The notes under the pieces were generated by a model. That model saw only the letters and a program-made list of their open reading frames with translations. It was not told the DNA's origin and ran no database searches. Below, piece after piece: positions 1-64,000 of a stretch of 64,000 nt of DNA. The position numbers were made by a program, and so were the translations under genes. The DNA lies in NCBI GenBank assembly GCA_938074605.1, contig CALJEI010000010.1:1-64000 (forward strand), written 5' to 3'. The stretch's first letter is position 1. Every line of letters starts with the position of its first letter. The stretch comes from an uncultured Ignisphaera sp. Its GTDB lineage: Archaea > Thermoproteota > Thermoprotei_A > Sulfolobales > Ignisphaeraceae.

Positions 1-959
1 TTTTTAGCTAAATAGTGTTGAGCAACATCATCAATACCCTTTTGACAAACAACAACAGTAGCACCAACAGAAGCAAGCTTCTCAACCATATCCCTAAGGA
101 TCTTAGCTTCTTCTTCAAGGAATGATCTTATCTGCTCTGGAGATGTTATATTTATTTTTGCTGTGATATCAGGCTTTTCTATCTCTAGTGGTGCATCTAG
201 AAGAGCTATTTTTGCATTCTCAACCCTTCTAGGCATTGCAGGATGCACAACCTCCTTATCAAGAACAATACCATAGACAAGTTGGCTATCTAGTAGGCTT
301 CCCCCTCTCTTCTTCTCTATTTTAACCATATCAAGCTTAACATCGTATGTTCCATCGCTTCTCTTTTCTGCTACTGTAAATGCTGCTTCAAGGATCATAT
401 CCATTAGTCTATTCACAACATCAGGCGTCGCTATGTATTTACTGGCAAGAGCTGTATATAGTGCTTTCTTTAACTCCTGTTTAGCTTTTTCTCTATCCTC
501 CTGTTTCTCAAGATCTCCAACAAATACCTTAATAGCTATTTCATCAAGTATTTCTAACGCTTTATTAAGAGCCTTCTTATAACCTTCTATAATTGTTGTT
601 GGATGCACACCTTGGTCAAGGAGCTGTTCAGCTTTCTCTAATAATGAGCCAGCTAATACTACAGCTGACGTTGTGCCATCTCCAACTTCAGCATCAACAG
701 CTTTAGCTGCTTCCACTAGTAGCTTTGCTGATGGATGTTGAACTTCCATTTCTTTGACAATGGTGGCACCATCATTTGTTACTGTTATATCTCCAAAACT
801 ATCTACAAGCATTTTATCTAATCCTCTAGGACCTAGGCTGGTACGCAGTATTTCTGCAAGTACTCTTGCTGCCATTATATTAGCTCTCAATGCTTCTTTT
901 CCATGTGTTCTAGATGTGCCCTCCTTGAGTATCAGCACGGGTACTCCATATAATGCCAT
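1..959 (-). CDS. thsA: Thermosome subunit (group II chaperonin), C-terminus outside window
   Basis: This is the N-terminal part, about 319 residues, of a cytosolic ATP-dependent group II chaperonin that folds proteins in a double ring. The reading frame is open to the window edge, so the C-terminus is missing. The protein starts [20 protein letters not shown] and carries the nucleotide-binding motifs [21 protein letters not shown] and [12 protein letters not shown], which are diagnostic of the family. The ATG at 959 directly precedes these conserved residues and lies about 35 bases downstream of a TATA-like element. Which subunit type (alpha, beta or gamma) cannot be told from this fragment, so the symbol is generic. 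Confidence 0.96.
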
Positions 960-992
960 ATCTTACACCAATTGAGTTCAACTGCAGAGGTT

Positions 993-1000
993 CTATATAA
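993..1000 (-). promoter_or_regulatory. Candidate TATA box of the thermosome gene
   Basis: On the minus strand the string AAAAGCTTATATAG lies 34 to 41 bases upstream of the thermosome ATG. Its TTATATAG core is a good archaeal TATA box, and the purine-rich AAAAG before it could serve as a BRE. A start of transcription about 25 bases downstream would leave a short leader. This is inferred from sequence only. Confidence 0.5.
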
Positions 1001-1045
1001 GCTTTTATGAAAAACTGTCATTTTCTATCATAATTCATGTTTCAA

Positions 1046-1912
1046 TTATATTGCATACTCCACAAATTTACTACAGTAGGAACATGTATCACTAATGTCA
1101 TAAGAGCCGCAATATTTACATTTTTTAACATTTCCAAATATGTAGCTCTGTAATAATTCAACTGATTTACTGCTGGAATACATTAATTCTGGGGAATTTT
1201 TAAGGATAATTCCCATATTCTTGAAAAATTTTGCTTTTTCTTCAAATTCATATCCATTTAAATCTAGTTCCATTATATGCTTACTTGTTAGTGTTAAATA
1301 GAGTACATCATCTGAAACTACATAATAGAAAGGTCTCGTTACCTTTATATTGTCTACTTCTCTAATAGGCAATCCTTCACTAAAAATGGTCCTAGATGTA
1401 GTTAGTAGTCCAAATAGCGATAAAGTAGTTAGGTCATTTCTATATAGTGGAACTGCTATAAACTCTATACCGATTTCTCTCGCAATTTTTATCGCCATAT
1501 ATTCTCCGTATTTAAGCCATTCTATGAAATCCTTTGTTGTAAATTTATCATCTACCTCAATTATTCTATAACTGTTAGCCCTTATGATATTACTGATTTT
1601 CTTACAATCAATATACCTATTAAAGCATAGCACTGTGATGTTCACATTAAAATCTCTTATAGTGGATTCATATATTGAAAGGGCTACTATGGACAGAAGT
1701 GGTTTATTTGCCATTATTAGAAACATGATATTGCTATTCTTTTTAATCATTTTATAGTAATGGAGCGTTCTTCTAACCTGCTTAACTACACTACGATATA
1801 AGCATAATCTGCACAGTTTTTCCCCTGATACCCTTCGCTTAAATACCGCATGTCTCTTTCTACAAGAGCTGCAGTATACAGGCTCCCCTTCAGTATACAT
1901 TTTTATAGTCAC
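1046..1912 (-). CDS. TtuA/Ncs6-like zinc protein with a degenerate PP-loop
   Basis: The 288-residue protein has the frame of the tRNA 2-thiolation enzymes TtuA/Ncs6. An N-terminal zinc knuckle (YCSSC at about 13-17, then LCRLC) is followed by a Rossmann-like middle and a C-terminal CKYCG...CSYC zinc ribbon. The stretch KVTRPFYYV resembles the family's conserved K-PLRYV segment. The ATP-binding PP-loop motif SGGxDS is absent; the equivalent position reads MFLIMANKPLLSIVAL. The mid-protein cysteines expected for the iron-sulfur site are not obvious either. It is therefore probably not a standard thiolase. It is the last gene of a three-gene operon and its ATG overlaps the upstream stop by 4 bases. 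The function is unknown; a structural or tRNA-binding role is inference. Confidence 0.6.
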   Translation of the reverse strand: MTIKMYTEGEPVYCSSCRKRHAVFKRRVSGEKLCRLCLYRSVVKQVRRTLHYYKMIKKNSNIMFLIMANKPLLSIVALSIYESTIRDFNVNITVLCFNRYIDCKKISNIIRANSYRIIEVDDKFTTKDFIEWLKYGEYMAIKIAREIGIEFIAVPLYRNDLTTLSLFGLLTTSRTIFSEGLPIREVDNIKVTRPFYYVVSDDVLYLTLTSKHIMELDLNGYEFEEKAKFFKNMGIILKNSPELMYSSSKSVELLQSYIFGNVKKCKYCGSYDISDTCSYCSKFVEYAI

Positions 1913-2286
1913 TTTACAATAAATTTTATGTCTATGGAGTATCTCTTTAAACTATCTTTAATTCCTCTCTTTAACATTTCTATATCATTAGTGATATTCT
2001 CAGTAACATCCTCCTGCATAAATATACATGTCCCATTTAAAAAAACCTTTATAAGAGTTCTTCGTTTAGCCACATCAGTTTCAAATTCTTGTAATATGTT
2101 TTTAACAACCTTTACATCTGCTATAACTACCTTGACATTCAAATTGAGTTGGGATTCAAGATTTCTTAAGAGTGTTTCTAAATATTTCCACAATTTCACT
2201 TCTTTATTAGCTATCCCCATGATAATTAGATTGTTTCTGGAAATAGCTTCTCTATACTCGTTTTCATCAAATAGTTCTATTACCAT
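1909..2286 (-). CDS. Thioredoxin-fold-like protein without CxxC
   Basis: This 125-residue protein is not recognised with certainty. Its pattern of strands and helices suggests a thioredoxin fold: a hydrophobic strand NLIIMGI, an amphipathic helix, a strand VKVVIADV, then TLIKVFLNGTCIF, which recalls the thioredoxin segment PTxxxFxNG. No CxxC redox motif is present, so disulfide chemistry is unlikely. The gene overlaps the upstream zinc-ribbon gene by 7 bases and the downstream TtuA-like gene by 4, so the three are probably co-translated and may act together. The fold assignment is inference. Confidence 0.5.
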   Translation of the reverse strand: MVIELFDENEYREAISRNNLIIMGIANKEVKLWKYLETLLRNLESQLNLNVKVVIADVKVVKNILQEFETDVAKRRTLIKVFLNGTCIFMQEDVTENITNDIEMLKRGIKDSLKRYSIDIKFIVK

Positions 2287-3146
2287 TTAGTGTTACGCAC
2301 CTCTATCAATGACTTTATGAACTCTTTTTCACTATTACTTAAAATAACCTCTATATCTAGGGGATCTCTAGTCTCTATTGGCGGTTTTACACCTATGCTA
2401 CTTAAGTAGACATATCCATAACTAATAGATTTCATGATTTCATCAATACTATAGTTTTTAACAAAATCCTTTAGTAACTCTACAAAGTTTACATACTCCT
2501 TGAGAGTTTTTTCAGAGACCGTAGAACCACATACTATGCATGTAAGATCAGGCATTAGAGCATTGAATTTGCATATGGGACAGGAAACTGGTAGTACTGT
2601 ATATCTCTTTGCAATCCAATACCTATTCCAACATTCTCTTAATCTATCAATTAAATCACTATGCCCCCTAGTCACAAGCTCCTTATACAATCTTGGAGCA
2701 TATGTTAAAATGGCTTCACCAATATTATTAACTATAAATTCAATTTGAGCATCCGTCAACACATCTCTTAACTCAAGGATCATGGCAGCTATAATAGGAT
2801 ATAGGAACGTTATATTCCTTCTAAATCTTCTGATAATAACATCTAAGTCAAGTGTTGAAGATTCACCTCTAATCATATCAATAATAGTGGTAGCTATCCT
2901 AATAAATTCCTCATTTGACAACTCTAAGAATCGTAACCCAAAAGCTTCTATAAGCTCATTTAAATGTTTTTCAACCCAACCTTCAGTATCTATATACCTC
3001 TTTTTTAGCGTTGATGTCTTCTTGTTCCTAATCCTTACTTCGTCAGTTTCCATTATATTTTGTTTTTTACTAGATGCTTTACCTGCTTCTTTTTCTTCAT
3101 CACTACTTTTTCCCCTTCTTACGCGGGGCAATAGTAGGACACCCAC
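2280..3146 (-). CDS. Zinc-ribbon protein of unknown function, first gene of the TtuA-like operon
   Basis: I do not recognise this 288-residue protein. It begins with a basic, charged, probably disordered stretch of about 50 residues rich in Lys, Glu and Ser. A mostly helical domain follows. Near residue 190 there is a zinc-ribbon-like CPICKFNALMPDLTCIVC, and then a helical C-terminus. The gene heads a tight operon with the thioredoxin-like and TtuA-like genes (7-base and 4-base overlaps), and a roughly 280-base AT-rich spacer separates it from the divergent ribonucleotide reductase gene. The combination suggests an RNA- or protein-binding partner of the TtuA-like protein, but this is inference. 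Confidence 0.55.
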   Translation of the reverse strand: MGVLLLPRVRRGKSSDEEKEAGKASSKKQNIMETDEVRIRNKKTSTLKKRYIDTEGWVEKHLNELIEAFGLRFLELSNEEFIRIATTIIDMIRGESSTLDLDVIIRRFRRNITFLYPIIAAMILELRDVLTDAQIEFIVNNIGEAILTYAPRLYKELVTRGHSDLIDRLRECWNRYWIAKRYTVLPVSCPICKFNALMPDLTCIVCGSTVSEKTLKEYVNFVELLKDFVKNYSIDEIMKSISYGYVYLSSIGVKPPIETRDPLDIEVILSNSEKEFIKSLIEVRNTKW

Positions 3147-3445
3147 TATATACTATTTCTAGTCTAGAACCTAGATATAGTTACACACTTTATAATTATG
3201 GTTGATCCTATTCTCTTACTTTATTTTATTAGATTTAAACAGTTCTAAGTAGTTAATATATTAATGTCCTTTTTAATAATTATATCAACATGAATACTAT
3301 TTCTAGCTTTAGATTTTATGTTAATAAAATGTAATACTAGAATATTATCGACTATTATGTAAAATGATACAGTTTCTCCTGACAGTTCTAGTTATTAGCT
3401 CTGAAAGTGTATTACCTCTATAGCAAGTAGTTGGCTGGGAGCTAC

Positions 3446-6034
3446 ATGGATGGAGAATCGCTAATGGATACAAACCCCATAGATATGATGCAGGCTAATG
3501 TACCTAATATAATTGTTATCAAACGTAATGGAGGTAGAGAACCATTTAAAGTAGGTAAGGTAATACTAAGTATACTCAAGGCGTGTAATAATCAATGTAG
3601 TCAAAGTGAAGTTAGTGAAATAGTAAATAGTTTAGTGGAAGAGATAAAGGGTCATACAGAAGTTTTAACAAGTGAATTAGTCGATAGAATAGAAAAAATA
3701 ATGATTATGAAAAGTTTTGAAAATCCTAAATGGCTTGAGATAGCCAAGATATATGAACTTGGAAGAATTTATAAGGATGTTTATGGACGAGGAAAAATAG
3801 AGATTGATCCAAAAGACCTTATGCTTACATTTCCAGCTATAAAGGTACTTGAAAGTAGATATTTATTGAAAGATCTTGAAACAGGACGCTTTCTTGAAAC
3901 TCCACAAATTATGTTTAGGAGAGTTGCAAAAGTAATAGCCCGTGTAGAATATGAGTATTGTTTAAAACTTCATAAAGACAGTAATAGTTGTAATGACGTT
4001 GCCATCTATTGGGAAGAGAAGTTTTATGAGCTTATGAATAGCCTTAAGTTTCTACCAAATTCACCAACATTAATGAATGCTGGCACTAGGTTAGGAATAC
4101 TATCAGCATGTTTTGTTATACCTGTTAGAGACTCTATGGTTACAGAGGATGGTGAAGGAATCTACGATGCACTAAGAGCACAAGCTGTAATATTTCAACA
4201 TGGTGGTGGAACAGGCTTTGATTTTTCTGAATTAAGGCCTGAGGGTGACATTGTTATTTCAACAGCAGGTGTGGCAAGTGGTCCTATATCATTTATGAAA
4301 GTATTTGATGTAAATACAGAAATTGTTAAACAGGGTGGTAAAAGAAGAGGCGCTAATATGGGTGTACTACATGTATGGCACTCCGATATAGAGAAGTTTA
4401 TTGAAGCCAAAAGCGGTAAATTAAAAGATACTGCTTTGCAGAACTTTAATATTAGTGTTGGAGTATATGATTATTTTATGTATGCTGCATTAAATGGTGG
4501 TCTAGTTCCCCTTATAAATCCCAGAAAAACAAGACTACGCAGAGACAAAGGAAATGATTCTAGATATTATGCAATTGTACGTGCAAGAGACTATATAAAT
4601 AACGAATTGATTCAAGAAGAAATATTTAAGGAGTTAGAATCCAACAACAATAGTATCTGGCTTGATGAATCAATTATAATTACATTAGATGAAGCTATGG
4701 CAATAGCTGAAGAGAATAATGCTATAATGGGGTTCATAGATGCTAAAAAATTGTTTGAAAAGATTGTTAAAAATGCGTGGGATTCTGGAGACCCTGGGCT
4801 ATTATTTATTGATACAATAAATAGGAGACATCCAACATGGTATTTAGGGAAAATAAATTCAACAAATCCATGTGGAGAACAGCCATTACTTCCATGGGAA
4901 AGCTGTAACTTGGGAAGCATAGATCTCTCTAAGTATGTCTATACCGATGCTGAGGGTAGCCCCAGGATAGCATGGCGTGCACTTGCTGAAGATCTCAAAA
5001 CAATACTTAGATTTATGGATAACGTGATAGACGCTGCTAAATGGCCGCTTCCACAACTTGAGCTAATGGCTAAAAGAACTAGAAAAATTGGTATTGGTGT
5101 AATGGGATGGGCTTATATGTTAATAAAATTGGGTATACCCTATGATAGTGTAGATGCTGTATACTTAGCATATAGTCTTGCTGAATGGATAGAATACAAT
5201 CTTGCGCTAGCTAGCATAGAGCTTGCAAAAGAACGAGGCCCATTTCCAGCATACGATGCCTCTAAATATAGACCTACATGGCTAACATCTAAACCAATAG
5301 AAGAGTTACTTAAGATAACAAAAATAGATGAAAAACCCTCTCAAAGAGTTTTATCGATAATTTTAGATAGACCTCCACTAGACTGGAATTTCATTGAAGA
5401 GCTACGTATAAAGTATGGAATTAGAAATGCTGCTTTGACAAGCATAGCACCAACTGGTACCATAAGTATTATTGCTGGTACTAGCTCAAGCATAGAACCT
5501 CTCTTTGCTGTTGCATATGAAAGGCATGTATCTATTGGTATATTTATTGAAATAGATAGACTCTTCTTAGAGTATTTAAGAAATTATGATTTAGACGACC
5601 CTCAGCTAATAAAGAGCATTGCTGAAAAGGGTAGCATTGATGATCTATTCTATGTTCCAAAATCCTTAAAAAAACTATTTAGAACAGCCCACGATATTGC
5701 TCCAAAATGGCATCTCCTTCATCAAGCTGCATGGCAACAATGGGTATGCGGTGGTGTATCAAAGACTATTAACTTAAAATTTGATGCTACAACCGATATG
5801 GTTAGAGAAATATATACATTAGCATGGCTTCTAGGGTGTAAAGGAGTTACCATATACAGGGATAAATCTAAAGCTCAGCAAGTCGTCTACATAGGTGTAA
5901 AAATGAGTCAGACAGCACAAAAAGATGAAAAACAACAGGAATCAAAACAAAAGTTTACAATAGCGCTAGGAGAAACTCTTGCTGATGCTATAGAGATGTC
6001 TACTCAGCAAGGCTGCTCCACATGTAGATATTAA
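3446..6034 (+). CDS. nrdJ: Adenosylcobalamin-dependent (class II) ribonucleotide reductase
   Basis: The enzyme reduces ribonucleotides to deoxyribonucleotides in the cytosol using B12 as the radical source. The protein is about 862 residues. An N-terminal ATP-cone allosteric domain ([18 protein letters not shown]) is followed by the barrel. The barrel holds the first redox cysteine in [10 protein letters not shown], the radical loop [18 protein letters not shown], and [21 protein letters not shown]-terminal CSTC pair near the end would regenerate the active site. No separate small subunit gene is nearby, which fits class II. I chose the ATG at 3446 because GGGAG precedes it; an in-frame TTG at 3431 would add five residues. 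The gene stands alone, divergent from the TtuA-like operon. Confidence 0.95.
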
Positions 6035-6285
6035 ATAAAAATATAAAGAGTATCAATAATGAAGTTATAACTGTGTACCTACTTTTTAGGAGAAATTGGT
6101 TGTATTATATAAGACTTACTCATTGGGGTAAAGTAAAAGAAAGGCCATAGACGCACACCTCTGTAAGTTTCCAATGCAAATAATTCCCATATTCTAAGAA
6201 GTGGGTGTAATTTAAACTATTTGGTGGAGAGAGGAGACTGGGATTAAACTCTTTAGGGGAAGCGCGATTCCAAGGCGATGGATTT

Positions 6286-7341
6286 CTAAGGACAGCTTGT
6301 ATTCTTCTTAATAGAGAGGAGATTAGCAACTAGTCTATCATGAATTATACAGAGTTCTGAATGACTCATCTCCTTTATCTTCTTACTATATTTTACAAGC
6401 CATACGAAACCATTGTGTTCTGAAATTGTATCTACAAAGTGGTGTACTATCCAAGCATTTATAATAGCCCTTCCGCGGAAGGTTGACAGCATTTCTTCTA
6501 GATTCTCTACATATGGAAATTTTGTATCTGTAAGAGCTTTTAGTAATATTTCCCAATCTCGATTAGTTAAATCTTTTCTACCAAAAGAGGCTTTACCATT
6601 TCCAACATACCTTTCACCATAGCCTGGTATAATTATCTTTCCATATGCAGCCTTTGTTCTCCATGAGCTAGAGTCTAATGAATATATGTTTAGAGTCTTC
6701 AATACATTATACATTGTTGAAGTACCCCCCACCCCTAGTGCGTGTATCTTTCCTCTGAATATTTTTGTTATTATAGCAAGTGCAATTATAGGTGCTATTC
6801 TACTTCCCCTACCATTTTTAGCTAATGTAGGGGGGACTACACCTCCAAATGCTATTAGATTTACACCATATTCTTTATAGATATCAATTGCTTCTAGCAT
6901 ACTGTAACAGTCATAGCAATGTACTACAGGAATTACCTTCTTATCTTCCAACTTTGTATATAGTATTTCAAAATTTTTTATATTTTCTAAAAGCTGTTGC
7001 TTTGTTATTGAACAAAACTGTTTTGGTGGGATATCAAGTGATATATACATATCTGCATCAAGGGCTCTATATCTCTCAATGAGACTTTCCAAATCGATTT
7101 TAAGCCCCTTAATCATTATCTGATATCCACCTGAATCAACCCAGACCCTTGAAACAATTGGTTTTGGCCATTTCCACCTTAGACTATTTATCATGATATC
7201 TATGTCTGGCATATATTCCCAGAGTTTTATCATTGTATCTGGAACTCCAAAAACAACCCTCGGACTTGTTATTACGATGCTCTTCTCACCATCAATTCTA
7301 TTTATATATTTATCTACTATATTAATCTTTTGTAATCGCAA
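6286..7341 (-). CDS. Stand-alone TGT-fold (tRNA-guanine transglycosylase-like) protein
   Basis: This 351-residue TIM-barrel-type protein resembles the catalytic domain of tRNA-guanine transglycosylases. VWVDSGGYQ (Asp69) matches the DSGGFQ substrate motif, AFGGVVPP (about 165-172) matches the base-recognition GG loop, and HALGVGG with SLDSSSW (Asp223) matches the GVG...D segment holding the nucleophile. The PUA and other C-terminal domains of archaeal ArcTGT are absent and the usual Cys3-His zinc site is not evident. It could be a paralogue that exchanges a base in an unusual nucleic acid, as the DNA-modifying DpdA/TgtA5 relatives do, but no other deazapurine-DNA genes are nearby. The substrate is unknown. 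It is divergent from the PurM-fold gene, 53 bases away. Confidence 0.65.
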   Translation of the reverse strand: MRLQKINIVDKYINRIDGEKSIVITSPRVVFGVPDTMIKLWEYMPDIDIMINSLRWKWPKPIVSRVWVDSGGYQIMIKGLKIDLESLIERYRALDADMYISLDIPPKQFCSITKQQLLENIKNFEILYTKLEDKKVIPVVHCYDCYSMLEAIDIYKEYGVNLIAFGGVVPPTLAKNGRGSRIAPIIALAIITKIFRGKIHALGVGGTSTMYNVLKTLNIYSLDSSSWRTKAAYGKIIIPGYGERYVGNGKASFGRKDLTNRDWEILLKALTDTKFPYVENLEEMLSTFRGRAIINAWIVHHFVDTISEHNGFVWLVKYSKKIKEMSHSELCIIHDRLVANLLSIKKNTSCP

Positions 7342-7394
7342 TATATTTAAGGAACTCTACACATTACAGATAGGGTAGTGGTGTCTCTAAGGAA

Positions 7395-8366
7395 ATGAAA
7401 GAAAATATATTAAAACTTGCAAAGTTGGTTAAACGCCATCCACTTTCACTGCTAACTTTCTATGATGATGCTGGAGACATAGTCTATAATTCTACGAGAT
7501 TTCTGGTAAAAGTTGATGGATTTGCATTCTCAAGGGCTAGATATAGTTGGTGTAGCTATAGAGATGTTGGATTTAGAGCTGTAACTGCAGCAGTAAGTGA
7601 TGTCATAGCCAAGGGCTGCAGGCCAATAGCATATACATTATCAATAGGATTGACAAAAAGCTCAATTAACGAACTAGAAGATGTTATAAAGGGTGTCACA
7701 GATGCTGTTACTATATATGGAGGCTATATTGTTAACATAGATACGAACTCTGGTAATGATGATTGGATAGATGTTTTTGTCCTTGCTGACTGTAAATATG
7801 TACCAATTCCTAGAATGGTTAGGCCATGGAATACCCTTGTGCTTCCACGCAGAATTGGAGATACCACCATAGCTTATATCTCCCATCTCAATAGTGATGT
7901 TAGTAGTCTTAATCAAAATATTATTGAGATTTCATGTAGACCGATGGCAAAACTGGAATTGGTGGAAGTTATTGAGAAATGCCGTGATTGTATTACTGGT
8001 TCAATTGATATAAGTGACACATTTGCTGAAACATTATATGATCTCGTAGATGCGTCAGGATATGGAATTCTATTAAATGTTTCACCATATAGTATTGCCT
8101 CTTATAACCTTCTCAATTTCTATCACACTAATAGAGGTAATTATAACGATATAATTGATCTTATTCTAATGGCAAATGAAGAATATATCCCTATCTTAAT
8201 AATCAATAACTGGTGCATCGATGAATTAATTTCACTACTTACATCATTAGGATTTGAACCAATAATATTAGGTTGTGGGATAATCGCAAAAGAAGTTAGT
8301 TGGATGGGTAGAAGAATCCCAAAAATCGTTTGGAGCCATATACATTCAAAAATACTCTACGAATAA
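7395..8366 (+). CDS. AIR synthase/ThiL-fold (PurM-like) protein
   Basis: The 323-residue protein belongs by pattern to the PurM/ThiL/SelD ATP-binding superfamily. FYDDAGDIV near residue 23 is in the place of the DDAA nucleotide/metal motif. FRAVTAAVSDVIAKGCRPI (about 61-79) matches the N-S-D-A-A-G-P helix of thiamine-monophosphate kinase and AIR synthase. Glycines expected in the C-terminal half are partly lost, so it may not be a standard ThiL; a family-specific substrate is possible. AAGGA lies immediately before the ATG. The gene is divergent from the TGT-fold gene and is followed by the radical SAM gene on the same strand 84 bases later. Confidence 0.6.
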   Translation: MKENILKLAKLVKRHPLSLLTFYDDAGDIVYNSTRFLVKVDGFAFSRARYSWCSYRDVGFRAVTAAVSDVIAKGCRPIAYTLSIGLTKSSINELEDVIKGVTDAVTIYGGYIVNIDTNSGNDDWIDVFVLADCKYVPIPRMVRPWNTLVLPRRIGDTTIAYISHLNSDVSSLNQNIIEISCRPMAKLELVEVIEKCRDCITGSIDISDTFAETLYDLVDASGYGILLNVSPYSIASYNLLNFYHTNRGNYNDIIDLILMANEEYIPILIINNWCIDELISLLTSLGFEPIILGCGIIAKEVSWMGRRIPKIVWSHIHSKILYE

Positions 8367-8450
8367 AATACTCATGTAATTCATTACCGATAGTGTTATA
8401 TACTACCACCACTCTAATGAATTATAAACAGGTCGAGTGAGGGATTTCAC

Positions 8451-10214
8451 TTGACTAACCAACCATCTATTGTAGCACTATTTGACAAATCTAGTCAGAC
8501 TGTAAGTGTAGGTAAAAGACTTATTCATGTTGGTGGACAATTACCGCCTATAGGAAGTCAGGAAAAACTTGTAAGATATACCTCATCTCTCTGCCCAAAT
8601 TGTTTTAGAATTCTCCCCGCAGTAATAGTTGAAAGAGAAAATGCATTATTTATTAAACGTATATGTCCTGAGCATGGAGAAATAGAAGAGATATATTTTG
8701 CTGATTCTGAAATGGCTAAACGTTTTGAAAAGTATACCTATGAAGGTAATGGTATTAAACAGCCCTACACCGCTGCAACAGCTCCCTGTCCATTTAACTG
8801 TGGATTATGTCCCTTACATAAAACCCATACAGCATTACTAAATATTGTTGTAACAAATAGATGTGACTTGAGTTGCTGGTACTGTTTTTATTTCGCAGAA
8901 AGAGCTGGTTATGTCTATGAACCAACCATTAATGATATTATAAAAATGGTTGAAGCTCTAAATAGGCAAAAGGACATTGCTGTAGCTGTTCAGCTTACTG
9001 GTGGTGAACCAACTCTACGTGAAGATCTAATAGATATAGTTAAAACTTTAAAGAATATGAATGTAACACACATTCAGCTTAATACACATGGTATAAAATT
9101 TGCAGCCCTTTATCTAAAGGATCCTAGGGAAGCAATTGAATATGCTAAAGGCTTAAGAGCTGCTGGTGTCAATACTATCTATCTGAGCTTTGATGGTGTA
9201 TCACCAACAACAAATCCAAAAAATCACTGGGAGATACCATATGTCCTGGAGGTTTTTAGAGCTAGTGGAATGACTAGTATTGTTTTTGTTCCTACCGTGA
9301 TAAAATCCGTTAATGATGACGAGCTTGGAGATGTAATAAGAGTTGCTGCCTATAACATGGATATTGTAAGAGGTGTAAACTTTCAACCTGTAAGCCTAGT
9401 TGGTATGATGCGTAAACAGGAGAGAACGAGGTTTAGAATAACTATACCAGAAGTTATTAAATTAATTGAAGAGCAAACAGATGGTGAAATACCGCATACG
9501 TCATGGTTTCCAGTAGGAGCTGCCATACCTATAGCAAGATTTCTTAAGATTTTGGGCTCATCTAAACGAGCGGAATTTACAACTAGTCCAATGTGTGGTG
9601 CTGCAACATATGTATATATACAACGGGAATCAGACAATATACATTTTATCCCAATAACAAATTTTGTTGATGCTGATGGACTACTTGACTACTTAGAAAG
9701 AAAATATGAAAGCTTGATAGATAAACCCAAAGTGCTGACAAGATTATTGAGTCTTGCTAGTATAACAACAATTTTGAATAAATATATAATATGGAGTCGT
9801 GTACCTGATGAAATTAAGTTTGAGCTCAGGAGTATAATGCTAGACATATTCATACATAAAAACTATTCCGCATTGGGGAGATTTCACTACAAGTTCCTCT
9901 TTCTAGGCATGATGCACTTCATGGATGAGTGGAACTATGATGTGGAAAGAGTTATGAGATGTGCGGTACATTATGCTCTTCCCGATGGGCGAATAATACC
10001 ATTTTGTGCATTTAACATTATAAACGATATCTATAGAGATACTCCTCAAAAAACTTACGGCATCCAAATAGAAGAATATATAAGAAAATATGGTGAAAGA
10101 TCAATATATGAACGGAAGTATATCAGAACGAGAGAATTAATAGAGAAGATGACCCAAAGCGAAATATATAAACGGTTTTACCAACCTGTACTTCATAAAA
10201 TGAAAAAGAACTAA
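8451..10214 (+). CDS. tes: Radical SAM protein of the tetraether lipid synthase (Tes) type
   Basis: The 587-residue protein shows the layout of the Tes family, which joins two archaeol chains by a radical C-C bond to make membrane-spanning tetraether (GDGT) lipids. An N-terminal metal-binding part has CPNC (48-51) and CPEHG (72 onward). Next come CPFNCGLCPLHKTHT (113-127) and the radical SAM motif RCDLSCWYC (Cys138, Cys142, Cys145), with the SAM-binding LTGGEPTLR soon after. The start is TTG at 8451, with GAGTGAGGG upstream. A paralogue acting on another lipid bond, such as a cross-linking GMGT-type enzyme, cannot be excluded. Neighbours do not help. Confidence 0.75.
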   Translation: MTNQPSIVALFDKSSQTVSVGKRLIHVGGQLPPIGSQEKLVRYTSSLCPNCFRILPAVIVERENALFIKRICPEHGEIEEIYFADSEMAKRFEKYTYEGNGIKQPYTAATAPCPFNCGLCPLHKTHTALLNIVVTNRCDLSCWYCFYFAERAGYVYEPTINDIIKMVEALNRQKDIAVAVQLTGGEPTLREDLIDIVKTLKNMNVTHIQLNTHGIKFAALYLKDPREAIEYAKGLRAAGVNTIYLSFDGVSPTTNPKNHWEIPYVLEVFRASGMTSIVFVPTVIKSVNDDELGDVIRVAAYNMDIVRGVNFQPVSLVGMMRKQERTRFRITIPEVIKLIEEQTDGEIPHTSWFPVGAAIPIARFLKILGSSKRAEFTTSPMCGAATYVYIQRESDNIHFIPITNFVDADGLLDYLERKYESLIDKPKVLTRLLSLASITTILNKYIIWSRVPDEIKFELRSIMLDIFIHKNYSALGRFHYKFLFLGMMHFMDEWNYDVERVMRCAVHYALPDGRIIPFCAFNIINDIYRDTPQKTYGIQIEEYIRKYGERSIYERKYIRTRELIEKMTQSEIYKRFYQPVLHKMKKN

Positions 10215-10626
10215 CATACCATGTCCTTATAAATTAAGTCATGTCACATTCCCTTTATCATTATCATTAATATTTTTCTTAATACTTATAGTGAGTGAAC
10301 AATAAACATCCCCATTATATCATTCAATTCTTTATCTGGTAGACACATTCGTCTATGAAAGTAAAATTTGTTATCCAAAAAACACTACGAAATTTCTAAG
10401 ACTATCTAAAACTTTATAAGTAAAAACACCATAGCTGTAGGGATATAAGAGTAGAAATAAAAACATAGAGGTATTTAGCTATTCAACTCGTTGCATGTAT
10501 TATCTTATTATGTACATTAATTAACTATTATAAGGTTGTTCATATCAATATTAATCTAGAATTATATGGCTATGTATATCATCCACATAGAAGGGTGAAC
10601 ATATTTTCAGAAGATGTATATGGCTA
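10215..10626. other. Non-coding stretch of about 410 bases
   Basis: This AT-rich spacer lies between the convergent Tes-like and cPGS genes. I see no RNA box motifs. On the plus strand about 43 sense codons are open up to a stop near 10629 (hydrophobic, ending EDVYGY), but no start codon lies in that frame, so I do not call a gene. TATA-like strings (CTTTATAAG near 10411, GATATAAGAG near 10443) may be chance. Confidence 0.4.
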
Positions 10627-11976
10627 TTAAGATCTGAGGTAACTTTTCTCATATACCATTCTAATAAATTCATTTACTATTTCTTTAATGGTAATTCCCT
10701 CTACTATTTTAAGATTAAACCTAGCCTTTACAACTGGTTTATCGATTTTGATTACTCGTGATATATCTGCTGGTGTTCCAAGGACTACAACATCGCATCT
10801 AATACTGTTTATAGTCTCCTCTAAATCATTAAGTTGTTGTTTTGTATAGCCAATGCTTGGAAGTACAGGGCCTATATGATTATATGCTTCATATATTTTT
10901 CGAATAATTCCTTTTGCATATGGCTTTGGATCAACAACTTTTGCACCATACTTCAATGCTGCAACATAGCCTGCGCCATATGGTAGTCCTCCGTGAGTAA
11001 TAGATGGTGCATCTTCTATAACTAGAGCTTTACGTCCTTCTAATAAATCTGGTCTGTCAACTTCTACCTCCATATCAGCTTTCACTATATTAGCCTTCTT
11101 ATTTATACTTCTAATATTCTTCACTATTTTATCTATATCTTCAGTTTTTGCTTGTGATACTTTGGTAATTATAATTGTATCTGCAAGCCTTACATTGATT
11201 TCACCCGGATATGAATCTATTTCTATACCAGGGCGCATTGCATCCGTAACAGTTACTTGATACCATGGTTTGTAGAATGATGTGTCATTATTCCCTCCAT
11301 CCCATAATATTACATCAGCTTCACTTTCGGCTTTACGAAGAATTGCGATATAGTCTATACCGGCTAATACCTTTATCCCCATTCTTAGATAATGTTCATA
11401 CTCTTCCCTTTCTTCAATTGTTAGATCATAACAATCCAAATCGCCAATTGAATTGAATTCTTGTACGGCTATCTTTTCAAAGTCTCCGTATGCCATAGGA
11501 TGTCTTACAACAACAAATTTTAGATTTCTTTTAGCCATTTCTTCAACTATTGCCCTTGATACTGTACTTTTACCTGCACCAGTTTTTGTAGCCGTTACTG
11601 CAAATACAGGCTTTATGCTATTTATCATTGTTTCAAAAGGATTTATCAATTTAAATGAAGCATTTGCAGATAAGACTAGCGATATCTTCCTTCCAAGCTC
11701 TTCATATGTCAAATCACTATAGCTAAACACTACCTCATCAACTTTAAATCTTGCTATAAGCTCTGGCAACATTTCTTCAGGATAAACTGGTATCCCCTCT
11801 GGATATAAAGGACCTGCTAAGGATGGAGGAAATCTCCTATATTCAATTCCAGGTATCTGTGTTACGGTAAATGCCATTACGCGGTAATTTGAATTATTCT
11901 TAAATAAAACAATGTAGTTATGAAAGTCTCTGCCACCTGCACCCATTATAATAATTCTTTTCACCACGATTAACAC
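10627..11976 (-). CDS. cpgS: Cyclic 2,3-diphosphoglycerate synthetase-like P-loop protein (COG2403 type)
   Basis: The 449-residue protein matches the archaeal family annotated as cyclic 2,3-diphosphoglycerate synthetase or predicted GTPase. In cPGS this makes the thermoprotective solute cDPG from 2,3-diphosphoglycerate and ATP. An N-terminal Rossmann-like segment (KRIIIMGAGGRDFHNY) precedes a P-loop ATKTGAGKST near 140-150. ILWDGGNNDTSFYKP (about 225) and the late VIEDAPSITHGGLPYGAGYVA are typical of the family. Not all members have been shown to make cDPG, so the exact reaction is uncertain. The gene stands alone on the minus strand. Confidence 0.75.
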   Translation of the reverse strand: MLIVVKRIIIMGAGGRDFHNYIVLFKNNSNYRVMAFTVTQIPGIEYRRFPPSLAGPLYPEGIPVYPEEMLPELIARFKVDEVVFSYSDLTYEELGRKISLVLSANASFKLINPFETMINSIKPVFAVTATKTGAGKSTVSRAIVEEMAKRNLKFVVVRHPMAYGDFEKIAVQEFNSIGDLDCYDLTIEEREEYEHYLRMGIKVLAGIDYIAILRKAESEADVILWDGGNNDTSFYKPWYQVTVTDAMRPGIEIDSYPGEINVRLADTIIITKVSQAKTEDIDKIVKNIRSINKKANIVKADMEVEVDRPDLLEGRKALVIEDAPSITHGGLPYGAGYVAALKYGAKVVDPKPYAKGIIRKIYEAYNHIGPVLPSIGYTKQQLNDLEETINSIRCDVVVLGTPADISRVIKIDKPVVKARFNLKIVEGITIKEIVNEFIRMVYEKSYLRS

Positions 11977-12109
11977 ACCATTGAATTGCTCTATTATTTG
12001 TTCAAGATTATTAATATCACTAAATGTTCTATACCTATCAAGAAATTTGTTCCTACGAGTTTAAAAGCTTCTATATTGATGTTTTAACTTAAGTGAGGTG
12101 CAGAATTAT

Positions 12110-13552
12110 TTGAGCCATCATATTGAGCATGCTAAACTTTACACGTTCACAATACCTAAAATGAATGAATACAAAATAGCCCTTATCGAAATGATCCAAA
12201 CTAAACCAAACAATAAGGCGTTATCATTATCAATACTGATAGCCAAAGTTTTAAATAAGCCACTTGAAAGTAATATGAAACTCATAATTAAAGGCCATGG
12301 TATAAAAAATATACCATCTGAAAATCTTTCTTATATAGTCCACATACTTTCTTCCACAATAATACCACTTTACCTACAATCATTTGACCCATATTCTCAG
12401 ACATTAGTATCATGTGTTGACATTGGTAAGAATGGTGAATTAACTCTACTGAGTAGCGCCATCATCACTAAGAAGAACTTTAAAGGTGTCAGCAAAAAAC
12501 CAACAATATTTGTCTTAGTAGCTAGAACCTTTGACAAAAATATAGATGCTAAAACAATTAAACAGTTCTATAAAACTTCCTGGAACGCTTTAGCGCATAA
12601 TCTTAAATCCTACTCTATAATAGAGGACTCTTCCTTGCCTCAGAGGACATTTACATTACTAGTTATATTAAAGGAAAAGAAACAGGACAATTTTATAGAG
12701 GTTGTAGTACCAGAACTACATGAGATGATAAGAGTTAAGATACCAATAATAAAGGCTTCATGGGGTTTAGATGACATCCCACCAAGACTGAAACATGAAT
12801 TAGAGACAATAATTATAAGACCTTTAGCTCTTCGTGCCGGTTATGCCCCAAAGGGAATCTTAATAACAGGTCCACCCGGTACAGGCAAGAGTGTCACAGC
12901 CGAAGCTATAGCATCCTCACTTAATCTAAAGATAGCGGAACTTAGACCTAGTATCTATAGATCTATGTGGTATGGATTGACCGAAAAAATACTCGAAGCA
13001 GCATTACAGAACCTTAAATCCAAGAAAAACCTCATGATTCTTCTGGATGATGCAGATTTTCTTATGGGTAGACAGGTAGCTATACATGAAACCCATGTAA
13101 GTGAAATAACGATATTTTTAAGATATCTACAAGAATCATCAAGACCTTTGATAGTAATGACTACAAATACGCCTGAAATACTCGATCCTGCAATCATAAG
13201 ACCTGGAAGAATCGATACCGTAGTAGTTATAGGCTATCCCGATAGAGAATTTAGAAAATATATAGCAATTAGAAGTGCCAAAAGATACAACATAAAACTT
13301 GATGAAAAACTCGCTGAATATATCTCTACAATAACCCGCTGGTTTACAAATGCTGAAATAGATGCATTAGTAAGGCTAGCTGCAAGTAAATCTAATGAAA
13401 ATATTGATGAAAAGTCTATTCTTTGGGCTCGACAAAGATTTAATATAAATGAGTCTCTAAGAAAAAGTGTGCAAGACCAGCTAAAGTGGTACAGCGAACA
13501 GTTTCAAGGTATAGTGGTTAAGTATATAGCCAATGAAAATGAAATTTTATAA
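12110..13552 (+). CDS. AAA+ ATPase, CDC48-like single ATPase module with Asp-Asp Walker B
   Basis: The protein has an uncharacterised N-terminal domain of about 215 residues and one classic AAA module. Walker A is GPPGTGKS (about 254-261), Walker B is LLDDAD (about 311-316), and the arginine-finger region reads DPAIIRPGRID. It is probably an ATP-driven remodeller of proteins or complexes; the target is unknown. In Walker B the usual catalytic Glu is Asp, which could slow hydrolysis. I chose TTG at 12110 because GAGGTG ends nine bases before it; a GTG start at 12098 would overlap that ribosome site. The next gene converges from the other strand. Confidence 0.8.
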   Translation: MSHHIEHAKLYTFTIPKMNEYKIALIEMIQTKPNNKALSLSILIAKVLNKPLESNMKLIIKGHGIKNIPSENLSYIVHILSSTIIPLYLQSFDPYSQTLVSCVDIGKNGELTLLSSAIITKKNFKGVSKKPTIFVLVARTFDKNIDAKTIKQFYKTSWNALAHNLKSYSIIEDSSLPQRTFTLLVILKEKKQDNFIEVVVPELHEMIRVKIPIIKASWGLDDIPPRLKHELETIIIRPLALRAGYAPKGILITGPPGTGKSVTAEAIASSLNLKIAELRPSIYRSMWYGLTEKILEAALQNLKSKKNLMILLDDADFLMGRQVAIHETHVSEITIFLRYLQESSRPLIVMTTNTPEILDPAIIRPGRIDTVVVIGYPDREFRKYIAIRSAKRYNIKLDEKLAEYISTITRWFTNAEIDALVRLAASKSNENIDEKSILWARQRFNINESLRKSVQDQLKWYSEQFQGIVVKYIANENEIL

Positions 13553-13592
13553 TAGTGTATCAATTTAATTACAATAGCATAATTAACATTAG

Positions 13593-14711
13593 CTACCTCT
13601 CAATTGTACAACAATCCATTATACAGCTAATAAGTGTAGTACCTATGTATTCTACGTCCTCATTACTTAGACGTGGATGTATAGGAAGGCTCAATTCACA
13701 TTTAGACAACTTTAGGGCATTTTCACAACACGTATGGTAACCAAGAGATTGGAATAATGGTTGTAAATGTAAGGGTAATGGATAATGTATTGCCGTTTCA
13801 ACTCCATTACTGTCTAAGCACTTCTGTACACATTCTCGATATTCTGCTCTTTTAATTTTAATAGCATATACATGATACACATGTTTAGCCCAAGGAAGCT
13901 CGTAAGGCAATTCTATATATTCTCTTAAACAACTTAATCGTGTATTTAATTTTTTAGCATTATTGCGTCTTATATTATTAAGTCTATCTAATTTTTTTAG
14001 CTGCACTCTACCCAATGCTGCTTGAATAGATGTCATTCTATAATTTCCCCCCAGTTCTGCATGTACATATCGTGCTACTTGGCCATGATTTCTCAATAAC
14101 TTTACTTTCTCAATAACATTTCTATTATTTGAAATAACCATACCTCCCTCACCTGTCGTCATATTCTTTGTTGCATAAAAACTAAATATTGCTGCATCAC
14201 CAAAACTTCCAACTTTTTGATTCCATGCCTCTGCACCATGTGCTTGTGCAGCATCTTCTATCAATAACAACTTCCTGTCTTTTGCGATATCCTGCAATGC
14301 TTTTACATCTGCTGGATGTCCAAAGAGATGTACAGCTATTATGGCTTTTGTTCTATTTGTTATTTTCTCCTGTAAATCATTAATATCTATATTAAATGTT
14401 GTATATTCTACATCAACAAATCGTGGGATAGCTCCAACCATAAGAACAGCTGTAGCTGTTGCAATAAATGTGTAATCAGGAACTAACACCTCATCACCCT
14501 GCCCTATACCTAAGACTTTCAATGCTAGCATAAGTGCTATTGTTCCATTTGCTACAGCAGCTGCATAAGAAACCCCAATATACTCTGCAAATTCCATTTC
14601 AAACAACTCTACTTCAGGACCATGTGCAATCCATCCTGATCTTAAAACATTAACGACTGCCTCCACATCATCATCTATGACAGGCTCAAACAATTTAATT
14701 CTCTTAAACAT
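13593..14711 (-). CDS. DegT/DnrJ/EryC1 family PLP sugar aminotransferase
   Basis: The 372-residue fold-type I PLP enzyme most likely transfers an amino group to a keto-sugar nucleotide. The Schiff-base lysine is Lys182 in SFYATKNMTTGEGG, the PLP-pairing Asp153 lies in IEDAAQAHGA, and GHPADVKAL is also typical of the family. Length is normal. Neighbours are an M24 peptidase 14 bases upstream, possibly co-transcribed, and a convergent AAA+ gene. The sugar product is probably used for glycoconjugates such as S-layer glycans, but the substrate cannot be read from sequence. Confidence 0.9.
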   Translation of the reverse strand: MFKRIKLFEPVIDDDVEAVVNVLRSGWIAHGPEVELFEMEFAEYIGVSYAAAVANGTIALMLALKVLGIGQGDEVLVPDYTFIATATAVLMVGAIPRFVDVEYTTFNIDINDLQEKITNRTKAIIAVHLFGHPADVKALQDIAKDRKLLLIEDAAQAHGAEAWNQKVGSFGDAAIFSFYATKNMTTGEGGMVISNNRNVIEKVKLLRNHGQVARYVHAELGGNYRMTSIQAALGRVQLKKLDRLNNIRRNNAKKLNTRLSCLREYIELPYELPWAKHVYHVYAIKIKRAEYRECVQKCLDSNGVETAIHYPLPLHLQPLFQSLGYHTCCENALKLSKCELSLPIHPRLSNEDVEYIGTTLISCIMDCCTIER

Positions 14712-14725
14712 AGTTTCTGACCTTT

Positions 14726-15862
14726 TTATAACTCTATTACCCTCTTTAATGAAGTGAGTTTTACAGGCCCTGAAGGAGTTATATGTACATCATCTTCTAT
14801 TCTAATACCAAATTTCCCGCGGATATATATTCCTGGCTCTATTGTAATGACATCTCCTAATTCAACTTCATGATCAGAAGCTTTTGAAATTCTAGGCTCT
14901 TCATGCACATCTACACCTATACCGTGTCCGAGGTTGTGAACAAAATATTTGTGAATGTTTGACTTCATTAGAACACTTCTTGCTATTTCATCGATATTGC
15001 TATATTTTTCACCAACTTTTAAATATAGTATTGAATCGTCTATTGCATCACTTACTATGTTTGCATACTCTCTCATATTTTCGTACTCTTTTTGTAAATT
15101 ACTTGGTAAAATAGTTCTTGTTATATCAGAAACGTATCCATGAATCCTTACCCCAAAATCGATAATTATAGGTTCACCACCTCTAAACATTGTAGAGCTT
15201 GGTATGTGGTGAGGTTTTGATGTATTACTCTCTATTGCTACAATAGTGCTAAATGCAAATCCTTCTGCACCAAGCTCTCTTGCCCTACTCTCTAGAAGAC
15301 CGGCAATAATTTGTTCATTGAATCCATTTTCTAGCCTAGATATTGTATCCTCTATAGCCCTCTCAGTTATCCTAATGGCTCTCCTTATCACATCTACTTC
15401 TTCTTCAGTTTTATTGCGTCTTACCTTCCTAACTATATTTCTTATATCTATACGCACACTTACATCATTTTCACAAACATCAATACTATCTATAGAGATT
15501 TTTCTCGACTCTCTACATATCTTCTTTAAAATATTCCTCATATCACTAATATCAATCACCTTTGTATCAAGCTCTATCCCCATCGCTAAAGGGGCAACCG
15601 GATGAACAATTAAGTTCTTTATACGACTATATGCTTCTACAACTCTATAGTACTCAAGCGATGAAACATAAACATCTAATTCCATAGTATTCATATCTAA
15701 AATCGCTGAAAATATGCCTAATTCTTCTGGTGGCGGATTATAGAGATCTGCAAAAATGTAATTCAATGTATATTTACCTTGAAGTATTATTTTTTCCACT
15801 TCGACATTAAAATTTTTTAGCGCATTAAGTAGTTTATTTAATCTCAATTTGAAAAGCTCCAT
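14726..15862 (-). CDS. pepQ: M24 family Xaa-Pro dipeptidase/aminopeptidase
   Basis: This cytosolic metallopeptidase would remove or split residues before proline. The N-terminal half is the creatinase-type domain, and the C-terminal pita-bread domain carries the metal ligands: Asp in IDFGVRIHGYVSD and ITRT, His in LGHGIGVDVHEEPRI, Glu in IEPGIYI and Glu in GIRIEDD. I chose ATG at 15862, which is preceded by GGGAG with five bases of spacing, rather than the upstream in-frame ATG at 15880. It is followed closely by the aminotransferase gene. Dipeptidase versus aminopeptidase specificity is not resolved. Confidence 0.9.
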   Translation of the reverse strand: MELFKLRLNKLLNALKNFNVEVEKIILQGKYTLNYIFADLYNPPPEELGIFSAILDMNTMELDVYVSSLEYYRVVEAYSRIKNLIVHPVAPLAMGIELDTKVIDISDMRNILKKICRESRKISIDSIDVCENDVSVRIDIRNIVRKVRRNKTEEEVDVIRRAIRITERAIEDTISRLENGFNEQIIAGLLESRARELGAEGFAFSTIVAIESNTSKPHHIPSSTMFRGGEPIIIDFGVRIHGYVSDITRTILPSNLQKEYENMREYANIVSDAIDDSILYLKVGEKYSNIDEIARSVLMKSNIHKYFVHNLGHGIGVDVHEEPRISKASDHEVELGDVITIEPGIYIRGKFGIRIEDDVHITPSGPVKLTSLKRVIEL

Positions 15863-16154
15863 ATTCACTCCCAGGAGCATTACATTTTACTGTATACTGA
15901 TCTATTAACTCTTATATATTACTGTGCGTCTAATACGCTATATCCTAATGTAGTGTCCAAAATAGGGAAATCGATATAGAAAACGCATTCTTCTTAGAAT
16001 TAAGATAAACAAAATTCGCATTATCCATACCCATAACGTATTTTATTAGCCACAAAAAGTTTTTGAACCGTCTGTAGCTTCTGATACTAGAGAGTCTGTA
16101 GAGACGATAAGCTCAGAATATATCTAGTAAGTATAAAAAGAGGTTATCTAGAGA

Positions 16155-16367
16155 ATGATGGAGCGGAGACTATCCCCAATAAATCCTTGTCCAAGATGTG
16201 GTAGCGAATTGCGACTCATTATAGAGGCTGAATATGGTGGAAGACAATCTATTATATCTTATAGTTACATCTGTAGTGTATGTCGCCACAAGGAAAGGGT
16301 TGAGCAGATAAGTGTAAGGTTAAATAGCGATAAACTGCTTATAAGTAGAGTTAAACATATAAGATAA
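16155..16367 (+). CDS. Small zinc-ribbon protein
   Basis: The 70-residue protein has CPRCG (about 12-16) and CSVCRHK (about 41-47), a four-cysteine zinc ribbon separated by a beta-rich stretch. It is of the type found in small archaeal nucleic-acid or RNA-polymerase-associated proteins, but I do not recognise the family. It lies 53 bases upstream of a membrane-protein gene on the same strand and may share its transcript. AAAAAGAGG precedes the first of two tandem ATG codons. Confidence 0.6.
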   Translation: MMERRLSPINPCPRCGSELRLIIEAEYGGRQSIISYSYICSVCRHKERVEQISVRLNSDKLLISRVKHIR

Positions 16368-16420
16368 ATTAATTTTTAAACATTTATAATATACTAATCT
16401 AGTTAAATGGGTTTAATAAT

Positions 16421-17116
16421 ATGATAGATAGAAGTAAGATACTAACAATAACAATGACACTAACATCTATGGTATTCTTTGCATTTGTATCTACATTTAT
16501 ACCGCAGGATTTTATATGGATAGTATTCCTACTTTATGCAATGATATTTATGTCTCTCTCGATGACTTTACCACGTATATTATCACGAAGAAAATATGGT
16601 GATGTAAAAGGAGCTATTCTATTTAAAGCTGATCGTCAAGAGATTATGAAAATCATGATGAGAGATCAAGAGGTAGATAGAGAGATAAAGCCACAAGTAG
16701 TTGCGTCCTTAACTTTATTACCCTTATCAATAGTTATATGGATTATAGCTTCCTACACAGTCTTTCCATATTTAATTCCAGCATCACGTGATACTATAAC
16801 AAGGTCTGAACTATTTATACGATATCTAATATTCTATGCTACCCTAATCGGATTAATGAGGATTGTGACATACTTCTTTACGCCTAAAAGAATACTCATT
16901 CCTCTTAATAACTATGAGATTAGAAGTGGTGGTATAAAATCAAGTTCAATTATTATACCTTTTCCTATAGATAGGAATCGTTATGAGGTTACAGTAAATC
17001 ATAAGAGAAGTTTTATTGACATTTATGACAAAAAAACAAAACAAATCTATAGACTATATGTTCCTGATATTAATAAAGCTGAGCTATTTATACAGAAACA
17101 CGGGTTCCAGAAATGA
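16421..17116 (+). CDS. Membrane protein, probably DUF2208 family
   Basis: The 231-residue protein has four likely membrane helices: two near the N-terminus (about 8-50), one near 95-115 and one near 135-155. A basic cytoplasmic loop (LSRRKYGDVKGA) lies between the pairs, and a soluble beta-rich C-terminal domain of about 70 residues follows. The pattern fits a conserved crenarchaeal membrane family (DUF2208) of unknown function. Its stop overlaps the next small membrane-protein gene by 4 bases, so the two are likely partners. Confidence 0.6.
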   Translation: MIDRSKILTITMTLTSMVFFAFVSTFIPQDFIWIVFLLYAMIFMSLSMTLPRILSRRKYGDVKGAILFKADRQEIMKIMMRDQEVDREIKPQVVASLTLLPLSIVIWIIASYTVFPYLIPASRDTITRSELFIRYLIFYATLIGLMRIVTYFFTPKRILIPLNNYEIRSGGIKSSSIIIPFPIDRNRYEVTVNHKRSFIDIYDKKTKQIYRLYVPDINKAELFIQKHGFQK

Positions 17117-17328
17117 ATAATGTTACAAATGTTCCATGGAGAGTATCAAATCCCCTGTCTCCTGACCATAGCTTAGAACAAGTATTTCTATTAAAAACTA
17201 TATTTATTTCTCTAGGTGAATCTGTAACACTAATACTAATATTAACCGTAATAGCAGTATTATTTATTTTGACAGGTATTTTCATGCTAAAAATATCATT
17301 AGGAAAGCAAGGAGTTGAAATAGAATAG
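17113..17328 (+). CDS. Small single-helix membrane protein
   Basis: The 71-residue protein has one clear membrane helix (about 34-60, SVTLILILTVIAVLFILTG) and short polar ends. No family is recognised. The ATG overlaps the stop of the DUF2208-like gene (ATGA), a sign of translational coupling, so it is probably a subunit or partner of that protein. It ends 12 bases before the convergent THUMP gene. Confidence 0.55.
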   Translation: MNNVTNVPWRVSNPLSPDHSLEQVFLLKTIFISLGESVTLILILTVIAVLFILTGIFMLKISLGKQGVEIE

Positions 17329-17339
17329 ATATTACTCTT

Positions 17340-17897
17340 CTATAGGGGGATAGTAGGTTCACCAACTCTTATATTTTTAAATACAATAGATTTAGCTACA
17401 CTTATAGCTGTTAATACACTCCATCTTTTTATTGGCACCGATCTTATATAAATAACCCAATCCGGGTTTTCTAAATCTACCCTACGATTGATACCCTCAG
17501 CGACTATTTTTATAGCTTCTATACTAGAAATCTTTGTAAGCCTTCCTTTTTCGTTAATGGTAAAGATCTTACCATGTAGTGTTATTCTGAAGGAGGAGTC
17601 CTGAGGAATTCTAGTCAAGGCAAATCTATGGACTTCTTGCACTATTCTATTGATTATAGGCTCTACAACGCTATCTACTGGTATAACACGATGTATTGGA
17701 GTATCTTTTCCATATAGACATGTTTTTAGTTTATACCACGTAGAATAAGGATCTTCAACATTTATTAGAATGAGCGATGATCTAACTTTTATAACAATAT
17801 ATGAAGTTCCAATACAATTATTAATCTGTGAAAAGGCCCAATCTAAATTTTCTCTACCGGGTTCACATGTTATAATCATATTAAAATTCAATGTCAT
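17340..17897 (-). CDS. THUMP-domain RNA-binding protein (Tan1-like)
   Basis: The 185-residue protein fits the stand-alone THUMP proteins related to Tan1/THUMPD1, which bind tRNA and help enzymes such as the tRNA cytidine acetyltransferase. The THUMP signature is in the C-terminal half: FRITLHGKIF, then a helix, then VDLENPDWVIYIRSV near 140-154. There is no methyltransferase or thiolase domain. The ATG overlaps the stop of the tandem Sm-like gene upstream by 4 bases, so the pair is co-translated. The acetylation link is family knowledge; the partnership with the Sm-like protein is inference. Confidence 0.75.
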   Translation of the reverse strand: MTLNFNMIITCEPGRENLDWAFSQINNCIGTSYIVIKVRSSLILINVEDPYSTWYKLKTCLYGKDTPIHRVIPVDSVVEPIINRIVQEVHRFALTRIPQDSSFRITLHGKIFTINEKGRLTKISSIEAIKIVAEGINRRVDLENPDWVIYIRSVPIKRWSVLTAISVAKSIVFKNIRVGEPTIPL

Positions 17898-18334
17898 CTC
17901 CTCAATATCTTTAGATACAGAATGCTCCTCCTAGGTATTATAATAGCTTTATTGCTTTGCGCTAAACCTACCTCATCTCTTGTTATCTTTATTAAACGTC
18001 CCTCAATTTCATTTCCATTAATAAGCTTTGTGAAAACATCAGCACCAATGAATTCTTCATCTAGTACATACTCCTTTTCACAACACTCACCTAAACCATG
18101 TACATCACTCAATCCTGTAATGATGTATAATATGGATTTCCTGGGTATTATTGTTGGCGTATTCTCAACAGACATTCCCAATTCATGTAATGTCACTTCA
18201 TCAACTATCCCCATAAATTTCTCTCCATTAACAGTATGAACCTCTAAGCTCCTACCTTCAAATCTTTCGTTTATTAGGGTTATCCCTCGCCTCTTTGTTA
18301 AATAATATTGGTTCATTAAATTCACCCTATACAT
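17894..18334 (-). CDS. Tandem Sm/Lsm-like protein (two repeats in one chain)
   Basis: The 146-residue protein appears to hold two Sm-like repeats. The first runs from about 26 to 71 (GRSLEVHTVNGEKFMGIVDE, ending IIPRKSILYI). The second runs from about 97 to 144 (GADVFTKLINGNEIEGRLIK, ending IIPRRSILYL). Both show the strand - xNGxxxxG - strand pattern of Sm1 and a closing IIPR(K/R)SILY strand in the place of Sm2. Two domains in one chain with the same closing motif point to an internal duplication. It is probably RNA-binding. It heads a two-gene operon with the THUMP protein. Confidence 0.6.
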   Translation of the reverse strand: MYRVNLMNQYYLTKRRGITLINERFEGRSLEVHTVNGEKFMGIVDEVTLHELGMSVENTPTIIPRKSILYIITGLSDVHGLGECCEKEYVLDEEFIGADVFTKLINGNEIEGRLIKITRDEVGLAQSNKAIIIPRRSILYLKILRR

Positions 18335-18477
18335 TTCTTTTATTTAAGGAATTTAATAAGTTAATTATATACATGAACTGCACTATTAAAGTGTATGAAA
18401 AGACTTCTTGAGAGTCATTTAGCATAAAGTTTTAATTTTTTATAGCAGTGAGAAATGTGTTACGGTGATAAGCATTT

Positions 18478-19908
18478 GTGTCAATAAAGTTATATAATAC
18501 ACTATCCCGTAAGGAGGAAGTACTTGAACCAATTACTCCACCTATGGTGAAGGTATACTTCTGCGGCCCTACAGTATATGATTACACCCATTTAGGGCAT
18601 GTAAGAGCTTATCTAGCATTTGACTTTATAAAAAGATATCTATTGTTAAAAGGCTATGATGTAATACATGTTCAAAATATTACTGATATAGATGATAAGA
18701 TAATAAAAAGGGCAAAGGATGAAGGTGTTACATGGAAAGAGATTTCAGATAGATTTGCAAAAGAATATCTAGAGGTGCTACAAGATCTTAATATCAAGAT
18801 AGATATTCATCCTCGTGTTTCCGAACATATAGATGAAATTATAAAGTTCATCCAAGTTTTAATTGATAAAGGATATGCTTATGTTGCCCAAAGCGGCTCC
18901 GTGTATTTTGACATCTCCATGTTAAATGATTATGGAAAATTATCAAAGAGATTTAGTGTAGAGGAGTGGCGCCAAGAGGAGGAATTCCTTGCTGAAAAAA
19001 GAAACCCTTACGACTTTGCACTGTGGAAGGCTGTAAAACCTGGGGAACCATGGTGGGATTCGCCATGGGGACGTGGTAGGCCAGGGTGGCACACTGAGTG
19101 TACTGTAATGAGTACAAAATATCTTGGAACACAATTTGATATTCATGGTGGGGGTCAGGACCTAATCTTCCCTCATCATGAAAATGAAATAGCCATGGCT
19201 GAAAGTGCCTTTGGAGTAAAACCATGGGTAAAGTATTGGATTCACATAGGGTATTTAACAATAAAGGGTGAAAAAATGAGTAAAAGTTTAGGTAATATCG
19301 TTTTGGCTAAGGAAGCAATTAAGCACTGGGGTTCTGAAGTGCTTCGCCTATGGGTTTTCTCTGCCCATTATAGAAAACAATTGGAGTTTAATGAAAGTAT
19401 TATGGAGAGCTACAAAGGTGTTTATGAAAGATTAGTTCTCGCTGTTGAAACACTGAAAAAAATACTCAAATCTTCACAGCAAATATTTAGCCTTAATGAA
19501 AATGAATTGAAAATACTAAAAGACCTCGAATCAGTAAATACCTCTTTCTATAATGCTATGAATGAGGATTTCAATACGTCAAAAGCCTTTGAAGCTGTAC
19601 ATAGACTTACATCAATTATATTTAAAAGTATTGATCAGAAAGAAAATTATATTCTTGCCTCAAGAGCATATAGTATCCTTTGGAACTTCAACAGAGTATT
19701 AGGGGTATTAGACAAATATTTTATAGAAGATCTCCATGCTGGTTCAGAAACTATTGAGAAACTAATAGAACTCATAATAAATATAAGGACTGAGCTAAGA
19801 AAGAGAAAAGAATATGAACTCAGTGATAGAATAAGGGAGGAGCTTTTAAATATGGGCATAAAGGTATTAGATTATAAAAATGGGAGTAAGTGGGTATGGC
19901 AGCATTGA
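18478..19908 (+). CDS. cysS: Cysteinyl-tRNA synthetase
   Basis: The enzyme charges tRNA-Cys with cysteine. The 476-residue class I synthetase carries zinc-site CGPTVYDYTHLGH (with the HIGH-equivalent), WHTECTVMS, HHENEIAMAE and the KMSKS loop GEKMSKSLGN. The C-terminal anticodon region (IRTELRKRKEYELSDRIREE) is intact. The start is GTG at 18478, eight bases after GGTGAT. A small unknown gene overlaps its 3' end by 13 bases. Confidence 0.97.
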   Translation: MSIKLYNTLSRKEEVLEPITPPMVKVYFCGPTVYDYTHLGHVRAYLAFDFIKRYLLLKGYDVIHVQNITDIDDKIIKRAKDEGVTWKEISDRFAKEYLEVLQDLNIKIDIHPRVSEHIDEIIKFIQVLIDKGYAYVAQSGSVYFDISMLNDYGKLSKRFSVEEWRQEEEFLAEKRNPYDFALWKAVKPGEPWWDSPWGRGRPGWHTECTVMSTKYLGTQFDIHGGGQDLIFPHHENEIAMAESAFGVKPWVKYWIHIGYLTIKGEKMSKSLGNIVLAKEAIKHWGSEVLRLWVFSAHYRKQLEFNESIMESYKGVYERLVLAVETLKKILKSSQQIFSLNENELKILKDLESVNTSFYNAMNEDFNTSKAFEAVHRLTSIIFKSIDQKENYILASRAYSILWNFNRVLGVLDKYFIEDLHAGSETIEKLIELIINIRTELRKRKEYELSDRIREELLNMGIKVLDYKNGSKWVWQH

Positions 19909-20222
19909 TATGTGTATTAGCTTCAGATAAAGTAGCTATAGAAGCTTTATTAAAAGTGATGGATAGTATAGTATCAGAAATAAGAAAGAATAGAATTGGG
20001 ATTTGTTTTATGGTATTTTATAGTTATGATATTAAAAATGTTTTTAGGTATAGAGATATTTTTACCAGATATGTAGATATTGGAATACGAGTATACATCG
20101 AGAATGAACATTCACAATTAATTAAAATATTGGCCCCATGTACCACTATATATGTAGATAGTGAAGATTATGTTGCAAAGGAACTTTCTAAAAAAATAAA
20201 TGTCACTGTCAAAATGGTTTAG
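19896..20222 (+). CDS. Conserved-looking small protein of unknown function
   Basis: The 108-residue alpha/beta protein is not recognised. It starts with a hydrophobic strand (MAALICVLASDKVAIEALL) followed by alternating strands and helices, with no metal motif. It overlaps the end of cysS by 13 bases, so translation is probably coupled. I prefer ATG at 19896; GTG at 19890 is also possible. Its stop codon overlaps an antisense C/D-like RNA candidate. Confidence 0.45.
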   Translation: MAALICVLASDKVAIEALLKVMDSIVSEIRKNRIGICFMVFYSYDIKNVFRYRDIFTRYVDIGIRVYIENEHSQLIKILAPCTTIYVDSEDYVAKELSKKINVTVKMV

Positions 20223-20286
20223 CGGTCCCCGTCGCTCCACCTAACATCATTCTACACTCAGGGGTGCTCCTACGGTCATCCCAATT
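20216..20286 (-). ncRNA. Candidate C/D-type sRNA with 16S rRNA complementarity
   Basis: A GC-rich island on the minus strand shows GGGATGA (C-like, one mismatch), a 14-base guide CCGTAGGAGCACCC, CTGA (D'), a 7-base spacer and ATGATGT (C'). A second guide follows that contains GGTGGAGCGACGGG. That string is the exact complement of CCCGTCGCTCCACC, which I recall as a conserved segment near the 3' end of crenarchaeal 16S rRNA (decoding region). A clear final D box is missing; the best is CTAA after GACCG. The call rests on box order, GC contrast and rRNA match; the missing D box lowers confidence. Confidence 0.45.
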
Positions 20287-20312
20287 AAAAATACTGTTTA
20301 AAGGGTATTAAA

Positions 20313-20582
20313 ATGTATATTAAGATGTGTGAAATATGTAACGAAATGCCTGCAGTAATTAAGTGCCCAATATGCAATAGATATGTTTGTAGAAAACATT
20401 TTGATGACATTAGTAAACGCTGTATTGTGTGTAAGGAAAGTATATGTAATATTTGCAGAGACAATCTTTCAATAACACGATGTAACATATGTGGTCGAAA
20501 AATATGTCATTATTGTTCTATTGAAATAGATGAAGTACGTAGGATTTGTTGGTATTGCATTATATCTTCGAGAGTAAAATAA
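20313..20582 (+). CDS. Cysteine-rich zinc-finger protein (B-box/RING-like)
   Basis: The 89-residue protein is built almost wholly of CxxC pairs: CEIC, CPIC, CRKH, CIVC, CNIC, CNIC, CHYC and CWYC. The spacing, with a CxxxH pair, suggests two or three interleaved zinc sites like a cross-brace B-box or RING finger. It may mediate protein contacts, but no family is assigned. It is monocistronic, with a TATA-like TGTTTAAAG about 20 bases before the ATG. Confidence 0.6.
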   Translation: MYIKMCEICNEMPAVIKCPICNRYVCRKHFDDISKRCIVCKESICNICRDNLSITRCNICGRKICHYCSIEIDEVRRICWYCIISSRVK

Positions 20583-20838
20583 ACCATTAAGCTTATAGGA
20601 TAATGTTATAGTATGTTATAAAATTCAATACCCTATGTAAAATAGTATTTCATAGCCATGCTGACGTTACAGTAATGCCTTAAAAGAATGGTTTAAGATC
20701 TCCATAGCAGGTTCTGTAACATATTTTTATGGGTTGCCCGTTACTATAAATCTATAGATAATTTTAAATAAATGTCAATAACATTATACCTAATTACTGC
20801 TATAAAATTAATAAGCACATATCTTAAAGTATCTTTAG

Positions 20839-21363
20839 GTGCTAGTATTGAACATCTCAAATACTATATTGCAACATACTAATAACCTACACAAGGAAAT
20901 CGATGAAAGACTGGATAGAGCCTTAAGAGAAGGAGCTAATAAAGAGTACATACAGATACTATCTGAATTAGTATCATTTATATCATCCCTAAAAAAATTT
21001 CTAAATAATGCATCACTACTTGATAATCTCTATAGTAATGTAAAAAGTGGTAGAGTATGTTTCCAATGGTTTTATACAGAAGATAAAACCAGTATTTCAC
21101 TAGTAAAGTTTGACCCCTTGGTAGCCATAGCATATAATGGTACAAGTATATACATGAATTTTAATGAAAAGGGTATCAGCATCCATAGTAATACTATAGA
21201 ATATCATATAAATTCGTTAAAGGAAACTCTATCCCTAAATGAAATTAACAATATTATAGCTAGAAAGAGCTTACTATTAAATATTTTAGGTACACTAAAA
21301 ACAGTATTGCAACATTATATGGATGACTTTATTAAATGTTCAAAAACATTTAGAACTAAATGA
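20839..21363 (+). CDS. Hypothetical helical protein
   Basis: I do not recognise this 174-residue protein. The first 65 residues are helical and charged (DERLDRALREGANKEY). The middle looks beta-rich (FQWFYTEDKTSISLVKF ... SIYMNF), and the end is helical. There is no membrane segment. It starts at GTG 20839 after a short AT-rich leader. The 256 bases before it show no other feature. Its 3' end faces an sRNA and a ribbon-helix-helix gene on the other strand. Confidence 0.45.
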   Translation: MLVLNISNTILQHTNNLHKEIDERLDRALREGANKEYIQILSELVSFISSLKKFLNNASLLDNLYSNVKSGRVCFQWFYTEDKTSISLVKFDPLVAIAYNGTSIYMNFNEKGISIHSNTIEYHINSLKETLSLNEINNIIARKSLLLNILGTLKTVLQHYMDDFIKCSKTFRTK

Positions 21364-21377
21364 ACTAGTGTATATAC

Positions 21378-21445
21378 ATAATCAGTTGGGGATTCTACCA
21401 TCACAGCATTTTTAGCTCAGAAAGGGCTGGGCTCTCATCAGATTA
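21378..21445 (-). ncRNA. C/D box sRNA
   Basis: On the minus strand all four boxes are in order: C CTGATGA (21441-21435), guide GAGCCCAGCCCTTT, D' CTGA (21420-21417), a 12-base spacer, C' GTGATGG (21404-21398), guide TAGAATCCCCAA, and D CTGA (21385-21382). Guide lengths of 14 and 12 fit archaeal sRNAs directing 2'-O-methylation with L7Ae, Nop5 and fibrillarin. It begins about 8 bases after the stop of the ribbon-helix-helix gene and may be processed from that transcript. Targets are not assigned. Confidence 0.8.
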
Positions 21446-21452
21446 TGGTTCT

Positions 21453-22160
21453 TCATGATATTAGTATATGCCATTTTTTAGTTGTATTATCATATATAGC
21501 TATCGCAGATTCCTTTAATTTATAAAATAATCTACTTTCTATAGAATCTAGGGCTTGTTTAATTTCATCATCATTGTTTGTACTTATTTTCATTATCTTT
21601 TTTATAAAGTTTTCCCAAAAGTTTGGATCGACTGCTATTCTCTCATCTTTTGCTTCAATAACTTTTGCATTGCTTTGTTCTAATTTTGCAAAGAAGCTAT
21701 CCCTATCCTTAATTCGATTAGCTATATCCCTTTCAAATATCACCTTCTGTTCCTTTAGTATATCAATGGCAGTTTTTCTAGGAGCTTTATGTTCTGCTTT
21801 AATATGTGCTTCAGCGCTACTTTTTATTTTCAATCTCTCCTCCATCTCCAAGATTTTCTGTTCTATTCCTTCTATTCTCTCAACGATTTCAGCTGTTTTT
21901 CTACTTAGTTCATCTACTTTAGATGTAAATGGGTTTATCTTATCCTGAATTCTCCTTTCTAGCAGTAGAATTATTCTATCCAATGTAGCTTGTGTCTTCT
22001 TCGATGTTTCGCTTACCACCTCTTCTTTACTCTGTTTACCTAATTCCCTCATTATAAGGGATCTTATGTACTCTGCAATAGTTAAAAGTCCTTCTTCCCT
22101 TGCTTTCTTCTCAAGTTCCTCATACAATTTTTCATCAATCTTTATAGTTATGATCTTCAT
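21453..22160 (-). CDS. Ribbon-helix-helix protein with long coiled coil
   Basis: The 235-residue protein begins with a CopG/MetJ-like ribbon-helix-helix fold (MKIITIKIDEKLYEELEKKA, then IAEYIRSLIMREL), which usually binds DNA as a dimer. A coiled coil follows (about 60-115, heptads around LDRIILLLERR and IEGIEQKILEMEERL). A C-terminal domain of about 100 residues (DILKEQKVIFERDI ... DPNFWENFIKKIMKI) is unknown. It is probably a DNA-binding regulator or chromatin-type protein. It is 57 bases downstream of the nicotinate phosphoribosyltransferase gene on the same strand. Confidence 0.7.
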   Translation of the reverse strand: MKIITIKIDEKLYEELEKKAREEGLLTIAEYIRSLIMRELGKQSKEEVVSETSKKTQATLDRIILLLERRIQDKINPFTSKVDELSRKTAEIVERIEGIEQKILEMEERLKIKSSAEAHIKAEHKAPRKTAIDILKEQKVIFERDIANRIKDRDSFFAKLEQSNAKVIEAKDERIAVDPNFWENFIKKIMKISTNNDDEIKQALDSIESRLFYKLKESAIAIYDNTTKKWHILIS

Positions 22161-22217
22161 TAACTTTACCTAATAAAATATATGTCTATAGAAATTAAAA
22201 ACCAACTTGCTCTATAG

Positions 22218-23423
22218 CTATTCTACATGGTTAAGCTGATCGAGAACATACTTTCTTATTTCTTGAGGCGATGGAAGGGTCCTAACTAATTGACCGTTAT
22301 CTAAGTATTTAATGAGCATTGGCTTGGCTTGAGAACCATCGCTACATTTTATCTCCTTATTTGGAACATCTATATAGTCCTCATAGATTGGTTTACATCT
22401 ATATAACTGCTTCATACCAGGGAGTTTTCCACGTTTTGTTATGGGAATCCAAATCCTTCTATCCTCATCATAGATTTCAACTACATCCATACTTAGATCA
22501 ATAGATGGTGGAAATGCTATAGAGGTTCCCACGCCAAAACCATCTGCAACCTCCTTTAATTTTGTAATATTCTCCTCATCAACACCCCCACTAATGATTA
22601 TCTTAACATCATTAAAGCCATGTAGTTTAAGCGTCCATTTAACTTCTTGAGCTATCATATAGATATCCCCTCTTCTACTTCTTGGAGTATCTAGACGGAC
22701 CCCCCACAATCTTTTTCCAAAAGCTTGTATCGCTAACTCACTTTCATATCGTTCATCATAAAAAGTGTCAATTAATGCAATTCTAGGTACATCCTCAAGT
22801 ACAACATCGTCAAAGGCTTGAAAGGCTTTAATAGGATCTCCAAAAACTATTATTAGGACATGTGGCATTGTTCCTTTAGGTTCTATGTCCATGAATTCTT
22901 TGCTGGTTACCCCTGAAACTGCATCACACCCCCCTATATATGCTGCCCTATCTAATGCTGGTGTTATTGCTGGATGATGTGCCCTTAGCCCAAAGAATAA
23001 AACTTGTTTATCACCTGCTAACTTCTTAATTCTTGCTGCTTTTGTTGATACACTAGAGTAAAACCTTAGAATACCAAGTAATGCTGTTTCAAGATGTATG
23101 ATGTCGCATATCCTCCCCTCTACTACAGCTAATGGTTGTATTTCTTTGAATATTGTACCCTCAGGTAGAGAGTAGAATACCACATTTTTATTCATTAGAA
23201 GAGCTAGTGCCTCTTCAAGCCCTGTAAAGACGGCCCACTTATAATTTCTTGGAAGACTGTATGCATGGATTTCATACCTTACCATTCTATTACACATGCC
23301 ATATTTCTCTAAGATATTCCTGCTTCTAATAAAGTATATGTCTGTCGCTTCACCCCTTTTAATTCTCTCAGCATCCAATATATAAAATTGTGGATCCTTA
23401 CCTCTCATTATATCCTCCACCAT
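22218..23423 (-). CDS. pncB: Nicotinate phosphoribosyltransferase
   Basis: The enzyme makes nicotinate mononucleotide from nicotinate and PRPP in NAD salvage. The 401-residue protein has the archaeal short form: FFGLRAHHPAITPALDRAAY, GCDAVSGVTSKEF, GTMPHVLIIVFGDP, IDTFYDERYES, GVRLDTPRSR and KIIISGGVDEENI are all typical of the barrel active site. A C-terminal cysteine pair region (CKPIYEDY, IKCSDG) may be structural. The ATG at 23423 fits the family length. It lies between a small AbrB-like gene upstream and the ribbon-helix-helix gene downstream on the same strand. Confidence 0.93.
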   Translation of the reverse strand: MVEDIMRGKDPQFYILDAERIKRGEATDIYFIRSRNILEKYGMCNRMVRYEIHAYSLPRNYKWAVFTGLEEALALLMNKNVVFYSLPEGTIFKEIQPLAVVEGRICDIIHLETALLGILRFYSSVSTKAARIKKLAGDKQVLFFGLRAHHPAITPALDRAAYIGGCDAVSGVTSKEFMDIEPKGTMPHVLIIVFGDPIKAFQAFDDVVLEDVPRIALIDTFYDERYESELAIQAFGKRLWGVRLDTPRSRRGDIYMIAQEVKWTLKLHGFNDVKIIISGGVDEENITKLKEVADGFGVGTSIAFPPSIDLSMDVVEIYDEDRRIWIPITKRGKLPGMKQLYRCKPIYEDYIDVPNKEIKCSDGSQAKPMLIKYLDNGQLVRTLPSPQEIRKYVLDQLNHVE

Positions 23424-23488
23424 TGGCAGTTATTTACATAAATGTTGGTATAGTTCAAATTGAATAGCAGTCTGTTACCATATTTATA

Positions 23489-23737
23489 CTATTCTATCTT
23501 TATACCCCTTTCCTCAGCTAATTTTTGTGGCATTATTGTTGTAGTTCCTTGCTCTTCATCTCTTATAACAATAAAATTGGTACCAAATCTTTCAACTATA
23601 TTTCTTGGTATATAAAGATTTAGTGATAGTGTAAAGTACTCATAATTATATACCTTGTTTTTTACATTTTTATGTCCTATTATTTTCCTCACTTCAACTC
23701 TTCTGATCTTAAGTTTTGAAGTCTTTGATGTGTCCAC
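23489..23737 (-). CDS. Small AbrB-like basic protein
   Basis: The 82-residue protein has a basic N-terminus (KLKIRRVEVRKIIGHKNVK) and a beta-rich half (YFTLSLNLYIPRNIVERFG ... FIVIRDEEQGTTTIMP) that recalls the swapped-hairpin AbrB/SpoVT fold, with its LxIPxxIVEK-like core. Such proteins bind DNA or act as antitoxins, but no toxin gene is next to it. It sits between leuS and pncB on the same strand with short gaps and may be part of that transcript. Confidence 0.55.
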   Translation of the reverse strand: MDTSKTSKLKIRRVEVRKIIGHKNVKNKVYNYEYFTLSLNLYIPRNIVERFGTNFIVIRDEEQGTTTIMPQKLAEERGIKIE

Positions 23738-23789
23738 TATAATTCACCTAAGCTTTCTCTTTAGGATGAAAATTAAATAAGCTTTATTA

Positions 23790-26726
23790 TTATTCAACAT
23801 ATATACCTGGCCTTAACGGTAATGCTATTTTTTTCTTACCACCAAGGTCTGGTACCTTGTCATCTATTGCTGAATATATTTCTACTTCAGCTTTTATTCT
23901 TTTAGATATGTACTCTCGGGCAGTCATAAGCAGTTCTAATTCATCCGCATCTCTACACTTTAGATAGAGTTCTTTAATATCATCACTAATGGTTGTAGCT
24001 ATATCGTATAGCGATTTTACTATTGCTGCAATATTTCTCTTATCTACCTTCAACTCCTTAGAGAGTCTATCTATTATTTCTGATGGTCTAACTCCCGTCA
24101 TAGCTTCCTCCAATACTCTTCTCATAATTGCCTGCTTATCATGTGGAGCAACATATATTACAACTCTATGTACTTGGGTCTTTTTTGTTGCTTTAATAAT
24201 GTTATTTATTGCATCTATTACTGTATCTGCATATTTAAAGGCTAATAATGTATCTATATCGATTTCGCTTGGTATTTCAATTATCTTATTAGCAAGTATA
24301 CCTTCTGCAAATGTTTTGCTCCATATTTCCTCGGCTATAAATGGGGTATAGATATTTATAAGTCCTAGCCATATCTTAATGGCATCCAGTATCTTCTTAT
24401 TGGGGGTACCTACAACCCCTATATACGTTCTAATAAGATCTCTAAGATCGTAATATATGGACACACCAGCATCTCTAATTCTAATTTCTTCAAGAGCATT
24501 AATAATCCTCTGAACCCTATATACAAATTCGTTCCAGAACCATCTATCAATAATATTTGCCTCATCCCGTAGTATTTCTCTTTTATGGAATAGCTCCATT
24601 ATTTCATCTGATATTAGTTGAAGAAGCTGTGGATACTCATTTCTACACAATTTTTCAAGCATATCGTAGTCTATATTCTCATCCTGATGCACCTCTGCAT
24701 TTAATGCTAGTAGTAGCCTAATTGTGTCAGAGCCGTATGTTGTTATCAACCTCCTTAATGGTATTATATTCCTTGCCGATTTGCTCATTTTCTGCTGTTT
24801 TATAAGAACCCAGCCATTAGCTACTATACCTCTAGGATACATTTTTTCTGGAAATAATGCAATATGATTAAATATGAAGAAAGTTAGATGGTTTGGTATT
24901 AAATCTTTACCACTAACTCTTAAATCTAATGGATACCAATACTCAAATCCCCTATTTAGCTCCTCTAAAATTTCTGTAGATATGCCTAGGCTGTGTGAAA
25001 GTTCTTCAACTTTACCTTGCCTTAAAAATACGTAGTCCCAAAATTCCTTAGTTAACTTGCTACTATCAATTCCATATTCTCTAATCTTATGTATAACAGT
25101 ATAGAAAGCCATATATATAGTTGAGTCACTTAAGCTCTCTATAACCCACCTATCGTCCCATGGAAGTGGTACCCCCAGTCCCCTAGTTCTTGCACATGCT
25201 CTTCTCTTTAACCAGTCTATTGTTGATTCAAATTGTGCTATGGACTCTTGTGGTATAATCTTCATATTCCTTAACCATTCTCTTGTCATAATCTTCCATT
25301 CGCTATCACCATAATTTATAAACCATTGGTCTTGTAAAATCTTGACAACAATTTCTGTACCACATCTACAGTAAACTGGTTTATTGAGAAGCTCGTATAT
25401 AGGAAAACCAAGTTTGTTAACAATAATATAGCTTCTTAAATTCTCTCTAGCCTCTTTAACACTTTTACCAGATATATTGGATTCAATGAAATTTCTAATA
25501 TCCTTTAAATTATATGGTATAACTTCATGTAGCTCTTGTATCATATAGCCCGACTGCAGCTCTAAGCTATATACAGCTTTTGTAGCCTCATCGAGTTTCT
25601 CTTTTTCATCCTGCGACTTTATATTCATATTTTTTAATATTTCATAGGCTGTAGCAATCCTCTTACCACTAACCTCTATAATAATTCTTGGCATAATAGA
25701 TAACACTTTATCTAGAAACAACTGACTACTTTTTAGTTCTTCAAGGGCTATTGCATCATAGGGAGCATGTGCTGGAACACTCATTACAATTCCTGTTGCA
25801 AATGAAGCATCCACGAATTTTGCAGGAAGTATAGGTATCTCTTCACCTGTTATTGGATTATATACCTTTCTTCCAATTAGCTCACTTCCCTTAATAAATT
25901 CAATTACATTAAAATTCAACTGGTATTTTAGTTTATTGGCCGCTTTCTCTCCTACAATCCATAAAGATCCTTCATCTAATCTAATTTTTACATACACTTC
26001 ATCAGGATTAATCCATAGATTTGTTACACCAAATATTGTTTCAGGTCTTAGTGTAGCTGTTGGGTATATTATATCGTTTTGATCTTTAAAGAATATAGCT
26101 ATAAACTCACCAATTTCAGGTTCAACATCACCCTTTGTATCATGCATACCTACAGGCATTTCATGTCTTGGACACCAACCAACAGGGTGTGTTCCTTTTT
26201 CAATAAGCTTCTTCTCATATAATTTAAGGAATTGCCAGTGTATAAATGATCTAAACTCTGGATCTATTGTCGTAAATTCCCTCCTCCAGTCTATAGATAA
26301 TCCAAATAAATGCATCACTTCCTTTGATATTCTATGAAAATATCTCGCTAAATATAGGGGGTCGCTCATTTTTTCTATATCGCCCTCAGGAACTTCATAA
26401 ACATCTCTGAAGAATTCTATGAGCTCTTTATCACCACTAGCTATAGCCTCTGCCATTGATATTATTGGCGTACCTGTATAATGAAATCCCATGGGAAATA
26501 AAGTATTGTATCCCTGCATTCTTTTAAAGCGGGCAATTATATCTGCCACAAGATACGTTCTGCCGTGCCCTATGTGTATAGGGCCATTAGGATACATGAA
26601 GGCTGCTGTAATGAAGAACTTCTTCATATCCTTATTAGGATTGGCTTCAAATACTTTCTCTTTTAACCATTTCTCACTCCATTTTATTGATAGTTCAACA
26701 AAATATCTGTTAACGTCCGTCTTCAT
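23790..26726 (-). CDS. leuS: Leucyl-tRNA synthetase (archaeal type)
   Basis: The enzyme charges tRNA-Leu. The 978-residue class I synthetase has YPNGPIHIGHGRTYLVADI (HIGH), the editing domain (TLRPETIFGVTNLWINPDE, SVPAHAPYDAIAL), and the signature loop KQQKMSKSARNIIPL (KMSKS). The long C-terminal anticodon-binding part is intact. Length and order fit the archaeal/eukaryotic form. The ATG at 26726 is close to the HIGH domain as expected. A small AbrB-like gene follows on the same strand. Confidence 0.97.
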   Translation of the reverse strand: MKTDVNRYFVELSIKWSEKWLKEKVFEANPNKDMKKFFITAAFMYPNGPIHIGHGRTYLVADIIARFKRMQGYNTLFPMGFHYTGTPIISMAEAIASGDKELIEFFRDVYEVPEGDIEKMSDPLYLARYFHRISKEVMHLFGLSIDWRREFTTIDPEFRSFIHWQFLKLYEKKLIEKGTHPVGWCPRHEMPVGMHDTKGDVEPEIGEFIAIFFKDQNDIIYPTATLRPETIFGVTNLWINPDEVYVKIRLDEGSLWIVGEKAANKLKYQLNFNVIEFIKGSELIGRKVYNPITGEEIPILPAKFVDASFATGIVMSVPAHAPYDAIALEELKSSQLFLDKVLSIMPRIIIEVSGKRIATAYEILKNMNIKSQDEKEKLDEATKAVYSLELQSGYMIQELHEVIPYNLKDIRNFIESNISGKSVKEARENLRSYIIVNKLGFPIYELLNKPVYCRCGTEIVVKILQDQWFINYGDSEWKIMTREWLRNMKIIPQESIAQFESTIDWLKRRACARTRGLGVPLPWDDRWVIESLSDSTIYMAFYTVIHKIREYGIDSSKLTKEFWDYVFLRQGKVEELSHSLGISTEILEELNRGFEYWYPLDLRVSGKDLIPNHLTFFIFNHIALFPEKMYPRGIVANGWVLIKQQKMSKSARNIIPLRRLITTYGSDTIRLLLALNAEVHQDENIDYDMLEKLCRNEYPQLLQLISDEIMELFHKREILRDEANIIDRWFWNEFVYRVQRIINALEEIRIRDAGVSIYYDLRDLIRTYIGVVGTPNKKILDAIKIWLGLINIYTPFIAEEIWSKTFAEGILANKIIEIPSEIDIDTLLAFKYADTVIDAINNIIKATKKTQVHRVVIYVAPHDKQAIMRRVLEEAMTGVRPSEIIDRLSKELKVDKRNIAAIVKSLYDIATTISDDIKELYLKCRDADELELLMTAREYISKRIKAEVEIYSAIDDKVPDLGGKKKIALPLRPGIYVE

Positions 26727-26916
26727 TTCGGTATCTACCTAAAGGTATAGACAGTGCTATACAACTTTTAATACTCTTCACTTTTTATGTATATATGTGC
26801 ACATGCTAGCCAATCTAAATTATTGTTCAAGTAAAAGTTGTCTAGAACATGATAGGTGATGTAGCATAAGGTGTACCACAAACAAAAACATCATTAAAAC
26901 CATCTTATTGTTATAT

Positions 26917-27129
26917 ATGCTCATAATAGTAGGCTTTACTGTAGTGCTTATACCATTTTACATAACCCACGTTATTACCACATTTATCGATACCCAATTA
27001 TTTCAGTTACTAAGTTTTATCACCGTACCCTTATTTACACTCTTGCTACTATTTATATGGTACTACATAACAATGAAAATAGTAAATCTATTGGTGGATT
27101 CACATAAACATATAAGTACTCGAAATTAA
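26917..27129 (+). CDS. Small two-helix membrane protein
   Basis: The 70-residue protein has two strong hydrophobic segments (about 2-25 and 34-58) separated by a short polar turn, and a His- and Lys-containing tail. No family is recognised. I prefer ATG at 26917; a TTG at 26908 would add three residues. It is divergent from leuS, in a spacer of about 180 bases that shows no other feature. Confidence 0.4.
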   Translation: MLIIVGFTVVLIPFYITHVITTFIDTQLFQLLSFITVPLFTLLLLFIWYYITMKIVNLLVDSHKHISTRN

Positions 27130-27167
27130 ATACTACATAAAAAGTAATCTTTAGCAATATAAATCAA

Positions 27168-27232
27168 CCAGATGATGTACTTGGCCGTTACGGAAAGTAG
27201 CAATAATGAGGAGTGCGGTAGCCTCTGATGGG
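27168..27232 (+). ncRNA. Probable C/D box sRNA just upstream of a TTG-start gene
   Basis: A GC-rich patch has C ATGATGT (27172-27178), guide ACTTGGCCGTTA (12 bases), D'-like CGGA (27191-27194), a spacer, C'-like ATGAGGA (27206-27212), guide GTGCGGTAGCCT (12 bases) and D CTGA (27225-27228). Both guides are exactly 12 bases, which favours a real sRNA, but D' and C' each deviate from consensus. It ends about 11 bases before the TTG start of the next gene and lies next to that gene's GAGGAG ribosome site. Confidence 0.55.
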
Positions 27233-27242
27233 ATGAGGAGAC

Positions 27243-28172
27243 TTGCCCCCAACAGAATTGATGAAGATATTATCGCGAGCTGACCACATTAAAAAAGAGT
27301 TCATAGAATTTCTTCTCAATAATAATCTCGCCTTAGATATTGGGAATACACATAGATATCTCAATCCACTTCCATATACCCTTGAAAATGTGTTATTAAA
27401 CCTAGATGGTATTCTTCTTAAGTGTTATGGTACAAGCTTCTGTAAAGAGAGTATATTCCTAAAGGATGTAAATGTAGAACAGACTAATCGCATTAATACA
27501 AACAGTATAAGTCTATATGCCAACAGCAGATTTTATATCTATAGACCCTTCTCAGATAGTCTAAGAATAGCACGGTTACCAAGTGGTGAAAAAGTCGCCA
27601 TCATACCCATAAGTGAGATCACGGCAATCCAAATATATGGTGAACATAGTGAAAATATTATTTCATATTCAGCTGGGGAAAACTGGACCACCTTAGAATT
27701 AAGAGGCATTAGGGCGGCAGTCATATCAAGTGGCTATAATGCTCTCTCCATATTATTTTCAAGCCCGGTAATTATAGAGTGTCCAAATAAAAAGGTGTGT
27801 AAATTTTATACCTCGGGTGAAAATACCCTCCTGTTTCTACCAAATGAGCCAATCATAAGTTTAATAAGAATGCATTATCTAAGTCACTTTGTAATTAAAT
27901 CAATCCTCACGCTAAATATTGAGGAACCACTGGTAGAGTTTCTAGACTATACAACATTATCCCTACCAATAGCTTTTAATGATAACTGTATTCGACTAGC
28001 TATATTTAACCTACTACATAAATCGATTAATAGTATTATTAAAAGTTACAAGTATATTGCAAAAATAGTCCTTGATGGTATTACTGAATATAATTATAGG
28101 CATAGTGTGGTAAGAATCGGGCTTCCACCATATTCCAAGGCAGAGTTCGAACTATGTTTACATACATTATAG
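27243..28172 (+). CDS. Hypothetical protein, 309 residues
   Basis: I do not recognise this protein. It appears to mix alpha and beta without membrane segments. A helical N-terminus (ADHIKKEFIEFLLNNN) is followed by a beta-rich middle (IAIIPISEITAIQIYG ... WTTLELRGIRAAVISSGY), a CxxxxxC stretch (IECPNKKVCKFY) and a helical C-terminus. The start is TTG at 27243 after GATGAGGAG. It is single, preceded by an sRNA candidate and convergent with the disulfide oxidoreductase gene. Confidence 0.45.
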   Translation: MPPTELMKILSRADHIKKEFIEFLLNNNLALDIGNTHRYLNPLPYTLENVLLNLDGILLKCYGTSFCKESIFLKDVNVEQTNRINTNSISLYANSRFYIYRPFSDSLRIARLPSGEKVAIIPISEITAIQIYGEHSENIISYSAGENWTTLELRGIRAAVISSGYNALSILFSSPVIIECPNKKVCKFYTSGENTLLFLPNEPIISLIRMHYLSHFVIKSILTLNIEEPLVEFLDYTTLSLPIAFNDNCIRLAIFNLLHKSINSIIKSYKYIAKIVLDGITEYNYRHSVVRIGLPPYSKAEFELCLHTL

Positions 28173-28283
28173 ATAAACGTTAGACCACTTGTTCCATAAC
28201 CACGTAATTTCATCAAACCATATTTATAGACTTGTACATTAAACTTTAACAGCGATTATTAATACAAGAGTAGTTTAGGTTTA

Positions 28284-28961
28284 TCATATTGCCAGCTTCT
28301 TTATAGCATCAAGGAGCTGCACTTCATATGGTAGCCCAACAAATACTACCCTACCGTTAACCGTAATTGTGGGCACTGTAGATACAGCATACTTATCAGC
28401 TATATCAGGATTCTCAAAAGCTTCAATAATAACTGATCTTACATTTCCATTACCATATACCTTACTTGCATAGGCAAACATGTTAGCAAGTAGTGCAGCA
28501 TATGGACAGTAGGGACAGAGCGGTGTTACAATTACTTCAATTTTTACTCGTCCATCGAGTCTTGCTAACTCCTTAATAGTTGTAGTTGAGAGCCCATGGT
28601 CGTTGGTGCTAAGCCTAATTATTGTTTCAATGAATGCTTTTATTTCTTCACCAGCAGGCATTCCTAGGTATGTTATAGAGCTGTCGAGTAAGACTATTGT
28701 TGGCACTCTTTCAATTTCATACTTTTTAAATACATCACTATCTCTTGACATTTCAAATATCTCTAAATCTATAGCCCTCTTATTTCCAATCATTGGGCTA
28801 GAGTCTCTTATTATCCTCATCAGCTTTTCTGTTTCACTACATGTAAAGCAGTTTATTCTATCACTAGAAGTGAACAGCTTAATAGTTACAAGGTTTTTAA
28901 TCTCTTTTAAGGCCTCCTTTAAAGCCTCTATATCGCTTTCCGTTAGATTAACTCTAAACAT
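28284..28961 (-). CDS. pdo: Protein disulfide oxidoreductase (two-thioredoxin-domain PDO)
   Basis: The 225-residue protein has two thioredoxin-fold units in tandem, each with a CxxC site: INCFTCSE (Cys38, Cys41) and TPLCPYCPYA (Cys148, Cys151). A cis-proline loop VPTI follows each unit. This is the layout and length of the archaeal PDO that forms and reshuffles disulfide bonds in the cytosol of hyperthermophiles. It is convergent with the unknown 309-residue gene and lies downstream of the UDP-sugar dehydrogenase gene on the same strand, about 110 bases apart. Confidence 0.9.
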   Translation of the reverse strand: MFRVNLTESDIEALKEALKEIKNLVTIKLFTSSDRINCFTCSETEKLMRIIRDSSPMIGNKRAIDLEIFEMSRDSDVFKKYEIERVPTIVLLDSSITYLGMPAGEEIKAFIETIIRLSTNDHGLSTTTIKELARLDGRVKIEVIVTPLCPYCPYAALLANMFAYASKVYGNGNVRSVIIEAFENPDIADKYAVSTVPTITVNGRVVFVGLPYEVQLLDAIKKLAI

Positions 28962-29074
28962 TTCCTCTACATATGGAGGGAGGGTATGTTCTATATCACT
29001 TGAAATCTTCCATCACCACTATCTACTGTGATCTCTTTATCGCCCCTTAAAAAGGCTAGCCACTTGAATGGTTC

Positions 29075-29896
29075 CTAGGCGTAGTATTCCCTGTTCATAA
29101 ATCTTAGGGCCAGGTTCTTAATTCTTTCAATATCCCTCTTAACATCTTCATAATTCAGCTCCTTTAACCTCAGCTCATTGGATTCTAACACAAACTCGAA
29201 GAGTTTAGATGGATATACTCCATTCAATATCCTTGTATTTGGTATGAGACAGTGTCCACCTATGTAGTCTGGATAGTATATTGGTCTATCCTTTAAGAGC
29301 TCGTGAACCTCCCCAACAAATTCAGCTATGGCCTCTACCTCTGCCCCATAGAGTTTGGCAACCCTATGTATTTCCTGCCATGACGCTATCATTATCGCTC
29401 TATATACCGTTTCCCATAGTTTTGCTAGCTCTATGCTCTCTGGAGGTCCTCTATACATTCTTACCTTAAAGCCGGCAAGGCTTAAATGATGGGCTGCCTC
29501 TTTAACCTCATCTAGAGGTAGTGACGTAAGCCATTTAGGCCAAAGGTATAGATGCTTGATAAGATTTGGATGTTTCCCCCTAACTGGGGAGAAGACTGTT
29601 GTAAGACCTATTTTCTGAAATATTTTTCTGGTAGTTCCTGGAGCAACGGTAGAATGTACTATCACCATCTTAGGCTTAAAGTGTTCTGCATATCCACATA
29701 CTAGCTCCGCAAACCTACTGCTATATGGAAAGGCTATGTGGAGAAAGTCGACTGGGTGTGGTATCTCCTCATATTTACTAATTGTTTTACTCGGATCTAC
29801 ATCGTATCCATAAACGTCAAATTTCATACTATTCTTAAATATGTAATATATAGCGCTACCCACCTCCCCTAGCCCAATGATGACTACCCTATCCAA
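29075..29896 (-). CDS. Short UDP-glucose/GDP-mannose dehydrogenase-like protein
   Basis: The 273-residue protein has an N-terminal NAD-binding Rossmann motif (VVIIGLGEVGSAIYYIF), then VHSTVAPGTT, a central helical segment (ELAKLWETVYRAIMIASWQE) and YIGGHCLIPN, where the Cys matches the catalytic Cys of UDP-glucose dehydrogenases. These families are normally about 430 residues; here the C-terminal UDP-sugar-binding domain is missing, and no frame continues it downstream. It may oxidise a different sugar or alcohol, or be an evolved short form. The family match is clear; the substrate is unknown. Confidence 0.7.
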   Translation of the reverse strand: MDRVVIIGLGEVGSAIYYIFKNSMKFDVYGYDVDPSKTISKYEEIPHPVDFLHIAFPYSSRFAELVCGYAEHFKPKMVIVHSTVAPGTTRKIFQKIGLTTVFSPVRGKHPNLIKHLYLWPKWLTSLPLDEVKEAAHHLSLAGFKVRMYRGPPESIELAKLWETVYRAIMIASWQEIHRVAKLYGAEVEAIAEFVGEVHELLKDRPIYYPDYIGGHCLIPNTRILNGVYPSKLFEFVLESNELRLKELNYEDVKRDIERIKNLALRFMNREYYA

Positions 29897-30126
29897 CCCA
29901 TATACACCGATCTCTTAATGATATAGGCTTATTTCCATCTTTAATTGAAATACCGTATTAGGGGTATATAAATACTTTCTAATGTCATGTTAAGAGTAGG
30001 CTAAAAAAGCCATTAGTCTAATGTATGGGTTTAGAGATAAGTAAGAATAAGAAAAAGAGGCGGCAGAAACTTGTTCACGTTTATAGGGTATGTGATTTCA
30101 TGTTTAACATACGCTATGTTGCTTGT

Positions 30127-30394
30127 TTAAACATATATTCCCCATCTCAATGATGACATGATTGTCGCTAGGAGTAGAAGGTCTATTTCACAATCCCTTG
30201 AAAGCATCTCGGGTAATGCCTGTTTATGAAACTCTCAATGAACCCTCGTCAAGTGAGAGAATATAGAAGGGAATCCATGCCAGAATAACCATGGTAACCA
30301 AGCTACTTCTAAAGTGTAATGCTTTGTTCAGCTTTATGTTTATGAATTCAACGAAGATTATTGATAAAATATTTAAATTGGCTGTATTGAACAT
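30127..30394 (-). pseudogene. Frameshifted small membrane-protein gene
   Basis: On the minus strand an ATG at 30394 opens 56 codons with a membrane-like segment (LVTMVILAWIPFYILSL) before a stop. Slipping the frame by one base near that stop continues for about 30 more codons (ALPEMLSRDCEIDLLLLATI, SSLRWGIYV) with a second membrane-like segment, ending at 30127. The 268-base span is one base away from a whole number of codons, as one indel would give. No family is recognised. The rest of the spacer 29897-30447 shows only AT-rich sequence and the upstream region of the TIP49 gene. Confidence 0.35.
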
Positions 30395-30447
30395 ATATCT
30401 TAAGAAAGATATTAATATCAGTATCCATAATGTGAGGTGATAAAAAA

Positions 30448-31830
30448 TTGAGCATGATTAGGGAAGTTAAGGATGAAAGTAAGAGGGAGATACTTAAGAG
30501 GATTAGTGCACATAGTCACATAAGAGGACTTGGCTTAGATGATAAAGGTGAACCTATACAGGTAGCAGATGGATTTGTAGGTCAAGTAGAGGCAAGAAAA
30601 TCTGCTGGTATAATTGTTAAAATGATTAGGGATGGTAGGCTTGCGGGTAGAGCAGTACTCCTTATCGGCCCTCCAGGTTCAGGTAAAACAGCTTTAGCTA
30701 TAGCTATTGCTAGAGAGTTAGGTGAGGATACACCATTTGTAATGCTAAATGGGGCAGAATTGTATTCAGCAGAAGTAAAGAAAACTGAAATATTGATGAG
30801 GGCTATAAGAAGAGCTATTGGTATAAGATTTAGGGAAATTAGAAGAGTATATGAAGGAGTTGTAAAGGAGATAAAATTTGCGCTTGCTCCACATCCATTT
30901 AACCCCTATACAAAAATTCCAAGATCTGCCAAAATAACTCTTGCAACTAAAGATGATGAAAGAATGTTAGAGGTAGACCAGTCAATAGCTATACAATTAA
31001 TGCAGCTTAATATAAGAAAAGGTGATTTAATAAGCATTGACGCTGATAGTGGTGAAGTATTTAAACTAGGAAGAGTTAAGGGTATTGAAAAAGCTAAGTA
31101 CTATGATGTAGAGACATATAGGGTTCTTGAAGAAATGCCAAAGGGTAAGATATTTAAAGAAAAGGAAATTGTAAGAACAATAACACTACATGATCTTGAT
31201 GAAGCCTATGCTGCACAAAGGAAGGCAGCAATAATGTCTTTTATAGGTATAGGTAGCGAAGAAAAGGAGTTAGACCCTGAAATAAGAAAGGCTGTAGATG
31301 AGCAGGTTAGGAAAATTTTAAGTGAAGGCAAAGTTACACTAGTACCTGGAGTTCTATTTATAGACGATGTTCATATGCTCGATGTAGAGTCATTCAGCTT
31401 CTTAACAAGAGTTATGGAAAGCGAATTCTCGCCAATAATAATAATGGCCACTAATAGAGGTATAACTAAAGTCAGAGGAACAGACGTAGAATCTCCGCAC
31501 GGCATACCGCTGGATCTACTGGATCGATTGCTCATTATACCAGTAAGACCATATACTCAAGAAGAAATGAAGGAAATAATAATGATAAGGGCAGATGAAG
31601 AAGGAATAAAGCTTTCTAAAGACGCAATAGAGGCTCTTGTTAAAATAGCTGGTGAAAGAAGTCTGAGATACTCTATACAGCTTATGCATCCAGCTAAGGT
31701 TATCGCCGAGAGAAAGGAGAGAGATGAGGTTAGAGCAGAAGATATTGAGGAGGCGGCGAAACTATTTATAGATGTTATGCAAAGTATAGAATTTGCTAAA
31801 AAATGGGAAGGGAAATTAATTAAGCAGTAG
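30448..31830 (+). CDS. TIP49/RuvB-like AAA+ ATPase (archaeal RuvBL homologue)
   Basis: The 460-residue protein matches the archaeal TIP49 family, related to eukaryotic RuvBL1/2 (chromatin remodelling, snoRNP assembly). The N-terminus SHIRGLGLD and the Walker A GPPGSGKT (about 74-81) are characteristic. An inserted OB-like domain II follows (about 130-250), and Walker B reads VLFIDDVHMLDVESF (about 302-316). Eukaryotic members have DEVH at Walker B; here Asp replaces the Glu. Sensor ATNRG and DLLDRLL are intact. The start is TTG at 30448, seven bases after GAGGTG. A small winged-helix gene follows 25 bases later and may be co-transcribed. Confidence 0.9.
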   Translation: MSMIREVKDESKREILKRISAHSHIRGLGLDDKGEPIQVADGFVGQVEARKSAGIIVKMIRDGRLAGRAVLLIGPPGSGKTALAIAIARELGEDTPFVMLNGAELYSAEVKKTEILMRAIRRAIGIRFREIRRVYEGVVKEIKFALAPHPFNPYTKIPRSAKITLATKDDERMLEVDQSIAIQLMQLNIRKGDLISIDADSGEVFKLGRVKGIEKAKYYDVETYRVLEEMPKGKIFKEKEIVRTITLHDLDEAYAAQRKAAIMSFIGIGSEEKELDPEIRKAVDEQVRKILSEGKVTLVPGVLFIDDVHMLDVESFSFLTRVMESEFSPIIIMATNRGITKVRGTDVESPHGIPLDLLDRLLIIPVRPYTQEEMKEIIMIRADEEGIKLSKDAIEALVKIAGERSLRYSIQLMHPAKVIAERKERDEVRAEDIEEAAKLFIDVMQSIEFAKKWEGKLIKQ

Positions 31831-31855
31831 CAAAACATTCATTAGGTAATGATCA

Positions 31856-32110
31856 ATGGCATTAGATATTTCACATATAACAAAGCTTGAAACATTTATT
31901 CTGTATACAGAAGTACTTGATGCAACCCCAAAAACCTCTTTTACCCTCGAGGAACTAGCTAAATTCTGGGGTGTTGACGTAAATAAAGCTAAAACTATTG
32001 TAAGGAAATTACGAAGAGAAGGTTTCCTGAAGAGAACTAAGAGTGGTAAGTACAAACCTACATTAGCAGGACAAGTTTTAGTTAAATTGTATAAAAGAGT
32101 AAAAAAGTGA
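31856..32110 (+). CDS. Small winged-helix DNA-binding protein
   Basis: The 84-residue protein has a helix-turn-helix (SFTLEELAKFWGVDVNKAKT) followed by a recognition helix and a wing (IVRKLRREGFLKRTKSGKYKP). This fits a small archaeal winged-helix regulator or chromatin protein. It lies 25 bases after the TIP49 gene on the same strand, suggesting one transcript and possibly a related role in transcription or DNA transactions. The target is unknown. Confidence 0.7.
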   Translation: MALDISHITKLETFILYTEVLDATPKTSFTLEELAKFWGVDVNKAKTIVRKLRREGFLKRTKSGKYKPTLAGQVLVKLYKRVKK

Positions 32111-32146
32111 AAACGTTTTTTAGCTTAGGTAGAATAAGTAGTATCT

Positions 32147-32203
32147 AAGCATGATGATCACGGCTGTAACTGAATATTGATGAAAACCCGTGTTACTGAT
32201 AAA
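32147..32203 (+). ncRNA. C/D box sRNA (all boxes near-perfect)
   Basis: C ATGATGA (32151-32157), guide TCACGGCTGTAA (12), D' CTGA (32170-32173), spacer ATA, C' TTGATGA (32177-32183), guide AAACCCGTGTTA (12), D CTGA (32196-32199). Box order, spacing and guide lengths are textbook for an archaeal C/D sRNA. It lies about 40 bases after the winged-helix gene and 55 before the convergent DUF1152 stop. By the fifth-base rule each guide would methylate an A in TTACAGCC-like and TAACACGG-like targets; I cannot assign them to rRNA or tRNA. Confidence 0.93.
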
Positions 32204-32257
32204 CCATTCGCTGGTAGTAGATATGGGTATGGAGCTTTAATGTGCCCTTTATAAAAT

Positions 32258-33283
32258 TTATGAAATCCTTGCAAGATGTCTATTAATAAGTTTCTGTCTA
32301 CCTCTCTCCTTAACACTATTTAAATCTATTTCTTCTATCTTTGCACCAGCTAAAATTTCCCTATATAGATCCTCTTCGAAATCAAGCTCTGTATAGATAT
32401 TCAAAGCATTCAAAATATCTCTAGCTTCGTTAATGCTACTAGAATCGTATATAAACCGGGCTACACTATCTCTTGCAACTATGGAGGCTTCTAATATGAA
32501 AATGATGAGCGACAATGGTGAAATGGTAGCCTTACGACTCCCTGAACGTATATAATATGTGCCATACTCACCTTTGAATGCCTTTAATGCAGCTATACTT
32601 GCTTCAGAAACTGTGTATTTAGCCAACATTTCGAGCATCTCAACATCTTTGTATCCTATGACATATCCTCCAATAAGACCATTGAATTTTGCTAATCTTG
32701 AAATTCTGGTAAGTATATATTCTACATCGAGCTCACCATCAGCACCAGGACTGGCTAGAGCTAGGTATGCATTGCTTAGATGAGCTAAAGCAGCAACACT
32801 TATGGCATCCGCCAAAGGACTCCATAAGGAATCCTCAAATCCGGTGGCAATTGAATCACCACCTACATCAACACCTATAACATGATCTATTCCTTTAAAT
32901 TCAGTAAAATCCTTAAGAGCTGTAGCCAGTGATTTTGGACCATTAAATATATCAAAAACATACATCTCCCTATTAATAGCCTTGGATACTCTAACAATCT
33001 GTGGTACAACAACATTTCCATTTCTAATAGCATAACTTTCGGGATTCACTACAATGTAGTTATAATGTTCTAAGCTAACATTTTTAAATTCAGATAAATG
33101 AATCGGCCCTGGAAATGGATCAACCGTATACCTTTCCCAGACGATTCCTCCAATAAATGCTGTACCACCACATCTCTCATAGGATAGTGCTAGTACTGTA
33201 GTTAATACTATATCACCCCCACCGCCTACTGCGAAGAATAATGTCCTCTTACTATTTGGAATGTATAAACATAACTCCCTCAT
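32258..33283 (-). CDS. DUF1152 family protein
   Basis: The 341-residue protein matches a conserved archaeal family (DUF1152) of unknown function. A glycine-rich FFAVGGGGDIVLTTVLAL near the N-terminus looks like a nucleotide-binding loop. GVDVGGDSIATGFEDSL (about 139-155) and SPGADGELDVEYI (about 185) are further conserved acidic, glycine-rich motifs suggesting phosphate or metal binding. No catalytic role is known. The ATG at 33283 lies five bases after the D box of a minus-strand C/D sRNA, whose CTGAGG also supplies the GAGG ribosome site. Confidence 0.75.
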   Translation of the reverse strand: MRELCLYIPNSKRTLFFAVGGGGDIVLTTVLALSYERCGGTAFIGGIVWERYTVDPFPGPIHLSEFKNVSLEHYNYIVVNPESYAIRNGNVVVPQIVRVSKAINREMYVFDIFNGPKSLATALKDFTEFKGIDHVIGVDVGGDSIATGFEDSLWSPLADAISVAALAHLSNAYLALASPGADGELDVEYILTRISRLAKFNGLIGGYVIGYKDVEMLEMLAKYTVSEASIAALKAFKGEYGTYYIRSGSRKATISPLSLIIFILEASIVARDSVARFIYDSSSINEARDILNALNIYTELDFEEDLYREILAGAKIEEIDLNSVKERGRQKLINRHLARIS

Positions 33284-33284
33284 A

Positions 33285-33340
33285 TTCCTCAGCCATAATT
33301 TAACATCATTACATCAGACCGTGGTCCCCTCATCACTTAT
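33285..33340 (-). ncRNA. C/D box sRNA overlapping the leader of the DUF1152 gene
   Basis: Minus strand: C GTGATGA (33336-33330), guide GGGGACCACGGT (12), D' CTGA (33317-33314), spacer TGTA, C' ATGATGT (33309-33303), guide TAAATTATGG (10), D CTGA (33292-33289). The D box is fused to the DUF1152 ribosome site as CTGAGG, five bases before the ATG. RNA processing and translation of the downstream gene would therefore compete for the same bases if they share a transcript. Targets are not assigned. Confidence 0.85.
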
Positions 33341-33461
33341 TTTAGTTACTTTTATAGCTAAATTTAGAAAGTTATCTATTTCATATAAAAACTTCATTAG
33401 ACTATTAAATATAGCGGAGGCTTATATTAGAAACAGGGTTAATAAATCGATGGTGAATTTT

Positions 33462-34097
33462 ATGGAAAGTAGGTTAAGCATAGTTAATTTACTATATTCG
33501 TGGAGGATGGATGAGGCTAGAAAACGACTAGAGGAAAAGCTTGACAATGAAATTTATGTTACAGATCTTATCTATTGCCCATTGAAATATAAATATCAAA
33601 AAATATATAGAGAATTAGCGCTTGGAGTGGCGTTTAATCCAGTTGCACTATATGGCGAAATTATTCACCAAGGACTAGAAAGACTTTTATCAATACTTTT
33701 TGGTGTAGATAATATTAGAGTTGAAGTTGAATATAAAAAGACCATTTATTTAAACCTAGATAACAACACATATATTATTAAAGGTCGTGTTGATGCTGTC
33801 GTTGGAGATTATGTTATTGAAATTAAATCTAGTAGTTCAGATAAAAATCTCCCATATGAGCATCACATCATTCAAACAAAGATATACCTATGGCTTTCAA
33901 ATCTAAATAAGGCATTGATAATATATATTACACCTAACAGAATAGTAGAATATCAAGTAGAGGGAGCAATAAGTGATAGGGAACTTATAGGATTGGTTGA
34001 AAACATTATTACATGTCAGCAAACACCTCGATATCCATGGGAATGTAGATACTGTACATATTCAATTCTCTGTCCATCAAAAATAACGTCAACCTAG
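33462..34097 (+). CDS. Isolated Cas4/RecB-like PD-(D/E)XK nuclease
   Basis: From ATG 33462 (GGTGA five bases upstream) the protein is 211 residues and has the Cas4 layout. Cys39 in DLIYCPLKY and a C-terminal cysteine trio (WECRYCTYSILCP, Cys195, 198, 204) would hold an iron-sulfur cluster. His69 in GEIIHQGLE, Asp111 in KGRVDAVV, the ExK pair Glu120-Lys122 (VIEIKSS) and QTKIYLWL form the nuclease core. No cas1, cas2 or CRISPR array is present. It may be a stand-alone Cas4-family DNA exonuclease for repair. An in-frame upstream extension to 33261 runs through the DUF1152 leader and sRNA and is unlikely to be coding. Confidence 0.8.
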   Translation: MESRLSIVNLLYSWRMDEARKRLEEKLDNEIYVTDLIYCPLKYKYQKIYRELALGVAFNPVALYGEIIHQGLERLLSILFGVDNIRVEVEYKKTIYLNLDNNTYIIKGRVDAVVGDYVIEIKSSSSDKNLPYEHHIIQTKIYLWLSNLNKALIIYITPNRIVEYQVEGAISDRELIGLVENIITCQQTPRYPWECRYCTYSILCPSKITST

Positions 34098-34235
34098 TCT
34101 AGCTTATAATAGTGTGGTAGATGAATCTCTCAATATAGCGCTATCTATGATACCATAACTAGCAGTAAATAATGATGATACAGATCTGTACACTAAAATA
34201 ATTTCTATAATAGATGTGGTTATGATAGGCGCTGA

Positions 34236-34243
34236 GTTTATAA
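34236..34243 (+). promoter_or_regulatory. Candidate TATA box of the AdoMet decarboxylase gene
   Basis: TTTATAAA lies 43 to 50 bases before the decarboxylase ATG, which would give a leader of about 20 bases. It sits in the loop of a possible 6-base-pair hairpin (TAGGCG at 34226 with CGCCTA at 34256). The rest of the 189-base spacer, which contains an ATGATGA near 34177 without a matching D box, shows nothing firm. Confidence 0.45.
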
Positions 34244-34286
34244 AGCCTCTAGTAACGCCTAGCTAAATACCAGGCGCCGGTCTAAA

Positions 34287-34694
34287 ATGAATGAAGAAGA
34301 GGTCACCCAAACACTAACTGAAGATAGAATAGTAGGTAAACATGTATATGGAAACCTATATGATATAGATGTAACAATAGCCAGTGATGAAGAAAAGTTG
34401 AAGAGCATAGTAATGGAGTCCGTTAAGTTGGCTAATATGACCCTTATTGAAATTAAGAGCTGGAGTTTTGGAGGCCGAAAAGGTGGAGTTTCTGTAATAG
34501 CACTGGTTCTAGAGAGCCATATAGCAGTACATACATGGTTTAGCTATAGATATGCTACTGTAGATGTATATACATGTGGAGAGAATAGCGACCCATGGAA
34601 GGCATTTGAGTTTATCATTAATACACTTAAACCAAAATACTATACAGTTAACTATGCAGATAGAAGCAGCTTTAAAGTAATAAAAAATTTATAG
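34287..34694 (+). CDS. speD: S-adenosylmethionine decarboxylase proenzyme family (AdoMetDC or archaeal ArgDC)
   Basis: The 135-residue pyruvoyl enzyme precursor has the self-cleavage site [10 protein letters not shown], where the Ser becomes the pyruvoyl group. [10 protein letters not shown] follows, with the catalytic Cys. The reaction is either AdoMet to decarboxy-AdoMet, the aminopropyl donor for spermidine, or in the crenarchaeal paralogue arginine to agmatine; sequence alone does not separate them here. The acidic N-terminal extension ([13 protein letters not shown]) is longer than in bacterial forms. A C/D sRNA starts about 10 bases after the stop. An aminopropyltransferase and an agmatinase-type gene occur elsewhere in the window. 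Confidence 0.9.
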
Positions 34695-34704
34695 TACAAT
34701 GAAT

Positions 34705-34764
34705 AAGGATGATGATTTAAAGGCTCTGAATATAAAAGTGATGTAGCTGAGCTACTCTGAGCCT
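34705..34764 (+). ncRNA. C/D box sRNA downstream of speD
   Basis: C ATGATGA (34709-34715), guide TTTAAAGGCT (10), D' CTGA (34726-34729), spacer ATATAAAA, C' GTGATGT (34738-34744), guide AGCTGAGCTACT (12), D CTGA (34757-34760), then CCTTTTT, which could end transcription. The second guide is complementary to AGTAGCTCAGCT, a string close to the common tRNA segment around positions 8-16, so a tRNA target is possible. It begins about 10 bases after the speD stop and may be cut from the same RNA. Confidence 0.87.
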
Positions 34765-34765
34765 T

Positions 34766-35813
34766 TTTCATACCTATGGTATTCCACTTACACCCACTGC
34801 TTTTGTAGGTAGCCTTTCAAACTAGGACCATGATTTCTACAAACACCATTTATATTCGTTAAGGGCTCAGATATAATATAGATATGAAAGAATAGAGAAT
34901 TTTCTATGCTACTTACATCTAGTGTCGTATCTATATAGTGGCTTTAAACAAATATATCCATCTCCATAACCTCCTCTCTATTTTAAGCATGTCAAATATG
35001 TAAAGAGTACGGCAGGGCAGTAAACTTTTATGCCTCTATCATTTACATTTACTAGAACATCTGTTTTAACTCTATAGAGTATTTCACTTGAGGATAAACT
35101 ACCAATATAGAAGAAAGAAAAACTAATAATACAGATGATTTTGATCAGTAATCCTTGGTAATAAGGTAACTTTTAATCACTAGATTTACTTCTATCGAGC
35201 AATCTACTCTTACTAAACTGAATACATCAAGAGATTGTGATTGACTATAACATTCATTATGGACATCTTATACATCATTATAAACTTTAGAGGTAATCTA
35301 CACTGTATGTTGAACAAGTGAAGATGAGCTCTAAATCCATTAGTAATAAAGCGATGTAGTAAACATAATTAGATCTTAAAAGTGTTTACAGCAATTTATC
35401 TGTATGCTAGGAATAACTTTTGATTTAAATGATCACTATTTAGCTATTTCTCTATAATTTTGGGTACCCATTGAAGTATCTATGTGTCTAAAAGGTTATA
35501 CCCATAATATTCATTACTACTAAGCTAGAATTGTTTAATAATAAGATGTTTCACCAATATTTTGCACCATTGTTTAAATAGAATATAATAACGTTTTCAT
35601 AGCCTATCCAGATTAATACTGTAGTTGAGCTCAAAAATTTACATTGTCTTTAAAAATGAATATATGTTAAGATGAATTAATTAAATGTAATTATAAGCAT
35701 AGACCTATTGGTGATTAGCTCTAATCTTTAACTCTCATTTTTATAAACTTTTAATCTTCAGAAATTTACCTTATTCTTTTAGAGTATAGTAGCGATTAAC
35801 GATACATAGGCGT
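34766..35813. other. Gene-poor AT-rich stretch of about 1.05 kb
   Basis: No convincing gene lies here. On the minus strand 34978-35148 is open for 56 codons, from a CTG with no standard start, and encodes a signal-peptide-like run (IICIISFSFFYIGSLSSS) and a beta-like tail (YRVKTDVLVNVNDRG). A second open run in another frame lies just before it (35149-35265). Together they could be the remains of a secreted protein, but chance is possible. No C/D, tRNA or repeat signal was found. The upstream region of the glycosyltransferase gene has a TATA-like TTTATAAAC near 35740. Confidence 0.3.
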
Positions 35814-37253
35814 ATGGCTATGAGATTCAATGGAAGAATGCTCCCCCTCATACCATTAATTATAATCGTATCAGTTAACGTATGGCTATCAACATCCAAT
35901 GCGCTTTTTCTCGAACACGAAGAGATTAATAGATTCCCTCATGCAAAAGGGTATGTTTCTGACGAAGTATGGTATGTCAATGCTGCAAGAAATATTCTGC
36001 GAAATATATTTGGGTGTATGCCTCAAATGGAAAGAGTTAGGGCTACCTTAATCTATGCTCAAAAAGAGGACATACAAAAAGCAAAGTTGATGGCCTCTAC
36101 ATACAATATTAGTATAATATATGATTCTTTTACAAAAATAAATGCATTATATGTAGAGGCTGTTAATTACAGCAGTATAGAGTCTTTTGCTACCCTATCA
36201 GGTGCTGTTGATGTTGTATTTGGATGGATATTAGGTGATAGCGCGGATATTAACAAGTATATGAACTATGAACATCCACCACTAGCTAAATATTTAATTG
36301 CTTTAGCCATGGCTGTATTTGGAGATAGACCACTTTTTTGGAGAATACCATCTATAATTATGGGTGCTATAACAACTTTAATGACATACTTTGTAGCTTA
36401 TACTATATCGAAGTCAAAAGAGGTTAGTTTAATAGCTTCTGCTTTTGTTGCTGTAGATCCTATGACAAGATACCTATCCTCTATAGCTATTTTAGACATC
36501 TATGTTGCTGCCTTTACACTTATATCACTATACTTGGCATTAAGGGGTAGACTAAAGGAAGCATTGCTTGTACTGGGTCTCACATCAACATTTAAATTTA
36601 CGGCTCTTCTTACCTTTATTCCACTACTGTTTATATATATCAAGAATTTCATAAAGCGCTCTACACGATTTCTTGATGTATTGTTTGCCTCACTAGAATA
36701 TCTATCTCTAGCTATTCTATCCTTTGTATTCTTTCAAATATTACTCTCAGCTCCAATAATAGTTAAGATGGGGATTGATATATGGTTTAGCGAAAGTATA
36801 CTTAAGGCATTTTCATGGCATTTGTCAGTAAAATGTGTTGGTGCTGGATGCCCAATAGCTTCAGCGCCTTGGGATTGGTTTTTTGGTCTAAACTCCTTCC
36901 CTTTATATATAGATAGTCATGGAAAGGCGCTATATGCAGCAGGCTTTATACCAGCCTATATAGCAAGTTTTATACTATTATTCTTTACACTACCATATAG
37001 AAAGTATGATACAATATCAAGAGATGCTTGGTACATCATACTAGGCTTATTCACAGCCTATTCTATCCTTTGGCTAGCTGGATCTAGAACTCAGTATAGT
37101 TTCTATGCAGTTCAATTGACAGCCCCAATATATGTTTTTCTGATTACTCAGCTCTATGAATATCTCAATAGGGAACAAATTATTTTAACTTTAAATGCTT
37201 GGAAGGAACTACTTGCACACCTTTGGAGTGCAATAATAGCTATATTTAGGTGA
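35814..37253 (+). CDS. Membrane glycosyltransferase, PMT/ArnT-like (GT39-type)
   Basis: The 479-residue polytopic protein resembles dolichyl-phosphate-mannose-dependent protein mannosyltransferases. After the first membrane helix (about 10-30) come YVSDEVWYV, with the acidic catalytic-type residue, and an external loop. Next are NYEHPPLAKYLIALAM (a family hallmark) and about ten further helices with VAVDPMTRYLSS. It probably transfers a sugar from a lipid carrier outside the cell. The start is ATG at 35814. It is followed seven bases later by a coiled-coil membrane protein gene and then by a small helical gene, a likely operon. Confidence 0.8.
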   Translation: MAMRFNGRMLPLIPLIIIVSVNVWLSTSNALFLEHEEINRFPHAKGYVSDEVWYVNAARNILRNIFGCMPQMERVRATLIYAQKEDIQKAKLMASTYNISIIYDSFTKINALYVEAVNYSSIESFATLSGAVDVVFGWILGDSADINKYMNYEHPPLAKYLIALAMAVFGDRPLFWRIPSIIMGAITTLMTYFVAYTISKSKEVSLIASAFVAVDPMTRYLSSIAILDIYVAAFTLISLYLALRGRLKEALLVLGLTSTFKFTALLTFIPLLFIYIKNFIKRSTRFLDVLFASLEYLSLAILSFVFFQILLSAPIIVKMGIDIWFSESILKAFSWHLSVKCVGAGCPIASAPWDWFFGLNSFPLYIDSHGKALYAAGFIPAYIASFILLFFTLPYRKYDTISRDAWYIILGLFTAYSILWLAGSRTQYSFYAVQLTAPIYVFLITQLYEYLNREQIILTLNAWKELLAHLWSAIIAIFR

Positions 37254-37259
37254 ATAAAG

Positions 37260-38075
37260 TTGTCCCTAATTTCACAGATAAAAATACTATTAACTAGATT
37301 AGCAGATGGTATAGAGGGTTTAAGCATTAGCACTAAGAGTTTTAGAAATACCCTTGAAAATCTAAGGCATATAGAGGGTGTACGCCTATATACTAAGACT
37401 ATAGCACGTCACTTTATAGAGTTAAATGAAGATTTAAAACATATAGATAAAGCTTTAGAGGAATACAATATAGAACTTATTGATAAGAGTATTAAAAATC
37501 TTGAAAATAAGATAAGTTATATGGTATCGAATATAGTTAAAAGTAACTTAAGAACCTCTGCCTTAATGTCACTAGCAATATTCTTCTTAACTATAGCCAG
37601 TATTATTACATCATATAGCTCTATATATCACTTCTTAGAGGACTATCCCATAGCGCTCATGATTCTATCTATGGGTATAGGAAGTATCGTATTAGTAGGA
37701 TTTTTCTTAAGACTCTTATCTGTAACATTATTAATGCCATCAATTCCCCTAATTTCACTAGTTCAATTAATTATAATTTTAGCTAAAGGATATATCGATA
37801 ATTATATATTGATGTTGATACTCTTTGTTGGCTGCTCCCTTTTTATCGCAATTGATATAAATCTCTACGCAATTAAAACGTATAAGAATACCATACTTGC
37901 ATTCCTTAATTTTAGTAAAATGATTGAAAGTATTTTATCTAAAATAAATAGAATTGAGGTAAAGAAATTAAGTATTAAAATACAGGATCTAATAAAAGAT
38001 TATGAGAAAGTATATAGAAATGAAGCTTATGAGCTTATTAAGTATATAGAAGAGTTATCAAGTATGAGAAGCTAG
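37260..38075 (+). CDS. Membrane protein with flanking helical/coiled domains
   Basis: The 271-residue protein is unknown. The first 90 residues are amphipathic helices with coiled-coil character (FIELNEDLKHIDKALEEYN). Four or five membrane helices follow (about 95-205), then a helical cytoplasmic tail (KMIESILSKINRIEVKKL). TTG at 37260 is just after the glycosyltransferase stop, so they are probably co-transcribed. A scaffold role beside the glycosyltransferase is speculation. Confidence 0.5.
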   Translation: MSLISQIKILLTRLADGIEGLSISTKSFRNTLENLRHIEGVRLYTKTIARHFIELNEDLKHIDKALEEYNIELIDKSIKNLENKISYMVSNIVKSNLRTSALMSLAIFFLTIASIITSYSSIYHFLEDYPIALMILSMGIGSIVLVGFFLRLLSVTLLMPSIPLISLVQLIIILAKGYIDNYILMLILFVGCSLFIAIDINLYAIKTYKNTILAFLNFSKMIESILSKINRIEVKKLSIKIQDLIKDYEKVYRNEAYELIKYIEELSSMRS

Positions 38076-38100
38076 TGAAAGAAATAACGGTGTACATAAG

Positions 38101-38577
38101 ATGCCTGAGAGAACCTCAGTCCAGCAACAAAAAACCAAGGAATTGAAAATTTTTTCCGTACAAGTTGTAACATTAGATCAAATAAGAAATGATAAACGAA
38201 AACTAACATTAATATACATTATAAAATCATTGAAAGAAGTCAGCGAGAAAGGTTTATCATATCTAATTAATTATTTAAAAGAAGAAAAAAAGAAAGATTT
38301 AGGATACAACATCACCAAAATAGGAAATAAAATTATTGTAAAAGAGTTGAATGAGGATATTAAGCTGCTCCTCTATGCTGGCATTATAGAGATGGATCCA
38401 AAAACCAAAAAACTAAGACTTACAAGTAATGGACAGGAATTCTTAGAGAGTATTAAAGTTGTTGATAAAGATTTAGAACAATTGTTACAGCTTATTGAAG
38501 AATATCGAAATAAGATAATAGCAATTGATGAAGAGATTTCATTAATGACTGTAAGCATTAGTGGCAAAAAGACTTAA
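38101..38577 (+). CDS. Small winged-helix-like/helical protein
   Basis: The 158-residue protein is not recognised. A segment around 30-125 could be a winged helix (KLTLIYIIKSLKEVSEKG ... LLYAGIIEMDPKTKKLRLT, with GQEFLESI after it), like archaeal PadR- or ArsR-type proteins. A C-terminal helix of coiled-coil type ends it (LEQLLQLIEEYRNKIIAID). It lies 25 bases after the coiled-coil membrane gene. DNA binding is inference. Confidence 0.45.
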   Translation: MPERTSVQQQKTKELKIFSVQVVTLDQIRNDKRKLTLIYIIKSLKEVSEKGLSYLINYLKEEKKKDLGYNITKIGNKIIVKELNEDIKLLLYAGIIEMDPKTKKLRLTSNGQEFLESIKVVDKDLEQLLQLIEEYRNKIIAIDEEISLMTVSISGKKT

Positions 38578-38725
38578 ACTTAGATGATCAATTTTATTAT
38601 CAATTTTATTACTTTCTTAAACCATTAAATGCCTTTATTAGCATTATTATCTACTGTTTATTTGTGATAGATGCCTTATATTGAAATTACTTTACACATA
38701 CCTATAATTTACCATAAGGAATACC

Positions 38726-39145
38726 CTATATAGATAGAGTTACTCCTTCTCTTTCTCCTCTTCTTCTCCTAGCGCCCTCACTAAAGATCTCAATTAACAT
38801 AGGACTCAATTTTCCCTCTTTTTCGAGTGCCAGTATATGATCTCTAAAACCTTCTGTATGTCTAACATCAAGCTCTAAAAGCTGTTGTAGTAGTGCAAAT
38901 ACAGTTTTCCATACATCTTCAAGTTGTTCCTTAGGCATATTGCTTATTATAAAGGGATCTTGTAACCAACTATCAAAGGCTTTTAAAGTTCTCATTATAT
39001 GTTGAAATGCCATTCTTGTGTATAATATTAATTCAAGTCTATCGCCTTTATTAACATTTTCATATACGTTATTAAACCATTCCTTTATTTTCTTTTGCAT
39101 CTCAATCCATTGTGTTAAATTGTCGTATAGTGATGACATTTTCAT
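38726..39145 (-). CDS. Helical archaeal protein, probably DUF2153
   Basis: The 139-residue all-helical protein (WIEMQKKIKEWFNNVYENV ... LELILYTRMAFQHIMRTLKA ... LQQLLELDVRHTEGF) fits a conserved archaeal family of unknown function (DUF2153). It has a basic C-terminus (ARRRRGEREG). It lies downstream of the Trm112-like gene on the same strand with a short gap (36 bases), so it may be in the same operon as the phosphohexomutase. Confidence 0.6.
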   Translation of the reverse strand: MKMSSLYDNLTQWIEMQKKIKEWFNNVYENVNKGDRLELILYTRMAFQHIMRTLKAFDSWLQDPFIISNMPKEQLEDVWKTVFALLQQLLELDVRHTEGFRDHILALEKEGKLSPMLIEIFSEGARRRRGEREGVTLSI

Positions 39146-39181
39146 ACACCATTTATTAATATGTGTTAAAGGATTTTTAAG

Positions 39182-39610
39182 TTAAAGGTTTTCCTTAGAA
39201 TTCTCAATCAAATTATATGGTTTCCCGTATAGCTTTACATCTTCACTTAAATTATTCTCATGCAATCTAAGAAACTGTAGATCCTCCTCTTTCCTCCTGT
39301 AGTTATCTGGTAGAATTCTAGGTATTTCATCGATTATGGGATACCATCTATGGCAACTAGTACAATAAACAACACCTGTTTTTACTTCATACTTTATACA
39401 TTCATCACATTTTGTAGTATCTAAATCCTTTATGTATTTATTCATATAGGCGCAATATAAATCACATAGCGGCTTTTTTATGTCATGAGGCAAAGTCCTA
39501 TTGTCATATTCATTCAACTCAATAACTATTAATTTTAATGGAAAGCCTTTGTCCTTACAGTAAGGACATGCTAAATAGTTAAGTAATCTGTATTTCATTA
39601 CGAGCATCAC
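39182..39610 (-). CDS. Trm112-like zinc protein
   Basis: The 142-residue protein has the Trm112 frame: LNYLACPYCKDKGFPL at the start, and GVVYCTSCHRWYPIIDEIPRIL, the hallmark of the family, near residues 80-103. An inserted middle region contains extra cysteines (CDLYCAYM, CDEC). Trm112 proteins activate methyltransferases of tRNA, rRNA and release factor. The gene overlaps the end of the phosphohexomutase gene by 4 bases. The extra cysteine pair in the middle is unusual for the short archaeal Trm112. Confidence 0.8.
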   Translation of the reverse strand: MMLVMKYRLLNYLACPYCKDKGFPLKLIVIELNEYDNRTLPHDIKKPLCDLYCAYMNKYIKDLDTTKCDECIKYEVKTGVVYCTSCHRWYPIIDEIPRILPDNYRRKEEDLQFLRLHENNLSEDVKLYGKPYNLIENSKENL

Positions 39611-40977
39611 CTTGATTGGATTATACTGAGTACTTCCTTTAATATTCTTTCAGCTATATCCCTATTCCACGATTCAATGGCTACTCTTAGTAAAGGTTCT
39701 GTGCCACTAGGCCGTACAAGAAATGAATATTCTTTATCTAACACCTTAATACCATCTATGTCAATTATTCTATATCCTTTATAATGCTCCCTAATTTTAT
39801 CTACAACCTCTATACCCTCTTCCCTACTCCTTATAGGAATTTTCATTCTAATTATTGTTGGTTTTTCTATTGAGTTAATAATATCAGCTAGGGTACGGCT
39901 CTCCTCTACCAATAATTCAGCCATTAAAACTGCCGTCATTGTACCATCTCTTACTGGTTGATGTGGTACATATGCAAATCCACCATTATCCTCAAACCCT
40001 GAAATTGCTCCCCCTAACTCCACTATTTTTCTAGCTATATTCAAAAATCCTACACGAGTCCATACAACATCTATGCCTTTACTTATCAAATGTTTTTCAA
40101 CTAAAAAATGGCTTGTAGATATCGCCGTTACAACCTTTTTAGGAAGATCAGGGTTTTTACTAGCAATATAGTTGGAAAGTATTATTGCAGATATGTCGCC
40201 TGATATAAATTGCCCCTTATTATCTACAAATATTGCTCTATCCCCATCACCATCATGTGCAACACCAAAGTCTGCATGAACTGCTTTAACTATATTCATT
40301 AGGTCTACTAATGTTTCAGATGTAGGTTCATAAGGTCTATAAGGTCTATCTATATCAGCATTTATAGTTATGACTTTTAAGCCAAGCTCTCTGAGAACTC
40401 TAGGTGTAGTTAGTGTTGAGACACTATTTGCACAATCAACAACCACCTTCAATTCCTTTCTTTTCAGTTTTTCAGCATCTACATTCCTTTTTACACTATT
40501 TATATAATGTTCAATAGCTATATCAAATCTTTCGATAGATCTTATATCATTCCAAGGAACTACTCGAAATTTTGATTTAAATAGTATCTCTTCTACCTCC
40601 GCATCTACTTGTGGTGGAGCTTCTATTCCATCATTTAAAACTAATTTTACGCCAACCCATTCAGGTGGATTATGACTTGCGGTAACAACTACCCCATAAT
40701 CAAACCCAAATTCTTTGACACAAAATTGAAGTGCTGGTGTAGGTATAAAGCCTGCATCATAGACTTTTGACCCTGCTGTCGCTAAACCGCTCACTACCGT
40801 ACCATATATTGCTGAGTTACCTAATCTTCCATCCTTGCCAACAAGCACTCTAGAGCCTCTTGGAAAACGAGTAGCTATTGCTATAGCCAACCTCAATACA
40901 AAATCTGGTGCTTCTCTATCCACAATCCATCTAACTCCATCAGTTCCAAACAACTTTCGCTCTATATTGTTGGACAT
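39607..40977 (-). CDS. Phosphomannomutase/phosphoglucosamine mutase family enzyme
   Basis: The 456-residue alpha-D-phosphohexomutase interconverts hexose 1- and 6-phosphates. Its family motifs are in order: LFGTDGVRW, the phosphoserine loop TASHNPPEWVGVK, the metal loop HDGDGDRAIF, the sugar-binding FEDNGGFAY and the phosphate-binding VRPSGTEPLLRV. Substrate (mannose, glucose or glucosamine) is not resolved; archaeal enzymes of this class are often broad. The product feeds sugar nucleotides for glycans. Its stop overlaps the start of the Trm112-like gene. Confidence 0.93.
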   Translation of the reverse strand: MSNNIERKLFGTDGVRWIVDREAPDFVLRLAIAIATRFPRGSRVLVGKDGRLGNSAIYGTVVSGLATAGSKVYDAGFIPTPALQFCVKEFGFDYGVVVTASHNPPEWVGVKLVLNDGIEAPPQVDAEVEEILFKSKFRVVPWNDIRSIERFDIAIEHYINSVKRNVDAEKLKRKELKVVVDCANSVSTLTTPRVLRELGLKVITINADIDRPYRPYEPTSETLVDLMNIVKAVHADFGVAHDGDGDRAIFVDNKGQFISGDISAIILSNYIASKNPDLPKKVVTAISTSHFLVEKHLISKGIDVVWTRVGFLNIARKIVELGGAISGFEDNGGFAYVPHQPVRDGTMTAVLMAELLVEESRTLADIINSIEKPTIIRMKIPIRSREEGIEVVDKIREHYKGYRIIDIDGIKVLDKEYSFLVRPSGTEPLLRVAIESWNRDIAERILKEVLSIIQSR

Positions 40978-41077
40978 CCAATTAACACCTAGAGTACTTG
41001 TTTTAATGCCGATAAATATCTAATATAGAAATAAAAATTTTATATCTATGGGATAATATTCTTTTAGGCTGTTAAAT

Positions 41078-42145
41078 GTGGTTAAGTCTATAAAAAGGAT
41101 ATGGCTAGATGTACTAACACCTAAACAGGCTATGTTATTTGGCTCTATGTCTCACGAATTGATGTTACATGACTATAGCATAATATTGACTGCTAGAAAC
41201 TATGACTATACTATTGCAACACTTAAGCAACTTGGCGTAAATTTTATAGCTGTTGGTGAATATGGTTATGATCTAAGGAGTAAGCTTATTGAAGAATTAA
41301 AAAGAATGTCATCTCTTCTTGATATTGTAAATTATTTTGATGTTTTGATTGCATATCCAAATCCTGCGGCAGCTAGAATAGCATTTGCTCTTCAAAAACC
41401 CTACATAGCTTTAACTGATAGTCCACATAGCGAAATTCCATCCAGACTATCTCTACCCTTAGCTTCAGCTATCGTCACCTCATCATGTATTCCTAAAAAA
41501 ATGATAGAGCAATATATGTTTAAAGAAAAAACACATGTAATTCAATACAATGGTGTTGATGAAGTTCAATGGCTTAAGGATTTTAAACCTAACAAAGCTT
41601 ATCTAAAATCATTAGATTTAGATGAGTACAACTATATTGTTATAAGACCTCCTGAAGTTAGGGCTTCCTATTACAAGAATGGTATAGTAATTACTGAATT
41701 AGTTGAAAAGTTAATTCAGTATTTCATTGAGCAAGGTCTATCGGTGGTATATCTACCTAGATATAATGATGATGTAATTACAGCTAGATTTAATTCTGTA
41801 AAAAATTTTGTTATACCACCTAGAGATGTAGGCGTAAAGGGTTCACAATTACTATACTATGCTGTTGCTTCAATATCAGGTGGAGGTACTATGGCTAGAG
41901 AGGCTGCACTAATTGGAACGCTAGGTATTTCCCTATTTCCTCAGAAACTCTACGTTGATATATGTCTTCAAGAGAAAGGCTTTCCAATTTTAAACGCCTC
42001 ATCATTTGAAAGAATTATAGAGAAGGTGAAGGAGAGTTTAAGAAATGTTGAAAGGTATAAAAAAGAAGCCCTCACAATGCTTAAATCTCTTGAAAAGCCA
42101 GTATGTGGAGTTTTAAAAGCATTTGAAATTTTGAACATCATCTAG
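41078..42145 (+). CDS. DUF354 family glycosyltransferase-like protein
   Basis: The 355-residue protein fits the archaeal DUF354 group, which has a GT-B-type glycosyltransferase fold. WLDVLTPKQAMLFGSMSHEL at the start, a Rossmann-like pattern, and SISGGGTMAREAALIGTLGI near 268 (nucleotide-sugar site) support this. It probably acts on lipid- or protein-linked sugars, but no product is known. It starts at GTG 41078, divergent from the phosphohexomutase gene by 100 bases, and is followed 10 bases later by rnhB. Confidence 0.75.
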   Translation: MVKSIKRIWLDVLTPKQAMLFGSMSHELMLHDYSIILTARNYDYTIATLKQLGVNFIAVGEYGYDLRSKLIEELKRMSSLLDIVNYFDVLIAYPNPAAARIAFALQKPYIALTDSPHSEIPSRLSLPLASAIVTSSCIPKKMIEQYMFKEKTHVIQYNGVDEVQWLKDFKPNKAYLKSLDLDEYNYIVIRPPEVRASYYKNGIVITELVEKLIQYFIEQGLSVVYLPRYNDDVITARFNSVKNFVIPPRDVGVKGSQLLYYAVASISGGGTMAREAALIGTLGISLFPQKLYVDICLQEKGFPILNASSFERIIEKVKESLRNVERYKKEALTMLKSLEKPVCGVLKAFEILNII

Positions 42146-42155
42146 GTACCTAATA

Positions 42156-42785
42156 ATGGAGATCATTGCCGGAATTGATGAGGCTGGTAGAGGACCGCTA
42201 ATAGGAGACATGTTTATGGCCATAATAGTTATGGAGAGAGATCGTCTTGTCTTATTAAAAGAATTGGGTGTAAAAGATAGTAAGAAGTTAAGTAAAAATC
42301 GTAGAGAGATATTGTTTCCACAGATAGTGTTAAATTCGCTTATTGTATCAGTTGCTAGAGCTACTCCTAACCAAATAGATAGGGAGAATCTTAATACTCT
42401 AGAATTGAATATGGCATGTAAACTGATTAAGACTGTATCTAAACTACATACTATTAATGCTATTTATATAGATGCTTTTAGTGAACCAGAAACCCTAAAA
42501 ATTGCTTTAAATAAGAACTGCGGCATTCCAAAGGATGCTCTAATAATTAAATACAATGCAGATAGCGAATTCCTAATAGTTTCTGCTGCAAGTATTATTG
42601 CTAAAACCCTTAGAGATACCCATATAGCCCTATTGAAAAAATTTTATGGTGAATTTGGGAGTGGTTACCCAAGTGATCATAGAACAATTCTATGGATTAA
42701 ACACTACTTGAAAGAATATAACGAAATTCCTCCAATAGTTAGAAGATCTTGGCGAACAATTAATAAAATATTGTCCCAACTATAA
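42156..42785 (+). CDS. rnhB: Ribonuclease HII
   Basis: The enzyme cuts RNA in RNA/DNA hybrids and at single ribonucleotides. The 209-residue protein starts MEIIAGIDEAGRGPLIG with the catalytic Asp8-Glu9 pair. IYIDAFSE holds a third acid and AASIIAKTLRD is typical of the family. The C-terminal GSGYPSDHRT is intact. Length is normal for archaeal RNase HII. It lies ten bases after the DUF354 gene and is probably co-transcribed. Confidence 0.96.
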   Translation: MEIIAGIDEAGRGPLIGDMFMAIIVMERDRLVLLKELGVKDSKKLSKNRREILFPQIVLNSLIVSVARATPNQIDRENLNTLELNMACKLIKTVSKLHTINAIYIDAFSEPETLKIALNKNCGIPKDALIIKYNADSEFLIVSAASIIAKTLRDTHIALLKKFYGEFGSGYPSDHRTILWIKHYLKEYNEIPPIVRRSWRTINKILSQL

Positions 42786-42937
42786 AGTTAAACCAAAAAT
42801 TACGTCACGAGAAATACCAGTTACTAACCTATATATTATTGGCAATATAGATTTTTAAGTTTGTTAAGAATAGATTTACTCTATACGTTGTCAGAATAAT
42901 ATTCAATAAACTGACTGATCATAGCGAGGTGTAATTA

Positions 42938-43477
42938 TTGCCATTCATTCCAAGATTTTTAGCCGACGCCATGCTAGGTCACATAGCAAGATGGTTGAGA
43001 CTACTGGGTTACGATACCTTGTACTATAAGTCAATAAGTGATTGGAAACTGTTAAAAATAGCAAAAGAAGAAGATAGGATACTCTTAACTAGAGATTTAG
43101 GTCTTTTTAGGAGAGCTCGTAAATATGGCATAAGAGCTTTATTTATTGAAGATCCATCAGTAGAGAAGGTTCTAGCACTTATTTCAATAAAATATAATAT
43201 CGCATTAGAATTCAATAAAGAAAACACTTTATGTCCAGAATGCAATACTCAATTGAAATATACAACATCAATTGCAGAAGTATCTGCAAGAGTAGATAAA
43301 GAAATAGTATTAAAGTACAAGGAGTTTTGGATTTGCCCTTCATGTTCAAAAATTTATTGGCAGGGTACTCACTGGAGAACAATCTCAGCTATACTTGAAG
43401 AAGCCCGTCAAGAAAAACTAAAAATTCTCTCTAGAATTAAACCGCTAGAAAGAAAAGTATCCAGTGAAGGTGTATAG
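42938..43477 (+). CDS. Mut7-C family protein (PIN-like RNase with zinc ribbon)
   Basis: The 179-residue protein matches the archaeal Mut7-C family: a PIN-like domain starts FLADAMLGHIARWLRLLGYDT and continues to DRILLTRDLGLFRRA with the acidic residues of such nucleases. A zinc ribbon follows (CPEC near 98, CPSC near 139). The family is predicted to cut RNA. The start is TTG at 42938, six bases after GCGAGGTG. It overlaps the AMMECR1 gene by 14 bases, so the two are coupled. Confidence 0.85.
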   Translation: MPFIPRFLADAMLGHIARWLRLLGYDTLYYKSISDWKLLKIAKEEDRILLTRDLGLFRRARKYGIRALFIEDPSVEKVLALISIKYNIALEFNKENTLCPECNTQLKYTTSIAEVSARVDKEIVLKYKEFWICPSCSKIYWQGTHWRTISAILEEARQEKLKILSRIKPLERKVSSEGV

Positions 43478-44153
43478 CATAGTGAATACATCTCATAGAT
43501 TTAAAGACGTTATAAGCCCTTCTGAAATATCGCTAGATGACGGTATTTTACTAACATTAATGGCTAGAAGAGCTATAGAACAATATGTTAAATATAGTCA
43601 AAGGATAGAACCGTCCAAAGACATTCCACCTAAATTATTTAGACCTGGTATGGCCTTTGTAACAATAGATAGAATTCAAGAAGATAATAGTAGGGAATTA
43701 AGAGGATGCATAGGATTTCTCCAACCAGTTTCTCCACTCATAAATACAGTAATAAATGCTGCAATTGCAGCTGCTACTGAAGACCCTAGATTCCCTCCAT
43801 TAACTGAAGAAGAAATTAATAAAATAGTTGTAGAAGTTTCAATTCTCTCACTACCTACACCTATAGAAAATATTAGCGATATCATCATAGGTAAACATGG
43901 AATCATAGTCCATAGAGGCTGGAACAATGGAACTTTATTACCACAAGTGCCTATTGAGTATTGCTGGGATAACGAGACATTTGTAGCTGAAGGTTGTATT
44001 AAAGCTGGTTTAGAACCTGATTGTTGGTTAGATAAAAGAACTAAAATATATGTATATGAAGCTGTGGTATTTTATGAGGAGACCCCCAGAGGTACCATAA
44101 AGATGAAGAATCTTGTTGAAGAATTCAGCAAGAGATGCAGTAATATATTTTGA
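43464..44153 (+). CDS. AMMECR1-domain protein
   Basis: The 229-residue protein has the AMMECR1 domain hallmark LRGCIGFLQP (about 75) and also EDPRFPPLTEEEI and VEVSILSLPTPIENI. The domain is conserved from archaea to humans; its biochemistry remains unclear, with links to redox or RNA proposed in other organisms. It starts at GTG 43464, inside the end of the Mut7-C gene. This coupling to a predicted RNase is a hint of RNA function, as inference. Confidence 0.9.
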   Translation: MKVYSIVNTSHRFKDVISPSEISLDDGILLTLMARRAIEQYVKYSQRIEPSKDIPPKLFRPGMAFVTIDRIQEDNSRELRGCIGFLQPVSPLINTVINAAIAAATEDPRFPPLTEEEINKIVVEVSILSLPTPIENISDIIIGKHGIIVHRGWNNGTLLPQVPIEYCWDNETFVAEGCIKAGLEPDCWLDKRTKIYVYEAVVFYEETPRGTIKMKNLVEEFSKRCSNIF

Positions 44154-44206
44154 GAAGTGTCAGAATTTATATCCTATAGCTAATATAGAAATGACTGGTA
44201 TAGAAT

Positions 44207-44740
44207 ATGATACTATCTGATTTCGACTTAAGAAATTATATAAAAAGTAGAAGACTTGTTATAGAGCCATTTGATGAAATAATAGTACGTGAAAACGGTT
44301 TAGATCTTAGACTAGGTAATGAGATATGCGAATTGCTTTCACTTGATGAAGTTCTAGACCCATTTGAGGAAGTCGATCTAACTAAGTATTACAGATGTTG
44401 GAGATTTGATGAAGTCATAATTAAACCCTTTTGCATATATTTATTAGCAACAACTGAATACATAAAAGTACCTCCCGAGCTTATGGCATTTGTAGAACTT
44501 AGATCCACATTTGCTAGGCTAGGTCTATCTATACCACCAACAATTATTGATGGTGGATTTGAGGGTCAGATTACCATTGAGTTGCACGGCTCCTCCTTCC
44601 CAATTAAACTTAAAGCTAATACACGTTTTCTACATGTAGTCTTTTCTAAAGTCGTAAGCCCTATAGAAAAGCCGTATGGTGGTAGATATCAGGGGCAAAG
44701 AGGTGTAAGACTGCCCAAACTCCCTCTAGAAGCTGTATAA
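44207..44740 (+). CDS. dcd: dCTP deaminase
   Basis: The enzyme deaminates dCTP to dUTP for thymidylate synthesis. The 177-residue protein starts MILSDFDLRNYI. The motif VELRSTFARLGLSIPP holds the substrate-binding Arg and Ser, and IIDGGFEGQITIEL carries the catalytic Glu. The C-terminal YQGQRGVRLP is typical of the lid over the active site. A bifunctional dCTP deaminase/dUTPase cannot be excluded. It fits with the class II RNR in the same window. Confidence 0.93.
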   Translation: MILSDFDLRNYIKSRRLVIEPFDEIIVRENGLDLRLGNEICELLSLDEVLDPFEEVDLTKYYRCWRFDEVIIKPFCIYLLATTEYIKVPPELMAFVELRSTFARLGLSIPPTIIDGGFEGQITIELHGSSFPIKLKANTRFLHVVFSKVVSPIEKPYGGRYQGQRGVRLPKLPLEAV

Positions 44741-44788
44741 TACTTCATAATATTCTTTGAAGTTTTAAATAACTCATAAATTAGATCT

Positions 44789-45583
44789 TTATTTATTGAT
44801 AAACTCGATATCCACTTGTATATTAAGCATTTTAATGAGATTGCCCATGTAATATGTAAAAAATCCCTCCTCTCCCCCTATATTTTCAGAAGTTAAAATA
44901 CCTTTATCTAGATTCCCACTAATAACAAGCTGGATATAGGAACATATTTCTGCAACTAGGAATTGATTCGCATCAATCTCTCCAGCAATTTGATATTTAA
45001 GCTTCTTCCATTTACTAAACTGTACCCCTTCTATATCTACTTCAATGAATTTATAATTATGATGTAGTTGAACATCTAACTGCTTAATGCCTAGGTCTAT
45101 ACCAATAATATCTTTAATGTAATTTATAAGTATTTCATGTTTTTCTGCTGCAGCATTATGTAATAATTTTTTGTAGAAATATCCAATATTATTCAAAATT
45201 TCATAACCTAATGAAATTCTAATAGTTTTAATGTAGTCAAATAGTATTTTACCCCTACCTATAATTATCTTAATAGTTCCAATGATAGGTTGTACAAGTA
45301 GCACAATATTTTTGCCTAGATTAAGAGTGTTGAGCCTTGTTAGCATATCTCTTTTAATAATGGGACAGTATTCAATGATACTAAAAATAGTATTGCTACT
45401 TAATAATTTGACCAACTCCTCATATTCTATACAGCAACCAAGACTCAAAAACACATCTATTTTATCTTGCATATTGGCTAGACTATCAAATCTCTTAGTA
45501 ACTAGAACATTGCTAATAATACTTCTTATTATATCTGCTATTTGCATGTATTCATCTTCACATATTAATGTCATAGTATTCAT
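44789..45583 (-). CDS. Unknown protein at the end of the pyrimidine operon
   Basis: I do not recognise this 264-residue protein. It seems alpha/beta, with a CC pair near 50 (FLSLGCCIEYEEL), a central hydrophobic strand set (GKNIVLLVQPIIGTIKIIIG) and a late acidic segment (EIDANQFLVAEI). There are no membrane helices. Its ATG is six bases after the pyrD stop, so it is the last gene of the pyr operon. A role with dihydroorotate oxidation or in regulation is possible but unproven. Confidence 0.5.
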   Translation of the reverse strand: MNTMTLICEDEYMQIADIIRSIISNVLVTKRFDSLANMQDKIDVFLSLGCCIEYEELVKLLSSNTIFSIIEYCPIIKRDMLTRLNTLNLGKNIVLLVQPIIGTIKIIIGRGKILFDYIKTIRISLGYEILNNIGYFYKKLLHNAAAEKHEILINYIKDIIGIDLGIKQLDVQLHHNYKFIEVDIEGVQFSKWKKLKYQIAGEIDANQFLVAEICSYIQLVISGNLDKGILTSENIGGEEGFFTYYMGNLIKMLNIQVDIEFINK

Positions 45584-45589
45584 AGTCTT

Positions 45590-46498
45590 CTATCCTCTAA
45601 CGCTTATTCCTATGGCCTCACGAATATCCCTAAATCCATGTATCAACATCCAATTCCTCAAACCCTCTAAAATACTGACAATTACATTCTGCGAACCTCC
45701 TCGAAGTGCAGTGCCTATCTGTAATGCTCGTGCTCCAGCTATAATAAATTCAGCTGCATCTATCCAGCTTGAAATACCGCCACACCCTATTATCTCTGGC
45801 TGGAATTCTTTATAGACCTCATAAACAACTCTAACAGCTATTGGATGTATTGGTGGTCCTGACAAACCACCAAAAATATTCGTTAATACTGGCTTAAGTG
45901 TATAGACGTCAATATAGAGTGACTTAATAGTATTTATTAATGTTAGAGCTTTAGCGCCTGCTTCTATAGCCTTACCAGCCGCCTCCACAACTTTATCAGA
46001 TAAACCAAGTTTTGCTATAATAGGTATAGATACAACTGAGGCTACAGATTTAACAACATTGTATACATTGTGAGGGTCAGTCCCTATTTCAATGCCGTAA
46101 CCTTTTGTATGTGGACAACTAAGATTAATCTCTATAGCATCAGCCCCTGCATCATTAGCTACTGACGCTACCTCTATGAATTCCTGCTCATTTACTCCAC
46201 CTATACTAACTAGTATTGGCATGTAATGCCTTTTAGCTTCATTCACTAGCTCTGGTATAGCTTCCTTACCAGGATTTTCTAGACCTACTGCATTAATTAG
46301 GCCACCATTTGGTAATTCTATCAGTATGGGAGGGTCATATCCCCTCTTAGGTTTTGGTGTAATGGTTTTTGTTACTATAGCCGCTACACCATATCTAATA
46401 AGTTTTAGGATATGTTCACGGGCATATCCGAGAATTCCGCTAGCATTCATTAATGGATGTCTTAATTTTATTCCAGCAATGCTTATTTCTAAATTCAT
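45590..46498 (-). CDS. pyrD: Dihydroorotate dehydrogenase, type 1B catalytic subunit
   Basis: The FMN enzyme oxidises dihydroorotate to orotate. The 302-residue barrel has NASGILGYA, VTKTITPKPKRGYDPP, the catalytic Cys in INLSCPHTKG, ALTLINTIKSLYIDV, IFGGLSGPPIHPIA, and late GCGGISSW for phosphate binding of FMN. With PyrK in the same operon this is the NAD-linked 1B form. The ATG overlaps the pyrC stop by 4 bases. Confidence 0.95.
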   Translation of the reverse strand: MNLEISIAGIKLRHPLMNASGILGYAREHILKLIRYGVAAIVTKTITPKPKRGYDPPILIELPNGGLINAVGLENPGKEAIPELVNEAKRHYMPILVSIGGVNEQEFIEVASVANDAGADAIEINLSCPHTKGYGIEIGTDPHNVYNVVKSVASVVSIPIIAKLGLSDKVVEAAGKAIEAGAKALTLINTIKSLYIDVYTLKPVLTNIFGGLSGPPIHPIAVRVVYEVYKEFQPEIIGCGGISSWIDAAEFIIAGARALQIGTALRGGSQNVIVSILEGLRNWMLIHGFRDIREAIGISVRG

Positions 46499-47769
46499 AT
46501 TTGCTTACCAATGAATTTTGTTAATGGCCTTACGACAGGTTTTTCAACTATTTCACCATTTATATATGTAACAGTCCCCCCAATAACTGTAGCTGTAACA
46601 ACACCTTTTAGCTTCATACCTTCGTAGGGAGAATATTTGGCTTTTGAAAAACTCTCTGAAGATTTCACTATAAACTCCCTATGCAGATCAATTATGGTAT
46701 AGTTAGCTATACATCCCTCTTCAAAGCAACCCCATCTATTATGTAACCCAATAATATTAGCAGGTCCTAACGATAAAAGTCTAATCACATCATTTAAATT
46801 GAGGAGATTTTGATGCATAAGGTTCATTATAAGTGATGGGGTAATGTCAATTGAGGCTATACCTGAAGGACATTCTTCAAAGGCCCTCATTTTTTCACAA
46901 ATACTATGAGGAGCATGATCTGTAGTGATTGCATCAAAATATTTGATTATACTAACTAGAGTCTTTCTTGTAGATTCAATTCTTAGTGGTGGATTAACCT
47001 TGGCTAAACAACCATAGCTATATTCACTTAAAGCATTTAAATATAGATAGTGTGGACATGTATCTGTTGTTAATGAGAGTTTCTTTGAATAGAAAAATGT
47101 AAAAGGATTTGTAATATGTGTTATGTGAATTCTATCCCCTTTCCTAATATATCTCTCTAGGTAATTTAGATACATCAATTCTAGCTCTATTGGACGACAT
47201 CGCCATCGATTACCCATACTACATTCATCTAACCCTGAAGGATGTTCGGCATGGATTACTATGATTTTATCGCATCCTCTCTTCCTAAGTATATCTAAAG
47301 TTGTTTGTAGAAACTCTAAATCTTCAGGAAATATCTTAACACCAACAACTCCTTCATATTCAAGCATAGCGTTCAACTCGTTAACATTATTTGAAGGCGA
47401 AATGTAAATACCATAATTAACATAAGAGTTTAAGTTAAGTCTATCTAATTTAAGCTTAAGAACATTAATGTTATTAACTTTCGGTACCGTATTTGGCATA
47501 TCTATAATAGCTGTAAACCCCCCTCTTGCTGCTGCCATGGTTCCGCTCTTTTCATCTTCTTTATATTCTAACTCGAGCCCTCTTAAATGTGTATGTATGT
47601 CTATAAAACCTGGAACGGCTATACCATAGTGCCTTAAATCTATACATCTACCCTCTCTACCACATATATCTTTATACTTGCCAACAATTCTTTTAACAAC
47701 AATACCATTTTCTATAATAAGAGTAAGCTCCGTGGTATATCCATCCGTAAAGGCATTAATAGTTAATAT
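46495..47769 (-). CDS. pyrC: Dihydroorotase with no canonical start codon
   Basis: The enzyme cyclises carbamoyl-aspartate to dihydroorotate. The first ATG in frame (47538) starts MAAARGGFTAIIDMPNTVP, but coding clearly continues upstream with VPGFIDIHTHLRG, which carries the zinc HxH pair, and before it [17 protein letters not shown]. Between an in-frame TAG (47790) and 47538 there is no ATG, GTG or TTG. I place the start at ATA 47769, which gives a normal N-terminus; ATT 47760 and ATC 47784 (seven bases after GAGGTG) are alternatives. The rest is intact: ITHITNPF, TTDHAP and the end. The gene overlaps pyrK by 14 bases and pyrD by 4. A sequence error is also possible. Confidence 0.85.
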   Translation of the reverse strand: MLTINAFTDGYTTELTLIIENGIVVKRIVGKYKDICGREGRCIDLRHYGIAVPGFIDIHTHLRGLELEYKEDEKSGTMAAARGGFTAIIDMPNTVPKVNNINVLKLKLDRLNLNSYVNYGIYISPSNNVNELNAMLEYEGVVGVKIFPEDLEFLQTTLDILRKRGCDKIIVIHAEHPSGLDECSMGNRWRCRPIELELMYLNYLERYIRKGDRIHITHITNPFTFFYSKKLSLTTDTCPHYLYLNALSEYSYGCLAKVNPPLRIESTRKTLVSIIKYFDAITTDHAPHSICEKMRAFEECPSGIASIDITPSLIMNLMHQNLLNLNDVIRLLSLGPANIIGLHNRWGCFEEGCIANYTIIDLHREFIVKSSESFSKAKYSPYEGMKLKGVVTATVIGGTVTYINGEIVEKPVVRPLTKFIGKQI

Positions 47770-48556
47770 TACTTGATCGGAGATGTTCTATCACCTCAGA
47801 ACAACTAAATACTGGACCATCAGTACATAGAAGTTTATCTGATGCCTTAATATAGCATGAACCGCAGATACCCATACCACATTTTACCATAGTTTCTAAT
47901 GCTATATATGGATTCAATTCATATAGCTCTAAGCAAATTATTTTAAGCATTGAATTTGGGCCAATAGCAATAATACCGTTGTATTCCTTTACATCTATAC
48001 ATCTAAGAGCATCTACTACAGTACCACAATACCCATTTTTATACCTACAATCCTCTGTAGCTAGAATTATTTTACTTCCCACACTACTTGGGAAGAAGTT
48101 ATATATATTGAAAATCTCATCCATGGTCTTTACACCCCATAGTAAATCGATGTTTATACCATAGTTTTTCCAAGTTTTAATTAAATATGGTATAGGTGCT
48201 ATCCCGATGCCACCTGCAATAACAAGCCATTTACTATTTAGAGTTGGTCTAATGTTGACTCCTTTACCAAGAGGTCCCTTAATACCCACCATCATATCCT
48301 TATAGTGTTTTGCAAGGGCCTTGGTTCCATCACCTCTAATTTTGTATAGAAACTTTAATTTCCTTCCATCAAAGTCGGCTATGCATAGAGGTATTTCATC
48401 GACTCTTGGCACCCATATCATGAAAAAATTGAATGGCTGTGGTATCTCATGTAGATGAAGGGGCTCAAGTTCGAGTATGTATATATCTTTAGCAATCTCT
48501 ATATTAGAAACTACTTTAGCTGGTCTCACACTATACTTACCTACCATGTAATTCAT
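47756..48556 (-). CDS. pyrK: Dihydroorotate dehydrogenase electron-transfer subunit
   Basis: PyrK passes electrons from PyrD to NAD. The 266-residue protein has a ferredoxin-reductase-like FAD domain ([12 protein letters not shown]), an NAD domain with [14 protein letters not shown] and [11 protein letters not shown], and a C-terminal 2Fe-2S site [11 protein letters not shown]...LLCTDGPVF. The order and length are those of the family. The ATG overlaps the end of pyrI by 4 bases, and its stop lies inside the proposed start region of pyrC. Confidence 0.93.
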
Positions 48557-49035
48557 CTTTTTCTAGCTATCAATTTTGGTATTTCATTCCATGCTATAAT
48601 AGCTCCACAATATTCACACTGAAGTTTTATCGGATCCTTAGAAACTGTCTTGAACTTTGTTTTTATAGGTTCAGAACGTTTATTTGTTATGCAAGTGGGG
48701 TTAGGGCATCGCAAAACCCCCTCAATATAATTTGGGGTTTCAACTCTATGCTTAGTAATAACGGCAAAATCCTCTATTATATTTATGGTAGCTCTCGGAG
48801 CGACTAGTGAAACTATATTTAACTCTTCAACTGAAAGCATTCTTCCTTCAATCTTTATTATATCTTTTTTTCCAAGTTTTTTACTCTCAACATTCATTAA
48901 TATGGCTATTCTATATCCCTCTCTTCCATTGATATTAAGAACTGTTAGTATATCTAGCGCCCTTCCAGCTGGTATATGGTCTATTACTGTTCCATTTTTA
49001 ATTTTTGAAACTACTAATGTACTTTCTTCACTCAA
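48553..49035 (-). CDS. pyrI: Aspartate carbamoyltransferase regulatory subunit
   Basis: The 160-residue protein binds the allosteric nucleotides and the zinc that holds it to PyrB. The N-terminal part shows [20 protein letters not shown], the start of the nucleotide-binding domain. The zinc domain has CPNPTCITN (about 110) and CEYCG. It starts at TTG 49035 and overlaps the pyrB stop by 4 bases (TTGA), so the two subunits are co-translated. This suggests allosteric control of the pathway in the cell. Confidence 0.96.
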
Positions 49036-49964
49036 AGTTTAGCACCAAGAATAAGTGTAAGTAGAGACATTCTTATAGGCACTCCATATTTTGCTTGGAT
49101 ATAGTATGCTGCATATGTTGATACATCAACACCGTGATCAATTTCATCAACTTTAGGTAGGGGGTGAAGTACCTTTAGCTCCTTTTTACCATGCTTAAGC
49201 AGTTCATATGTAACTCTGTAAGACCCTCTAACCTTTTCATACTCCATTGGATCTGGAAATCTCTCTTTCTGTATTCTTGTAACATAAAGTACATCAAGCT
49301 GGTCAATAACTTCTTCAACATTATATTTCTCTTCATAGACTATATTCTTATTTCTAAGTAGCTCCAATACTTCCTCTCTAACCCTTAATGCTTCAGGCGA
49401 TATTAAGTACACCTTTTTTGGTCGAAATAGTGAAATTCCATAAATAAACGATGTAATAGCCCTTCCATATCTAAGGTCGCCTAGAACTCCATATGTCAGT
49501 CCATCAATTGCGCCAAACAATTTTTTTATGGTGTAGAGATCTATCATGGCTTGTGTAGGATGGTGTTGCTTTCCATCACCAGCATTTATTATAGGCTTTT
49601 CTGCAATTTCAGCTGCATATTTTGCTGCCCCCTCAAGTCTATGTCTAATAACTATGAGATCAGAATAGTTATCAAGCATTTTTATAGTATCTGTCAAATT
49701 CTCGCCCTTAGAGATACTTAGGGCTTCCTCGCCAGCAAATGATATTACATCGGCACCTAGTTTTTTAGCTGCTACTTCAAAGCTAAGTCTAGTTCTAGTA
49801 GAGGGTTCAAAGAATGCTAAGGCAATTATTTTACCATCCAATAAATGCAGCTTTCTATCAATGTAATTGAGAAACTTATCCGTGATTTCAAATAGGTACT
49901 CTAATTCACTACGTTCAAATTCTAGTATCGATATAACATCTCTTTGATAAAATCTCTCTTTCAT
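49032..49964 (-). CDS. pyrB: Aspartate carbamoyltransferase catalytic subunit
   Basis: PyrB joins carbamoyl phosphate to aspartate, the first committed step of UMP synthesis. The 310-residue protein has the carbamoyl-phosphate loop [13 protein letters not shown] (about 51-63), [47 protein letters not shown] and [11 protein letters not shown]. All key residues are intact. It is 49 bases downstream of pyrE on the same strand. Confidence 0.97.
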
Positions 49965-50013
49965 AGAGCCCTACATCAAGAGTAGGATTAAATAAGTATA
50001 AAAGCATTTATAT

Positions 50014-50604
50014 CTATTTTTGAAATGATTTTAGATAATCCACAATATTTTTAAAGTCATCATGGTTTATCATACCATTTTCATAAAGTTCGCTAAAGAG
50101 TTCCCGTGCAGTATAAAGCCTATAGAACTCTAGTCCAAGCTTTTCAATTTTTTGCTGAGCTCCTTGTTCTCTATCAACGATAACTAATGCTGCTAAAGGT
50201 TTTCCTCCACTCTCTTTTACTACATTGTATGCATATTCTATAGAGCCTCCCGTTGTTGCAACATCATCTACGATTATGCATGTTTTATTAGATACCTCAC
50301 CTTCAATTAGGCCCTTAGTTCCATGCTCCTTTCTTTCAATCCTAACATAAGACATTGGTTTGTTGAGTCTGCATGCTAAGAAGGAGGCAAGAGCTATTCC
50401 AGCAGTAGCAATGCCTACAATACATTCATATCTTGACATTTCATATCTATATAGAATCTCATCTATTATAATTTTGATTAGCTCTGGGTAGCTATATAAC
50501 ATTCTTAGATCTATATAAAAGGGACTTTCTAATCCTGATGCTAATTTAAACCTTCCTATCTTTATCATACCTCTTCTTAGGAGCTCTACCGCTATTTTTG
50601 GCAT
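50014..50604 (-). CDS. pyrE: Orotate phosphoribosyltransferase
   Basis: The enzyme makes OMP from orotate and PRPP. The 196-residue protein has SGLESPFYIDLRML near the start, VGIATAGIALASFLA, YVRIERKEHGTKG (catalytic Lys loop) and the PRPP site CIIVDDVATTGGSI (about 108-121). It overlaps the end of pyrF by 13 bases, so the last two steps of UMP synthesis are co-translated. Confidence 0.96.
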   Translation of the reverse strand: MPKIAVELLRRGMIKIGRFKLASGLESPFYIDLRMLYSYPELIKIIIDEILYRYEMSRYECIVGIATAGIALASFLACRLNKPMSYVRIERKEHGTKGLIEGEVSNKTCIIVDDVATTGGSIEYAYNVVKESGGKPLAALVIVDREQGAQQKIEKLGLEFYRLYTARELFSELYENGMINHDDFKNIVDYLKSFQK

Positions 50605-51266
50605 TCAATCACCTTTTTCCTCTGCTTTTCTATAACATTAAAAGCTGTTTCTCTAAAATTCTGTGAATATGTGATGATCCTCCCAACAATCTCATAGTCA
50701 GCACCATTACATAGTGCTATACCTGGTTCTGCACCTTGTATCCCTATACCTGGTGACAGTATCTTGATGCCATTCTCGAGATTTCTTCTGATATATCTTA
50801 ATATCTCTAGACGTGTTGCTGGTGCAACAACACCCCAACTTTCCACACGTCGAGTCATATTTAAAAACTCATCAATATGTCTATCAATATATTCCATGGA
50901 GCCTGAGTGCGACATTGAAACTATTGTTATTAATTTCATGCTAAGTTCTTTGCATTTTTTTGAAAGTGTATCAAGTGCTTGTGAAAAACCTATAAAACTA
51001 TGTGCTATAACTGCATTGAATCCATGTTCATGTAGTATCTCTGTAGATAAAGCCATAATATCACCTATATCAGCCATTTTTAAGTCAGCAATTAGGAGTC
51101 CATTATAACTTCTAAAGATTCTGGCCACCTCACTAACACCAAGTCTCATAATAGCCGGTAAGCCTATTTTGAATCCTTGAACAATATCGCTCAATGCTAT
51201 AACTCTATCTAACATCCACTCATACATATTGCTATTAGAAGGTGGATCTAGTGCAATAATTATCAT
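50592..51266 (-). CDS. pyrF: Orotidine 5'-phosphate decarboxylase
   Basis: This is the last step of UMP synthesis. The barrel starts MIIIALDPPSNSN, with the first Asp; the catalytic LIADLKMADIGDIM (Asp-x-Lys-x-x-Asp) lies near 60, SPGIGIQGAEPG near 187 and EIVGRIIT near the end bind phosphate. I chose ATG 51266, because the core strand MIIIALD starts there; a TTG at 51281 would add five residues. It is the first gene of the pyr operon, with a 130-base AT-rich region upstream. Confidence 0.95.
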   Translation of the reverse strand: MIIIALDPPSNSNMYEWMLDRVIALSDIVQGFKIGLPAIMRLGVSEVARIFRSYNGLLIADLKMADIGDIMALSTEILHEHGFNAVIAHSFIGFSQALDTLSKKCKELSMKLITIVSMSHSGSMEYIDRHIDEFLNMTRRVESWGVVAPATRLEILRYIRRNLENGIKILSPGIGIQGAEPGIALCNGADYEIVGRIITYSQNFRETAFNVIEKQRKKVIECQK

Positions 51267-51314
51267 GTTTATTTCTACCAAGTTCTACAAACTTGTACAA
51301 CCCTCAATATTCTA

Positions 51315-51328
51315 GGATTAATAAGCTT
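51315..51328 (-). promoter_or_regulatory. Possible TATA element of the pyr operon
   Basis: On the minus strand AAGCTTATTAATCC lies about 50-60 bases upstream of the pyrF ATG. TTATTAAT is a fair TATA box; transcription would start about 25 bases later and leave a leader of roughly 25 bases. The region has other AT-rich strings, so this is only the best guess. Confidence 0.3.
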
Positions 51329-51411
51329 AATCTAAATACCTAGTTCTTTTAATTTTAATCTCTTCTTAAATCATGTACTCATTCAAATAATATGATCTTA
51401 AATTAAAACAT

Positions 51412-51750
51412 TTATTTATATATCCCTTCTCTCCAATATGAACATACAGCACAAAGTTCAGGATGCTGTAAAATGTTTACATAGTAACCATCCTGCTTCT
51501 TAAAAAGATTCAAGGTAGGAATATCTACCTCCAGTCTCCAATATCTGCATACACCTTCTTCAGCGTTGAAAAATAGACATCTCTTTCTCTTCTCCTTACC
51601 TATTAGCATAATATTTGTCAATACGCTAGCTACTGATACGATGTCATCCTCTATTTTTTTAATTCTTTCCTCAACCACACTTTCCGCCACGCTATTCTTT
51701 TTCAATAAAATAGAGCTCCTCATTATTCTATTGAGCAATTCCAGTGACAT
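51412..51750 (-). CDS. Small cysteine-containing protein of unknown function
   Basis: The 112-residue protein has a helical, probably coiled N-terminal half (SVVEERIKKIEDDIVSVASV) and a cysteine-rich C-terminal half: RCLFFNAEEGVCRYW, then CAVCSYW at the end. Four cysteines in this spacing, with two YW pairs, suggest a metal site, perhaps zinc or iron-sulfur. No family is recognised. It lies upstream of the pyr operon on the same strand, with its own leader. Confidence 0.5.
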   Translation of the reverse strand: MSLELLNRIMRSSILLKKNSVAESVVEERIKKIEDDIVSVASVLTNIMLIGKEKRKRCLFFNAEEGVCRYWRLEVDIPTLNLFKKQDGYYVNILQHPELCAVCSYWREGIYK

Positions 51751-51907
51751 TACTATGCACCAATATTTTTATATTTAAATTAAGAATACTTTAAATAGTG
51801 TGGGCCATTAAGAATCTATCCCTTAGCTTATTTTTATTAAATAGACGATCTCTTTTTACATTACATTAAAGTGCTACTACTAACTATAAGAAATGATATC
51901 TTGAGTG

Positions 51908-51968
51908 TTAAATTCAGTGCTTTGGCCCCTCATCACATTATCAGAATTTAGCGTGCACATCACTCCTA
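51908..51968 (-). ncRNA. C/D box sRNA
   Basis: Minus strand: C GTGATGT (51963-51957), guide GCACGCTAAATT (12), D' CTGA (51944-51941), spacer TAAT, C' GTGATGA (51936-51930), guide GGGGCCAAAGCA (12), D CTGA (51917-51914). Box spacing and guide length are textbook. It is in the 288-base spacer between the small Cys protein gene and the aminopropyltransferase gene, which otherwise shows only AT-rich sequence. Targets by complementarity would be AATTTAGCGTGC and TGCTTTGGCCCC; I cannot place them. Confidence 0.92.
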
Positions 51969-52038
51969 ATCTCTCCTTATACACATCGGTTAATAAGTTT
52001 TAAATTCTGAAGCCTATCTATTTTGTAAATACTCTTAG

Positions 52039-52890
52039 GTGTATCTAGATATGTTGGGATATGTTGTGGTTATACAAGGTATAGGTAGAAATAGTTTAAT
52101 GTTTACTAAAATTAAGCAAATTCATGTTATAAGAAAATCTAAGTATCAAGAAATAATTATCGCTGATCTTGAAGACTTTGGTAGAAGTTTGATTTTAGAC
52201 GGTTATATACAGAGTAGTGAAGCAGACGAGTTTATCTATCACGAATCTCTAGTACATCCTGCTATGATCCTACATCCGTCCCCAAAGAAAGTGCTTATTA
52301 TTGGTGGTGGTGAAGGTGCTGCATTAAGGGAGGTTTTAAAACATAATACTGTAGAAGAAGTAATTATGGTTGATATAGATGAGGATGTTATAGAGCTTTC
52401 AAAGGAATATCTACCCATGATGCATAGAAATGCTTTTAATAATACTAAAGCTAAAATATTAGTAGCGGATGGAAAGAAATACATAGAAGAAACCAATGAA
52501 AGGTTCGATGTTATAATACTTGATTTAACAGATCCTTACTCAAGTCCTATTGCTCAAGAACTATATACAGCAAAGCTATATAGAAAAATACATTCTATAT
52601 TGAGTGATGATGGTGTAATGGTAACTCAAGCAGGTTCAAGCTTCTTTTTCAGAAATGTATATAGTGAGATAAAGAATGCTATAGGAATGGTGTTTCCATA
52701 CATTCTAGAATACCAAGCATGGATTCCATCATTTGGCTATGCATGCAACTTTATTATAGGCTCTAAGATGTACGACCCTAAAACTTTAACCCCTGATAAA
52801 GTTGATAACATCTTAGCAAAACGTAATGTGGAGACCTCATTCCTTAATGGTTCTAAGTATCAGGCATTGATTCTCATGGGTATATATTGA
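52039..52890 (+). CDS. speE: Aminopropyltransferase (spermidine/thermospermine synthase type)
   Basis: The enzyme transfers an aminopropyl group from decarboxy-AdoMet to a polyamine. The 283-residue protein has LILDGYIQSSEADEFIYHE, the nucleotide site LIIGGGEGAALREVLKH (about 88-104), MVDIDEDVIELSKEY, and VIILDLTDPYSSPIAQELYT with the catalytic Asp. DPYSSPxxxLYT rather than the DPxGP of strict spermidine synthases suggests broad or thermospermine-type specificity. The start may be GTG 52039 or ATG 52051 (nine bases after GGTG). A TATA-like TTTTAAATT lies near 52000. Confidence 0.88.
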   Translation: MYLDMLGYVVVIQGIGRNSLMFTKIKQIHVIRKSKYQEIIIADLEDFGRSLILDGYIQSSEADEFIYHESLVHPAMILHPSPKKVLIIGGGEGAALREVLKHNTVEEVIMVDIDEDVIELSKEYLPMMHRNAFNNTKAKILVADGKKYIEETNERFDVIILDLTDPYSSPIAQELYTAKLYRKIHSILSDDGVMVTQAGSSFFFRNVYSEIKNAIGMVFPYILEYQAWIPSFGYACNFIIGSKMYDPKTLTPDKVDNILAKRNVETSFLNGSKYQALILMGIY

Positions 52891-52921
52891 TGGTTATTGG
52901 TGTGCTGAACCATACTCATGC

Positions 52922-54277
52922 TCATTTAAGACGCCTTGACCTTACAACTTTTATCATTACATACAATATTATACCTATTTGAATAGCTACTGCAACAATA
53001 ATAAGTATAAGTATACCTTGAATATCAATTTTATTAGAAACATGTGTTGTAAAGGTGGTATATTCATTTTGAAATATTATAGGGCTTTTATCAATAATTT
53101 CGCTCATACTTTGATCCATTCCTATATTCTCTGCTATACTACTGACTATGTTTTTTAGCAATGTTTTTATTTGGGTGGTATTATATCGATACACATCAAT
53201 GTTGGATATCGATAACAATAGATTTTGCTGATCTTTATTTTTATAGTTAAATATTATTTGAGAATTTAGTAAATTAGCGTCTTCTTTAGTGATAAGGTTA
53301 GTTATATTAGCATAAATCTTTAATACGTTAATTATAAAATTCTGATTGATGATTGTAAAAAAGCTTGTTGGTAAATCGAGAAATTCCGCCAAATACATGC
53401 TACCTACATTTATATTTCTTGAAATCTCTTGAATATTTAGTAACAATGGTAAAATACATAGGTATGTTTGATATGCTTTTATGGGATCACTTATATCAAT
53501 TCCTTGGATATTTAACTTTACAATAGATTCTTCTGCAGATATGTTTATGGACAAATCAATGCTCGTCTTCATAGGCGCTTCATCAATAACCTTACATAAA
53601 CTGGTATTTGTATCAAATAATTTATTGAGATACTGTATTTTGTTAATATAGATATCGTAGAAATAGAAAGACTCTCTGTAAATATTCCTTAATTGTTCAG
53701 CTAAATAGAATCCATCTATTTTCTTAATATATGTGTAATTCATATATAGAATCATTTTATTTAGCTCTTTCCCCAATGATAAAACTGTGTATGTTTTATT
53801 GTTTGTCATCAAACTTAAGGGTATTTTTATTTCCTGTTTATGCCATTGAACCACTATATCATTTAAATCAATGTTAATATTCCCTTCAATACTTTCATTT
53901 ATTTTATTAATTCCAAAGGTGTAGTTATTTAACAATAATATACTATCAATTTGATAGTATATTCTTTCACTACCAAGCATGTCAATTGATAATTTCATAC
54001 TAATATTTAGCGGTGTTTTTAGCGAAAGATTGAGAAGATACTGTATTTCACCATTCATTGGTCTCATTAATATTGTTAATTCATTAATGTTATGCGATAT
54101 ATTTGTGGCACCTATATAATACCATATAACAGAATTTTTTGTTAAGTAAATTGCATTTTCTTGTTGTCCTTGTAATGACGTAACGCTAAATGTACTCAGT
54201 ATTATCATAAATATCAGTAGCGCTTCTGGTATGCTTAAAGTAGTATTGCTATCCAATTTTCTCATTTTACAACACAT
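52922..54277 (-). CDS. Large exported protein with C-terminal membrane anchor
   Basis: The 451-residue protein has a signal peptide or N-terminal anchor (about 14-36, SIPEALLIFMIILSTFSVT) and a C-terminal membrane helix (ILILIIVAVAIQIGIILYVM) followed by a basic tail (RSRRLK). The 380 residues between are beta-rich and hold many NxS/T sites (for example NIS, NYT, NIT). This points to a cell-surface glycoprotein facing outside. No family is recognised. A HAD pseudogene lies upstream on the same strand. Confidence 0.55.
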   Translation of the reverse strand: MCCKMRKLDSNTTLSIPEALLIFMIILSTFSVTSLQGQQENAIYLTKNSVIWYYIGATNISHNINELTILMRPMNGEIQYLLNLSLKTPLNISMKLSIDMLGSERIYYQIDSILLLNNYTFGINKINESIEGNINIDLNDIVVQWHKQEIKIPLSLMTNNKTYTVLSLGKELNKMILYMNYTYIKKIDGFYLAEQLRNIYRESFYFYDIYINKIQYLNKLFDTNTSLCKVIDEAPMKTSIDLSINISAEESIVKLNIQGIDISDPIKAYQTYLCILPLLLNIQEISRNINVGSMYLAEFLDLPTSFFTIINQNFIINVLKIYANITNLITKEDANLLNSQIIFNYKNKDQQNLLLSISNIDVYRYNTTQIKTLLKNIVSSIAENIGMDQSMSEIIDKSPIIFQNEYTTFTTHVSNKIDIQGILILIIVAVAIQIGIILYVMIKVVRSRRLK

Positions 54278-54403
54278 TGTAATGTATTGTAATATAGTAA
54301 AATATAGTGAATTTATAAATAATCTTGAATCCTACGATAATTAATTATTTATTTGAATTGAAAGAATAACTTTATATCATTTTAATTGTACTTTTTAAAT
54401 ATA

Positions 54404-55045
54404 TTACTTTAATAATCTATCTAGCAATTTCGCAAGAAGTCTTACATTGCATGTATCCACTATAATATCTGCGTACTCTTTTAAAATTTATTTGCATAAA
54501 AATGCTATCACTATACCACATACTTCAAATAAGCCAATATCATTGATATTATCTCCTACACACATAATCCTCTCTATATCTACACTTATTTTACTTAAAA
54601 TCTATTAGTACCCTCCTCTTATCCATATAGTCAGGATACTTACAAGCAAGTCCAGTAAGTCCACCCCCATTAATTTGAAGTCCATACATGAATATTCGTT
54701 AAAACCTAGTTCATTAATTATTCTTTCACATAGATAATCAAATCCCCAAGACTGCTATAAACATTGTTTTTCCTCTATGTTTTCTATTAAATTAATAATT
54801 TCTTCCACACCACTTCACCATGAAATCACCCTAAGAATTTTTAATAGTATCTAATTGTAACCCTTTCCACATACCTACTTCTAACGCAATCCATTCATCA
54901 TATGTTATAATACCGTTTAAAAAGAGCTCCACATAGCTTCTTATTCTATAAATGTTAACACTATGTGAATAAATTACCATGAATTTCTCATAGGAGTTGG
55001 TATGTCATCAACATCAAATGTCACTATATTTATATATTCCTTCAC
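54404..55045 (-). pseudogene. Decayed HAD-superfamily phosphatase (phosphoserine phosphatase-like)
   Basis: On the minus strand short open stretches in different frames line up as one HAD phosphatase of about 214 residues. They are VTFDVDDIPTP (motif I region), VELFLNGIITYDEWIAL, GFDYLCERIINELGF, LQINGGGLTGLACKYPDYMD, then IMCVGDNINDIGLFEVCG (motif IV), and VRLLAKLLDRLLK. Several stops and at least five frame changes separate them, so the gene is dead. A GTG at 55045 follows AGGAG and would be the old start. The adjoining 55046-55266 and 54278-54403 are AT-rich with no feature. Confidence 0.88.
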
Positions 55046-55266
55046 TCCTCTATAAATAACTTTACATTTTGACCTCTATCTTTAATTTTATCCTATGCTT
55101 TATAATGATATATGTGAATTAGTCAATAATATTATATTGGACATGAATACACATATAAACAATACGTGAAATATAGATAATGTGGTCCGTGACTAAATTT
55201 AAATAGTATGTTTCTATCATATTATATTGTATTTATAGGGTCTGCTCTATAATATTTTCTTATTAG

Positions 55267-55602
55267 CTATCCGTATCTTTGTTGTCTATCTTTTTTAATT
55301 CCATCTAAGATTCTCTTCATCTCCTCTCTAACCATAAACTCTATATCCTTTGTATGAACTCTTATAAGATGTAGATATAGTCCTCGTTTAGTAAAAGGTC
55401 CTTTGCTACACAGATTACACCATAGCCCACCATTTCTCTTAACTAATGTCAGAGCAATTCTCTCCATAGATCTGTCAACAAGGTCTGCGATAGATGGTGC
55501 AACAAGGTCTTCTATCTCATATCTTTGATTTAATGAGGAGGCCTTCCTAGCAGTATATTCAATTATTTTCTTGAGGGCTATCTCCTGCCTCATAACAGCC
55601 AT
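55267..55602 (-). CDS. C2H2 zinc-finger protein
   Basis: The 111-residue protein has one C2H2-type finger, WCNLCSKGPFTKRGLYLHLIR ending in VH (about 61-83), with helical flanks and a basic tail. Such single fingers in archaea are thought to bind nucleic acid or protein. It is the first of three minus-strand small genes with metal-binding or unknown character (55267-56268); spacing of 69 and 17 bases suggests one transcript. Confidence 0.65.
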   Translation of the reverse strand: MAVMRQEIALKKIIEYTARKASSLNQRYEIEDLVAPSIADLVDRSMERIALTLVKRNGGLWCNLCSKGPFTKRGLYLHLIRVHTKDIEFMVREEMKRILDGIKKDRQQRYG

Positions 55603-55670
55603 ACACCACCTATAACATTAATTACTATATTTTGAATTTAAGCAGTAAGACATATTACATTTCTACTATT

Positions 55671-56027
55671 TTAACACTCCTCAATACTATTTACTATTTT
55701 ATGTAAAACCTCCTGTAATTTGCTTTTAAACTGAGTTAAAATGTGATATGATGTATATAGTCTTAAACTTACATATTGGCAAGCTCCTTTTGACCGTATA
55801 CATAGTATCTCAATTTCTGCTCTATTAAAATATACAAAATTCTCAAGCTTCAATGGTTTAACCAATATCTCAATATCATCTATAGCTACTCTATGGATAA
55901 CGTTTTGAGGATCTATATAACCCATATTACAAGGATATAAATCTACCAAAATTAATATTTCATCATCTTCCACTTTAACAATTGTGACCTTCCTAAATTT
56001 ATCGAAATAGTGTTCTTCTATATACAT
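55671..56027 (-). CDS. Small beta-rich protein of unknown function
   Basis: The 118-residue protein is not recognised. It is beta-rich in the first 60 residues (VTIVKVEDDEILILVDLYP), has three central cysteines not in pairs, and a helical end. It lies 17 bases downstream of a zinc-ribbon gene and upstream of the C2H2 gene on the same strand. Confidence 0.45.
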   Translation of the reverse strand: MYIEEHYFDKFRKVTIVKVEDDEILILVDLYPCNMGYIDPQNVIHRVAIDDIEILVKPLKLENFVYFNRAEIEILCIRSKGACQYVSLRLYTSYHILTQFKSKLQEVLHKIVNSIEEC

Positions 56028-56043
56028 AAGTATCTACAGCTAA

Positions 56044-56268
56044 TTAGGTTACTTGAATGAATAGCTGTAACTCTCCATTACAATATGGACAGCGCATATA
56101 TAGTCTTCTCGCATCAGCTACACAAAAATATGCACCATATTTTTGACCACACTTAGGACAATGATATACAATATCATCACTTAAATACATCTTTTTAGCA
56201 CATATTCTACACTTAACCTCATACCATCCCTTGTGACCTGAAGAGTTACATCCTCTAGGCTTCAACAT
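56044..56268 (-). CDS. Double zinc-ribbon protein
   Basis: The 74-residue protein has CRICAKK (about 20), CPKCGQKYGAYFC (about 38-50) and CPYCNGEL (about 60), forming one or two zinc ribbons. No family is recognised; it could be a nucleic-acid-binding adaptor. It heads the run of three small minus-strand genes and is divergent from the phosphoesterase gene by about 135 bases. Confidence 0.6.
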   Translation of the reverse strand: MLKPRGCNSSGHKGWYEVKCRICAKKMYLSDDIVYHCPKCGQKYGAYFCVADARRLYMRCPYCNGELQLFIQVT

Positions 56269-56403
56269 TATTTATCTCCCACTAGCATTTCTAATTCACT
56301 AACCAACAAGGATAGTGAATACTTGTTTATCCTTATAAGCATTTATTAAACACATTTCTCGAAAAATAGTTATTAGCCTACACCTAAAAGGAGGCAATAA
56401 CTG

Positions 56404-57117
56404 ATGACAATATCAATAATTGCTGTAGCTGATATTCATGCTCCATACTATCTACCTCTCTTTAGCGCGTCCATTAATAGTCTACTGAATAAAGAATTCG
56501 ATATAATAATTTTAGCTGGTGATATAGTTGATCATGGCAATATAAACATGGTCAAGCCTGTTATCGATATATTGATTAAGTTCATGAAAAGAATGGGTAC
56601 TGAAATTCCTATATTGGCTATATTTGGAAACGAAGAATATATAGGTCTCGAAGAGAGATTTAAAGGCATGTATCCAGAAATAAAATGGCTTAACGATGAG
56701 TATGTTACATTAAATGTAAAGAATATTAACCTTTGTGTCGTTGGTAGTAGGGGTATACTCAAGAGACCAACATCATGGCAACGCCGTAACATACCTAATG
56801 TAGAGAATTTATATGAGATGCGATTAAATAAAATAAAAAATATGCTTAGAGAATGTAATAAGCAAGACATTTCAATTCTAGCGACTCACTATGCTACAAC
56901 ATATGCGACCTTATATGGTGAAAATACTAAAATATATAACTATCTAGGGTATCCAATAATTGAGTCGCTTTCTGTAGATATGCGTCCTAGACTCTCCCTA
57001 CATGGCCATGCACATAACGCTTCTAAGCTTTATGCAAATGTAAATGGTGTTGATATATATAATGTTTCTCTTGTAGCCAGAAAAAGTGTAACAGTAATAG
57101 ACATCAACATAGTGTAG
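56404..57117 (+). CDS. Calcineurin-like metallophosphoesterase
   Basis: The 237-residue protein has the family motifs in order: AVADIHAPYY (DxH), ILAGDIVDHG (GDxxD), IFGNEEYIG (GNxE in place of the usual GNHE/D), ILATHYATTY (H) and LSLHGHAH (GHxH). It is probably a phosphodiesterase or phosphatase; the substrate is unknown. A strong AAGGAGG lies nine bases before the ATG, one of the clearest ribosome sites in the window. Confidence 0.85.
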   Translation: MTISIIAVADIHAPYYLPLFSASINSLLNKEFDIIILAGDIVDHGNINMVKPVIDILIKFMKRMGTEIPILAIFGNEEYIGLEERFKGMYPEIKWLNDEYVTLNVKNINLCVVGSRGILKRPTSWQRRNIPNVENLYEMRLNKIKNMLRECNKQDISILATHYATTYATLYGENTKIYNYLGYPIIESLSVDMRPRLSLHGHAHNASKLYANVNGVDIYNVSLVARKSVTVIDINIV

Positions 57118-57129
57118 TTTACTTACTAG

Positions 57130-57945
57130 CTAGTAACCTTTTATTATAACCATATATAGTGAGGCGAATATTATATATGGCATAATATGTATTCTATTTA
57201 TATTCTTTTTTCTGTATTCTATATCCCTTTTCAATATATCTGTTATAGATATAGACTTATAGTCGGCTGACCCTATAGATTTCTCCTCTAATGAAATTAA
57301 TAGGAAGAGTCTAGATAATATTGAATTAATATCATTTAGGCTTCTTGCAATATCCTCAACAATATTTAATACATTGAGAACTTTTTGCATATTTGCAAAT
57401 GCTTCAAATCTTAATGAAATTCTAGACAAAATCTGAAATACATCGCTAAGCTTCATATTCTCTACAATTATTTTTCTCTCTGCTATTTCCGTTCTATCAA
57501 GAAGAGTTGCTATCTCTCCCCCAAAGTTTTTTAATGTTTTAATGAATAATAGAGTTTCATTAGTGTTATTTAGTGACATAGCTCTATATAGATGTCTAAT
57601 AGATTCATGAAAATCAAGATGTTGTAATTTCACTATATAGTTTACATATAGAGACATAGTGGATGCCATACTTACTTCAATCATGGCATTGGAACCAACA
57701 TTTTTAAGGCTCAGCTGCAGGCCTTGTACTAATGATTCACCTAAATTAAGGTCATTGACTCCTCTTAGACCCTTTTTGAATTCCTCAATATATTTTCTAA
57801 CATTTGAATCAATTCCAAGTATGGAAGACATTGCTGTAAGAGTACAAGTTTCAAAATCGTTAAATTGACTGAATCGATGTGGTGCTGCTATTTTGGGATA
57901 GCTACTACATGCATAGAATAGAGCTTTAATGACATTAAAATCCAA
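57130..57945 (-). CDS. Helical protein with C-terminal membrane helix
   Basis: The 271-residue protein is mostly helical, with no clear motif, and ends with a membrane-like segment (IHIMPYIIFASLYMVIIKGY). Two helical repeats of similar pattern (about 55-120 and 140-205) recall the cytoplasmic part of GspF/TadC-type assembly proteins, but the match is weak. It is convergent with the phosphoesterase gene. Confidence 0.45.
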   Translation of the reverse strand: MDFNVIKALFYACSSYPKIAAPHRFSQFNDFETCTLTAMSSILGIDSNVRKYIEEFKKGLRGVNDLNLGESLVQGLQLSLKNVGSNAMIEVSMASTMSLYVNYIVKLQHLDFHESIRHLYRAMSLNNTNETLLFIKTLKNFGGEIATLLDRTEIAERKIIVENMKLSDVFQILSRISLRFEAFANMQKVLNVLNIVEDIARSLNDINSILSRLFLLISLEEKSIGSADYKSISITDILKRDIEYRKKNINRIHIMPYIIFASLYMVIIKGY

Positions 57946-58678
57946 TATTTTACACCACGTGGATAATATTTTGAAAACTAGGATAAATTTCTACATCTAA
58001 AAACTCTGCTCTTAAAGATAGAAATACAGAAATGAAGTCTGATAAATACTACATTCCTTATAATAGTTCTAGAAAAGTTTGAGAGACCGATATTATCATA
58101 ATAATAGATATTAACACCAATAGCTTGCTAATCGTCCATTTAAGGATGAACAAGTATTACCGGCTTCTACCAAAAATCTGTAAGCTTCTAATAGAAGAAT
58201 TCTTGGAGATACTATTTACTTTAGGCAAATTAAAGAGCTTTAAAATGCTTAGAAAAATGTAATTTGGATAGAGGAAATAATATGAAATTACATAAGTAGA
58301 TAGAAAGAACCAAGTGAGAGTATTTTAGTTGAGACTCTAAGTATATTGTTCAAGATGATGATAAGAGCTTTAAGACTATACATAACAAAGTATTGCAACA
58401 GTAATCATGAGAATATACTACATACTATAGGTGTAAATTATATATCTTTAAGTTCTATACATTATGTAGTAGCATATTACAAAATAGATGTGATGCTAAA
58501 ATCTAGCCTAGCTGAAATTGGAAATATAACATTAAAACAATGAACACTGGAGTAGCTCGTTCTTTAAAATAGGGGAAGAAGTTAGATATTAAACCTATTC
58601 TAAAAGACTTAATGGTTATAATTACCCCATGTATTACTATACTACTGATATAGCTTTATTAAACTATGCCGTGAGATT
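57946..58678. other. Gene-poor stretch of about 730 bases
   Basis: No firm gene. Two short plus-strand frames are open: 58146-58262 (38 residues, MNKYYRLLPKICKLLIEEFL) and 58355-58543 (62 residues, MMIRALRLYITKYC). Neither has a good ribosome site or known family. An ATGATGA near 58355 has no matching D box. No tRNA, repeat or palindrome was seen. Confidence 0.3.
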
Positions 58679-59293
58679 ATGGTTTCACCATCACAATATT
58701 TTAAGATACTATACATCATTTTTATACTAACATTTTTATTGTATGGTATACTCCTAATAGGATTTAATCTTATAGTAATGATGATGGCGATAATATTTTC
58801 TTGTATATTGATAAATCATAAAAATGTTTGCCGTGTTGTATATTTTCGTCATTTAGATACCATAGCTATAGATTTGTGTGGATGTCTGTTGCCACTCATA
58901 GCTTCATTAATTATAGCTCTCAGTAGTAGAATTGATGCAATTTTATTTGTAATTTTCTTATCACTTTCAGTAATGATAGCCTCTATAAATACAGTGCTAT
59001 CAAGTAAATCTATTATCGTTAATGTATTTAGGTACTCAATATCACTATTTCTACTATCATTGACTCTTTTTAGATCATACGATTGCTACTTCTACGTCCT
59101 TCCCCTGGTGTCCGCAATAGGTATTATACTAGGTTCTGATATCCTACCCTATATCTTTATGCGTCCTATATTGAAGGATTCAAAGAAGATTCTTGTTATA
59201 GGTGGAGCAAAATCTTTGGATGCCATAAATATTTCTACAATCTTAACTATGATTATGATAGCCATATATATTATTTTTAGCAAAATATTGTAA
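58679..59293 (+). CDS. Polytopic membrane protein, probably DUF1614
   Basis: The 204-residue protein has about six membrane helices. The motifs GCLLPLIASLIIA (about 62), IILGSDILPYIFMRP (about 156) and VIGGAKSLDAINIS (about 178) fit the DUF1614 type, where a GG-A-x-x-x-D-G-I motif is usual; here it is GGAKSLDAI. Function unknown. It is followed by the ATP-grasp gene after 56 bases on the same strand. Confidence 0.5.
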   Translation: MVSPSQYFKILYIIFILTFLLYGILLIGFNLIVMMMAIIFSCILINHKNVCRVVYFRHLDTIAIDLCGCLLPLIASLIIALSSRIDAILFVIFLSLSVMIASINTVLSSKSIIVNVFRYSISLFLLSLTLFRSYDCYFYVLPLVSAIGIILGSDILPYIFMRPILKDSKKILVIGGAKSLDAINISTILTMIMIAIYIIFSKIL

Positions 59294-59349
59294 AAGCCTT
59301 ATAAATAATTTTGCAGCACTATTTAATTAATCATCATATGGTGACGATT

Positions 59350-60246
59350 GTGAAGATAGCCATTGTTGCAGATAAACCAGTGCCTCCTTGGAGTATAAGA
59401 CAAATAATGTTGGCACTCGAAGAACTTGGAGCCTCATCTATGTATCTGAGACCATCTAGCATAACATCTATTATAGGTGAAAACAATTTTTATGTGGTGT
59501 ATTCAAATACACTAAAACCCTTTGAAGCTGATGCTGTTATCTTAAGAGATTTAGGTGTAGCTACAACTATAGAGATTTTTCTTAGAAGGATAGATATTTT
59601 CAAACATATAGAGGAATTAAGTATCCCTGTGATAAATCCTGTCAATTCATATATGATTGCTAGAGATAAATATCTTAGTCTTCTTCTTCTATCAAAGGCA
59701 GGTATACCTATTCCTAAAACTGCAATAGTAGAGGACTTCTATTCTGCTACAAAACTTGCAGAAAGCTGGAGAAAAGTTGTTGTAAAACCATTAATAGGCA
59801 GTATGGGATTTGGTATAATTAGAGCTGAAAGTGCTGATACAGTATACAACGTAGCAAGGACATTATCACAGTTACACCAGCCTATATACATTCAAGAGTA
59901 TATAGAAAAGCCTGGAAGAGATATCAGAGTGCTTATAATAGGCGATGAAATTGTTGCTGCATATTACCGTGTTCAACAGAATATTGAAAACTGGAAAACA
60001 AATGTGGCCCAAGGAGCGCGTGTTGATATCATAGAAAAATTAGATAGCGAACTTGAATCTCTTGCCTTTAAAATTTTAAAAATATTGAATTTGTATTATG
60101 CAGGTATAGATGTTGCAGAAACGAAGAATGGATATGTTGTGTTTGAAGTGAATGCTTCACCACAATGGAGAGGAATACAGAGGGCAACAGGTATAAATCC
60201 AGCTAAAAAATTAGCTAAACATGTTATATCATTAATAAGACAATAA
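59350..60246 (+). CDS. RimK/LysX-type ATP-grasp ligase
   Basis: The 298-residue protein from GTG 59350 (GGTGA five bases upstream) starts MKIAIVADKPVPPWS and has the ATP-grasp fold: VVVKPLIGSMGFGII (Lys loop, about 145), IYIQEYIEKPGRDIRVLI (Glu/Arg, about 185) and VFEVNASPQWRGI (metal Glu-Val-Asn). Such enzymes add an amino acid, often glutamate, to a carboxylate. LysX/ArgX, RimK or the methanopterin ligase MptN are possibilities; no lysine gene is nearby. A C/D sRNA starts 17 bases after its stop. Confidence 0.8.
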   Translation: MKIAIVADKPVPPWSIRQIMLALEELGASSMYLRPSSITSIIGENNFYVVYSNTLKPFEADAVILRDLGVATTIEIFLRRIDIFKHIEELSIPVINPVNSYMIARDKYLSLLLLSKAGIPIPKTAIVEDFYSATKLAESWRKVVVKPLIGSMGFGIIRAESADTVYNVARTLSQLHQPIYIQEYIEKPGRDIRVLIIGDEIVAAYYRVQQNIENWKTNVAQGARVDIIEKLDSELESLAFKILKILNLYYAGIDVAETKNGYVVFEVNASPQWRGIQRATGINPAKKLAKHVISLIRQ

Positions 60247-60262
60247 ATAAAAATATGTCATT

Positions 60263-60320
60263 TTTATGATGATTATGCAAACCAGCTGAATGGTGATGAA
60301 GAGCTCTCGCACTGATTTTA
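60263..60320 (+). ncRNA. C/D box sRNA downstream of the ATP-grasp gene
   Basis: C ATGATGA (60266-60272), guide TTATGCAAACCAG (13), D' CTGA (60286-60289), spacer ATG, C' GTGATGA (60293-60299), guide AGAGCTCTCGCA (12), D CTGA (60312-60315). All four boxes are perfect or near-perfect. It fills most of the 90-base gap between two convergent genes. Targets are not assigned. Confidence 0.93.
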
Positions 60321-60336
60321 TCTCATTATAAAAATG

Positions 60337-61572
60337 TTACATATTGATGTGAAACTCAAATCCACTCTTTTGCAAATCATTTATAATGCTATTTACCGCT
60401 TCTCTAGATGGAATCTCTAGTAATATTTCTATATATGTATATAGGAGTGGAATCCTTTCACCAAATCTTTCATGCCTTATGTCTACTATATTACATCTAT
60501 GTTTAGCTATAACCTCTGTTATTCTATATAGTGTACCGGGCGTGTCTGGCACATACCCATAAATCTTTACCATTTTCCCATGCTTCAATAATCCTCTAAT
60601 TATAACTCTGTATATGGATGTTAGATCAGCATTTCCACCTGTAAGTATTGCTACAACATTTTTATTCTCAATACCCTGAATCTTGCCGCTAATTAATGCT
60701 GCTAAAGTAGATGCACCTGCTCCCTCAACCAAAGTCTTTGCCCTTTCAAGAAGTAAATACATTGAGTGGGCAATTTCATCTTCATCTACTGTCACTATCT
60801 CATCAATGGTACTTGAAATTATTTTAAAAGTAATTTCTCCAACCCTCTTTACAATAAGGCTGTCAGCAAGTGATGGTCTAGCATCTACTTGGACTATCTT
60901 TTTCATTTCAATAGATTTTTTCATTTTTGGTGCAACAGAGGGTTCAACACCAATAATTTTTGTATTCGGTCTAACGATTTTCAAAACACTTATAATGCCT
61001 GATGCCAGCCCTCCACCACCAATAGGCACAACAACTACATCTATGTTCTCTAACTGTTTTAGTAATTCCCAGGCTATAGTTGCCTGGCCTGCAATAATGT
61101 CTATATCATTAAATGGGTGTATATAGGTATAATGCTTTTCATTGGCTATATTTAATGCAAGGGACTCTGCCTCATCAAATATATTTCCGTGCAATATCAC
61201 TTCTGCTCCATATCCAATAGTAGCTTCTATTTTTGAGATGGGTGTAGTAATAGGCATTACTATAACACTTCTAAGTCCAAATATTTTAGCGGCAAATGCT
61301 ACTCCTTGGGCATGATTGCCTGCTGATGCTGCAACTATCCCTTTTGTTCCTTCACTATATACGTTATGGGTTTTGAAAAGAGCTCCTCTAACTTTAAATG
61401 AACCTGTTTTTTGTAGATTTTCATATTTTAAATATACTCTACATCCACTCATTTTAGAGAATGTTATGCTTACGTCTAGTGGAGTTGTATGTATATAGTT
61501 TCTAATTACCTCTAAAGCTACTTTACTTCTATTATATACCTCTTCCATTAACCTCCGTACATCTGATGCCAT
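60337..61572 (-). CDS. ilvA: Threonine ammonia-lyase (dehydratase) with ACT domain
   Basis: The PLP enzyme makes 2-oxobutanoate from threonine, the first step of one isoleucine route. The 411-residue protein has the PLP lysine in LQKTGSFKVRGALFKT (about 52-67), the phosphate loop in VPIGGGGLASGI, and a C-terminal ACT-like domain (GYVPDTPGTLYRITEVIAKH) as in catabolic/biosynthetic TdcB-type short forms. It is 26 bases downstream of sui1 on the same strand. Confidence 0.94.
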   Translation of the reverse strand: MASDVRRLMEEVYNRSKVALEVIRNYIHTTPLDVSITFSKMSGCRVYLKYENLQKTGSFKVRGALFKTHNVYSEGTKGIVAASAGNHAQGVAFAAKIFGLRSVIVMPITTPISKIEATIGYGAEVILHGNIFDEAESLALNIANEKHYTYIHPFNDIDIIAGQATIAWELLKQLENIDVVVVPIGGGGLASGIISVLKIVRPNTKIIGVEPSVAPKMKKSIEMKKIVQVDARPSLADSLIVKRVGEITFKIISSTIDEIVTVDEDEIAHSMYLLLERAKTLVEGAGASTLAALISGKIQGIENKNVVAILTGGNADLTSIYRVIIRGLLKHGKMVKIYGYVPDTPGTLYRITEVIAKHRCNIVDIRHERFGERIPLLYTYIEILLEIPSREAVNSIINDLQKSGFEFHINM

Positions 61573-61598
61573 TATTTTTATTGCACCATTAGCTACTC

Positions 61599-61916
61599 CT
61601 AACGCTCCTCCTCAATGAATATTATATTCTCTGGTTTAAATCCAAATTCCTCTGTAAGTATTTTTTTAAGTCTTGACCTATGATCTCCTTGGATCTCAAT
61701 TTTACCATTCTTTATTGTTCCACCTGCAGCAAGTTTTGTCTTAAGATATGATGCAAGCCTCTTTAAATCAAATGCTTTTTCGTCTATTCCTTCTACTACA
61801 GTTACCGTCTTACCCATTTTTCTATGCTCAAGCTTTATTTTAATGACCTGTGACTCTACTTCTAGCTGTGTACATAGCTCTGGAGGGAGACCCACACATA
61901 GATTTTCTGATTTCAT
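61599..61916 (-). CDS. Translation factor SUI1 (aIF1)
   Basis: The 105-residue protein is the archaeal homologue of eIF1, which checks start-codon choice on the small ribosomal subunit. [31 protein letters not shown] and [15 protein letters not shown] are the family's core. It has an N-terminal extension with two cysteines ([11 protein letters not shown]). It is divergent from rpoP by 77 bases. Confidence 0.95.
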
Positions 61917-61993
61917 TGATTTGCATGCCCAACTAACAATTTAGGTCTAGAGCTTAAAAACCTGCTTCAAAATATAAGCCTTTAGTGTTAAAG

Positions 61994-62140
61994 ATGCCTA
62001 AATATATATGCTTAAAATGTGGCAAGGAGTTTGACGAATCTCAACTTGCTGTAATGATGGCTATTAGATGTCCATACTGTGGCTATAGGGTTATAGTTAA
62101 AAGTAGGAGTGGTGAAATTAAAATCCTTCGCGCAATATAG
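61994..62140 (+). CDS. rpoP: RNA polymerase subunit P (Rpb12-like)
   Basis: A 48-residue protein starts MPKYICLKCGKEFDESQL and has CPYCGYRVIVKSR, the zinc ribbon of the archaeal RNA polymerase P subunit, with four cysteines (CLKC and CPYC). Length and sequence are typical. It is divergent from sui1; the 77-base spacer must carry both promoters. The following 250 bases (to 62387) are AT-rich with no feature. Confidence 0.93.
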   Translation: MPKYICLKCGKEFDESQLAVMMAIRCPYCGYRVIVKSRSGEIKILRAI

Positions 62141-62387
62141 CTTTCGACTATAGTATTGGTGATGAAGTAGCCCTCACCAAACTGTTTTAAATTCAATATT
62201 AACACTAATTACTAGCCTTTATTAGTTAATACCATACTATTCCCACAATAAAATTATAGTCTTCCTTCATATTTTAAAACAAAAATATCTTTAAGCTAAA
62301 TGAAGATATAAATAAAGTGCGAGGAAATAAAGTGAAATAGTAAACAGATATTGACCAATATAAACCAATGCAAGAGTGTATTTACTT

Positions 62388-63326
62388 TTACTTCTCTGTC
62401 TGTTCTTCAGTACCTAGTGCCTTCATTAACTCTTTATATCTATTTCTTACAGTAACCTCAGTTACCCCTGCTGCCATAGCAACCTCTTTTTGCGTCCTTC
62501 TTTCGTCATTTAATAAAGCAGCTATGTACACTGCAGCTGCTGCAACTCCTGCAGGATCTCTTCCAGCAGTAACACCTAGTTCTCTAGCTTTCTGTATTAT
62601 TTCTACTGCCGTTTTAACGGTAGCGCCACTTAAACCAAGTATAAATGCTATTCTTTGGGCATGCTCTGCAGCATCAACAATAGGGATTTTAAGTGTTAAT
62701 TCTCTAACTAAGAGTCTATAACATCTAGCTACCTCCTTTCTACCACTTTTAGTAAATTTAGATATTTCATCTAGAGTTCTTGGAACTCCATGTATTCTAC
62801 ATGCTGCATATAGTGCAGCCGCAACCATACTTTCAATTGCCCTCCCCCTTACAAGTTCCCTTTCAACAGCTCTTCTATATATTATTGCTGCTTCTTCTCT
62901 TACAACCCTTGGTAGTCCTAGCTGATTAGCAATTCTATCTAGCTCATTTAAAGCCTGTATAATATTTCTATCTACATTACTTTGAACTCTGGTTCTACTA
63001 TGCCACTTTCTAATACGTATAATTTCAAGTCTTCTTTTAAGATCTAGCCTTCTACCTGAAGCATCTCTATCGTACCAATCTATGACTGTCGATAATCCAC
63101 TATCATGTAACGCTATATTTATAGGACCTCCAGCCCTACTTCTCTGCTCCTTTTCCTCGGCTGTAAAGGCTCTCCACTCCGGACCTCTATCAATAACATG
63201 TTCAGCTATAACCTCTCCACTGTCTGCACAAATCCACTCCCCACGAACTTCGTCATATATTATATTACCGCTTGGACATCTCATTAATACATCTTCTGGA
63301 GAAGGTTCTGATGGTCTAATAACCAT
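62388..63326 (-). CDS. tfb: Transcription initiation factor B (TFB) with degenerate zinc ribbon
   Basis: TFB bridges TBP-DNA and RNA polymerase. The 312-residue protein has the B-reader [19 protein letters not shown] and two cyclin folds ([19 protein letters not shown]..., then [18 protein letters not shown]...) with [12 protein letters not shown]. In the N-terminal ribbon only Cys17 and Cys33 remain ([20 protein letters not shown]); the second ligand is deleted and the fourth is Ser36. Sulfolobus TFB1, as I recall, shows the same loss, so this is probably a crenarchaeal trait. ATG at 63326. Confidence 0.95.
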
Positions 63327-63526
63327 GATTAAACTCCTCTTAAGCTTTTAGTAAGCAAAGCTTATAAACTTTACTATTCCCCACTTTAAATATTAATAGT
63401 ATAATTAGATGAAGATTGATACTTTAAACCTTCATTCAAATCGCATCCAAAATACCATTCAATTAAATTATTAATATATAAATCTATTGCTATCCTATAA
63501 TTACTGGTATAATCATGGTAATAACG

Positions 63527-63535
63527 TTTATAAAG
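63527..63535 (+). promoter_or_regulatory. TATA box of the tRNA-Gln gene
   Basis: TTTATAAAG lies 31 to 39 bases before the mature 5' end of tRNA-Gln, the usual place for an archaeal TATA box with a short leader. The remainder of 63327-63526 is AT-rich, with no other feature except the presumed TFB promoter. Confidence 0.6.
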
Positions 63536-63565
63536 CTGTTTTAAAGTTTTAGAGAAATAGGTTGT

Positions 63566-63641
63566 AGCCGGGTCGTCTAGCGGCCAAGGATGCGGGGCTC
63601 TGGCCCCCGTGACCGGGGTTCGAATCCCCGCCCGGCTACCA
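63566..63641 (+). tRNA. tRNA-Gln (anticodon CTG), CCA encoded
   Basis: A full cloverleaf is present without an intron. The acceptor arm pairs AGCCGGG with CCCGGCT. The anticodon stem pairs CGGGG with CCCCG around the loop CTCTGGC (anticodon CTG). The T arm pairs CGGGG with CCCCG around TTCGAAT. Discriminator A is followed by an encoded CCA (63639-63641). The D arm has GTCT with AGGA. The high GC content contrasts with its surroundings. The last bases overlap the stop codon of the ureohydrolase gene on the other strand. Confidence 0.97.
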
Positions 63642-64000
63642 ACACTTCTTAACATGTAGTCCCATAGCTTCAACCATCATTGCAATTAACTCTACTATTA
63701 TTTTGGCCGATACAAATGCTGTTATCTCTGAGGGGTCGTATAATGGTGTCATCTCAACTATATCTACCGCATACGTGTTTACATCAACTATTTTATATAA
63801 GATGTTTAGCAATGTATATGGATCTAACCCTAGAGGTTCAGGTGTCTGAACACCTGGTGCATATGATGGGTCTATGATATCAATATCTATAGAGATATAT
63901 TTTGCTTTACACATAGAAACAGTATTCTCTACATCATTTATTAGCTTTGGGTTTACTACGCCCCCTACAATCCTAAATATTTCTATGTCCTTTTTATCAC
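63636..64000 (-). CDS. speB: Agmatinase/arginase-family ureohydrolase, N-terminus outside window
   Basis: The C-terminal 120 residues of a binuclear manganese ureohydrolase are present, with the frame open to the window edge. SIDIDIIDPSYAPGVQTPEP carries the metal-binding Asp-x-Asp-x-x-Asp, and YAVDIVEMTPLYDPSEIT the late conserved Glu. In crenarchaea this family usually converts agmatine to putrescine; arginase or another amidinohydrolase is possible. Its stop codon lies within the encoded 3' end of tRNA-Gln on the other strand. Confidence 0.88.
   Translation of the reverse strand, partial: DKKDIEIFRIVGGVVNPKLINDVENTVSMCKAKYISIDIDIIDPSYAPGVQTPEPLGLDPYTLLNILYKIVDVNTYAVDIVEMTPLYDPSEITAFVSAKIIVELIAMMVEAMGLHVKKCW

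Follow-up and report, generated by a model that had tools for sequence, protein, structure and literature searches.

A conserved archaeal NcsA/TtuA homologue without catalytic motifs as a possible non-catalytic partner of a tRNA thiolase

What use does an archaeal cell have for a tRNA thiolase homologue that has lost its catalytic parts? The question is raised by a locus at one end of a 64,000-nucleotide stretch of DNA (the window) from an uncultured Ignisphaera sp., which belongs to contig C10 of an archaeal genome of 1.63 Mb (G000). Three genes, here called A, B and C, lie there on the minus strand together with a thermosome gene:

1..960, minus strand: thermosome (group II chaperonin) gene, truncated by the window edge, assigned by BLAST cluster and synteny
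1046..1900, minus strand: gene A, a pseudo-thiolase homologous to NcsA/TtuA but with no PP-loop, 284 aa from ATG 1900 or 288 aa if GTG 1912 is used
1060..1112, minus strand: C-terminal zinc site of gene A, CKYC ... CSYC
1660..1725, minus strand: region of gene A replacing the PP-loop, IMFLIMANKPLLSIVAL, as aligned with the canonical SGGKDS of the same genome
1800..1875, minus strand: N-terminal zinc site of gene A, CSSC ... SGEKLCRLC, retained in almost every relative
1909..2286, minus strand: gene B, a thioredoxin-fold protein without CxxC, 125 aa
2280..3131, minus strand: gene C, with a basic disordered N-terminus, a helical domain and a zinc ribbon (CPIC...CIVC), 283 aa from TTG 3131

The open reading frames as read cover 2280-3146 (C), 1909-2286 (B) and 1046-1912 (A), all on the minus strand. 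The preliminary description of this DNA had reported overlaps of 7 and 4 bases between the three genes. The 7-base overlap of C and B is present as ATGGTAA, while the 4-base overlap of B and A is obtained only if A starts at GTG 1912, which is uncertain and disfavoured by the relatives. These start at a methionine matching ATG 1898-1900, suggesting from sequence comparison that A starts at ATG 1900 rather than at GTG 1912, with an 8-base gap toward B. Given that the relatives of C begin with M-P/A-R/K, C probably starts at TTG 3131 rather than at GTG 3146. An 867-aa open reading frame divergent from C (window 3431-6034) was read by sequence as ribonucleotide reductase, and its homologues also adjoin the A/B/C block in many relatives.

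A scan with the single A sequence returned few matches. By contrast, a profile of 30 A proteins matched NcsA of Methanococcus maripaludis (PDB 6SCY) and TtuA PH0300 along their entire length (E=4.6e-17 and E=7e-17, respectively), and NcsA and TtuA were the only significant PDB matches of this profile. The idea that A belongs to a ribosome or another complex of solved structure was rejected on this ground. The AlphaFold model of A (pLDDT 91, pTM 0.90) recovered the same fold, with NcsA 6SCY as the best PDB match (E=4.4e-14, TM 0.71) and with NcsA or TtuA chains taking all of the first seventeen places. We aligned 66 distinct (non-redundant) A proteins with 40 canonical catalytic homologues for motif comparison. 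Opposite VLIGLSGGKDS of the catalytic homologue in its own genome, A of the window has IMFLIMANKPLLS. An SGGxDS PP-loop was found in 0/66 A proteins in comparison to SGG.D in 40/40 canonical ones, and a hidden PP-loop recoverable by closer alignment was thus rejected. The GHNxDD catalytic H/D segment is degenerate in the A proteins, and the complete three-cysteine [4Fe-4S] triad occurs in none of the 66. By contrast, the N-terminal zinc cysteines are retained in 65-66 and the C-terminal ones in 54-57 of the 66 proteins, and A of the window carries four CxxC halves making up two zinc sites. A is thus like NcsA 6SCY in its full-length fold, both zinc sites and the helical C-terminal part, but lacks the PP-loop, the GHNxDD segment and the cluster site. 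Similarly, it shares fold and zinc domains with TtuA, the U54 2-thiolase of Pyrococcus (PH0300) and Thermus, but has lost the catalytic elements and persists where the sole catalytic copy is NcsA-type. The earlier claims of a TtuA-like protein without SGGxDS or other catalytic parts that keeps both zinc sites were therefore borne out by profile, fold and alignment.

Loss of the old active site raises the possibility that A is an enzyme with a new one on the old fold, built for example on a cysteine pair at Cys2/Cys3-like positions in one family. Many members of that family (f5) do conserve a cysteine near cluster Cys2 (..CxRYERAW..) and another near Cys3 (..PLC..). However, the pair is missing from A of the window and from most other families, and apart from the zinc module at the N-terminus and a single zinc cysteine at the C-terminus, E238 is the sole near-invariant residue of A, making a new active site very improbable. 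The pair itself (CxRYERAW ... PLC), conserved in the A proteins of f5 and its relatives at loci L069-L104, may be what is left of a metal site or may form a disulfide.

In the phylogenetic tree, the A proteins form one clade apart from every catalytic homologue (support 100/99), and a single loss of the catalytic parts would fit this one branch. The dN/dS values of A (0.10-0.19), which are comparable to those of TtuA-type (0.12-0.18) and NcsA-type (0.07-0.10) genes, clearly point to purifying selection, and together with an open frame in almost all genomes they rule out a decaying pseudogene. With a median path length of 4.4 versus 2.1, the evolutionary rate of A is about double that of NcsA. 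In genome G092 (L194 4609-5420), an A-like gene is split into two frames, which may reflect a sequencing error or a loss that happened recently.

Which catalytic enzyme, then, accompanies A? The genome of the window encodes one catalytic homologue, of NcsA type, at a locus away from A (L001), and it also encodes E1-like ThiF proteins and a ThiS/MoaD-like carrier. The NcsA model found a strong match in 121/121 genomes searched in the order, and the majority of related genomes possess one NcsA-type and one TtuA-type copy. In two other genomes with A (G091 and G020), the single canonical copy falls in the NcsA-type clade. Because these two and the genome of the window have the NcsA type alone, A does not depend on a TtuA-type enzyme. 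One catalytic homologue is present in the genome of the window and in G008 while genus mates have two, possibly because U54 thiolation was lost or because the assembly has a gap.

Archaeal U34 thiolation has been described as the work of one homodimeric enzyme, which serves as a model for the poorly tractable human Ctu1/Ctu2; Ctu2 is without the cluster cysteines, keeps its Zn sites and has been modelled in place of the second NcsA monomer (PMC10067955). Like Ctu2/Ncs2, A is paralogous to a catalytic thiolase of its own cell, has no cluster cysteines and keeps its zinc sites (PMC10067955), and the co-existence in one cell of a dead paralogue, its retained zinc domains and a catalytic NcsA is, by analogy, the Ctu2/Ctu1 pattern. 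By contrast, the large extra regions described for Ctu2 are missing from A, whose partner is putative. The CTU2 Pfam model (PF10288) had no A match over the cut-off and weak matches elsewhere in the genomes. Ctu2 orthology of A was not recovered by this route, and membership in the Ctu2 family is therefore not claimed. In the best reading, A would resemble Ctu2/Ncs2 in its working and is not demonstrably its orthologue.

From this analogy we infer a physical partner, tRNA binding and a role in thiolation for A. Our main reading, to which we give a probability of roughly 0.45, is that A serves NcsA either as the non-catalytic subunit of a thiolase dimer or as a tRNA-presenting partner, with B and C as a separate pair. 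A would pair with the catalytic NcsA, whose gene lies at another locus, bind tRNA via a basic surface and the zinc domains kept at its N- and C-terminal ends, and help to position U34 in the NcsA active site, as has been proposed for Ctu2/Ncs2 with Ctu1/Ncs6. The zinc domains could also serve a stand-alone tRNA- or RNA-binding protein without a partner (a tRNA chaperone, a competitor or a thiolation regulator), given that the zinc sites are the best-conserved part of A, survive even in the short form found in family f11, and belong to a basic protein (pI about 9). However, A retains its entire Rossmann-like core in most families, with a confidently predicted fold; this exceeds what zinc-finger RNA binding would need, and we consider such a stand-alone binder unlikely. 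Several observations also weigh against the partnership of A with NcsA. Families f6, f7 and f9 have NcsA without A, indicating that A is not universally needed; the A and NcsA genes are not adjacent; and A of f11 is reduced to about 246 aa with a very divergent core. The mirror-tree comparison did not single out NcsA (partial correlation 0.31 for A-NcsA given C, and 0.48 for A-C given NcsA) and was non-discriminating for naming the partner of A.

A rival reading follows the preliminary description in joining A, B and C into a single RNA-binding or regulatory complex, with A no longer tied to thiolation. Conservation of the three genes extends over the GTDB order and to several families of the class. 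Within the order, A-type proteins occur in families f1, f2, f3, f4, f5, f8 and f10, and in Sulfolobaceae-like f11 as a shortened form of 240-250 aa with a very divergent core; outside the order they occur in f13, f14 and f16. No A-type protein was found in f6, f7, f9, f12 or f15, and the matches to A that were read outside the class are catalytic SGGKDS enzymes. A tally of 54/60 genomes was not taken as presence of A since its weak matches include catalytic paralogues. Nearly all genomes of the order have C, in a single copy, but it is absent from f8, f12 and f15. In the gene order that recurs, the thermosome gene is followed by A and then by B and C, A being tail to tail with B-C, and the thermosome gene is a frequent neighbour of A across the class. 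A locus probably belonging to Sulfolobus acidocaldarius (L158 3974-4714, plus strand) has a shortened A-like gene, coding for 246 aa, that adjoins a thermosome gene and is tail to tail with C; Saci_1401 is the thermosome alpha gene of this species (PMC10653856).

A joint complex would be consistent with the C>B>A operon, which is present in all Ignisphaera-type genomes read; with A and C lying no more than 1.5 kb apart in 38 of the 65 genomes that have both, in several families and in both orientations; and with A-C having the highest partial distance correlation. However, this operon, with A co-directional with C-B, is limited to the window's family and is on its own no proof of a complex, while A is inverted and tail to tail with C-B in most other families. 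The genes are separable elsewhere: f8 has A but neither C nor B, f9 and f7 have C-B but no A (there, B-C adjoin the thermosome gene), f6 has C alone of the three, and in f5 and f11 no B lies between A and C. In f2, C-B lies behind a DRG-type GTPase (MMR_HSR1, MMR_HSR1_Xtn and TGS) and A at another site, which is next to the thermosome gene in G018. Moreover, the adjacency of A and C may be inherited gene order, because the thermosome gene is about as constant at the locus. The proposal of one joint functional complex is thus not supported; we regard it as a weak and rather doubtful reading. Given the varying gene order and presence among families, the locus is an old syntenic block and not an obligate trio.

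The properties of B and C themselves agree with the earlier description. The best PDB matches of the B profile are thioredoxins (E=1.5e-5), Pfam Thioredoxin matches 5 of 22 B members (best 7e-8), and a redox CxxC is present in 0/52 distinct B proteins, so the reading of B as a redox-dead thioredoxin-like protein holds, its fold at profile level. B thus has its fold in common with thioredoxin at this level only, and several members carry a cis-Pro-like LPxxKLxxxG segment, but B differs by the missing CxxC and by an additional conserved C-terminal helix segment. As for C, the described zinc-ribbon protein with a disordered basic start was recovered: pLDDT is below 50 at about residues 10-41, the first 45 aa have a pI of 10.5, the AlphaFold model is helical and confident from about residue 50 onward, and CPIC...CIVC forms the ribbon. 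A structure search with the confident model found no PDB match for its fold (best E=0.73), and C as a component of a solved ribosome or complex was rejected, with no PDB chain better than E=0.04 against the C profile. In loci of one lineage (L044-L058, L186 and L188), C-B directly follows a DRG-family GTPase and RNase HII without A, and this GTPase link may serve as a lead to a translation-related role of C. In the best reading, C and B are a conserved pair separate from A at a common locus.

Reading A pointedly as a Ctu2-like partner adds to what the preliminary description had proposed. In a limited literature search, where absence is not proof, no title or abstract on an archaeal PP-loop-less NcsA paralogue was found. 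Across hyperthermophilic archaea, selection has conserved A, in the way that eukaryotes retain a dead Ctu2 alongside a working thiolase. Such a conserved dead paralogue would offer a stable, expressible system for the role of a non-catalytic thiolase subunit, and would let one ask if such pairs arose once or twice. S. acidocaldarius, in which the shortened A appears to adjoin the thermosome alpha gene, represents a direct test case. We tentatively propose that Thermoproteia possess a heterodimeric NcsA-A tRNA thiolase, parallel or ancestral to eukaryotic Ctu1/Ctu2; if this is true, single-protein U34 thiolation would not be a general rule in archaea.
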